This document shows, in pieces, positions 1-35,687 of a stretch of DNA of 35,687 nucleotides. How positions within the stretch are numbered: the first letter of the stretch is position 1; the number at the start of each line of letters is the position of its first letter. The DNA comes from Comamonadaceae bacterium (lineage in GTDB: Bacteria > Pseudomonadota > Gammaproteobacteria > Burkholderiales > Burkholderiaceae_C). The stretch spans positions 1-35,687 of the forward strand of contig JAJTGH010000008.1 in the NCBI GenBank assembly GCA_021299555.1. The letters are read 5' to 3'. A program made the translations under genes and the position numbers. Under the pieces are notes generated by a model. It was given only the letters and a program-made list of their open reading frames with translations, was not told where the DNA came from and made no database searches.

Positions 1-1297
1 CCCACAAGTCGGTGCGTTCGAACAGCCCTTGCAGGCTGCGCTCTGGCATTGCGCGTTGGGCTGCAGCGTTGGCCTGCAGCCATTGCGACAGCGGGTCGCT
101 GATGGCGTAGGCCTGGCCTTGCTCGTCAACCGTCAGGCCGTAACGCAGCCAGACTGCGGTGGCCAGCGCATGGTGCTCGATGCTCCCGCCGCAGGCCAGT
201 TGCGCCTCGATGCTGGGAACCCAGCGCAGCGGGATTTTCAGTGAGCTGTCGGTGGCGATCTGGTGCACGCTGTGACGCAGATGCGGATTGCCAAACCGCG
301 CGATCAATGCGTCGCGGTAGGCGGCCCAGTCGCTGCGCTGCAGGTGGGGTGCGACTTCAGTGCCCATCAGGCCGTGCACGAACGATCGGATGTGCGGGGA
401 GCCGATGCAGTCGGCAATATGGGCGCGGCCCGTCACGGCGCCGATCAGGGCCATGGCCGAATGGCTGCCGTTGAGCAGGCGCAGTTTGGCGTCTTCGTAC
501 ACATGCACCTCGGGCGTGACGCGCACACCGTGTGCGGCCAGCAAGGCGGCATCCGCGGGATCGGCCAGTCTGTCTTCGATCACCCATTCCCAGAACGTCT
601 CGACCGACAGGGCCGTCGGGTCCTGAACACCCAATTCGGCCGCCACGGCCTGGCGCACCGCATCGCTGGTGGCCGGCACGATGCGATCGACCATGCTGCA
701 GGGGAAGGCGCAGTGCGCCTCGATCCAGCCGCTCAGACCGCCCTCCATGGACCCGGCCAGTACCAGCGCTTGCAGCTGACGACCGTTGGCCTGCAGGTTG
801 TCGCACGAGGCAATTGTCAGTCCGGGCAGGTGGTTTTGCCAGCGCAGGCGCAGGCCGTCGATCAGCAGTTGCGCCAGCGCGGGGGTATAGCCTTTTTCGG
901 TGACGGTGAGTGTGACCCAGCGTGTGGCCGGATCGCCCATGGCGCGCACCACGGCGTCGCGCTCGGTGGCAGCCACGTTCAGTCGCCACAGTGCACCAGG
1001 CACTTCCCAGCGGCTGCCCCTGGCGTCGGCCACGCGCACGGCGTACAGGCCGTCTTGCGCGCGCAGTGCATCCACGAGCGTGGCCTGCGTCATGCCGACA
1101 CCGTGCACACCCCAGCGGTCATCGCCTGAGGCGAGCAGGCGGTCGAACACCATGGCCTGGTGGGCCCGGTGAAAGGCGCCCAGCCCCAGGTGCACCACAC
1201 CAGGCGCTTTGGATCGGCTGTGGTGTGCTGGCGCCTGAACATGTGATGACCAGAGCGCCTGGCTGCTCAGGCTGAGCCGGGGCGCAGACACAGTCAC
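1..1297 (-). CDS. uxuB: Mannitol dehydrogenase-family reductase (fructuronate/tagaturonate reductase type), C-terminus cut off
   Basis: NAD-dependent polyol/aldonate dehydrogenase. In hexuronate catabolism this family reduces D-fructuronate to D-mannonate (UxuB) or D-tagaturonate to D-altronate (UxaB). The frame is open across the left edge, leaving 432 codons of a family usually near 480-490, so about 50 C-terminal residues are missing. Visible motifs are the nucleotide-binding HLGLGAFHRAHQ (residues 36-47), VTEKGY, SCDN, and the catalytic KxxxxNGxH triad at K271/N276/H279. The start is GTG 1297, overlapping the upstream stop codon as GTGA, which implies translational coupling; GTG 1291 is an alternative. 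The preceding UxaA-type dehydratase in the operon supports an aldonate-producing reductase. UxuB, UxaB and mannitol 2-dehydrogenase cannot be separated by eye, so the symbol is tentative. Confidence 0.85.
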   Translation of the reverse strand, partial: MTVSAPRLSLSSQALWSSHVQAPAHHSRSKAPGVVHLGLGAFHRAHQAMVFDRLLASGDDRWGVHGVGMTQATLVDALRAQDGLYAVRVADARGSRWEVPGALWRLNVAATERDAVVRAMGDPATRWVTLTVTEKGYTPALAQLLIDGLRLRWQNHLPGLTIASCDNLQANGRQLQALVLAGSMEGGLSGWIEAHCAFPCSMVDRIVPATSDAVRQAVAAELGVQDPTALSVETFWEWVIEDRLADPADAALLAAHGVRVTPEVHVYEDAKLRLLNGSHSAMALIGAVTGRAHIADCIGSPHIRSFVHGLMGTEVAPHLQRSDWAAYRDALIARFGNPHLRHSVHQIATDSSLKIPLRWVPSIEAQLACGGSIEHHALATAVWLRYGLTVDEQGQAYAISDPLSQWLQANAAAQRAMPERSLQGLFERTDLW

Positions 1298-2337
1298 AGC
1301 CCCACCTTGGCCGCGGATGCCTGAAGTTCGGCCCAGGTGGCCTCGTCCACCACTATGCCTTCGCGCGCTCGCGCTGCGCGCGCCGCGCGCTCGGGTTCTC
1401 CGGCGATCTTCACGCCGCCCGAGCGACTGGGGCTCAATCGCAGCCAGTCGGTAAAGGCGCTCGCCTCCTTTTCAAGCTGGGCTTGGGTGCCGAGTTTTTG
1501 CGGGTCGATCAGAACGGTCAGCATGCCGTTGAGCACGGCGCGCCGGTCGTCGGCCTGGTGATGCCAAGTTCCGCTGCCGGTGAGCGCGCCGCCCAGCAAT
1601 TCGCAGGCCACCGCCATGCCGTAGCCCTTGTGCTCACCAAAGGTCATGAGCGCACCCATCAGGCCGTTCGATTGCGGCACCACCACCACGCCGGGGTCTG
1701 TGGTGGGGTCGCCGTGTTCGTCGATCAGGGTGCCTTCGGGCACGCGCTCGCCTTTGTTGTGGGCAACGCGCATCTTGCCCTGGGCCACACGGCTGGTGGC
1801 AAAGTCCAGCACAAAGGGCTCACGACCGGCCAGGGGCACACCGATGCAGCAGGGATTGGTGCCAAATCGTCCGTCGCCGCCACCAAACGGGGCCACCACC
1901 GGGCGCGAGAGTACGTTGACGAAATGCATGGACACCAGGCCTTGTGCCACGGCCATTTCGGCAAAGTGACCAATGCGCCCGAGGTGGTGCGATCGGCTGA
2001 GCGCGACGATGCAACTGCCGTGCTGACGAGCCCGCCCAATGCCCATTTCCATGGCCTGCACGCCGGTGATTTGGCCGTAACCGCGCTGGCCGTCCAGGCT
2101 GAGCAGGGCGCCGCTGTCGAGCAGCACCTTGACACCGGTGTTGGGCGAGAGTCCGCCTTCGAGCACGGCGTCCACATAGCGCGGGACCATGCCCACACCG
2201 TGCGAGTCGTGACCGCTGAGGTTGGCCATGACCAGGTTGTCGGCCACTTGTTCGGCCTCGGCGCGTTGGCTGCCGGCTTTTTCGATGATGCGGGCAACCC
2301 GGGTACGCAGGTCTTGCACGGAAATGGTGTGGCTCAT
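1294..2337 (-). CDS. Malate/L-lactate dehydrogenase family (Ldh2/COG2055) oxidoreductase
   Basis: A 347-residue NAD(P)-dependent 2-hydroxyacid dehydrogenase of the family unrelated to classical LDH/MDH, which includes L-sulfolactate, ureidoglycolate and 2,3-diketogulonate reductases. Family motifs are DSHGVG (44-49), the active-site SHHLGRIGHFAEMA region (H117/H118), FGTNP (159-162) and the glycine-rich GEHKGYG near 234-240. The length is normal. The ATG at 2337 (MSHTIS) is preferred because the frame extended to 2478 would overlap the upstream gene by more than 100 bases; no clear Shine-Dalgarno is seen. The stop overlaps the start of the next reductase. The substrate is unknown. One idea is that it handles a lactate- or tartronate-like product, since the divergent operon should release lactate; that is inference. 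Confidence 0.85.
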   Translation of the reverse strand: MSHTISVQDLRTRVARIIEKAGSQRAEAEQVADNLVMANLSGHDSHGVGMVPRYVDAVLEGGLSPNTGVKVLLDSGALLSLDGQRGYGQITGVQAMEMGIGRARQHGSCIVALSRSHHLGRIGHFAEMAVAQGLVSMHFVNVLSRPVVAPFGGGDGRFGTNPCCIGVPLAGREPFVLDFATSRVAQGKMRVAHNKGERVPEGTLIDEHGDPTTDPGVVVVPQSNGLMGALMTFGEHKGYGMAVACELLGGALTGSGTWHHQADDRRAVLNGMLTVLIDPQKLGTQAQLEKEASAFTDWLRLSPSRSGGVKIAGEPERAARAARAREGIVVDEATWAELQASAAKVGL

Positions 2338-2365
2338 GGTCAATGGACAAAAAGTGGACGCTGGT

Positions 2366-3478
2366 TCAGGAGGTGGGTTGGCGGTACCGCGTCCAGGCCT
2401 GGGGTGTGGGCGTGGTGCTGGCGCCGGGTTGCTCAGGACGGCGGTAGTGACCGTCCACCACTTCGATGGGCTCTTCAAAGCAGGCGCGGATCCAGGGGAT
2501 GTATTCGAGTGCGGTGCAGGCCGTTCGGCTGAAATTGAGGTGCTGGTGAACCTGGCTCATGTCACCGGCGTGCGGGGCCACGGGCAGGCGGTGGGCTGCG
2601 GCCAGTTCGATCACACGCAGCACGTCGGTCAGGCCGGCCATGCGGGTAACGTCGGGCTGCAGCCAGGCCAGCGCCTGCTGTCCAATGAATTGGGCAAAAG
2701 CATCGACGCTGTAGAGCTGCTCGCCCAGCGCCAACGGAATCCGGGTGGCGCGGGCCAGCTGGGCATGGGCTTGCACCGCGTCGTACCACAGGGGCTCTTC
2801 GAACCAGAACACGTCGCAATCTTCGGCGGCCCGACAAAAGCGCAAGGTCTCGCTCAGGTCCCACTTGCCGTTGCCGTCGATGGCCAGCGTGATCTGGTCG
2901 CCGATGGCGCGGCGCACAGCACGCAGGCGTTGCAGATCACGCTCCACAGTGGAGCCAACCTTGATCTTGATGCCGGTGAATCCTTCGTCCACGGCCTGCT
3001 GGGCACCGCGCAGCAAGGCCTCGTCGGACAGTGAGAGCCAGCCGATGTCGGTGTTGTAGGCGCGCACCTGTTCGCGCACGGCCCCGCCGAGCAATTGCCA
3101 CAGCGGCATGCTCTGCGATTTGGCTTTCAGGTCCCACAGGGCCACATCGACCGCGGCGTGCGCCAAGGTGGTGATGCCGGCACGCCCCACCCATTGAAGG
3201 GCAGGGTGGCGTGCCAGGCGAAGCCACAGCCGCTCGGTGTCTTGCGCTTGCTGGCCGATCAACAGGGGCGCCAGGCAGGTGTCAATGCAGCGGGCGATCA
3301 GCTGGTCGCTGGGCAGGTGGGCGTGCGTGCCGGTAAAGCCGTAGCCCATGAGCCCGCCTTCGCCCGTGATGCGTGCACCGACCACGCCCCAGTGCGAGAT
3401 GCTGTGCGTGCTGTCGGCGATTTGGTTGCCGGTGACCGGGACATGCAGGATGAAGGATTCAACGTGCTCGATGCGCAT
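2366..3478 (-). CDS. Enolase-superfamily sugar-acid dehydratase (mandelate racemase/MLE family)
   Basis: A 370-residue member of the mandelate racemase subgroup, which abstracts a proton alpha to a carboxylate and usually dehydrates an acid sugar to a 2-keto-3-deoxy acid. Catalytic and metal residues are all present: KxK at K171/K173, Mg ligands D201 (with N203), E227 and E253, and base H303 in APHAGD. The start ATG 3478 follows AAGGG with good spacing. It lies 12 bases after the uxaA-type gene and 28 bases before the Ldh2-family gene, in one operon. The C-terminus carries an extra Pro/Thr-rich tail of about 20 residues with no obvious role. The substrate could be a galactarate-, fuconate-, talarate- or mandelate-like acid; sequence alone does not decide. 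Confidence 0.85.
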
Positions 3479-3490
3479 CGTAGCCCTTGC

Positions 3491-5017
3491 TCACATGACC
3501 GCGCCGACTTGCCAGGGAACAAATTCGTTTTGCCCGTAGCCGTGCCGTTCGCTCTTTGTGGGCTCGCCCGAGGCGGCCGCAAGGATCATCTGGAAGATGC
3601 GCTGACCCATTTCGGCGACGCTGACGCCCCCGTCAACGATCTGGCCGCAGTTGATGTCCATGTCCTCTTCCTGGCGCTGCCACAGGGCCGTGTTGGTGGC
3701 CAGCTTCAGGCTGGGCGAGGGCGCGCAGCCGTAGGCGCTGCCGCGCCCGGTGGTAAAGCAGATCAGGTTGGCCCCGCCGGCCACCTGACCGGTGGCGCTG
3801 ACCGGGTCGTAGCCGGGCGTGTCCATGTAGACGAAGCCGTGGGCCTTGACCGACTCGGCGTATTCATAAACCGCTTGCAGGTTGCTGGTGCCACCCTTGG
3901 CCACCGCGCCCAGCGACTTTTCCAGGATCGTGGTCAGGCCACCGGCCTTGTTGCCGGGGGAGGGGTTGTTGTTCATCTCGCCGCCGTTGGCTGCGGTGTA
4001 CTGCTCCCACCAGCGAATGCGCTCGATCAGCTTGTGCGCGATCTCGGGCTTGACCGCACGGCGTGTGAGCAGGTGCTCGGCGCCGTAAATCTCTGGGGTT
4101 TCACTGAGGATGGCGGTGCCACCGTGCGCCACCAGCAGGTCCACCGCTGCGCCCAGCGCTGGATTGGCGCTGATGCCCGAGTAGCCGTCTGAGCCGCCGC
4201 ACTGCAAGCCTATGACGATGTGCTCTGCGCTGCAGGGCTCACGCTTGACGGCGTTGGCCTGGGGCAGCATCTCGCGAATCAGGTCGATGCCCTTTTGCAC
4301 GGTCTGGCGGGTCCCGCCAGTGTCTTGAATGTTGAACACCTTGAGCGTCTGGCCTTCGCGCAAGCTGCTGTGGGCCAGCCAGGTGTTGAGCTGGTTGGCC
4401 TCGCAGCCCAGACCCACCACCACCACGCCCCAGAAGTTGGCATGGGTGGCGTAGCCGGCCAGGGTGCGCTCAAGCAGCTTGAGCCCCAGGCCATCGGTGT
4501 CCATGCCGCAGCCGGTGCCATGGGTCAGGGCGACAACGCCGTCAATGTGGGGGAAGTCGGCCAGTGCTTGTGGGTTGTTGCGTCTTGAAAAATGGTCGGC
4601 AATGGCCCGAGCTGCCGTGGCTGAGCAATTGACGCTGGAGAGCACACCGATGTAGTTGCGCGTGGCAACCCTTCCATCGGGCCGTTTGATGCCCATGAAG
4701 CTGGCCTGTTGGCGTGGGGCTTCGGGCTTGACGTCCTGGCCAATCGCGTAATCGCGCTCAAAGTTGCCTTTCTCCGCACCCATGTTGAGGTTGTGGGTGT
4801 GCACGTGCTCGCCGGGGGCGATGTCTTGGCTGGCAAAGCCAATGATCTGGTTGTAGCGGCGTACGGCCTGACCGGCGGCCAGTGGTCGCACCGCAACCTT
4901 ATGGCCTGGCGGGATCAGTCCGCGCACCCGGACCTCCTCGACCATGCTTCCGCCCAACAGTTGGCTGCGGGCGATCACCACGTCATCGGCGCTGTGCAGT
5001 CGAATGAATGCTTGCAT
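3491..5017 (-). CDS. uxaA: UxaA-family altronate dehydratase (altronate/galactarate dehydratase family)
   Basis: Iron-dependent dehydratase predicted to convert D-altronate to 2-keto-3-deoxygluconate. It is a full-length 508-residue protein (E. coli UxaA is 495, GarD 523). The N-terminal SAF domain covers about residues 1-85, with a histidine cluster at H71/H73/H75. The main domain starts near GIKRPDGRVATRN (109-121), followed by SSVNCS (127-132) and THGTGCG (165-171), then the C-terminal half with the NNNPSPGN and GGxTSNLQAVYEYA-type motifs of the family. Together with the mannitol-type reductase at the operon end this gives the reductase plus dehydratase pair of hexuronate breakdown. The hexuronate isomerase (UxaC) is not in the window. 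Galactarate dehydratase activity is the main alternative. Start ATG 5017 lies 6 bases after the dctM stop. Confidence 0.85.
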   Translation of the reverse strand: MQAFIRLHSADDVVIARSQLLGGSMVEEVRVRGLIPPGHKVAVRPLAAGQAVRRYNQIIGFASQDIAPGEHVHTHNLNMGAEKGNFERDYAIGQDVKPEAPRQQASFMGIKRPDGRVATRNYIGVLSSVNCSATAARAIADHFSRRNNPQALADFPHIDGVVALTHGTGCGMDTDGLGLKLLERTLAGYATHANFWGVVVVGLGCEANQLNTWLAHSSLREGQTLKVFNIQDTGGTRQTVQKGIDLIREMLPQANAVKREPCSAEHIVIGLQCGGSDGYSGISANPALGAAVDLLVAHGGTAILSETPEIYGAEHLLTRRAVKPEIAHKLIERIRWWEQYTAANGGEMNNNPSPGNKAGGLTTILEKSLGAVAKGGTSNLQAVYEYAESVKAHGFVYMDTPGYDPVSATGQVAGGANLICFTTGRGSAYGCAPSPSLKLATNTALWQRQEEDMDINCGQIVDGGVSVAEMGQRIFQMILAAASGEPTKSERHGYGQNEFVPWQVGAVM

Positions 5018-5023
5018 ATTCTT

Positions 5024-6418
5024 TTAAAAAACAAGTTTGGGCAACCAAAGTACCAGGGAAGGGGCATAGGTGATCACGACCAGGCTGCCCAGCAGTGGCA
5101 CCAGCCAGGGCAGGATGGCCATGGTGGTTCGCTCGACGCTCAGCTGCGCCACCCGAGCCAGCACGAACAGCACCATGCCCATGGGCGGGTGCAGCAAGCC
5201 GATCATCAGGTTGAGCACCATCACCAAGCCAAAGTGGACCAGGTCTATGCCCAGTTGCTGGCAAATCGGCACCAGGATGGGTACCAGGATGGTGATGGCT
5301 GCTGTGGGCTCCAGGAAGCAGCCCACAAAAAGCATCAGCAAGTTGGCCAGCAGCAAAAACACCCAGGGCTCTTTGGTGAACCCGAGCACCCAGCCGCTGA
5401 TGGCCGAGGTCACCCCAGTGGCGGTGAGCATCCAGCCAAAGATGCTGGCTGCAGCGACGATGAACAGCACGGTGGAGGTGGTCTCGACCGTGTCCAGACA
5501 GATCTTGATGAACATCTTCATGTGCAGGGTGCGGTACCAGAAAAATCCCAGAACCATGGCCCAGACGCAGGCCGCGATCGCCCCCTCTGTGGGAGTGAAC
5601 ACACCGGTGGTCATGCCGCCAATGAGCAGCACCGGGGTCATGATGGGCAGCACGGCCTGAAAGCCGAACAGCCGATCGGCCGCAAACAGGACCACCAGGG
5701 CAGCCGCCACCGTGGCTTGCGCGGGCCATTCCCAGTGTTTGATCATCACCCAAAGCGCAAGAGGCCAGATGATCACCACCGCTGTCTCGATCAGAGCCTT
5801 GAGCACGCGCGCACCGTCAAAACGGATGTCCGCGCCCCAGCCGTTCTTGTGTGCGAAGTAGGCCACTGTGAGCATCATGAGCAGCGCCATGATGATGCCC
5901 GGCAGGATGCCGGCCAGGAAGAGGGCGCCGACCGAGACATTGGCCATCATGCCGTAGATCACGAAGGGCAGGCTCGGAGGAATGATGGGCCCGAGCGTGG
6001 CCGATGCAGCGGTCACGCCGACGGCAAACTCCTTGCTGTAACCATGGTCGCGCATGGCCTTGATCTCGACCGTGCCCAGGCCTGCTGCGTCTGCAATGGC
6101 CGTCCCGCTCATGCCGGCGAATACGACCGACCCCACCACGTTGACATGGCCCAGCCCTCCCTTGAGCCACCCGACCAACGCCAGAGCGTAGTTGTAGATC
6201 CGGTTGGTGATGCCCGCGTTGTTCATCAGATTGCCAGCCAGGATGAAAAATGGCACTGCGAGCAAGGGAAAACTGTCGATGCCCGAGACCATGCGGTGTA
6301 TCACCACAAAGGGGGGCGAGGATTGCACGAAGAACAAGTAGATGAGCGAAGCACCGGCCATGGCAATGGCCACGGGCAGACCACCGCTCATCAGGATGAG
6401 GAATAAGATTTTGAGCAT
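5024..6418 (-). CDS. dctM: TRAP transporter large permease subunit DctM (system 1)
   Basis: A 464-residue multi-spanning inner-membrane subunit of a tripartite ATP-independent periplasmic transporter, driving ion-coupled uptake of a carboxylate substrate. Hydrophobic helices fill the whole length. Typical DctM signatures are DSFPLLAVPFFILAGNLMN near residue 50, FAGMSGTAIADAAGLG, GPIIPPSLPFVIYG, GVFTPTEGA and LLHPPMGMVLF. At 464 residues it is longer than the 427-432 residues of the other two DctM proteins here and clearly more diverged from them. The start ATG 6418 is preceded by AAAGGA. It lies 17 bases after dctQ and 6 bases before the dehydratase, so transport and catabolism are co-transcribed; the cargo is probably a hexuronate or related sugar acid. 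Confidence 0.93.
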   Translation of the reverse strand: MLKILFLILMSGGLPVAIAMAGASLIYLFFVQSSPPFVVIHRMVSGIDSFPLLAVPFFILAGNLMNNAGITNRIYNYALALVGWLKGGLGHVNVVGSVVFAGMSGTAIADAAGLGTVEIKAMRDHGYSKEFAVGVTAASATLGPIIPPSLPFVIYGMMANVSVGALFLAGILPGIIMALLMMLTVAYFAHKNGWGADIRFDGARVLKALIETAVVIIWPLALWVMIKHWEWPAQATVAAALVVLFAADRLFGFQAVLPIMTPVLLIGGMTTGVFTPTEGAIAACVWAMVLGFFWYRTLHMKMFIKICLDTVETTSTVLFIVAAASIFGWMLTATGVTSAISGWVLGFTKEPWVFLLLANLLMLFVGCFLEPTAAITILVPILVPICQQLGIDLVHFGLVMVLNLMIGLLHPPMGMVLFVLARVAQLSVERTTMAILPWLVPLLGSLVVITYAPSLVLWLPKLVF

Positions 6419-6435
6419 GTCTGTCCTTTGGGCCT

Positions 6436-7011
6436 TCAGCGCTCGTTCATTTCGGAGCCAGGCCGCTCAAGCACGGTGTAGCCGCGTTGCAGATGGACGC
6501 GCATGACCCAGACCGCACGCACGCTCATGGCAGCAAAGCCGGCAAACACCACTGCGTAGACGATGTTCATTGGCAAGTCGACGATGGTCATTTTGTAGCT
6601 GCCGAGCTTTTGCATCATCTGCCAAGTCAGCACCGTGGCGGCAGCAAAGAAAGCGATCCGCATCAGGTCAACCAGCAGCGCCATGAAGCGCCCAAGGGCG
6701 CGGGGCATGAATCGGTAGAAAAAATCAACCTGAATGTGGTTGTTCCTGGCCACGCCAATGGCAGCGCCTGTAAAGACGGTTGCAATGAGCAGGTAGCGGG
6801 CGATTTCCTCGGTCCACGAGGCTGAATCGTTGAGGACGTAGCGGGTAAAGAACTGGTAGAAGACGGTCAGGCCCAGGGTCCAGAAAAACAGCAGGGCCAC
6901 CCAGGCTTCTATGGGCGTGTCCGACAGATCCACCTCTTGGTCGGTCGCGTGGAACTGACCATCGTCGCCCATGACCTTGGGCCCACTGTCGATGTCTGGC
7001 AGGGAAGTCAT
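6436..7011 (-). CDS. dctQ: TRAP transporter small permease subunit DctQ (system 1)
   Basis: A 191-residue small membrane subunit that pairs with DctM to form the TRAP permease. After a roughly 30-residue acidic cytoplasmic N-terminus there are four hydrophobic segments, including the family signature TRYVLNDSASWTEEIARYLL, where a conserved Glu pair sits before helix 2. A C-terminal basic tail follows. The start is ATG 7011 with a weak ribosome-binding site. It is separated from the upstream dctP by an 85-base gap holding a strong hairpin, so it may be expressed at a lower level than the binding protein. Confidence 0.9.
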   Translation of the reverse strand: MTSLPDIDSGPKVMGDDGQFHATDQEVDLSDTPIEAWVALLFFWTLGLTVFYQFFTRYVLNDSASWTEEIARYLLIATVFTGAAIGVARNNHIQVDFFYRFMPRALGRFMALLVDLMRIAFFAAATVLTWQMMQKLGSYKMTIVDLPMNIVYAVVFAGFAAMSVRAVWVMRVHLQRGYTVLERPGSEMNER

Positions 7012-7043
7012 CGTGGTGATTCAACAAATCAGAAGGCAGAAGG

Positions 7044-7076
7044 CTGCACAAGTGGCCCTGCGGGCCTCTTGTGCAG
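7044..7076 (-). other. Intercistronic hairpin between dctP and dctQ (system 1)
   Basis: A 9-base perfect outer stem (CTGCACAAG at 7044-7052 with CTTGTGCAG at 7068-7076), a T/T mismatch and a 5-bp inner stem (GGCCC/GGGCC) closing on a 3-base loop. No U-tract follows on the minus strand, so it looks more like an mRNA-stabilising or processing hairpin downstream of dctP than a true terminator. It could raise binding protein relative to permease. Confidence 0.6.
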
Positions 7077-7096
7077 TGAAGGGTTAAAAAATCGGC

Positions 7097-8083
7097 TTAC
7101 TTGGCGGCCTGGATCTTGTCGTAGTCCGAGCGCGTGAAGCCCATGGACTCCAGCGGCTTGTTCTTCAAGACGGCGTCAACGAAGCTCTTGCGATCGACCT
7201 GGGTGATGGCCAGACCTTTCTTCTTGAACTCCTCAACCAATTCGGCTTCGCGCTTCTTGATCTGCGCGGTGGCGCGAACAGCGGCCTCTTGGGTGACGTC
7301 GGTGAAGATTTTCTTTTCCGCGTCGGTCAGTTTGTTCCAGACGTGCGGCGCGATCTGTGTGGTCAATCCGTCAACGATGTGCCCAGTGAGCATGATGGCC
7401 TTTTGCACTTCATAAAACTTCTTGGCCTCGATCGTGGTCAGCGGATTTTCCTGCGCCTCGACCGTGCCGTTTTGCAGCGCCAAGTAGACCTCTGCAAAGG
7501 CGATGGGGGTGGGATTGGCGCCGCAGGACTCGGGGGTGGCACGGTAAGCGGGCACGTCGGGCACCCGGATCTTGATGCCTTTCATGCCGGCGCAATTGGT
7601 AAAGGGCTTTTGCGCCGTGGTGTGACGAGCGCCATAGTAGGTGTAGGCGGTGATCTGAATGCCGGTTTTGGCGCGGAATTCGTTGACCATCTCCTGGAAC
7701 ACCGGGCTCTTGGAGTAGGCGATCAGGTGGTCACCGTCGCGGAAAATGAAGGGATAGTAGGCAATGCCGATGCGCGGATAGGTGCGAGCGGCAAAGGAGG
7801 GGCCGCTGATGATCATGTCCACCGTGCCCAGCGTCATGCCCTGGTTGATATCGGTCTCTTTGCCCAGCGAGGACGCGGGGAAAACCTGAATGTCAAACTT
7901 GCCGTTGGTGCGTTTCTTGATTTCACCGGCCGCCCACACCGATTCGGTGTGATACGGCTCGGAGGTCTCATACACATGCGCCCACTTGAGTTTTTGCTGG
8001 GCCTGTGCAGTGACACCGCTTAGGGTGCCCAGGGCCAGCAGGCCAATGGCTGCTGCGGCTTTGAAGGTTAGTCTCTTGCTCAT
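7097..8083 (-). CDS. dctP: TRAP transporter periplasmic substrate-binding protein DctP (system 1)
   Basis: A 328-residue periplasmic solute receptor that captures a carboxylate substrate and delivers it to DctQM. It begins with a signal peptide (MSKRLTF, a hydrophobic stretch, then a predicted cleavage after AQA). Family signatures include KWAHVYETSEPYHTES, the binding-Arg region GIKIRVPD and the conserved EVYLALQNGTVEAQENP segment. Start ATG 8083 is chosen over an upstream in-frame start at 8122 because it directly precedes the signal peptide and has a strong AAAGGAG site. It lies 54 bases after the GntR gene and before a hairpin separating it from dctQ. Operon context suggests a hexuronate/aldonate ligand; this is inference. 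Confidence 0.93.
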   Translation of the reverse strand: MSKRLTFKAAAAIGLLALGTLSGVTAQAQQKLKWAHVYETSEPYHTESVWAAGEIKKRTNGKFDIQVFPASSLGKETDINQGMTLGTVDMIISGPSFAARTYPRIGIAYYPFIFRDGDHLIAYSKSPVFQEMVNEFRAKTGIQITAYTYYGARHTTAQKPFTNCAGMKGIKIRVPDVPAYRATPESCGANPTPIAFAEVYLALQNGTVEAQENPLTTIEAKKFYEVQKAIMLTGHIVDGLTTQIAPHVWNKLTDAEKKIFTDVTQEAAVRATAQIKKREAELVEEFKKKGLAITQVDRKSFVDAVLKNKPLESMGFTRSDYDKIQAAK

Positions 8084-8137
8084 GGTGGTCTCCTTTGGTG
8101 TGAAAAATCTGACGCGAAACAACTGAAAAAGATCCGT

Positions 8138-8857
8138 TCAACGGACCGGTGCGCGGCGCCAGCTCGCGCTGTATCTTTTGTGGGCCTGTCGCAGATGCCG
8201 CTGCATGGCTTTGCGTGCAGCCGGGCCATTGCCCGCTTCAATGGCCTGCAGCACCTGAACATGCTCCTCGATGGCCGTCTGCCAGGATTGCGGGTGCTCG
8301 AAATGATCGCCCAGGCGCTGAAACAAGGAGCTGTTGCGCGCCTGCCAGAAGCGATGCACCGTATCGAGCAACACGCTGTTGCCGCAGGCACTGGCAATCG
8401 CCTGGTGAAACGCTTCGTCCCCCCAGCGAGGCACTTCGCCCTGGGCGGCCTCCTGCCGCATTTTTTGCAGGGCAGCTCGTATGGTCTTGAGGTCGGTTTT
8501 GCTGGCGTTTTGAGCGGCCAGGGCGGCCACCTCGGATTCAACCAAGATGCGTGCGCTCATCACCTCAAGAGGCCCCCAGTCGGCCGGCGTGTCGGACGCG
8601 CCGGGTGCTTGCGTGACCGATCGCTGGGCCTGCTTGACGTAGATGCCCGATCCGGTTCTGACCTCGATGATGCCCTCGACCTCCAGCGCGATCAGAGCCT
8701 CGCGAACAGAGGGTCGGCTGACCCCAAGCTGTATTGCCAGATCGCGCTCGGCCGGCAGACGTGTGCCCACTTGAAATTCACCACTGGCCATCAGCTGGCG
8801 CAGCTGTTCGGCGATTTGCCGGTACAGGCGCTTGGGCTCGATCGCTTGGATGGGCAT
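8138..8857 (-). CDS. GntR/FadR-subfamily (FCD) transcriptional regulator
   Basis: A 239-residue repressor-type regulator. The N-terminal winged helix-turn-helix (about residues 10-75) contains LPAERDLAIQLGVSRPSVREAL and the wing TGSGIYVK. The C-terminal FCD ligand domain carries DEAFHQAIASACGN and EHVQVLQAI, the Asp/His metal-binding positions of FCD proteins, which often sense sugar acids or their 2-keto-3-deoxy products. The protein resembles the UxuR/ExuR type. It is first in the leftward operon and divergent from the Bug/sulfatase operon. A TGGTNNNACCA operator lies about 31 bases upstream of its start, inside the plus-strand promoter, so it probably controls both operons and itself. Confidence 0.9.
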   Translation of the reverse strand: MPIQAIEPKRLYRQIAEQLRQLMASGEFQVGTRLPAERDLAIQLGVSRPSVREALIALEVEGIIEVRTGSGIYVKQAQRSVTQAPGASDTPADWGPLEVMSARILVESEVAALAAQNASKTDLKTIRAALQKMRQEAAQGEVPRWGDEAFHQAIASACGNSVLLDTVHRFWQARNSSLFQRLGDHFEHPQSWQTAIEEHVQVLQAIEAGNGPAARKAMQRHLRQAHKRYSASWRRAPVR

Positions 8858-8879
8858 GGTGATCAGGGATTGTGCGGAG

Positions 8880-8907
8880 TGGACAGGTGGTCAGACCAAT
8901 TTATGAT
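8880..8907 (+). promoter_or_regulatory. Sigma70-type promoter of the Bug/sulfatase operon
   Basis: TGGACA at 8880-8885 (5/6 match to -35) and TATGAT at 8902-8907 (5/6 match to -10), with a 16-base spacer, 89 bases upstream of the Bug gene start. The GntR-type operator fills the spacer, which would make the promoter directly repressible. Confidence 0.65.
8888..8898. promoter_or_regulatory. FadR/UxuR-type GntR operator palindrome
   Basis: TGGTCAGACCA is a perfect TGGT-NNN-ACCA dyad, the general form bound by FadR-subfamily GntR proteins. On the minus strand it reads in an AATTGGT...ACCA context, like E. coli UxuR/ExuR sites. It lies between the -35 and -10 of the plus-strand promoter and just upstream of the regulator's own gene. 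Confidence 0.65.
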
Positions 8908-8996
8908 CCCACCAATCATCGCCATCGCTATCAGGTTCTACCCTAGGGCCAACGATGTGGGTCTTTTGCTGATCCCCAACAAGCTGGAGTGTTCTC

Positions 8997-9980
8997 ATGC
9001 GCCTGCCGTTCAAGCATCCTGTCCAACGTTTTTGCGCATGGCTGCTGATCCTGTTGTGCTGGGTCTGTGGACCTGTGTGGGCGCAGTCTTGGCCGGCCAA
9101 GCCCGTGCGTGTGGTCGTGCCCTTCCCGCCGGGTGGGGCCTCTGATGCGCTGGCCCGCATGGTGGCCCAGAAACTCGGTGAGCAGCTCGGGCAGCCCTTT
9201 GTGGTGGAAAACAAACCCGGTGCTGCCAGCACCATCGGTATTGCTGAGGCTGCGAAGGCGCCGGCCGACGGCTATACCCTGCTTTTGGCGGCCGCGCCCT
9301 TTGTGATCACGCAGTACGTCTATCCCAAGCTGACCTACGAGGTGCGCAAAGACTTTGTGCCGGTGGGCTTGCTGCAGACCACGCCGACACTGTTGGTGGT
9401 CAACCCCCAACTGGGCGTTGGCAATGTGGCAGACTTTCTCAAGCTGGCCAAGTCCAAGCCGGGTCAGATTTCCTACGCAACGCCAGGATCGGGCAGCTTG
9501 CCCCATCTGATCGGAGAGTTGCTCAAGCTGCAGGCGGGTGTGGACTTGCTGCATGTGCCCTATAAAGGGGGAGGCCCCGCACTCGCTGATTTGCTGGCGG
9601 GCCATGCGAACAGTGCTTTTCTATCGCCCATTGAGGTCAACGCGCACATCAAGAGCGGCAAGCTGATCGCGCTGGCCGCCACTTCGGTCAAACGCAGCCC
9701 ATCCTTGGCTGGCTTGCCCACCCTGGCTGAGTCGGGGGTCTCTGACTTTGAGTCGCTGGCCTGGTTTGGGTTTGTGGCGCGTGCGGGCACACCCGGCGAT
9801 GTGCTGGCCAAGCTTTCCGAACACCTGGTGCGGGCCGTCAACAGCCCCGACATCAAGGGCAGGATTGCGCAAAGTGGAGATGTCCCCGCGGCCACGGTGC
9901 AGGAGTTTTCGGACCTTCTGGCCCGGGAGCATGTGCGCTGGGAACGCACGGTCAGGACCGCCAATATCAAGCCCGAATGA
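8997..9980 (+). CDS. Bug/TctC-family periplasmic binding protein (tripartite tricarboxylate transporter type), orphan
   Basis: A 327-residue periplasmic solute-binding protein of the Bug family, which is expanded in Burkholderiales and binds small carboxylates or related acids. It has a signal peptide with cleavage near VWAQ, then the family opening WPAKPVRVVVPFPPGGASDALAR, VENKPGAAS, ADGYTLLL, the YATPGSGSLPHL ligand loop and HVPYKGGGPALADLLAG. Start ATG 8997 follows GGAG with 7-base spacing. It is first in the plus-strand operon, and the sulfatase starts 4 bases after its stop. No TctA/TctB permease genes are nearby, so it either shares a permease encoded elsewhere or acts as a sensor. Confidence 0.92.
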   Translation: MRLPFKHPVQRFCAWLLILLCWVCGPVWAQSWPAKPVRVVVPFPPGGASDALARMVAQKLGEQLGQPFVVENKPGAASTIGIAEAAKAPADGYTLLLAAAPFVITQYVYPKLTYEVRKDFVPVGLLQTTPTLLVVNPQLGVGNVADFLKLAKSKPGQISYATPGSGSLPHLIGELLKLQAGVDLLHVPYKGGGPALADLLAGHANSAFLSPIEVNAHIKSGKLIALAATSVKRSPSLAGLPTLAESGVSDFESLAWFGFVARAGTPGDVLAKLSEHLVRAVNSPDIKGRIAQSGDVPAATVQEFSDLLAREHVRWERTVRTANIKPE

Positions 9981-9984
9981 GTCC

Positions 9985-11457
9985 ATGAAGGCCGACAGCC
10001 GTCCCAATATCCTTTGGTATTGCGCCGATCAGCAGCGCTGGGACACCATACACGCGCTGGGCAATGCCCACATACGCACCGATGCGCTTGACGCGCTGGT
10101 GGGGTCAGGGGTGGCGTTTGAGCGCGCTTACACCCAAAGCCCGATCTGCACGCCCGCCCGCGCCAGCTTTTTGACCGGGCGTTACCCGGCTTCCCACCAT
10201 GTGTATCGCAACGGCAATGCCTACTTTCCGGCCCACGAAAAGCTGGTGACCAAGCGCTTGGCCGAAGCGGGTTACGACTGCGCATTGGTGGGCAAACTCC
10301 ATCTGGCAGCGGCCAAGCACTACGAGGTTCGCACCGACGATGGCTACCGGGTTTTCCACTGGAGTCACCACCCCACACCGGACCAGGCGTTCGGCCACGA
10401 CTACGAAAACTGGCTCAAGCACGAAAAGAGGGTGGACCCGGTTGAGCTCTATGCCAACGTCAACTACTTTTGCGGGCCTGGTGTGGCCAGCGAGTACCAC
10501 CAAACCACCTGGTGCTCAGAGATGGCGATGCGCTTTATCACCGAACGCCGGGACCGGCCCTGGATGATCAGCGTCAACCCGTTTGATCCGCACGGCCCGT
10601 TTGATGCGCCGCCTGAGTATTTGAGCCGCTACAAACCGGCCGAGATGCCGCTGCCGCGTTTTCGGGAAACGGACATTGAACGCCAGCGCCAGTTTCTGGC
10701 GATTGATCAGCAGACCAAGCATGCCGAAGATCCCCGGGTGCGCAAGCAGATCATCCCTGTCAGCGCCGATGGCCACGATGCGATCGCTTCGGCCCACAAC
10801 GAGTACGACGCGCTCGAGGTCAAGGCGAACTATTACGCCATGATCGAGCAGATCGACGATCAGTTCGCCCGCATCATGCAAACCTTGCGCGACAGTGGCC
10901 AACTTGAAAACACCATCGTGGTCTATATGAGCGATCACGGTGAGATGCTTGGCGACCATGGCCTGATCCTCAAGGGCTGCCGCTTTTTTGATGGCCTGGT
11001 CAGAGTTCCCTTGATCCTGTCGTGGCCGGGTCAGTTCGCCTCGGGGCTGCGCAGTCAGGCCTTGGTAGAGACAGTGGATGTGGCGCCGACCCTGATGGAC
11101 GCCTGCGGCTTGGGCGTGCCCGAGACCATGCAGGGCAAGTCTTTGCTGGCGCTTTTGCGTGGGCAGGTTGACCCATCGTTTCACAAGCCGGCCGTGGTTT
11201 GCGAGTACCGCGACGCCATGGGCGGTCATGCCGACCACAGCCAGGCATCGATGGTGTTTGATGGGCGTTACAAGAGCGTGTTCTACCATGGGCACGAACT
11301 GGCCGAATTGTTTGATCACCAGCAAGACCCCTGTGAATACGACAACCTCTGGCTGCATGAGGGCAACGAGGCGCTCAAGTTGGCGCAGATGCGCCAGCAC
11401 ATGAATACACTGATGGCCACGGTCGACCTTGGACCGCCGCGTTTTGTCAATTATTGA
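9985..11457 (+). CDS. Type I (formylglycine) sulfatase, no signal peptide
   Basis: A 490-residue alkaline-phosphatase-superfamily enzyme predicted to hydrolyse a sulfate ester. The CxPxR maturation motif is at C55-T-P-A-R59 (CTPARASFLTGRYP); C55 must be converted to formylglycine by an enzyme not found here. Other active-site elements are D15-Q16 at the N-terminus, GKLHL (K104, H106), DPHGPF (H203), SDHGEMLGDHG (D317, H318) and K330. The N-terminus runs straight into the catalytic core (RPNILWYCADQQR) with no signal sequence, so it should act in the cytoplasm on an imported substrate. ATG 9985 is the only in-frame start near the core. Location between a binding protein and sugar-acid enzymes points to a sulfated sugar acid or sugar. 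Phosphonate monoesterase-type activity is an alternative. Confidence 0.88.
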   Translation: MKADSRPNILWYCADQQRWDTIHALGNAHIRTDALDALVGSGVAFERAYTQSPICTPARASFLTGRYPASHHVYRNGNAYFPAHEKLVTKRLAEAGYDCALVGKLHLAAAKHYEVRTDDGYRVFHWSHHPTPDQAFGHDYENWLKHEKRVDPVELYANVNYFCGPGVASEYHQTTWCSEMAMRFITERRDRPWMISVNPFDPHGPFDAPPEYLSRYKPAEMPLPRFRETDIERQRQFLAIDQQTKHAEDPRVRKQIIPVSADGHDAIASAHNEYDALEVKANYYAMIEQIDDQFARIMQTLRDSGQLENTIVVYMSDHGEMLGDHGLILKGCRFFDGLVRVPLILSWPGQFASGLRSQALVETVDVAPTLMDACGLGVPETMQGKSLLALLRGQVDPSFHKPAVVCEYRDAMGGHADHSQASMVFDGRYKSVFYHGHELAELFDHQQDPCEYDNLWLHEGNEALKLAQMRQHMNTLMATVDLGPPRFVNY

Positions 11458-11475
11458 GTTCTGGATACCCATCCT

Positions 11476-12594
11476 GTGACCCGCAGCAGCACCGTCATCG
11501 TTTCAGCCCAACTGCGCCAGGTCGATTTGCCGCCCAAAGTGGTGCGAACTGACGCCATTCAGTCTTTTGTGACACAGGAGACGGTGCTGTTGACCTTGCG
11601 CTGCAGCGATGGCCTTGAGGGCACCGGCTACGCCTACACCATAGGCACGGGTGGCTCTTCGGTGATTGCGCTGCTCAAAGACCACTTGCTGCCGCGCCTG
11701 ATCGGCCGCGACCCGGTGCACATCGAGGCCATCTGGAAGGACCTTTTTTTTCACACCCATGCCACCGCGGTGGGCGCCATCACCAGTTTGGCCCTGGCTT
11801 GCGTGGACACAGCCCTGTGGGATTGGCGTGCCCGCAGTCAGAATCTGCCGCTCTGGAAATTGCTTGGCGGGGCGCAACCGAAGGTGCCGCTTTATACGAC
11901 CGAGGGTGGGTGGCTGCATTTGTCGCCGCAGGAGCTGGTGGAGCAGGCCTTGCAGGCTCGTGAACAGGGTTTCAAGGGCGCCAAGATGAAAATTGGCCGA
12001 CCGCATGTGAGCCAGGACGTGGCCCGGCTGAGCGCTGTGCGCGATGCGGTGGGGCCGGCCTTTGATCTGATGACCGATGCCAATCAGGGCCTGAGCCGGC
12101 CCGAGGCGGTCAGACGGGCGCGGGCCTTCGACGGACTGGACCTGTCATGGATCGAAGAGCCCCTGCCGGCCGAGGATGTATCGGGCCACCGGCATTTGCG
12201 CGCAAGCACGGCCATACCGGTGGCGGTGGGCGAGTCCATGTACCACCCGATGCAGTTTCGCGAGTACCTGGAGCAAGGCGCCTGCTCCATCGTGCAACCC
12301 GATGTGGCGCGCATCGGCGGCATCACGCCCTGGATCAAGACGGCCCATCTGGCCGAAACCTTCGACATCCCCGTGTGCCCGCATTTCCTGATGGAATTGC
12401 ATGTCAGCCTGTGCGCTGCCGTGCCCAATGCGCCCTGGGTCGAATACATTCCGCAGCTCGATGACATCACGCTCACCGGGATGCGGGTGGAAGATGGGTA
12501 TGCGATCCCGTCCAACGAACCCGGGCTGGGAATCGCCTGGGATGACAAAGCCATAAAGGCAAGACAATCCGTTCATTTGGAGATCAAGACATGA
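11476..12594 (+). CDS. Enolase-superfamily acid-sugar dehydratase (mandelate racemase family; L-fuconate/talarate type)
   Basis: A 372-residue mandelate racemase-subgroup enzyme, probably dehydrating an aldonate or aldarate to its 2-keto-3-deoxy product. KxK (K170/K172), D201-x-N203, E227/E228, E253 in GES and H303 in CPHF are all present, at almost the same positions as in the dehydratase at 2366-3478. It starts with GTG 11476, 18 bases after the sulfatase, with a poor ribosome-binding site. Its stop overlaps the next gene as ATGA. Because the following genes are 2-keto-3-deoxy dehydrogenase- and 2,4-diketo hydrolase-like, an L-fuconate- or L-rhamnonate-type substrate fits best. It is shorter than the roughly 440-residue characterised L-fuconate dehydratases, so talarate/galactarate dehydratase remains possible. 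Confidence 0.85.
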   Translation: MTRSSTVIVSAQLRQVDLPPKVVRTDAIQSFVTQETVLLTLRCSDGLEGTGYAYTIGTGGSSVIALLKDHLLPRLIGRDPVHIEAIWKDLFFHTHATAVGAITSLALACVDTALWDWRARSQNLPLWKLLGGAQPKVPLYTTEGGWLHLSPQELVEQALQAREQGFKGAKMKIGRPHVSQDVARLSAVRDAVGPAFDLMTDANQGLSRPEAVRRARAFDGLDLSWIEEPLPAEDVSGHRHLRASTAIPVAVGESMYHPMQFREYLEQGACSIVQPDVARIGGITPWIKTAHLAETFDIPVCPHFLMELHVSLCAAVPNAPWVEYIPQLDDITLTGMRVEDGYAIPSNEPGLGIAWDDKAIKARQSVHLEIKT

Positions 12595-13324
12595 AACGAC
12601 TCGAAGGCAAGACGATTTTACGGCAGCCGGTGCGGGGATAGGGCGTGCCAGCGTGCTGGCCATGGCGGCCGAGGGCGCCAGGGTCTGGGCCACCGATGTC
12701 AATGGCAAGCTGTTGCAATCGCTGGCGGGCACGCCGGGTGTGGAAACCGCGGTGCTCGACGTGCTGGACAAGTCGGCCATTGCGGCCATGGCGGCCCGGG
12801 TGGGCGCGATCGACGTGCTGTTCAATTGCACCGGTTTCGTGCACAGCGACACGGCGCTCAAGGCCACGGACGAGGATCTGGACTTCGCCTTCAGGCTCAA
12901 CGTGCGCTCGCATCTGCACATGATCCAGGCGACCTTGCCGGGCATGATTGCCAAGGGTGGCGGCAGCATCATCAACATGGCCAGCGTGGCCTCCAGCGTG
13001 CGCGGTATTGTCAGCCGATGCGTCTATGGCACCACCAAGGCGGCGGTGATTGGTTTGACCAAGAGCGTTGCTGCCGACTACGTGGGGCAGGGGGTGCGCT
13101 GCAATGCCATCTGCCCGGGTACCGTGGATACGCCCTCGCTGGCCGATCGCATCAATGCCCACGACGATCCGGTGGCTGCGCGCAAGGCCTTCGTCGCCCG
13201 CCAGCCCATGGGACGCATCGCGCAGGCCGATGAAATCGCCCCCATCCTGGTGTTTCTGGCCAGCGACGAGTCGCGCTTTGTCACGGGCCAGGCCTATTCC
13301 ATCGACGGTGGTATGACCATATGA
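12591..13324 (+). pseudogene. SDR dehydrogenase (2-keto-3-deoxy-L-fuconate dehydrogenase-like), one-base frameshift near the start
   Basis: A short-chain dehydrogenase whose N-terminus is out of frame with the rest. ATG 12591 encodes MKRLEGKTI, then the frame meets TAG at 12639-12641. One extra base next to the T-run at 12616-12619 would restore the cofactor motif TAAGAGIGRA and give about 244 residues. Downstream the protein is intact: Asp after beta-2 (WATDVNG) favouring NAD, NCTG in place of NNAG, the catalytic Ser, YGTTK (Tyr at 13025-13027), and a normal C-terminus whose stop overlaps the next ATG. The start overlaps the upstream stop as ATGA. GTG 12653 would give a 223-residue protein without the nucleotide-binding loop, probably inactive. 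It is either a real mutation or a homopolymer sequencing error. Confidence 0.8.
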
Positions 13325-14058
13325 ACCAGCTCGACATGCAAGGCCGCCACGCGGTGATCACCGGCGGTGCGGCCGGCCTGGGTCTGGCCATCGCCCAGCG
13401 CATGCTGGCCTCGGGAGCCCGCGTGACCCTGTGGGACCGTGATCGCGCCGCGCTCGATGCTGCGTGCGCGCTGCTCGGACCCAACTCGCGCGCCGTGGTG
13501 GTGGATGTCTCGCGCCATGACAGTGTGGTGCAGGCTCTGGCCCAAACCACGAAACCGGTCCATGCCCTGGTCAACAGCGCTGGCATCACGGGTCCCAACA
13601 CCACGGTCTGGAACTACCCGGTGGCAGACTGGGAACAGGTGATGCAGGTCAATGTCAACGGCACGTTTTTTTGTTGCCGGGAAATATCCGCCCTGATGCG
13701 CGAGCAGGGCTGGGGACGCATTGTCAACATTGCCTCGGTGGCTGGGAAAGACGGCAATCCGAATGCAAGTGCCTACAGCGCGAGCAAGGCGGCTGTGATC
13801 GGATTGACCAAGTCGCTGGGTAAGGAGTTGGCCAGCACCGGTGTGCGGGTCAATTGCGTCACGCCGGCGGCAGTCAAGACCGCGATATTCGACCAGATGA
13901 CGCCGGCCCACATCGAATTCATGCTCTCCAAGATCCCGATGGGGCGTTTTGGTCAGCCTGAGGAAATCGCTGCAATGGTCACCTGGCTGTGCACAGATGA
14001 CTGTTCGTTTTCAACCGGCGCCGTATTCGACCTCTCGGGCGGTCGCTCCACCTATTGA
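13321..14058 (+). CDS. SDR-family NAD-dependent dehydrogenase (sugar or sugar-acid dehydrogenase)
   Basis: A 245-residue classical short-chain dehydrogenase. The Rossmann loop TGGAAGLG covers residues 14-21, Asp39 after beta-2 (LWDRD) indicates NAD over NADP, NSAG is present, and the Ser139 / Y152-SAS-K156 catalytic set is intact. The length is typical. The start overlaps the previous stop as ATGA, so expression is coupled. Candidates are oxidation of the sugar to its lactone (L-fucose dehydrogenase-like) or of the 2-keto-3-deoxy acid, in which case it might substitute for the frameshifted SDR upstream. The substrate cannot be read from sequence. Confidence 0.85.
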   Translation: MNQLDMQGRHAVITGGAAGLGLAIAQRMLASGARVTLWDRDRAALDAACALLGPNSRAVVVDVSRHDSVVQALAQTTKPVHALVNSAGITGPNTTVWNYPVADWEQVMQVNVNGTFFCCREISALMREQGWGRIVNIASVAGKDGNPNASAYSASKAAVIGLTKSLGKELASTGVRVNCVTPAAVKTAIFDQMTPAHIEFMLSKIPMGRFGQPEEIAAMVTWLCTDDCSFSTGAVFDLSGGRSTY

Positions 14059-14078
14059 TTTGAAACTGAAAGGACCCC

Positions 14079-14942
14079 ATGAAACTCGTACGCTATGGCC
14101 AAGTTGGCAAAGAAAAGCCCGGTCTGATTGACGCCCAAGGCCGCTTGCGCGATCTCAGTGGCGTGATCGCAGACATCACTCCCGATATGCTCTCGGACAA
14201 GGCCTTGGCCAAGCTGGCAAAGATCAAGACAGACAGCCTGCCGCTGGTGCGTGGCAAAAAGCGCATGGGCGCGCCGGTTGCTGGCAGCCGCAAGTTTGTG
14301 GCCATCGGTCTGAACTATGCCGACCACGCCGCTGAATCGGGCTTGCCGATTCCCAAAGAGCCCATCATCTTCATGAAGGCGTTGAGCTGCATTCAGGGCC
14401 CGGACGATGACGTCATGCTGCCGCGCGGCTCCAAGAAATCCGATTGGGAGGTGGAGCTCGGTGTGGTGATTGGCACGCGCGCCCGCTATGTCAGTCAGAA
14501 AGACGCACTCGATCATGTGGCTGGCTATTGCGTGATCAATGATGTGAGCGAGCGTGAATACCAGATCGAGCGTGGCGGCACCTGGGACAAGGGCAAGTGC
14601 TGCGATACGTTTGGCCCGATCGGTCCCTGGCTGGTCACCCGTGACGAGTTGCCCAACCCGCAGAACCTGGCCATGTGGCTCGATCTCAACGGGCAGCGCA
14701 TGCAAACCGGTTCAACCAAGACCATGATTTTTGGCGTGGCCAAAATCGTCAGCTATGTCAGCCAGTTCATGACGCTCGAGCCCGGTGACATCATCACCAC
14801 CGGCACGCCTCCCGGGGTGGGCATGGGCATCAAGAAGGACGGCAAGAGCGCCCCGGTCTTTCTCAAGCGCGGCGACGTGATGACCCTGGGCATCGAGGGC
14901 CTGGGTGAGCAGCGTCAGAAGGTCGTGGCCTTCAAGGCCTGA
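14079..14942 (+). CDS. Fumarylacetoacetate hydrolase-family protein (2,4-diketo-3-deoxy-L-fuconate/rhamnonate hydrolase-like)
   Basis: A 287-residue FAH-fold hydrolase. In the non-phosphorylating L-fucose and L-rhamnose routes, a protein of this family cleaves the 2,4-diketo-3-deoxy acid to pyruvate and L-lactate. The active-site His is in NYADHAAE (H83). Metal ligands E124 and E126 sit in DWEVELG and D155 in INDVSERE. GDIITTGTPPGVGMG is the family C-terminal signature. Start ATG 14079 is preceded by AAAGGA. It is the last gene of the plus-strand operon, ending 9 bases before the convergent aldolase gene with a hairpin just downstream. Acylpyruvase or ureidoglycolate lyase-like activity is possible, but dehydratase plus SDR neighbours favour the diketo-acid hydrolase. 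Confidence 0.88.
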   Translation: MKLVRYGQVGKEKPGLIDAQGRLRDLSGVIADITPDMLSDKALAKLAKIKTDSLPLVRGKKRMGAPVAGSRKFVAIGLNYADHAAESGLPIPKEPIIFMKALSCIQGPDDDVMLPRGSKKSDWEVELGVVIGTRARYVSQKDALDHVAGYCVINDVSEREYQIERGGTWDKGKCCDTFGPIGPWLVTRDELPNPQNLAMWLDLNGQRMQTGSTKTMIFGVAKIVSYVSQFMTLEPGDIITTGTPPGVGMGIKKDGKSAPVFLKRGDVMTLGIEGLGEQRQKVVAFKA

Positions 14943-14951
14943 TTTTTCTGC

Positions 14952-15596
14952 TCAGTGCACGCCGGCGCATGTGCGCCAGGCGTGCACGAAGTCGCGGGCC
15001 GATTGGGCCACCTGCTCGCTCGATCGGCCCGGTGCGTAAAGGGCCGAGCCGATGCCAAAGCCCCGGACACCGGCCTGCCAGTAAGCCGCCATATTCCCCA
15101 GACCGATGCCGCCCACGGGCAGCAGCGCAAGCGTTGGCGGTAAAACAGCGCGCATGGCTTTGACCACAACCGGCGAAATCATCTCGGCTGGAAACAGCTT
15201 GAGGGCGTGTGCCCCGGCTTGCCACGCCGCGAAGGCCTCAGTCGGGGTGGCCACGCCTGGAATACAGACCATGTCGTGCGCCAGGGCCTCGTCCAGGACA
15301 GACCGATCCCAATGGGGCGAGACGATCAGGCGTGCGCCGGCGGCATGAATGTCTCGTACCTGCTGCGCCGTGCAAACGGTTCCTGCACCAACCAGGCGTT
15401 CGGGGTGGGCCGCCGAAAGCGCTGCAATGCTTTTGAGTGGCTCGGGTGAATTGAGCGGCACTTCCATGATTTGAAAGCCAGCGTTGGCCAGGGCCAGGCC
15501 TACGGCTGGTGCCTCTTGCACGCTCAGGCCGCGCAAGATGGCCACCAAAGGGCATTGCTGCAAGGCTTGGGAGAGCAAATTCTGAGCGGCGTGCAT
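14952..15596 (-). CDS. dgoA: 2-dehydro-3-deoxy-6-phosphogalactonate (KDPGal/KDPG-type) aldolase
   Basis: A 214-residue class I aldolase cleaving a 6-phospho-2-keto-3-deoxy acid to pyruvate and glyceraldehyde 3-phosphate. Motifs are ILRGL (20-24), EVPLNSP (45-51; the PLNSP form is typical of DgoA, while Eda has a different sequence), VGAGTV, and Schiff-base lysine K133 in ALKLFPAE. Length matches E. coli DgoA (205). It ends the leftward operon after dehydratase, SDR and kinase genes, and complements the kinase immediately upstream. It may also accept KDPG, given that the kinase is of the KDG type. Confidence 0.88.
   Translation of the reverse strand: MHAAQNLLSQALQQCPLVAILRGLSVQEAPAVGLALANAGFQIMEVPLNSPEPLKSIAALSAAHPERLVGAGTVCTAQQVRDIHAAGARLIVSPHWDRSVLDEALAHDMVCIPGVATPTEAFAAWQAGAHALKLFPAEMISPVVVKAMRAVLPPTLALLPVGGIGLGNMAAYWQAGVRGFGIGSALYAPGRSSEQVAQSARDFVHAWRTCAGVH
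14955..14987. terminator. Long hairpin at the convergent operon ends, possible bidirectional terminator
   Basis: The 15-base arm GTGCACGCCGGCGCA (14955-14969) pairs with 14972-14987 apart from one bulged A, around a 2-base TG centre, so the innermost pairs probably open. The plus-strand FAH gene ends 12 bases upstream. The hairpin overlaps the last codons of dgoA. There is no U-tract on the far side in either direction, so intrinsic termination is uncertain, but its position between converging operons is suggestive. Confidence 0.45.
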
Positions 15597-15652
15597 TTCA
15601 GACTCTTTCCTAAAAATTCAGCAGGCACAGGGCACAAGGACGACCGGCCGAT

Positions 15653-16609
15653 TCATGGCTGGCCCAAAAAACGATGCACTTGCGCCGAATGGGGCAGCGG
15701 CGCAACCGCGCCGTAGCCCTGTACAGACAGGGCTGCAGCCGCATTGGCGTAGCGCACGGCCTGCGTCAGGTCGTGCCCCTGGGCCAAAGTGGCCAGGAGA
15801 TTGCCGGCAAAGCAGTCACCAGCGCCTGTTGCATCGAGCGCTTGGACTTTGTGACCGGCGATTGTGGTGCGCTGGCCAGATTGGCTGCAACGCGCACCGT
15901 CGGCTCCCAGCTTGAGAACGATCTGACGGGCACCGCGCCCGTGGCTCCAGTCGAGGATGGCATCGGCATCTCGCAGGTCGGTGAGCTGCTGCATGTCCTC
16001 CAGGCTGGGCAGGAACAGATCGCACAGCGGCAGAGCCTGCTCGAGCGCTGTGCGTGCTTTTTCAAGCGACCACAGGCGCAATCGCAAATTGGAGTCCAGT
16101 GAGACCTGGGTTCCCAGGCTGCGGGCCAGGCGCATGGCCGCCAGCACGGTCTCGCAGGCGCTGTCCGAAATGGCCATCGAGATGCCCGAGACATGCAGCC
16201 AGAGGCTCTGTGCAATGCATTGGTGCCATGAACCGGTCAGGTCGGCCGGTTGCATGCGGCTGGCCGCTGAGCCGGCCCTGGCGTAGCTGAAATGATGGCC
16301 TTTTTCGTCGTGGCTGACGAAATAGACACCGGTGGGCGCACTGGGGTCGCTGTGCACCGCTTCGGCGTTCACCCCTTCTGCCTGCCACAGGCCCAGGAGC
16401 CGCGAGCCCCAATGGTCTTGGCCTGTGCGCGTGATATAGGCCACACGGGCGCCGGCGCGCGCGGCCGCAATGGCTGCGTTGCTGGTATCGCCGCCATAGC
16501 CTTGCAGATAGAGCGCTGGGTCGGCCTGAACTTGGTTGAACTCCAGCATGGCTTCGCCCAGAGCCACCAGATCGAAGCGCTTGCCTGTGTGCTCAGTCAT
16601 CTCGGCCAT
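15653..16609 (-). CDS. kdgK: PfkB-family 2-keto-3-deoxygluconate kinase
   Basis: A 318-residue ribokinase/PfkB-type sugar kinase predicted to phosphorylate 2-keto-3-deoxygluconate (or the galactonate epimer) at C6 using ATP. It carries GGDTSNAAI (39-47), the first PfkB signature in the form usual for KDG kinases, and the second signature ALDATGAGDCFAGN with catalytic base D265. E. coli DgoK belongs to a different family, so this PfkB kinase is a KdgK-like partner for a DgoA-like aldolase. The start is ATG 16609; ATG 16600 is equally possible. It lies between the DenD-like SDR gene and dgoA in the same operon and could also process KDG made by operon A. Confidence 0.88.
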   Translation of the reverse strand: MAEMTEHTGKRFDLVALGEAMLEFNQVQADPALYLQGYGGDTSNAAIAAARAGARVAYITRTGQDHWGSRLLGLWQAEGVNAEAVHSDPSAPTGVYFVSHDEKGHHFSYARAGSAASRMQPADLTGSWHQCIAQSLWLHVSGISMAISDSACETVLAAMRLARSLGTQVSLDSNLRLRLWSLEKARTALEQALPLCDLFLPSLEDMQQLTDLRDADAILDWSHGRGARQIVLKLGADGARCSQSGQRTTIAGHKVQALDATGAGDCFAGNLLATLAQGHDLTQAVRYANAAAALSVQGYGAVAPLPHSAQVHRFLGQP

Positions 16610-16654
16610 GGCTGGCTTGAGCAGGCACGAACGCTCGGGCCGTCAATCGGTGCG

Positions 16655-17668
16655 TCACAGCCCTGCGAGCGCCTGGGCGGGATACCCCGGTCTGGTTTTG
16701 CAGTCCTCGATGTACTGCGCAATGATGGCCTCGAAGCTGTCGTCAGCGCGCAGCCCCAGAGCGCGTGCGCGCTCGAAGGTGCAGCCCTTGGCCCAGTTGT
16801 CCACGATGCCGGCGATGCGTTCGTCTTTCTCGAAGGTGACACGTGCACGCACGGCCGGACCTGCGACTTTTTCCAGGGCGGCCAGCATCTCGCTGACCTT
16901 GACGTTCAGGCCTGGCAGGTTCAGGGCCATGCGGCCACCAAAGGCCAGCCGGCTGGCTTCGAACACGGTGATTAAGCCATGCACGGTGTTGCCCGGTGAA
17001 GACACCGGGTGTGACACCGAAGCATCGACCGGGCAGGTGGTGGCGGTGCCTGCCAGAGGTTCGCGGATGATGCCGCTGAAAAACGACGATGCTGCGCCAT
17101 TGGGCTTGCCGGGGCGCACGGTCACGGTCATCAAGCGGGCGGCGCGGCCATCGATATAGCCCTTGCGGGTGTAGTCGGCCACCATGTGCTCGATCATGAG
17201 TTTGTGCGTGCCGTACGAGGTTTGCGGCGTGGGCAAGGTGGTGTCAGCCACCAGCGCTGGCATGGGGTTGGCCGCGTCCGGACCAAAAACGGCCACCGAA
17301 CTGGCAAACATCAGGCGAGGCACCTTGCCAGAAGACTGACTGGCCGCACGCAAGCTGTCAAGCAGCAGACGCGAGCTGTCCACGTTCGAGCGCAGACCCA
17401 GATCGAAGTCCAATTCGCACTCGCCCGACACGGCCGAGGCCAGGTGAAAAACGCCATCAAAGCCGCTTTTGAACAGCTTGCCTTGCTCCAGCATCGGCCC
17501 GGCATGGCCCTTGACGCGGGGATCTGCCAGCAGATCGGCCGGCGCGGGAAACAGGTCGGCAATGGCCAACTCTTCCACGGCCTGGCCATTTAGGTGGCCG
17601 CGCTTGAGTATTTCGCGGGCCAGGCGAGCGCCCAGGAAGCCGGCGCCGCCGGTGATCAGAATTCGCAT
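16655..17668 (-). CDS. denD: Extended SDR, DenD-like (D-erythronate dehydrogenase family)
   Basis: A 337-residue NAD-dependent epimerase/dehydratase-fold protein with GGAGFLG (7-13), SSVAVFG, and the Y152-GTH-K156 catalytic pair. The long VRPGKPNGAASSFFSGIIREP segment is characteristic of the D-erythronate dehydrogenase (DenD) branch. Start ATG 17668 follows AAGGA and lies 15 bases after the dehydratase stop. DenD normally oxidises D-erythronate at C2 for the OtnI/OtnK/OtnC route, but none of those genes is in this window. The neighbours instead make and split hexonate or pentonate intermediates, so here it may oxidise another sugar or sugar acid. The family call is firm; the substrate and symbol are tentative. 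Confidence 0.75.
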   Translation of the reverse strand: MRILITGGAGFLGARLAREILKRGHLNGQAVEELAIADLFPAPADLLADPRVKGHAGPMLEQGKLFKSGFDGVFHLASAVSGECELDFDLGLRSNVDSSRLLLDSLRAASQSSGKVPRLMFASSVAVFGPDAANPMPALVADTTLPTPQTSYGTHKLMIEHMVADYTRKGYIDGRAARLMTVTVRPGKPNGAASSFFSGIIREPLAGTATTCPVDASVSHPVSSPGNTVHGLITVFEASRLAFGGRMALNLPGLNVKVSEMLAALEKVAGPAVRARVTFEKDERIAGIVDNWAKGCTFERARALGLRADDSFEAIIAQYIEDCKTRPGYPAQALAGL

Positions 17669-17683
17669 GTCGCTGTCCTTGGT

Positions 17684-19420
17684 TCAATGGTTGTCTTTGG
17701 GAACGGCTGCGCCGCGTTGCCCGACCAGGAAGTCCAGGTCGGCCCCTTCGTCGGCTTGCAGCACGTGGTCGATGTAGAGCTTCCAGTAGCCCGAGTCCAT
17801 GGCCGGCGCTGGCTTTTTCCACTGGGCCAGACGGCGCGCGAGTTCGTCGTCGCTGATGAGCAGTTGCAGTTTGCGCGCGGGCACATTGAGCTCAATCATG
17901 TCGCCATTTTTCACCACCGCCAGGGGGCCGCCGGCAGCCGCCTCGGGCGCGGTGTGCAGCACCACCGTGCCGTAAGCGGTGCCGCTCATGCGCGCGTCGC
18001 TGATGCGCACCATGTCGGTGATTCCTTTGCGAAGCACCTTGGGAGGCAGCGGCATGTTGCCCACTTCCGCCATGCCAGGGTAGCCTTTGGGGCCGCAGTT
18101 CTTGAGCACCAGGATGCAGGTTTCGTCCACGTCCAGGCTTTCGTCGTCAATGCGTTTGTGGAAGTCGTCGCTGTCTTCGAACACCACCGCGCGCCCAGTG
18201 TGCACCATGAGGGCAGGGGTGGCCGCGCTGGGCTTGATGACGGCGCCGCGCGGCGCCAGGTTGCCGCGCAAGATGGCGATGCCGGCCTTTTCCTTGAAGG
18301 GTGCTTCAAAGGTTTTGATGACGCGTGGGTCGTGGTTGACCGCGTCCGCAATGTTTTCAGCCACCGTCTTGCCACTGACCGTGACGATGTCCCTGTGCAG
18401 CAGGTGTTCGATCTCCTTCATGACCACAGGCAGCCCACCGGCATAGCAAAAATCCTCCATCAGGTGCTGACCCGAGGGTTGCAGGTTGAGCAGGCAGGGC
18501 AGCTCACTGCCCAGTTTCTCAAAGTCGTCCACGGTGAGCTTGAGGCCCAGGCGTCCGGCAATGGCGATCAGGTGGATCACGGCGTTGGTGGATCCGCCGA
18601 TCGCAGCCAGGGTGCGAATGGCATTTTCAAAAGCTTGGCGGGTGAGCACTTTGCTGATGGTCTGGTCGGTGTGCACCATCTCGACGATCCGACGCCCCGC
18701 CTGCCGTGCCAGCACGTTGCGCCGGCCGTCGACTGCGGGGTAAGCCGCGTTGCCCGGCAAGCCGATGCCCAGGGCCTCGACCATGCTGGCCATGGTGCTG
18801 GCCGTGCCCATGGTCATGCAGTGACCGTGGCTGCGGTGCATGCAGCTTTCAGCCTCGAAAAAATCCTGCAGCTTGAGGGTGCCGGCGCGCACCTGCTCGC
18901 TCATGCTCCAGACGCCGGTGCCCGAGCCCAGTTCCTGGCCACGCCACTTGCCGTTGAGCATCGGCCCGCCTGAAACACCGATGGTGGGCAGGCCTGCACT
19001 TGAGGCGCCCATGAGCAGCGAGGGCGTGGTCTTGTCGCAGCCCATGAGCAGGACCACGCCGTCGATCGGGTTGCCGCGTATGCTCTCCTCCACGTCCATG
19101 GAAGCAAGGTTGCGGTAGAGCATGGCGGTCGGGCGCAGCAGCGTTTCGCCAAGCGACATGACTGGAAATTCGAGCGGAAAACCGCCGGCTTCGTAGACCC
19201 CAATCTTGACCTGCTCGGCCAGGGTGCGAAAGTGCGAGTTGCACGGAGTCAGTTCGCTGAAGGTGTTGCAAATTCCAATAACAGGTCGTCCGTCAAACTG
19301 GTCGTGGGGCACGCCTTTTCCCTTGACCCAGCTGCGGTAGGCAAAGCCGTCGCGATCCTGGCGGCCAAACCACTGTTGAGAACGCAATTCGGAGGGTTTT
19401 TTGCGGGCAGAGGAGGTCAT
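17684..19420 (-). CDS. IlvD/Edd-family aldonate dehydratase (L-arabinonate/D-xylonate/D-galactonate type)
   Basis: A 578-residue iron-sulfur dehydratase turning an aldonate into its 2-keto-3-deoxy acid. Three cluster cysteines are conserved: C60 in FSELTPCN, C128 in MGCDKTTPS and C201 in GHCMTMGTAST, with K130 as probable Mg-ligand lysine. Length and cysteine positions match the [2Fe-2S] L-arabinonate dehydratase subgroup rather than IlvD itself. It is first in the leftward operon, 186 bases from the divergent GntR gene, and an operator palindrome overlaps its probable promoter. With KdgK and a DgoA-type aldolase behind it, a hexonate substrate such as galactonate or gluconate is more coherent than a pentonate, since the aldolase needs a 6-phosphate. 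Confidence 0.88.
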   Translation of the reverse strand: MTSSARKKPSELRSQQWFGRQDRDGFAYRSWVKGKGVPHDQFDGRPVIGICNTFSELTPCNSHFRTLAEQVKIGVYEAGGFPLEFPVMSLGETLLRPTAMLYRNLASMDVEESIRGNPIDGVVLLMGCDKTTPSLLMGASSAGLPTIGVSGGPMLNGKWRGQELGSGTGVWSMSEQVRAGTLKLQDFFEAESCMHRSHGHCMTMGTASTMASMVEALGIGLPGNAAYPAVDGRRNVLARQAGRRIVEMVHTDQTISKVLTRQAFENAIRTLAAIGGSTNAVIHLIAIAGRLGLKLTVDDFEKLGSELPCLLNLQPSGQHLMEDFCYAGGLPVVMKEIEHLLHRDIVTVSGKTVAENIADAVNHDPRVIKTFEAPFKEKAGIAILRGNLAPRGAVIKPSAATPALMVHTGRAVVFEDSDDFHKRIDDESLDVDETCILVLKNCGPKGYPGMAEVGNMPLPPKVLRKGITDMVRISDARMSGTAYGTVVLHTAPEAAAGGPLAVVKNGDMIELNVPARKLQLLISDDELARRLAQWKKPAPAMDSGYWKLYIDHVLQADEGADLDFLVGQRGAAVPKDNH

Positions 19421-19456
19421 GTGTCTGGTTCCCTGGCGAGCCTGAAAAACAAAAAA

Positions 19457-19471
19457 GCAATCATATGATGA
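19457..19471 (+). promoter_or_regulatory. Operator-like site 1 (GCAATCATATGATGA)
   Basis: The core ATCATATGAT (19460-19469) is a perfect 10-bp palindrome. The 15-base sequence recurs exactly, inverted, at 19573-19587. This copy overlaps the probable -10 of the leftward dehydratase operon, so a bound repressor would block it. Confidence 0.7.
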
Positions 19472-19497
19472 TAAGAACTGGCTGGGCTCCTTGTAAA
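19468..19497 (-). promoter_or_regulatory. Probable sigma70-type promoter of the dehydratase/denD/kdgK/dgoA operon
   Basis: On the minus strand TTTACA (19497-19492, 5/6 match) and TATCAT (19473-19468, 5/6 match) are separated by 18 bases, 48 bases upstream of the dehydratase ATG. The -10 overlaps operator-like site 1. Confidence 0.5.
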
Positions 19498-19572
19498 CCC
19501 CAATTTCCTGGATTTTTCAGCCGGATGAACTGGTCGATTGAGGGTTTTCCTGAGTGTGATGGCGGCCGTCAT

Positions 19573-19587
19573 TCATCATATGATTGC
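19573..19587 (-). promoter_or_regulatory. Operator-like site 2, inverted copy of site 1
   Basis: Exact reverse complement of site 1, with its palindromic core at 19575-19584, 20 bases upstream of the GntR start. TATGAT inside the core (19579-19584) may double as a -10 for the regulator gene. The two palindrome centres are 115 bp apart. Confidence 0.7.
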
Positions 19588-19606
19588 GCGGTTCCTTTGA
19601 ACTTCC

Positions 19607-20350
19607 ATGCTCAAAAACATCCATGCTCATACGCTCGATAAGGTGGGTCTGTCCATTTTGTCGGGGCACTATGGGGTGGGTGCGAGTTTGCCCCCTGAGC
19701 CTTTGCTGTGCGAGCAGTTTGGGGTCAGCCGCACGGTGGTCAGGGAGGCGATCAAGTCGTTGGCTGCCAAGGGCTTGCTGGTCACCGGGCCCAAGTTGGG
19801 GACCCGGGTTCGACCCGCAGACCACTGGAACTGGTTTGACCCCGACGTGATCGCCTGGCAGGCGCAAGCGGGGTTGACCCCGGAATTTGTGCGAGATTTG
19901 CAGGAGTTGCGGCTGGTGGTGGAGCCGGCTGCCGTGCGCATGGCGGCGGCCAAGGCCACCGACGCCGATATTGCGGCACTGGAGCAGGCCTACGCAGGCA
20001 TGAAGGATGCGATCGATTTTGGCGGAGACTATGTGGTTCATGATCTGAAATTTCATCAAGGTCTTTTGCTGGCGTCCCACAACCGGATGCTGGTTCAAAT
20101 GGGCCGGGCGCTGAGCTCCTTGCTGCGCATGAGTTTTGAAATTTCAACCCGCATCAAGGACGGTCCGCGCGAGTCTTTGCCCTTGCACCGGGCTGTGCTC
20201 GACGCGGTGATCGCGCATTCCCCGCTCAAGGCGGAGAGGGCCTTGATGGTGCTGATCAGGGCCGCCAACGCCGACATCGACCATGTGTTGGCCACGCGGC
20301 GTAAATTGCCTCGGGTCGCCGGTGCGCCGACGCGCCTGGCCCGGGCCTGA
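19607..20350 (+). CDS. GntR/FadR-subfamily (FCD) regulator, DgoR-like
   Basis: A 247-residue regulator with an N-terminal winged helix-turn-helix (about residues 8-70; LPPEPLLCEQFGVSRTVVREAIKSL, then TGPKLGTRV) and a C-terminal FCD domain with DLKFHQGLLLASHN and LHRAVLDAV ligand/metal-site motifs. The linker WNWFDPDVIAW is typical of DgoR-like regulators of galactonate and related aldonates. It is divergent from the aldonate dehydratase operon and precedes the second TRAP transporter by 20 bases, so it probably represses both units through the paired palindromes. The effector is likely an aldonate or 2-keto-3-deoxy acid (inference). The ribosome-binding site of ATG 19607 is weak. Confidence 0.9.
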   Translation: MLKNIHAHTLDKVGLSILSGHYGVGASLPPEPLLCEQFGVSRTVVREAIKSLAAKGLLVTGPKLGTRVRPADHWNWFDPDVIAWQAQAGLTPEFVRDLQELRLVVEPAAVRMAAAKATDADIAALEQAYAGMKDAIDFGGDYVVHDLKFHQGLLLASHNRMLVQMGRALSSLLRMSFEISTRIKDGPRESLPLHRAVLDAVIAHSPLKAERALMVLIRAANADIDHVLATRRKLPRVAGAPTRLARA

Positions 20351-20370
20351 AGGCAGTGGAGAGAGTAAAT

Positions 20371-20919
20371 ATGGAGCGCTTCATCAATTTGTTCTTCAAA
20401 ACCCTGGAGTTGCTGATCGTGGTCAGCTTGGTGGCCATGGTCTTCATGGTGTTCGGCAATGTGGTTTTGCGTTTCACCATGAACTCGGGCATCCTGATTT
20501 CTGAAGAGATGTCGCGTTATTGCTTCATCTGGCTGACCTACATCGGGGCCATGGTGGCCATGCGCGAAAAGGGCCACCTGGGCGTGGATACCTTGGTCAA
20601 GCACTTGCCCATGCTGGGTAAAAAGTTCTGTCTTCTCCTGAGCGAATTGCTCATGCTCTGGTGCAATCTGGTCTTTTTTTGGGGGACCTGGCAGATGCAC
20701 GAATTGCAGGTGACCAACGTATCGCCTGTGGCGGGCATATCGATGATCTGGATTTATGGCATTGGCTATGTCGTCTCTGTGGTGATGGCCATCATCAACC
20801 TCAATATGCTCTGGAAGTTGTTAACGGGTCGCCTGGCGGAAGAAGACCTTGTCATGGTTGTTGAGGCGGAGGGCTTGCCCCAGACGCCCGAGTCCGGGCC
20901 TGCGGGGGTGCGTCAATGA
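20371..20919 (+). CDS. dctQ: TRAP transporter small permease subunit DctQ (system 2)
   Basis: A 182-residue four-helix membrane subunit. Signatures are FGNVVLRFTMNSGILISEEMSRYCFIW and MREKGHLGVDTLV, close in sequence to the system 3 DctQ in this window. Start ATG 20371 has GGAGAG upstream; GTG 20356 in the same frame lies before that site and is rejected. The C-terminus has an acidic tail. The stop overlaps the dctM start as ATGA. The gene follows the GntR gene by 20 bases, so regulator and transporter are probably on one transcript. Confidence 0.92.
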   Translation: MERFINLFFKTLELLIVVSLVAMVFMVFGNVVLRFTMNSGILISEEMSRYCFIWLTYIGAMVAMREKGHLGVDTLVKHLPMLGKKFCLLLSELLMLWCNLVFFWGTWQMHELQVTNVSPVAGISMIWIYGIGYVVSVVMAIINLNMLWKLLTGRLAEEDLVMVVEAEGLPQTPESGPAGVRQ

Positions 20920-22214
20920 CGGTTGCGGTGTTTCTTTTCAGCTTGCTCGGTGCCATGGCACTGGGCATGCCCATTGCCTATGCCCTGCTGGTGTGTGGCC
21001 TGGCTCTGATGAGCTACATGGCGGTCACTGGTGTGATCCCCGCCTTTGACAGTCAGATCCTGGCTCAACGCTTTGTTGACGGAGCCGACAATTTCCCGCT
21101 GCTGGCGGTGCCATTTTTCCTGCTGGCTGGTGAGTTCATGAACGCGGGTGGCCTGAGCCGGAGGATCGTGAACATGGCCATGGCATGGCTGGGGCATTTC
21201 CGCGGAGGCCTGGGTTATGTGGCGGTGATGGCGGCCATCATCATGGCTTCACTCTCGGGCTCGGCGGTGGCCGACACGGCCGCCCTGGCGGCGCTGCTCA
21301 TCCCCATGATGCGCAACGCAGGCTACGACGTGGGTCGATCGGCCGGGCTGATTGCGGCGGGCGGCATCATTGCACCGGTGATTCCACCGTCGATTGGATT
21401 CATTATTTTTGGCGTTGCAGCCAATGTGTCGATCACCAAGCTGTTTCTCGCGGGCATCGTTCCAGGCATCATGATGGGCATCGCCATCGGGATTGCGTGG
21501 TGGTGGGTTGCCCGACGCGATCAGGTCAAGCCGGCACCGCGCATGGGCTTGGCCGAGCGCTTGCAAGCCACGAGCGACGGACTGTTGGCTCTGGCCCTTC
21601 CGGTGATCATCATCGGGGGGATGAAGTTCGGCGTTTTTACGCCCACTGAAGCGGCCGTTGTGGCGGCTGTCTACAGCTTTGTCGTGGGCGCCTTCGTGTA
21701 CCGCGAGCTCAAGTTCTCTGCCCTCTACCGATTGATTTTGACCGCTGGAAAAACCACCGCTGTGGTCATGTTCCTGGTGGCCGCTGCCATGGTCAGTGCC
21801 TGGCTGATCACGGTGGCCAACATCCCCGCCGAAGTGGCCAAGATCATGGAGCCCTTCATGGGCAACAAGATGCTGCTCATGGTCATGCTGATGCTGCTGG
21901 TTGTGGTGGTGGGCACCGCCCTGGACTTCACGCCCACGGTGCTGATCCTCACCCCAGTGCTCATGCCGCTGGTCAAGCAGGCAGGTATTGATCCGGTTTA
22001 CTTTGGCGTTCTGTTTATCATGAACAATGCGATCGGGCTGATCACGCCGCCGGTGGGTACCGTGCTCAATGTTGTTTCTGGCGTGGCCAAGATCAGTATG
22101 GACCAGGCGTTCCGAGGCGTGTTGCCTTTCCTGCTGGCTCATTTGGTGGTTCTTTTTCTATTGATTGCTTTTCCCTCGCTGGTTCTCGTCCCTCTGAAGT
22201 GGATGTTGAGCTGA
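20916..22214 (+). CDS. dctM: TRAP transporter large permease subunit DctM (system 2)
   Basis: A 432-residue polytopic permease with GADNFPLLAVPFFLLAGEFMN, MASLSGSAVADTAALA, IAPVIPPSIGFIIFG, FGVFTPTEAAVVAAVYS and NNAIGLITPPVGTVLNV signatures. It resembles the YiaN-type 2,3-diketo-L-gulonate/sugar-acid permeases and is strikingly similar along its whole length to the system 3 DctM at 28808-30091. Translation is coupled to dctQ. The binding-protein gene follows 38 bases later. The likely cargo is the aldonate degraded by the flanking dehydratases. Confidence 0.94.
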   Translation: MTVAVFLFSLLGAMALGMPIAYALLVCGLALMSYMAVTGVIPAFDSQILAQRFVDGADNFPLLAVPFFLLAGEFMNAGGLSRRIVNMAMAWLGHFRGGLGYVAVMAAIIMASLSGSAVADTAALAALLIPMMRNAGYDVGRSAGLIAAGGIIAPVIPPSIGFIIFGVAANVSITKLFLAGIVPGIMMGIAIGIAWWWVARRDQVKPAPRMGLAERLQATSDGLLALALPVIIIGGMKFGVFTPTEAAVVAAVYSFVVGAFVYRELKFSALYRLILTAGKTTAVVMFLVAAAMVSAWLITVANIPAEVAKIMEPFMGNKMLLMVMLMLLVVVVGTALDFTPTVLILTPVLMPLVKQAGIDPVYFGVLFIMNNAIGLITPPVGTVLNVVSGVAKISMDQAFRGVLPFLLAHLVVLFLLIAFPSLVLVPLKWMLS

Positions 22215-22252
22215 TTTTTTCCAACCCTGTCTGTTCAATCAAGGAGACACAC

Positions 22253-23260
22253 ATGTTTAAACGCAGAACTTTGGCCGCTCTTGTTGCCAGCGCCATGCTG
22301 GCCAGTACCGGCGCCCTGGCCCAGTTTGCCGAGCGCAATATCAAGTTCACCAATGGTGTGAATGAAGACCACCCGGTCGGTGTGGGCGTCAAGCGGATGC
22401 AGGAGGTGCTGGCGGCCAAGACCGGCGGCAAGATGAAAATCACGGCCTTCTGGGGCGGCTCTGCTGGCGGCGATCTGCAGGCCTCTCAGGCGCTGCGTGC
22501 GGGTACGCAAGAAATGGTTTGCACCTCGAGCTCACCCCTGGTGGGCATCGTCAAGGAACTCGGCGTTTTTGATTTGCCCTTTCTGTTTGCCAACGAAAAA
22601 GAAGCCGATGCGGTGCTCGACGGCCCGGCTGGCCGCTTCTTCAATGCCAAGCTTGAGGCCGCAGGTCTGGTGAATCTGGCCTACTGGGAAAATGGCTTTC
22701 GCAACCTGACCAACAGCAAGCGCGCTGTCAATCGGCTTGAAGACTTCGAGGGGGTCAAGCTGCGCGTGATGCAGAACAACATCTTCCTGGACACCTTCCG
22801 CACCCTGGGCACCAACGCGGTGCCGATGGCCTTCCAAGAAGTGTTCACCGCCCTGGAAACAAAGACCATTGATGGGCAGGAAAACCCCTTCGTGACCATC
22901 GAGACCTCCAAGTTCAATGAGGTGCAGAAATTCCTCAGCGTGACTCGGCATGCCTACACCCCTTTCCTGGTGCTCTACAGCAAGAAGCTGTGGGACCAGC
23001 TCAGCCCGCAGGAGCAGGCGGTGCTGCGCGAGGCGGCCATGGAGGGGCAGAAGGTGCAGCGTGCTGCCAACCGCACCCTCAATGAAAAGTCACTGTCGAG
23101 CTTGCGCACCAAAGGCATGCAGGTCAACGAGATCACGGCGGCCGAGCAAAACCGCATCCGCGCCAAGGTCGCCCCGGTCTATGACAAGCACAAGGACACA
23201 ATTGGCGCCGAGGCCATCAAGGTGGTGCAGGACGAGCTGAGAAAAGCCCGCGGCGGCTGA
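22253..23260 (+). CDS. dctP: TRAP transporter periplasmic substrate-binding protein DctP (system 2)
   Basis: A 335-residue periplasmic receptor. The signal peptide (MFKRRTLAAL... cleavage near ALAQ) is followed by IKFTNGVNEDHPVGVG, the binding-Arg segment GVKLRVMQN and the conserved EVFTALETKTIDGQENP motif. Start ATG 22253 has an AAGGAG site with 6-base spacing; an in-frame start at 22199 lies inside dctM and is rejected. Gene order is Q-M-P, unlike P-Q-M in the other two systems. A hairpin and a larger palindromic element follow the stop codon. The ligand is probably an aldonate. Confidence 0.94.
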   Translation: MFKRRTLAALVASAMLASTGALAQFAERNIKFTNGVNEDHPVGVGVKRMQEVLAAKTGGKMKITAFWGGSAGGDLQASQALRAGTQEMVCTSSSPLVGIVKELGVFDLPFLFANEKEADAVLDGPAGRFFNAKLEAAGLVNLAYWENGFRNLTNSKRAVNRLEDFEGVKLRVMQNNIFLDTFRTLGTNAVPMAFQEVFTALETKTIDGQENPFVTIETSKFNEVQKFLSVTRHAYTPFLVLYSKKLWDQLSPQEQAVLREAAMEGQKVQRAANRTLNEKSLSSLRTKGMQVNEITAAEQNRIRAKVAPVYDKHKDTIGAEAIKVVQDELRKARGG

Positions 23261-23276
23261 TTTCTGGCTTTTCGAG

Positions 23277-23304
23277 AGAACCTGCAGCCGGTGCTGTAGG
23301 TTCT
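23277..23304 (+). terminator. Hairpin 17 bases after dctP (system 2)
   Basis: AGAACCTGCAGC (23277-23288) pairs fully with GCTGTAGGTTCT (23293-23304), one G-T wobble, around a CGGT loop. No U-tract follows directly, so it may protect the dctP mRNA 3' end or form part of the adjacent palindromic element rather than terminate by itself. Confidence 0.5.
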
Positions 23305-23306
23305 GC

Positions 23307-23394
23307 GGGAGCGCGACCTTTGGCCCGCTGGGGTTGACAAGACGCAGCTGCGCAGCGTCCAGCCCTTGCCCCGTAAGGCGTCGCTCCCATTTTT
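23307..23394. repeat. Large intergenic palindromic element ending in a T-tract
   Basis: Outer arms GGGAGCG (23307-23313) and CGCTCCC (23382-23388) extend through CG and CCTT/AAGG pairs with single bulges to about 13 bp. Inside, GGGTTG pairs with CAGCCC, and GACGC (23341-23345) with GCGTC (23355-23359). T5 follows at 23390-23394. It looks like a REP/MITE-type element and could also terminate the TRAP transcript before the next dehydratase. Only one copy is seen in the window. Confidence 0.5.
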
Positions 23395-23430
23395 CAATTC
23401 AAAACCTGTGTTGGCCCCTTCGGACACGCC

Positions 23431-24624
23431 ATGAAAATCACTCAAGTCGAGACTGTGCGCCTGGGCGAGTTTCCCAATATTCTTTGGGTCCGATTGCACA
23501 CGGACGAGGGCCTGGTTGGGCTCGGTGAGACCTTCATGGGCGCCCAGGCGGTCGAGGCCTATCTGCACGAGTGGGTTGCCCCGAAGTTGCTGGGGCAAGA
23601 CCCCCTGGCCATCGAGGCGCGTGCGCGCGACCTCACCGGTTATCTGGGTTGGCGCGGTTCGGGTGTGGAGACCCGTGGCAATTCTGCGGTCGATATCGCT
23701 TTGTGGGACCTGTTTGGCAAGGCAGCCGGCATGCCGGTGCACACGGCCCTGGGTGGCAAAAGCCGTGACGAGATTCGGGTCTACAACACCTGTGCGGGAT
23801 ACCAGTACATCCGAAGCAATGTGAACCAGACCAGCTCCAATTGGGGGTTGGGCAACAATGCCGGCCCCTATGAGGACCTGCAAGGCTTTTTGCACCATGC
23901 CGATGAGCTGGCTCAATCGCTGCTTTCGGAGGGCATCACCGGCATGAAGATCTGGCCCTTCGATGTGGCTGCGGAAAAATCGCATGGCCAATACATCAGC
24001 CCGCAAGATCTCAACGCTGCGCTCGAGCCTTTTCGCAAGATACGCAAGGCCGTTGGCGATCAGATGGACACCATGGTCGAATTTCACAGCCTCTGGCGCT
24101 TGCCGATGGCGCAGAAGATTTCCCGGGCGCTGCAGGAGTTCAATACCTTCTGGCATGAAGACGCGATACGCATGGACAGCCTGGATCTGCTGCGGCAGTA
24201 CGCGGTCGACTGCAAGGCCCTCATTTGTGCCAGCGAAACGCTGAGCTACAAATGGGGCTTCAAGGATTATTTGCAAACGGGTGTGGCCGGCGTGGCCATG
24301 CTCGATTTGAGCTGGTGTGGCGGCCTGACTGAAGCGCGCAAGATTGCCGCCATGGCCGACGCCTGGCAGCTGCCCGTGGCACCGCACGACTGTACCGGGC
24401 CGGTGGTGTGGGCTGCCTCGACCCATCTGTCGCTGCATGCGCCCAACGCTTTGATTCAGGAGAGCGTGCGAGCGTTTTACACCGGCTGGTATAGAGAGCT
24501 GGTGACCGAATTGCCCACGGTCAAAAATGGCATGATCAGCCTCAACGACAAGCCGGGTTTGGGTCTGGAGTTGCTGCCCGACTTGCACAAGCGGGCCGAT
24601 GCGCTGGTGCGGGTCAGCAAATAA
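23431..24624 (+). CDS. Enolase-superfamily dehydratase, galactonate dehydratase-like subgroup
   Basis: A 397-residue mandelate racemase/MLE-family protein. The substrate-side lysine motif is K173-I-W175 rather than KxK. The first metal-ligand strand reads VEFHS, giving E217 and H219, as in the DFHGR arrangement of D-galactonate dehydratase where the His is a catalytic base. E243/D244, E269 (SET) and H319 (APHD) complete the site. The N-terminal capping domain ends in the usual VDIALWDLFGK. There is no clear ribosome-binding site. It follows the TRAP system 2 genes after a 170-base gap, so it probably acts on the acid imported by that transporter. A neighbouring IlvD/Edd dehydratase could serve the other epimer of a pair. 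The substrate is unknown. Confidence 0.82.
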   Translation: MKITQVETVRLGEFPNILWVRLHTDEGLVGLGETFMGAQAVEAYLHEWVAPKLLGQDPLAIEARARDLTGYLGWRGSGVETRGNSAVDIALWDLFGKAAGMPVHTALGGKSRDEIRVYNTCAGYQYIRSNVNQTSSNWGLGNNAGPYEDLQGFLHHADELAQSLLSEGITGMKIWPFDVAAEKSHGQYISPQDLNAALEPFRKIRKAVGDQMDTMVEFHSLWRLPMAQKISRALQEFNTFWHEDAIRMDSLDLLRQYAVDCKALICASETLSYKWGFKDYLQTGVAGVAMLDLSWCGGLTEARKIAAMADAWQLPVAPHDCTGPVVWAASTHLSLHAPNALIQESVRAFYTGWYRELVTELPTVKNGMISLNDKPGLGLELLPDLHKRADALVRVSK

Positions 24625-24735
24625 AAGGCTCACCCACGCTCGCCCTGTGGGGGCAGGCACTGTGGCGGTGAGGGCGCTGCTGCAGGAGGGATCCGCTGCA
24701 ACAGGGATTCGCGGCGACAACCCGGCGATGGGGCT

Positions 24736-26145
24736 TTAGTCGTCCCAGCGCGTGTGGAATTTGCCCGGACGGTCCACCCGCTGGTAGGTGTGCGCACCAA
24801 AGTAGTCGCGCTGCGCTTGAAGCAGGTTGGCTGGCAGACGGGCCGAGCGGTAGGCGTCGTAGTAGGCCAATGAGCTCATGAAGGCCGGTGCGGCCACGCC
24901 GCGCAGAGCGCCCAGAGCAACCACTTCGCGCAGGTCCTGTTGAATGCCGGACATGCGACGGGCCAGATCCGGATCGATCAGCAGGTTGCTCAGATCGGGC
25001 TGGCGCTCGTAGGCACGGCGTATGTCTTGAAGCAGACGTGCGCGGATGATGCAGCCGGCGCGCCAGACCGAGGCCACGCTGGCCATGGGCAGTTGCCAGC
25101 CGTATTCCTGGTCGGCTGCGCGCAGCATGGCAAAGCCTTGGGCGTAGGCGCAGATTTTGGCCGCCAGCACAGCGCCGCGGATTTTTTCAAGGGTGCTCTG
25201 ACGATCAAGGGGCGGCTGCAATTGCGCGCCGGGCACGATGTGTGAGGCGGCCACGCGCTCGGGCTGCAGGGCGCTCATGGTGCGAGCAAACACCGCAGTG
25301 GCAATCGTCGGGGCGCATACGCCCAGATCCAAGGCCGCCTGGCTGGCCCACTTGCCGGTGCCTTTCTGCTCGGCCGTATCGAGGATCATGTCGACCAAAG
25401 CCTGACCGGTGTCCGGGTCGTTGCGGGCCAGGATGTCGGCGGTGATGCCGATCAGGTAGCTGTTGAGTTCGCCCTCGTTCCATTGGCGCAGGACCTCGCT
25501 CATTTCGGCCGGCCGCATGCCCAGGGCCTGGTGCATCAGCCAGTAGGCATCGCAGATGGTCTGCATGTCGGCGTATTCGATGCCGTTGTGCACCATCTTG
25601 ACGAAATGGCCTGCTCCGTCGGGCCCCATCCACAGGCAGCAAGGCTGGCCATCGTCTGCCCGCGCTGCAATGGCCTGTAGCAGGGGTTCGATCAGGGGCC
25701 ATGCAGATGGGTCACCGCCGGGCATGAGCGCGGGTCCGCGCAATGCACCTTCCTGGCCACCGCTGATGCCCGCTCCCACGTAAAGGATACGGTGCTGCTG
25801 TAGGCTCTTCAAGCGCCGCTGTGTATCCGTAAAGAGGGTATTGCCGCCGTCGATCACGACGTCGCCGGCCTGCAGCAGGGGTCTCAATGCCTCCAAGACC
25901 GTATCAACGGCCTGACCCGCCGGTACCATCAGCAAGATGCGGCGGGGGATTTTGAGATCGGCCACCAAAGCGTTCAGGCTCGAGGCGGTTGCCGCTCTCA
26001 GGCCGACGGTGCGCTGCTCAAAGCTCAGCCGTTTGGCGGCATCGGTATCAAAGCCACAGACACCAAAGCCATGGCGGGCGAAGTTGATCGCCAGGTTTTC
26101 ACCCATCACGCCCAGACCGACCAGGGCGATGTCTTTGTCCTGCAT
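24736..26145 (-). CDS. gnd: 6-phosphogluconate dehydrogenase (decarboxylating), probably NAD-preferring
   Basis: A 469-residue enzyme oxidising 6-phosphogluconate to ribulose 5-phosphate and CO2. It aligns over the full length with long-form Gnd: GLGVMGENLA (10-19), DGGNTLF, SGGQEGALRGPALMPGG, K183-MVHNGIE190, KGTGKW, FRAGCIIRA-like WRAGCIIRA, and C-terminal QRDYFGAHTYQR. K183 and E190 take exactly the E. coli numbering if the start is ATG 26145. An upstream GTG 26190 overlapping the SDR stop is the alternative and would add 15 residues. Residues after beta-2 read GFDTD instead of the NR(S/T) of NADP-specific enzymes, so D33 suggests NAD preference. It is the last gene of the idonate/gluconate operon, downstream of gluconokinase in the pathway. 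Confidence 0.92.
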   Translation of the reverse strand: MQDKDIALVGLGVMGENLAINFARHGFGVCGFDTDAAKRLSFEQRTVGLRAATASSLNALVADLKIPRRILLMVPAGQAVDTVLEALRPLLQAGDVVIDGGNTLFTDTQRRLKSLQQHRILYVGAGISGGQEGALRGPALMPGGDPSAWPLIEPLLQAIAARADDGQPCCLWMGPDGAGHFVKMVHNGIEYADMQTICDAYWLMHQALGMRPAEMSEVLRQWNEGELNSYLIGITADILARNDPDTGQALVDMILDTAEQKGTGKWASQAALDLGVCAPTIATAVFARTMSALQPERVAASHIVPGAQLQPPLDRQSTLEKIRGAVLAAKICAYAQGFAMLRAADQEYGWQLPMASVASVWRAGCIIRARLLQDIRRAYERQPDLSNLLIDPDLARRMSGIQQDLREVVALGALRGVAAPAFMSSLAYYDAYRSARLPANLLQAQRDYFGAHTYQRVDRPGKFHTRWDD

Positions 26146-26182
26146 GCAGACTGGGTCGGTGGACGTGGCTGCGATCTGACCT

Positions 26183-26932
26183 TCAGCCACGGCCCACGTA
26201 GGGCATGTTGGTGGCCATCACCGTGGTGAACAGGATATTGGCCGAGAGCGGCAGGCGGGCCATCGTCATGAGCGTTTCGACCACGGCCGACATGTCCATG
26301 CGCGGTTCGGCCTTGATGGTGCCGTCGGCCTGGGGAACACCCTTGGCCATGCGCTCGGTCATGTCCGAGGCCACGTTGCCGATATCGATCTGACCGACCG
26401 CAATGCCAAAGGCCCGTCCATCGAGCGATGCAGCGCGGGTCAGACCCGAGATGGCGTGTTTGGTGGCGGTGTAGGCGATCGAGCCGTAACGCGGCACATG
26501 CGCGGAAATCGAGCCGTTGTTGATGATGCGGCCTCCCTGCGGACTTTGCGTTTGCATGACCTTGAAAGCGTGCGACAGGCAGTAAAACGCGCCATTGAGG
26601 TTGACATCGACCATGCGCCGCCAGTCGTCGCCGCTGACATCGCCGGGCAGGGTGGTGGGCATCGAAATGCCGGCGTTGTTGAACAGCAGATCCAAGCGGC
26701 CAAAGCGCTCGCGCACCTGTTCGAACAGGGCCTTGACCTGGCCCTCGTCGGAGACGTCTGCGGGCATGGCCACGCCGTGGGCGGCCTTGTCTCCCGCTTT
26801 CGCAAGGGTTTCACGCAGCGCATCGACACGACGCCCGACCAGGGCCACATGCCAGCCGTCTTGCAAAAGTGCGAGGGCGCAGGCCTGGCCGATGCCGGAG
26901 CTGGCGCCTGTGACAAGAGCAATTTTTCTCAC
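26183..26932 (-). CDS. SDR-family oxidoreductase of the idonate/gluconate operon
   Basis: A 249-residue short-chain dehydrogenase with TGASSGIG (8-15), GRR after beta-2 (suggesting NADP), NNAG, and NGSISAHVP followed by YTATK as the catalytic Ser/Tyr/Lys set. GTG 26932 is preferred: it has AAGGA with 7-base spacing and avoids running into the alcohol dehydrogenase gene, unlike the frame extended to 26986. It ends just before gnd and may overlap it. No substrate is evident; a ketogluconate or related keto-acid reductase would fit the operon, as a second activity beside IdnO. Confidence 0.82.
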   Translation of the reverse strand: MRKIALVTGASSGIGQACALALLQDGWHVALVGRRVDALRETLAKAGDKAAHGVAMPADVSDEGQVKALFEQVRERFGRLDLLFNNAGISMPTTLPGDVSGDDWRRMVDVNLNGAFYCLSHAFKVMQTQSPQGGRIINNGSISAHVPRYGSIAYTATKHAISGLTRAASLDGRAFGIAVGQIDIGNVASDMTERMAKGVPQADGTIKAEPRMDMSAVVETLMTMARLPLSANILFTTVMATNMPYVGRG

Positions 26933-26966
26933 AGTCGATCCTTGAATCAAAAAAGAGGGAAAAGCC

Positions 26967-28013
26967 TCAGGCGGCTTCTGGTGCAAACTGGATCTGCACC
27001 TTGAGCGATTGGCTCTTGTCGGCCGCCAATTTGAAAGCCTCGATGGCCTGGTCCATGGGCAGCACGCGGGTGATCACCGGCTTGCCGTTGATCAGGCCTT
27101 CATTGAGAAAACGCACCGCTGTTGCAAATTCGGCATGGAAGCGGAAGGTGCCCCGCATGTCCACCTCTTTGGCCACCAGCTGTGTCATCGGCAGGCTGAT
27201 GTCGCCGCCCATCCCCACAGTCACCAGCACACCCCGGGGGCGGATCAGGTCCAGTGCGGTGCGCAGCGCAGCCTGACTGCCCGAGGCCTCGAAGACCGCA
27301 TCGAACTGACCTTTTTCGGCTTTGTAGATTTCGAGCCGTTCGGCCTGTGTGCTCAGGTCTATGGTCTCGTCGGCACCCATCTCGCGGGCGCAGTTCAGCG
27401 GCAGGCTGGCGATGTCACAGGCCACGATCCGACCGGCGCCAGCGCGTCGCAAAGCGCCGATGAGGAGCAAGCCAATCGGGCCGCAGCCGGTGACCAGGAC
27501 TTGCTGCCCCAGCACGCTGCCGGCGCGGCTGATCGCATGCAGGCCAACCGACAGGGGCTCGGCCAGCGCCGCTTCGGACAGGCTCAGGTGGGCGGCAATC
27601 GGGTGGGCTTGGTAGCGCTCGATGATGATCTGTTCGCTAAATGCGCCCTGAATGTGGGGAAAGGGCATGGCGCTGCCATAAAAGCGCATGTTCAAGCAGT
27701 GGTTGTGCTGGCCCGCTTGACAGAAACGGCAGTGACCGCAGGGTCGAGAGGGTGAAATGGCGATGCGCTGACCGCGCTCGAAGCCACTGACCTGGGACCC
27801 CCACCCATCGACGATGCCGGAGACTTCGTGACCTAGGGCCATGGGTTGCTTGATGCGCACCGATCCGAAGCCTCCGTGCTGATAGTAGTGCAGGTCCGAA
27901 CCGCAGATTCCACCAAAGGCGACCTTGACACGCAACTGTTGGTCTCCCAGGGGCGGCAGTTCGGTGGTTTCAAGGCGAAGGTCCTGGGCGCAGTGGCAAA
28001 CGACTGATTTCAT
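26967..28013 (-). CDS. idnD: L-idonate 5-dehydrogenase (zinc alcohol dehydrogenase family)
   Basis: A 348-residue medium-chain, zinc-dependent dehydrogenase predicted to oxidise L-idonate to 5-keto-D-gluconate. Catalytic zinc ligands are C37 (GGICGSDLHYY), H62 and E63 (LGHEVSG); the structural zinc site is C92/C95/C98/C106. The coenzyme loop is TGCGPIG. GGICGSDLHYYQHGG plus PMALGHE closely resembles E. coli IdnD. It lies 30 bases after idnO and 34 before the SDR gene. The partner enzyme gene (idnO) directly upstream strengthens the assignment. Sorbitol- or other polyol dehydrogenase activity is less likely. Confidence 0.88.
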   Translation of the reverse strand: MKSVVCHCAQDLRLETTELPPLGDQQLRVKVAFGGICGSDLHYYQHGGFGSVRIKQPMALGHEVSGIVDGWGSQVSGFERGQRIAISPSRPCGHCRFCQAGQHNHCLNMRFYGSAMPFPHIQGAFSEQIIIERYQAHPIAAHLSLSEAALAEPLSVGLHAISRAGSVLGQQVLVTGCGPIGLLLIGALRRAGAGRIVACDIASLPLNCAREMGADETIDLSTQAERLEIYKAEKGQFDAVFEASGSQAALRTALDLIRPRGVLVTVGMGGDISLPMTQLVAKEVDMRGTFRFHAEFATAVRFLNEGLINGKPVITRVLPMDQAIEAFKLAADKSQSLKVQIQFAPEAA

Positions 28014-28043
28014 GGCGGGGTCTCAACGTAATGAGGATGCAGT

Positions 28044-28811
28044 TTAAAGCGTGGCGGTGACACCGCCGTCGACGTAAAGAATGTGGCCATTGACGAAGCG
28101 CGAGGCATCGCTGGCCAGGAACACGGCCGCGCCGCCGAGATCTTGCACGTCGCCCCATCGCCGGCTTGGCGTGCGGCCCACCAGCCAGGCGCTGAATGCG
28201 GGGTCGTCGACCAGTTTTTGATTGAGTTCGGTTTTGAAATAGCCAGGTCCAATGCCGTTGACGTTGATGCCATGGGGACCCCAGTCGATGGCCATGCCTT
28301 TGGTGAACATTTTCACGGCACCTTTGGTGGCCGTGTAGGGGGCGATGCCCGGCCGGCCCAATTCACTCTGGACGGAGCAGATGTTGATGATCTTGCCCCG
28401 GCCACGGGGAATCATTTTCCTGGCCACCGCCTGACCGACAAAGTAGACGCTGTCCAGATTGGTCTTCATGATCATTCGCCAGTCGCTGTCCGCGTAGTCT
28501 TGCAGGGGACCTCGGATTTGCATGCCGGCGTTGTTGACCAAGATATCGATCGGGCCCTGGGCTTCGATCTGATCGACCGCTTCGCGCACGCTGTCAGGCT
28601 CGGTCACATCGAAGACCTGGGCGCTGGCCGACAGCCCCTGTGCTTGCAGGGCTTGCATGGCTTGATCGACCTTGCTGGCCGTGCGGCCGTTGATGATGAC
28701 ATGGGCTCCAGCCTGGCCCAAAGCCTGCGCCACGGCCAGCCCGATGCCCGCTGAGGAGCCGGTGATCAGGGCACGCCGGCCCGAGAGATTGAAAGAGTCA
28801 AGAACGTTCAT
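28044..28811 (-). CDS. idnO: Gluconate 5-dehydrogenase (5-keto-D-gluconate reductase), SDR family
   Basis: A 255-residue short-chain dehydrogenase reducing 5-keto-D-gluconate to D-gluconate, the second step of L-idonate catabolism. It has TGSSAGIG (17-24), NGR after beta-2 favouring NADP(H), NNAG (93-96), S146, and Y159-TAT-K163. The strings KIINICSVQSELGR and GIGPGYFKTELN are near-diagnostic for the IdnO/Ga5DH branch. The start ATG 28811 overlaps the dctM stop as ATGA, linking uptake to metabolism. It is followed by idnD. Confidence 0.9.
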   Translation of the reverse strand: MNVLDSFNLSGRRALITGSSAGIGLAVAQALGQAGAHVIINGRTASKVDQAMQALQAQGLSASAQVFDVTEPDSVREAVDQIEAQGPIDILVNNAGMQIRGPLQDYADSDWRMIMKTNLDSVYFVGQAVARKMIPRGRGKIINICSVQSELGRPGIAPYTATKGAVKMFTKGMAIDWGPHGINVNGIGPGYFKTELNQKLVDDPAFSAWLVGRTPSRRWGDVQDLGGAAVFLASDASRFVNGHILYVDGGVTATL

Positions 28812-30091
28812 CGGGCAAGCAGGAATTTAAGGGGGACCATGACCAGACTGGGGAAGGCAATGAGCAGGCCCATCACCACCACCTGCGACATGAGAAAGGG
28901 CATGACGCCACGAATGACGTCGTGCATGGGGATGCGCCCCACGCCGCAGACGACGTTCAAAACGGTGCCCACTGGTGGCGTCAACAGCCCAATGGCGTTG
29001 TTGATGATGAACAGGACGCCGAAGTAGACCGGATCGATGCCCGCCTCGCGCACCAGGGGCATCAACACCGGGGTGAGGATGAGTACGGTCGGCGCGAAGT
29101 CCAGCGCCGTGCCCACCACCATCACCAAGAGCATGAGCATGACCAGCAGCAAGGTGGGGTTGTCTATGAATGGGCGCAGGATTTCGACGATCTGCCGTGG
29201 AATATTGGCCACGGTGATCAGCCAGGCGCTCACCAGTGCGGCGGCAACCAGGAACATGACCACGGAGGATGTTTTGGCCGCAGCCAAGATGATGCCGTAG
29301 AGCTGGCGGACCTTGATCTCACGGTAGATGAACAGGCCCACCAGGAGCGAATAGACGACCGCTACCACCGCCGCTTCGGTGGGCGTGAAGATGCCCATCT
29401 TCATGCCGCCGATGATCACGATGGCCAGGAGGTAAGACCAGAAGGCGTTGGCGGTGACCCGCAGGCGCTTGATCAAGGGCACGCGTTCGCTCACGCGCAC
29501 CTGATCTTTGCGGGCCACAATGGCCCAGGTCACGACCAGTGCCAAGCCCATCAGGATGCCCGGGAAAATCCCCGCCATGAACAGCTTGGAAATCGACACG
29601 CCGCCGATCACGCCAAACAAAATGAAACCGATGGACGGCGGGATGACCGGTGCGATGATGCCGCCGGCAGCGATCAGGCCGGCCGAGCGGTCCATGCGGT
29701 ATCCGGCGTCGCGCATCATGGGCATCAGAACGGCGGCCAGAGCCGCCGTGTCGGCAACCGCCGAGCCCGACAGGCTGGCCATGACGATGGCCGCAAACAC
29801 CGCCACATAGCCCAGGCCGCCCCGGAAATGACCCACCCAGACCATGGCCGATTCGACGATGCGCCGGCTCATGCCGCCGGCATTCATCAACTCGCCAGCC
29901 AGCATGAAAAACGGCACGGCCATCAGCGGGAAGTTGTCGGCGCCGCTGATGAGGTTTTGCGAGACGATCTGGGTGTCAAAGTTGTCCAGGTGCAGCATCA
30001 GCGCCACGCCCGAGACGATGAGTGAAAAAGCCAGCGGCATGCCCAGGGCCATGGCACCGAGCAGAGAAACGATGAAGACCAGAACCGTCAT
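28808..30091 (-). CDS. dctM: TRAP transporter large permease subunit DctM (system 3)
   Basis: A 427-residue polytopic permease with GADNFPLMAVPFFMLAGELMN, VMASLSGSAVADTAALA, APVIPPSIGFILFG, GIFTPTEAAVVAVVYS and NNAIGLLTPPVGTVLNV. Nearly every signature is shared with the system 2 DctM, showing a close paralogue pair. Start ATG 30091 overlaps the dctQ stop as ATGA; the frame extended to 30208 lies within dctQ and is rejected. Its stop overlaps the idnO start. The operon context predicts import of L-idonate, 5-ketogluconate, 2-ketogluconate or gluconate. Confidence 0.94.
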   Translation of the reverse strand: MTVLVFIVSLLGAMALGMPLAFSLIVSGVALMLHLDNFDTQIVSQNLISGADNFPLMAVPFFMLAGELMNAGGMSRRIVESAMVWVGHFRGGLGYVAVFAAIVMASLSGSAVADTAALAAVLMPMMRDAGYRMDRSAGLIAAGGIIAPVIPPSIGFILFGVIGGVSISKLFMAGIFPGILMGLALVVTWAIVARKDQVRVSERVPLIKRLRVTANAFWSYLLAIVIIGGMKMGIFTPTEAAVVAVVYSLLVGLFIYREIKVRQLYGIILAAAKTSSVVMFLVAAALVSAWLITVANIPRQIVEILRPFIDNPTLLLVMLMLLVMVVGTALDFAPTVLILTPVLMPLVREAGIDPVYFGVLFIINNAIGLLTPPVGTVLNVVCGVGRIPMHDVIRGVMPFLMSQVVVMGLLIAFPSLVMVPLKFLLAR

Positions 30092-30627
30092 TTTTTTGCG
30101 CCTGTGGCCTGCATGATGGCCGTCTCTTCGGAGTCCTGGATCTGGATGAGGTCCGATTCGCGGAACTGTCCGCGGGCAAGGTTCACCAGTTTGCCCAGGA
30201 TCATGCATCCCATGGCCAAGCTGGTGATGTAGCCAATCCCATAGACCCAGCTCATGGGAATTTCAGTGACCGCCGAGCGGGTGGTGGCGTTGATGCCGTG
30301 CTGCTTGAAGGTGCCGTAGAACATGAGCGCGCAGCAGCCAAGCATCAGCACGTTGGAAATGGCAAAAGCCACCTTCTTGCCGCGCAGGCTGAGCTTGCGC
30401 ACCACGGTGTCGAGCCCGAGGTGGGCGTTTTCACGCATGGTGACGATGGCACCTAAAAACGTGATCCAGATGAACAGGTAGCGCGAGAGCTCTTCGGAGC
30501 TGATGATGCCGTCGTTGAAGCCATAGCGCAGCACGACGTTGCCAAACACCATGATCACCATGGTCGAGAGCATGATCACCAAAGTCAATTCGGCGAGCTT
30601 GAAAAACAGATCGTTGAGCTTTTTCAT
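30088..30627 (-). CDS. dctQ: TRAP transporter small permease subunit DctQ (system 3)
   Basis: A 179-residue four-helix small permease subunit. Signatures are VFGNVVLRYGFNDGIISSEELSRYLFIWITFLG and MRENAHLGLDTVV, like system 2 DctQ. ATG 30627 lies only 12 bases downstream of a terminator U-tract and has no clear Shine-Dalgarno, so the permease is probably made at a lower level than the upstream binding protein. The stop overlaps dctM. Confidence 0.93.
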   Translation of the reverse strand: MKKLNDLFFKLAELTLVIMLSTMVIMVFGNVVLRYGFNDGIISSEELSRYLFIWITFLGAIVTMRENAHLGLDTVVRKLSLRGKKVAFAISNVLMLGCCALMFYGTFKQHGINATTRSAVTEIPMSWVYGIGYITSLAMGCMILGKLVNLARGQFRESDLIQIQDSEETAIMQATGAKK

Positions 30628-30639
30628 GAGCCAGGCATC

Positions 30640-30665
30640 AAAAAAGCCCCCTCGGGTGAGGGGGC
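30640..30665 (-). terminator. Rho-independent terminator between dctP and dctQ (system 3)
   Basis: On the minus strand GCCCCCTC, loop ACCC and GAGGGGGC form an 8-bp GC stem followed directly by six T (complement of 30640-30645). It sits inside the operon after dctP, so partial termination would give excess binding protein over permease. Confidence 0.88.
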
Positions 30666-30681
30666 GTTTGACTCTATTGCA

Positions 30682-31656
30682 TCACTTGGTCTCTTCGATG
30701 GCCTTAAGCAGGGCCGGACCATTCTTTTCACCGAAGGTTTTGGCGATTTCGGCCGAGACGATCCTCTGGAATGGTGCCATGTCGACGTTCTCGATGACTT
30801 GCATGCCCGACTTCTTCAGGTCGGCCACGACCTTGCCAGCGTTCTGCGCGTTCAGATTGCGCTGATAGGTGGCCGCCTCGCGCGCTGCATCAACCATGAT
30901 CTTTTGGTAGTTGGCCGGCAGGCTGTCGAATTTGGCCTTGTTCATGGCCACCACCAGCGGCGAGTAGACGTGGTTGCTCACGGTCAGGTGCTTTTGCACC
31001 TCGTAGAACTTGGACGACCAGGTCACGTTGATCGGGTGCTCCTGCGCGTCAAAAGTGCCGGTCTCCAGGGCGGTGTAGAGCTCGGCGATCGGCATGGGCG
31101 AAGGATTCATGCCCAGCAGCCTGAAGGCCTGAATGTGATAAGGGTTGGGCGTGGAGCGGATTTTCAGTCCCTTGAGGTCGTCGGGCTTGGTGACCGGGCG
31201 CTTGTTGTTGGTGAAGGCGCGCCAGCCGTTTTCCCAGTAAGCCAGACCCTTGAGGCCGTGCGGGGCCAGTTCATTGAGCACGCCGGTGCCCACTGCGCCG
31301 TCGAGTACGTTATAGGCGTGCTGCGCGCTGCGAAACACAAATGGCAGTTCCATGGCGGCCGTGTTGGGCACGATGCCGTTGAAATTGGAGGCGCCGCTGG
31401 AGACGATGTCGATCGTACCGCCGCGGGTGCCGTTGATCATTGCCGCGTCGTTGCCCAGCTGGTTGGCCGGGAAGACCGTGATTTCAACCTCACCGTTGGT
31501 GCGCTGCTTGACCAGCTCGGCCAATTTCATGGCTGCTGCGTGCTGACCGTCTGTGGTGTTGACTGCGTGGCCCATTTTCAAGTTGAACTTGGCGGCCATG
31601 GCCGTTGAGCCGACGGCGGTCATCAGGCAGGCGAGAAGGATGCGGGAAAGTTTCAT
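30682..31656 (-). CDS. dctP: TRAP transporter periplasmic substrate-binding protein DctP (system 3)
   Basis: A 324-residue periplasmic receptor with a signal peptide (MKLSRILLAC..., cleavage near AMAA), then KMGHAVNTTDGQH, EITVFPANQLGND, binding-Arg segment GLKIRSTPNPYHIQ, and the conserved ELYTALETGTFDAQEHP motif. Start ATG 31656 with AGGAG at 7-base spacing is preferred over the frame extended to 31689. It follows the small barrel-protein gene by 29 bases and precedes the internal terminator. The ligand is predicted to be L-idonate or a ketogluconate from operon context. Confidence 0.94.
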   Translation of the reverse strand: MKLSRILLACLMTAVGSTAMAAKFNLKMGHAVNTTDGQHAAAMKLAELVKQRTNGEVEITVFPANQLGNDAAMINGTRGGTIDIVSSGASNFNGIVPNTAAMELPFVFRSAQHAYNVLDGAVGTGVLNELAPHGLKGLAYWENGWRAFTNNKRPVTKPDDLKGLKIRSTPNPYHIQAFRLLGMNPSPMPIAELYTALETGTFDAQEHPINVTWSSKFYEVQKHLTVSNHVYSPLVVAMNKAKFDSLPANYQKIMVDAAREAATYQRNLNAQNAGKVVADLKKSGMQVIENVDMAPFQRIVSAEIAKTFGEKNGPALLKAIEETK

Positions 31657-31685
31657 GGTTGGTCTCCTGGTTTGAAGGTTAAGGG

Positions 31686-32024
31686 TCAATCGGTGGGCAG
31701 TGCATATTCGTCTGCACTGAAGACGGTGTGAAACACGGTGCCATCAAACATGGCAATGAGTTCTTTGGAAACTTCGCGGCTCTTGTGGCGAACCTCGGAA
31801 GCCAGCGCCACCTCAATGGATTCGCGCGTAGGGTAGCGGACCGACAGCACCATGCCAAAGTGGGGCTGGTTTACGTCGCTCTCGACCTGCCTGAGCACAC
31901 GCACCTCCTGTGCGCCCGGAAAGCGGGTCCACAGAGGCACCAGCTTTTCGCGGATGTACTGGTTAAACGCTTGCTCCTGGCCTGGCTTGACCTGACCCTG
32001 AAAAAATGCACAGCGGATGAACAT
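31686..32024 (-). CDS. Small dimeric alpha/beta-barrel-like protein of unknown function
   Basis: A 112-residue protein starting MFIRCAFF, with the beta-alpha-beta pattern of ferredoxin-like, dimeric alpha/beta-barrel proteins (Dabb/ABM/mutarotase-like): an opening beta-strand, helix GQEQAFNQYIREKLVPLW, strands around VRVLRQVE and FGMVLSVRYP, then a C-terminal helix. ATG 32024 has AAGGA upstream; longer in-frame starts lack one. It lies between gluconokinase and dctP, 16 and 29 bases away. No catalytic motif is recognised; a sugar mutarotase-like or ligand-binding role is only a guess. Confidence 0.75.
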   Translation of the reverse strand: MFIRCAFFQGQVKPGQEQAFNQYIREKLVPLWTRFPGAQEVRVLRQVESDVNQPHFGMVLSVRYPTRESIEVALASEVRHKSREVSKELIAMFDGTVFHTVFSADEYALPTD

Positions 32025-32040
32025 GGGCGTCCTTGGTTGA

Positions 32041-32577
32041 TCAAATGTCTGTGGGCAACGTACGCAGCGCCAGCAGGGCACTGACCGCCGTCTCCACCAG
32101 GCGGCTGACCGGGTCTGTGATGGGCAGTGTGATCACGTCGACTTCTTCAGTGGTGGGGCGTTCGAGCGTGCGAAACTGGCTCTCGAGCATCTGTGGCTGC
32201 ATGTAGTGGCCCGAGCGCCGCGCCATGCGCTGACTGATCAGTTCGAAGTCGCCGTCGAGAAAAATAAAATGCAAGTCACCGGCCTTTGCGCGGATGCGGT
32301 CGCGGTAGATCCGGCGAAGCGCAGAGCAGGCCACCACCTGGCCGGGTGCGCTGCCATGGGCCAGATGGTCGCCGATGCGATCGAGCCAGGGCCAGCGGTC
32401 GGCATCTTGCAAAGCAATGCCGGCGCGCATTTTGGCCACGCTCTCGGGCAGGTGCAGGTCATCGCCGTCCAGTACCTCAAGGCCCAGACGCTGGCCCAAA
32501 GCCGCGCTCAGCGTGGACTTGCCGCTGCCTGACACGCCCATCACGACCAAGCGCAGTGAGGCGTTCAGTTCGGTCAT
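32041..32577 (-). CDS. gntK: Gluconokinase (GntK/IdnK family)
   Basis: A 178-residue P-loop kinase phosphorylating D-gluconate to 6-phosphogluconate. It has GVSGSGKST (14-22), DGDDLHLPESVAKMRAG and LQDADRWPWL (the family's substrate/lid region), CSALRRIYRDRIR, and RSGHYMQPQMLESQF. Size matches E. coli GntK (175) and IdnK (187). ATG 32577 starts one base after the upstream stop; ATG 32589, overlapping that gene, is a possible alternative. It links IdnO product to Gnd in the same operon. Confidence 0.92.
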   Translation of the reverse strand: MTELNASLRLVVMGVSGSGKSTLSAALGQRLGLEVLDGDDLHLPESVAKMRAGIALQDADRWPWLDRIGDHLAHGSAPGQVVACSALRRIYRDRIRAKAGDLHFIFLDGDFELISQRMARRSGHYMQPQMLESQFRTLERPTTEEVDVITLPITDPVSRLVETAVSALLALRTLPTDI

Positions 32578-32578
32578 G

Positions 32579-33541
32579 TCAGCGCGCATGAACGGCCGTC
32601 CATTCGGGCACGGGCGTGATCAGGGGCTGGCCCTCCAGCGCGGCGCGCATGTTGGCAAAAGCCAGGTCGGCCATGGCCTGCCGGGTTTGCGCGGTGGCGC
32701 TGGCCATGTGCGGGGTCAGAACGACTTGCGGCAGGCTCCATAAGGCCGAGGGCACGCGCGGTTCGTCGGCGAACACGTCGAGTCCGGCTCCCGCGATCGT
32801 GCCTTGCTGCAGGGCCTGGATCAGGGCCTGTTCGTCGACCACGCTGCCGCGCGCGACATTGATCAAAAAGCCCTGGGGCCCCAGCGCTTGCAGCACCTGG
32901 GCATTGATCAGGTGGCGCGTGCCTGCGCCGCCGGGGGTGATGACCACCAGAAAGTCGCACTGGCTGGCCAGACTCGCAGCGTCGGGGTAGTAACGGTGGG
33001 GCAGGTCGCTCTTGGGTGAACGCGAGGTGTAGGCGATCGACATGCCGAATGCCTGAGCCCGCTGTGCAATGGCCTTGCCGATGCGACCCATGCCCACGAT
33101 GCCCATGCGTGCCCCAGAGACCTTGCGGCCCAAGGCCAGTGGGCCTTCGGGCCAGCGGCCGGCGCGCACGAACTGGTCGGCCAGGGCAATCTGGCGGCCC
33201 ACCGCGAGCACCAAGCCCATGGCCAGGTCGGCCACATCGTCGGTGAGCACGCCGGGTGTGTGGGTCACCGGGATGCCTTGCTCGATAGCGGCTGTGACAT
33301 CCACACCGTCGTAGCCGACCCCAAAGACAGACACCACCCGGGCCTGGGGCAGTTGCCGCAGCAAACTGCCGGGCACCAGAGCCTCACCGGTAGCGGCCAC
33401 GCCCAGGATGCGTGGGGCGATCGTCGCGAAGGCCTGGGGGTCGCTCTCGTGGGTGCGGTCGTGAACCGTGTAAAGGCTGTCTAGGGCCTGTCGGTAGAAG
33501 GGGTGCAACTTGGCCACCGCCAGCACATCGGGTTTGGACAC
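32579..33541 (-). CDS. D-isomer 2-hydroxyacid dehydrogenase (2-ketogluconate/hydroxypyruvate reductase type)
   Basis: A 320-residue NAD(P)-dependent reductase with VGMGRIG (149-155), TSR after beta-2 (suggesting NADPH), and the catalytic trio R231 (NVARGS), E260 (FADEP) and H278 (TPHMAS). In a gluconate operon it most likely reduces 2-keto-D-gluconate to D-gluconate, as GhrB/TkrA do, giving a second entry into the pathway. GTG 33541 has AGGAG at 7-base spacing. It is the first gene of the long leftward operon, and a LacI-type operator lies 24 bases upstream of its start. Glyoxylate/hydroxypyruvate reduction is an alternative. Confidence 0.88.
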   Translation of the reverse strand: MSKPDVLAVAKLHPFYRQALDSLYTVHDRTHESDPQAFATIAPRILGVAATGEALVPGSLLRQLPQARVVSVFGVGYDGVDVTAAIEQGIPVTHTPGVLTDDVADLAMGLVLAVGRQIALADQFVRAGRWPEGPLALGRKVSGARMGIVGMGRIGKAIAQRAQAFGMSIAYTSRSPKSDLPHRYYPDAASLASQCDFLVVITPGGAGTRHLINAQVLQALGPQGFLINVARGSVVDEQALIQALQQGTIAGAGLDVFADEPRVPSALWSLPQVVLTPHMASATAQTRQAMADLAFANMRAALEGQPLITPVPEWTAVHAR

Positions 33542-33564
33542 AAACTTGCTCCTGAGAAATTTTG

Positions 33565-33578
33565 GGATAGCGCTATCC
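33565..33578. promoter_or_regulatory. LacI-family operator 1 (GGATAGCGCTATCC)
   Basis: A perfect 14-bp palindrome with a central CG, the usual form of LacI/GntR-Idn operators, just upstream of the leftward operon's first gene. A one-mismatch copy lies at 33688-33701. Confidence 0.75.
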
Positions 33579-33687
33579 AGAGTCGTCGGGCGTCATTGCC
33601 CGTGGCCTATAGCGCAGCTTTCAAAGGGAAATTTTCTGAAATATGGGGCCCTGGGGGTTTGCCCGGGTGGAGCTCGCCAAAGAGCTG

Positions 33688-33701
33688 GGACAGCGCTATC
33701 C
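33688..33701. promoter_or_regulatory. LacI-family operator 2 (GGACAGCGCTATCC)
   Basis: It differs from operator 1 by one base and lies 39 bases upstream of the lacI-type gene start, so it probably mediates autoregulation. The centres of the two operators are 123 bp apart. A weaker half-site (TATAGC, centre near 33613) lies between them. Confidence 0.7.
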
Positions 33702-33739
33702 TAGCGATCTACGGGCCAAAGCCCACTGAGGATTAACCC

Positions 33740-34786
33740 TTGCCTGCAGATCGTCCATCGCCCACACCGCGCCACCGGGCCACCGGCCGGGTCACGCTCA
33801 AGGAAGTGTCCTTGGCCGCTGGCGTGAGCACCAGCACGGCCTCACGCGCCTTGCGCGGCGAGCGTGCCGTTGCGCCCGAGCTGATCGAGCGGGTGCAGGC
33901 GGCCGCCCAGCGCCTGGCCTATGTGCCAGATCCAGCGGCCCGCGCCCTGGCCTCGCGCCACAGTGACCACGTGGCGGTGTTGCTTCCGCTGCTGTCCAAT
34001 GCCTTGTTTGTCGATTTGCTGGAGGCAGCGCAAAACACGCTGCGCGCCCAGGGCTACCAGACGCTGATGGGCGTGACCCATTACGACCGCCAGCAAGAGG
34101 AGCAGCTTTTGCGTGAACTCCTGCTGCACCGGCCGGCCGGCTTGTTGATCACGGGTCGAGACCACAGCCCGGCCAGCCTTGAGTTGATGGCCAACAGCCG
34201 GGTGCCCTGCGTGCACCTGATGGATCTGGCCGACTCGAGCGGGCCGACACCCGGCTACAGCGTAGGCTTTGACCAGGCTCAAGCCGGCGCCGAGATGACA
34301 GGCTTCTTGTTGCGCAAGGGCCACCGCCGGGTGGCTTTTGCTGCCGCACAGCTCGATGCCCGGGTCATGCAGCGCATGAGCGGCTGGCGCAGTGCTTTGC
34401 AGGCCGCCGGCGTGTACGACCCCACCCTGGAATGGCTCAACCCGGCTGCCTCTTCGCTGGCATTGGGCGGGCAGATGTTCGAGCAGATCGTGCAGCAGCG
34501 TCCGGCGGTTGATGCCATCTTCTTTTGCAACGACGACCTGGCTCAGGGTGCGCTGCTCGCCGCTTTGCGCCGCGGCATTCGCGTGCCCGGGCAGGTGGCC
34601 ATCGTTGGCTTCAATGACTTGACCGGCAGCGACCAGAGTCTGCCGCCCCTGACCACGGTGCGCACGCCGCGCGCGCGCATCGGTGAGGCGGCGGCGCAGA
34701 TGCTGCTCGGTCTGATAAAGGGGCAGGCGCCTGAGCAGCCCCAGCTCGATCTGGGCTTTGAGTTGATCGAGCGGGGCAGCGCCTGA
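33740..34786 (+). CDS. LacI-family transcriptional regulator (GntR/IdnR-like)
   Basis: A 348-residue repressor. The N-terminal DNA-binding domain (VTLKEVSLAAGVSTSTASRALRG, about 18-40, then the hinge helix region DPAARALASR) is followed by a periplasmic-binding-protein-like effector domain with LLITGRDHS, GHRRVAF, FFCNDDLAQGALLAALRRG and VGFNDL. The start appears to be TTG 33740 with GAGG 8 bases upstream. It is divergent from the idonate/gluconate operon and flanked by two matching palindromes, so it very probably represses that operon and itself, released by gluconate, a ketogluconate or 6-phosphogluconate (inference). It converges with the next gene, 5 bases away. Confidence 0.92.
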   Translation: MPADRPSPTPRHRATGRVTLKEVSLAAGVSTSTASRALRGERAVAPELIERVQAAAQRLAYVPDPAARALASRHSDHVAVLLPLLSNALFVDLLEAAQNTLRAQGYQTLMGVTHYDRQQEEQLLRELLLHRPAGLLITGRDHSPASLELMANSRVPCVHLMDLADSSGPTPGYSVGFDQAQAGAEMTGFLLRKGHRRVAFAAAQLDARVMQRMSGWRSALQAAGVYDPTLEWLNPAASSLALGGQMFEQIVQQRPAVDAIFFCNDDLAQGALLAALRRGIRVPGQVAIVGFNDLTGSDQSLPPLTTVRTPRARIGEAAAQMLLGLIKGQAPEQPQLDLGFELIERGSA

Positions 34787-34791
34787 GCGGC

Positions 34792-35687
34792 TCAGTGGAG
34801 TCGATTGATCAGCGGCTGACCCGCAATGAGGCGCTTGATGTTGTCGGCCAGGGTCTGCTGTCTGCGCCGCAGCGTGCCTGCGGTCCAGCCCGACATGTGC
34901 GGTGTCATGACCAGGTTGTCGAGCGCGGCAAAGTTCAGCTTCGACGGCGAGGCCGTGTCGTGACCGGCCTGCGGGTATTGGTACCAGGTGTCGATCACCG
35001 CCCCGCCTATGCGTTTGCTTGAGAGCGCGTCAAAAAGCGCCTGCTCTTGGAGCACCGCACCGCGCCCGACATTGACGATCACCGCATCGGGCCGCATGGC
35101 CGCCAGTTCTTCACTGCCGATCAAGCCCTGGGTCTGCTCCGTCAGGGGCAGCGTGAGCACGATCGCATCGGCTGTGCCCATGAAGCCCTTGAGATCGCTC
35201 AAGGTCCATGCCTGGTCGACGCAGGGGTGCGCCACTGGGCTGCGGTTGCAGGCATGCACCCTCATGCCAAAAGCTTTGGCCCGCTCGGCCACGGTGCGCC
35301 CGATGTGGCCCAAGCCGATCACGCCCAGGGTCTGCGCGCCCAATTCGGTGCGCGCCGCGCTGGCCGAGCCGGCCCAGTGGGTCCAGCGCTGCTGGCGCAA
35401 ATCGGCGTCGGCCTGATGCAGAGGCACGTGGCGGGCGAGGAGGGCGGCCATCACATATTCAGCGATCGCGTTTTCATGGCCGAAGCAGTTGCACATGGGG
35501 CAGCCCGGTGGCAGCAAACGGGTGTCAATGCCATCGGTGCCCGCTGCCGGCGCCATGTAGAGCTTGAGCCCTTGCGGGCGCGGCAGATCGGCCTGCAGCC
35601 GGATGCCGATAACCACATCAGCGGCCTCAAAGGCGTCGCGCTCACCGGGGCCCTCCAGACGATCGCTCAGGGTCCAGATCTCGTGGT
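34792..35687 (-). CDS. D-isomer 2-hydroxyacid dehydrogenase-like protein, N-terminus beyond the window
   Basis: The frame is open to the right edge (298 codons visible), so the start is missing; GTG 35616 is internal. NAD-binding motif VIGLGHIGR, ENAIAEYVMAALLARH before it, NVGRGAV with catalytic Arg, and TPHMSGWT with catalytic His are present. The position of the catalytic Glu reads DTWYQYP instead of the usual D-x-F-x-x-EP, so Glu is replaced. This variant occurs in a recognisable side branch of the family. The substrate is unknown and the activity may differ from classical 2-ketoacid reduction. It converges on lacI and is probably in a separate transcription unit. Confidence 0.85.
   Translation of the reverse strand, partial: HEIWTLSDRLEGPGERDAFEAADVVIGIRLQADLPRPQGLKLYMAPAAGTDGIDTRLLPPGCPMCNCFGHENAIAEYVMAALLARHVPLHQADADLRQQRWTHWAGSASAARTELGAQTLGVIGLGHIGRTVAERAKAFGMRVHACNRSPVAHPCVDQAWTLSDLKGFMGTADAIVLTLPLTEQTQGLIGSEELAAMRPDAVIVNVGRGAVLQEQALFDALSSKRIGGAVIDTWYQYPQAGHDTASPSKLNFAALDNLVMTPHMSGWTAGTLRRRQQTLADNIKRLIAGQPLINRLH

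Follow-up and report, generated by a model that had tools for sequence, protein, structure and literature searches.

A Bug-sulfatase gene pair as a putative addition to a GntR-controlled sugar-acid locus in Rhodoferax-like Comamonadaceae

We analysed a 35,687-nucleotide stretch of the genome of a freshwater Comamonadaceae bacterium (contig JAJTGH010000008.1, hereafter the window) and read one locus in it as a GntR-controlled unit for non-phosphorylating use of 6-deoxy-sugar acids of the L-fuconate/L-rhamnonate type, which would have been widened to a sulfated substrate by a Bug binding protein and a cytoplasmic sulfatase. We regard this overall interpretation as an even call. Judged from sequence, the two-gene module of Bug and sulfatase is the added part, in a lineage of Rhodoferax-like Comamonadaceae. 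The relatives and regions compared were chosen from search matches, not randomly, and genes in their loci were called with a home-made scorer that is rough in high-GC genomes and sets some starts too far upstream.

All six genes at 8997-14942 were confirmed on the forward strand, where, as the preliminary description of this DNA had claimed, they are tightly packed in tandem, with gaps of 4, 18 and 20 bases and two 4-base overlaps. The run opens with the inserted pair, namely a Bug/TctC periplasmic binding protein with a hydrophobic N-terminus (8997..9980) and a formylglycine-type sulfatase carrying C55-T-P-A-R59 (9985..11457), whose mechanical open reading frame begins at 9748 but whose conserved start is the ATG at 9985. 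It continues with Deh, an enolase-superfamily protein of the mandelate-racemase group and probable acid-sugar dehydratase (11476..12594), the L-2-keto-3-deoxyfuconate 4-dehydrogenase-like SDR1 (12591..13324), the FabG-like short-chain dehydrogenase SDR2 (13321..14058), and the L-2,4-diketo-3-deoxyrhamnonate hydrolase-like FAH (14079..14942). In this assembly a short deletion shifts the frame of SDR1 near its N-terminus, and relatives hold intact copies. On the reverse strand lies a GntR/FCD regulator (8138..8857) with ExuR/UxuR-like profile matches under the cut-offs of those models, along with a TRAP transporter whose binding protein DctP (7097..8083), small permease DctQ (6436..7011) and large permease DctM (5024..6418) were named by reading their sequences and neighbours, not by profile search. 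The same strand encodes a UxaA/galactarate-dehydratase-family protein, the probable dehydratase of the common unit (3491..5017), a second enolase-superfamily dehydratase with relatives in loci L071 and L105 (2366..3478), and a malate/lactate/ureidoglycolate-type dehydrogenase (1294..2337), a candidate for oxidation of the L-lactate product.

Between the two units, a sequence scan together with the relatives points to a promoter-like site on the forward strand, TGGACA-16-TATGAT (8880..8907), with a GntR-type operator, TGGTCAGACCA, inside its spacer at 8888-8898. The scan by itself is no evidence, because it found one site against 1.5 expected in shuffled sequence, and no further convincing copy was seen in the window (3 matches against 1.06 expected, with as many in 6 of 100 shuffles). 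The element is also present in relatives, both sulfatase-bearing and sulfatase-minus. These relatives share a common layer, in which SDR1-SDR2-FAH, with or without Deh, lie across from GntR and from the divergent genes for the TRAP transporter and the UxaA-type dehydratase; where the sulfatase is missing, GntR lies directly opposite Deh or SDR1 in 24 of the 32 loci fetched. The earlier picture of a divergent "hexuronate" operon under the same regulator was right about the single GntR operator-promoter, but the divergent unit is the usual partner of SDR1-SDR2-FAH, and it is Bug-sulfatase that forms the addition.

In 14 genomes, the window's included, the pair separates the GntR operator-promoter from Deh or SDR1; in 13 of these it directly follows the shared operator, and the 14th (L050) has Ns there. 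One relative, bin G033, holds occupied and empty versions with 121 identical bases in common, ending at the operator. The gene just before the sulfatase encodes Bug in 13 of 15 Comamonadaceae locus records (contig edges cut the remaining two), in 8 of 9 loci from other Burkholderiales, in 8 of 8 from Roseomonadaceae, and in none of 31 more distant loci; this adjacency exceeds chance. Conservation of gene order, which had been proposed as a check, extends to the position of the pair but not to the whole run, since the complete six-gene order occurs in only 4 of 12 readable genomes (the window, L043, L044 and the genome of L052/L105). SDR1 is downstream of the pair in all 12, while Deh is absent from five of these sulfatase-bearing loci and SDR2-FAH from the operon in six. 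The Comamonadaceae sulfatases form a single clade (support 100/100) and are 86-91% identical although third positions are near saturation. This near-constant identity had hinted that the pair recently moved horizontally between members of the genus, an idea that is not supported because the sulfatase tree does not break up the window's group and fourfold-degenerate sites of the genes compared are near saturation.

In other Burkholderiales and Roseomonadaceae, the GntR-Bug-sulfatase set occurs with extra sulfatases and Bug genes and not with the window's sugar-acid genes. Such surroundings, seen in Rubrivivax-like and Roseomonas-like loci (in Falsiroseomonas with an FGE gene as well), and a gene for a TauD-like dioxygenase a few genes downstream at L063, would fit organosulfate scavenging, in which the pair borrows the operon's promoter to import and cleave another small carboxylated sulfate ester mainly for sulfur. 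We consider this somewhat unlikely, given that 14 genomes tie the pair to one sugar-acid unit with its GntR operator, and control by such an operator would be strange for genes that supply sulfur.

As for the sugar-acid enzymes, the proposal that the last four genes encode the L-fuconate/L-rhamnonate route held for SDR1 and FAH, which by sequence are members of the L-2-keto-3-deoxyfuconate / L-2,4-diketo-3-deoxyrhamnonate-type families. The nearest solved relatives of SDR1 are DHRS6/BDH2 and L-KDF 4-dehydrogenase, and that of FAH is L-2,4-diketo-3-deoxyrhamnonate hydrolase (8gsr; 4.8e-104, versus 1.1e-58 for the next), with 483.6 bits against the NCBIfam model, just under its cut-off of 500. 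Deh, however, is not fuconate-dehydratase-like: its scores with 3,6-anhydro-L-galactonate cycloisomerase and talarate/galactarate dehydratase far exceed the one with L-fuconate dehydratase, and it reaches 119 bits on the L-rhamnonate dehydratase model against 393. As a raw count, five distant loci also have enolase-superfamily genes no more than 10 kb from the sulfatase.

The presence of a second SDR in the operon would also suit a sulfated sugar as substrate, for example sulfated L-fucose or L-rhamnose, from which the sulfatase would free the sugar and SDR2 make the lactone ahead of the same route; likewise, distant relatives of the sulfatase are encoded near sugar-type ABC importer genes, at L093 also with an FGGY sugar kinase and a xylose-isomerase-like protein. 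This appears quite unlikely to us, however, as the substrates of TRAP and Bug proteins are mostly carboxylates, profile searches give no lactonase among the six genes, and SDR2 is not in the operon in 6 of the 12 readable loci.

That the enzyme is a sulfatase, as the reading of a sulfated sugar acid requires, is indicated by a Pfam Sulfatase match of 167.9 bits and by a structure model (pLDDT 88.5) whose best Foldseek match is a sulfatase. Within the C/S-x-P/A-x-R motif, C55, P57 and R59 are conserved in 32 of 32 aligned members, and so are D15, Q16, H106, H203, D317, H318 and K330, with K104 in 31 of 32; we take these eight to be metal and sulfate-site residues. The active site is therefore of the formylglycine type described earlier, and the reported lack of a signal peptide extends to the whole family. 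The nearest solved structures, the SpAS1 and SpAS2 arylsulfatases and BT1918 (S1_46), are only ~26-27% identical and have the same Lys/His pair (K104 and H106), in place of which the aligned 2w8s has Tyr and Thr, the mark of phosphonate monoester hydrolases. Clustering with these hydrolases or with phosphodiesterases had been raised as a possible objection, and such an identity is highly improbable: the phosphonate hydrolases 2vqr and 4uph rank beside sulfatases in Foldseek, whose fold scores fail to separate the classes, and 2w8s and 2vqr score little under the best sulfatases by sequence profile, but the Lys/His pair rejects it. Choline sulfatase was rejected as well; BetC is alike in formylglycine type, size and fold, but the window protein reaches 198.3 bits against a model cut-off of 433.45 and the window's named genes include no betaine genes.

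For sulfatase maturation, the suggested search for an FGE gene gave a divided answer: a canonical FGE turned up in 18 of the 29 sulfatase-bearing genomes that were searched, but in none of five incomplete bins of the window's group, namely its own (G000) and four close sulfatase-bearing ones (G077, G053, G021 and G033). No radical-SAM maturase scored above cut-off in six genomes. A maturation system that has yet to be identified is reported for E. coli in the available portion of PMC6189696.

Taken together, these features suggest a route in which the sulfatase most likely acts on a sulfated 6-deoxy-sugar acid after its import. The Bug protein would deliver this acid to a TctAB permease encoded elsewhere; the operon has a TctC-family protein and no identified TctAB permease gene, and TctA is found elsewhere in the genome. 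Once desulfated in the cytoplasm, the acid would be dehydrated by the UxaA-type enzyme, Deh or both; SDR1 (or SDR2) would then oxidize C4, FAH would split the product into pyruvate and L-lactate, and a pathway acid may release GntR. With uptake and cytoplasmic desulfation placed ahead of the acid route, the pair would thereby broaden the existing pathway to include a sulfated substrate, and its position behind the GntR switch probably lets the cell also use the sulfated form of the acid. Counting against this reading are the Bug-sulfatase pairs elsewhere without sugar-acid genes, the type of Deh, the absence of SDR2-FAH from half of the readable loci, the frameshift in the window's SDR1, the absence of an identified TctAB gene from the operon, and the lack of a canonical FGE in the five bins of the window's group and of a radical-SAM maturase above cut-off in the six genomes. 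The more specific proposal of a dedicated sulfated 6-deoxy-aldonate route (sulfated L-fuconate or L-rhamnonate), combining intact uptake, cytoplasmic desulfation, a two-gene cassette gained and lost at one operator, and maturation in the window's group without either maturase, is in our view unlikely.

Among known systems, the non-phosphorylating L-fucose route 3 of Herbaspirillum huttiense runs through FucC-FucF-FucG to pyruvate and L-lactate, according to the accessible text of PMC11199699. By sequence, SDR1 resembles FucF and FAH resembles LRA6/FucG, but unlike this route and the homologous L-rhamnose LRA5-LRA6 route, the window has Bug and a sulfatase in addition, its Deh does not resemble FucC, the divergent unit includes a TRAP transporter and a UxaA-type dehydratase, and the six genes include no identified sugar dehydrogenase or lactonase. 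The principle of importing a sulfated monosaccharide and desulfating it inside the cell is not new, because Bifidobacterium breve UCC2003 has intracellular sulfatases that act on GlcNAc-6-sulfate (Egan et al., cited in the available part of PMC7326374), albeit with a different sugar, host and catabolic route. In the Shinella acesulfame system, as excerpted from PMC11500405, a formylglycine-dependent sulfatase gene similarly sits beside the gene for the next breakdown step, but the substrate is xenobiotic, the genes are plasmid-borne and the neighbours differ. The portions consulted of PMC6129605, on Desulfatiglans sulfatases in general, and of PMC8857213, on sulfatases of polysaccharide loci, do not describe cytoplasmic desulfation of sugar acids, and no account of the Bug-sulfatase/sugar-acid arrangement was found in open-licence papers.

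The apparent absence of FGE from the window's group is relevant to the maturation system of E. coli in PMC6189696, as far as the part available describes it. According to the abstract of PMC8857213, bacteria have difficulty degrading sulfated methyl pentoses. The relatives, some of which carry the pair while others lack it, offer natural test cases. Overall, if the proposed reading is true, a transport and desulfation pair plugged into a common sugar-acid operon would illustrate a way for ordinary freshwater bacteria to reach the carbon of sulfated methyl pentoses.

Six genes lie on a single strand between 8997 and 14942 of the window, namely those for a Bug/TctC periplasmic binding protein (Bug, 8997-9980), a sulfatase (9985-11457, its start corrected to the ATG at 9985), an enolase-superfamily protein (Deh, 11476-12594), two SDRs (SDR1, 12591-13324; SDR2, 13321-14058) and an FAH hydrolase (14079-14942). 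Separated by 4, 18 and 20 bases, or overlapping by 4 bases at two junctions, they form the tightly spaced cluster given in the preliminary description. In this assembly (bin G000, contig C214; the bin 2.97 Mb, 82.85% complete), a short deletion shifts the frame of SDR1 near its N-terminus (12591-12660), which may be a mutation or an assembly fault; copies in relatives are intact. The entire window (1-35687) is a sugar-acid island, encoding elsewhere a mannitol/fructuronate-type dehydrogenase, KDG kinase, KDPGal aldolase, D-erythronate dehydrogenase, a dihydroxy-acid-type dehydratase, a galactonate-type dehydratase, 6-phosphogluconate dehydrogenase, an idonate-type dehydrogenase, two more TRAP systems, a further GntR/FCD regulator and a LacI-type GntR.

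The best solved match of FAH is L-2,4-diketo-3-deoxyrhamnonate hydrolase (8gsr, 4.8e-104; runner-up 1.1e-58), while SDR1 is nearest to human DHRS6/BDH2 and to the L-2-keto-3-deoxyfuconate (L-KDF) 4-dehydrogenase of Herbaspirillum huttiense. The paper on the latter enzyme traces L-KDF, by way of the 2,4-diketo acid, to pyruvate and L-lactate, and gives methionine as one of the residues commonly found in place of Trp252 (PMC11199699); SDR1 also carries methionine there. SDR2 is a FabG-like SDR without a specific assignment. Deh scores best against 3,6-anhydro-L-galactonate cycloisomerase (8.6e-72) and talarate/galactarate dehydratase and far lower, at only about 1e-35, against L-fuconate dehydratase; by sequence, then, it is not a fuconate dehydratase.

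Scanning GTDB genomes returned 63 loci with relatives of the sulfatase, and in a sample of 399 genomes taken from across the order, 4 had a close relative. Of the 63, fifteen belong to 13 Comamonadaceae genomes (two being split over two contigs each), which, with the window, make 14 genomes where the Bug-sulfatase pair adjoins the GntR/FCD regulator (GntR; 8138-8857, reverse strand). Thirteen of these have the GntR-type operator (8888-8898) ahead of Bug, L047 and L062 with a single-base change; in L050 the site reads as Ns. The operator sits inside the 16-base spacer of TGGACA/TATGAT, the single promoter-like site in 8500-15100; because shuffled sequence yields 1.5 such sites, the weight of this one rests on conservation. 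By eye, related half-sites precede the first gene facing GntR in the 10 printed loci of Rubrivivax-like and Roseomonas-like type. Downstream of the sulfatase, the 12 readable genomes continue with Deh (7) or directly with SDR1 (5); SDR2-FAH comes next in six and is absent there in six, and the complete six-gene order is found in four.

The remaining genes are commonly found without the pair. Searching one set of 149 relatives with gene-specific E-value limits gave 6 matches for the sulfatase, 21 for Deh, 68 for SDR1 and 89 for FAH. From these matches 34 loci were picked and fetched, 32 of them sulfatase-minus once two from sulfatase-bearing genomes (L174, L182) are set apart. GntR stands directly opposite Deh or SDR1 in 24 of the 32 (12 with Deh, 12 without) and is separated from SDR1 by three genes in L195; seven show other contexts. 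These 25 unit-type loci carry FAH (25/25), the TRAP binding protein DctP (24/25), SDR2 (22/25) and UxaA (22/25, the other three stretches stopping too early), co-occurrence which marks the divergent "hexuronate" operon, together with (Deh)-SDR1-SDR2-FAH, as the common unit. The family of the divergent UxaA-type protein is reportedly tied, by a paper's title, to L-fucose and sugar-acid pathways. In three sulfatase-minus genomes (L185, L189, L191), a different Bug gene, only 29-34% identical, lies on the other side of the unit between GntR and DctP, which suggests that binding proteins have joined this unit on more than one occasion.

Versions with and without the pair meet in bin G033. One contig (C92; L071, 7999-8122) reads GntR-operator-Bug-sulfatase; the other (C97; L174, 9780-9900) starts with the same 121 bases, which end where the operator ends, and then continues straight into Deh. 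Strain variation for the pair is the simplest reading, but one genome may instead carry both loci, or the bin may mix strains. On an SDR1 tree (13 rows with the pair, 25 without), presence of the pair requires four changes, three of these forced by well-supported branches. In the sulfatase tree, all 14 sequences from Comamonadaceae fall in a single clade (support 100/100). A single gain followed by several losses would fit, as would transfer to the same site.

The sulfatase lacks a signal peptide: the conserved N-terminal motif begins a few residues after a methionine in the family members listed, and the first stretch of the window's copy has no strongly hydrophobic segment (0.86, versus 2.24 for Bug). 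Its AlphaFold model (pLDDT 88.5) fits phosphonate hydrolases about as well as it fits sulfatases, so that fold alone is indecisive. Across 32 aligned members, D15, Q16, C55, P57, R59, H106, H203, D317, H318 and K330 are invariant and K104 is kept in 31. The arylsulfatases SpAS1 and SpAS2 and an S1_46 sulfatase likewise have Lys and His at the K104/H106 positions, where the printed alignment gives Tyr and Thr for the phosphonate hydrolase 2w8s.

The formylglycine-generating enzyme (FGE) sought in the genome gave a divided answer. The window's bin encodes two FGE-domain proteins, one EgtB-like and one exported-looking without the Cys pair; one or both kinds recur in G077, G053, G021 and G033, where every match read lacks that pair. 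A canonical FGE is likely absent from these five bins, and only likely because all are incomplete (66-90%). A search of 29 sulfatase-bearing genomes gave an FGE-domain match in 27; in at least 18, including that of L050, the top-ranked matches read show the canonical Cys pair. The canonical FGEs of L047/G017 (L031/L216) and of the L051 genome (L214) have a hydrophobic N-terminal stretch, which suggests that they face the periplasm and would not explain how a cytoplasmic-looking sulfatase is matured there. No radical-SAM maturase exceeded the cut-off in six genomes. A missing canonical FGE does not refute a sulfatase, since E. coli is reported to mature Cys-type sulfatases by an unidentified system (PMC6189696).

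Bug lies directly upstream of the sulfatase in 8 of 9 loci of other Burkholderiales, 8 of 8 Roseomonadaceae and none of 31 distant loci. Among the other Burkholderiales and the Roseomonadaceae, the neighbours that could be recognised are further sulfatases and Bug genes, plus an FGE gene in Falsiroseomonas, and none of the window's sugar-acid genes turned up there; this is the chief evidence that the family as a whole does not act on a sugar acid. The Falsiroseomonas FGE gene (PF03781, 251 bits) lies just downstream of the sulfatases at L068:13914-14879 and recurs in L069, L070 and, on the other strand, L066. Clusters in L054, L056, L058, L059, L067 and L072, which combine several Bug genes with multiple sulfatases, a conserved type of 740 residues among them, are possibly wider organosulfate-uptake loci. 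Among the distant loci, 6 of 31 have a same-strand ABC-importer subunit within 6 kb (annotated as sugar type in L093, peptide type in L098), and L080, L084, L085, L090 and L099 an enolase-superfamily gene within 10 kb (opposite strand in L090 and L099), no chance level having been computed for either. The pathway first proposed, import and intracellular desulfation of a sulfated sugar acid, is right in outline but is better described as a common non-phosphorylating operon for a 6-deoxy-sugar acid that has gained a Bug-sulfatase pair. In the most economical reading, the sulfatase would act on the operon's own acid in sulfated form.
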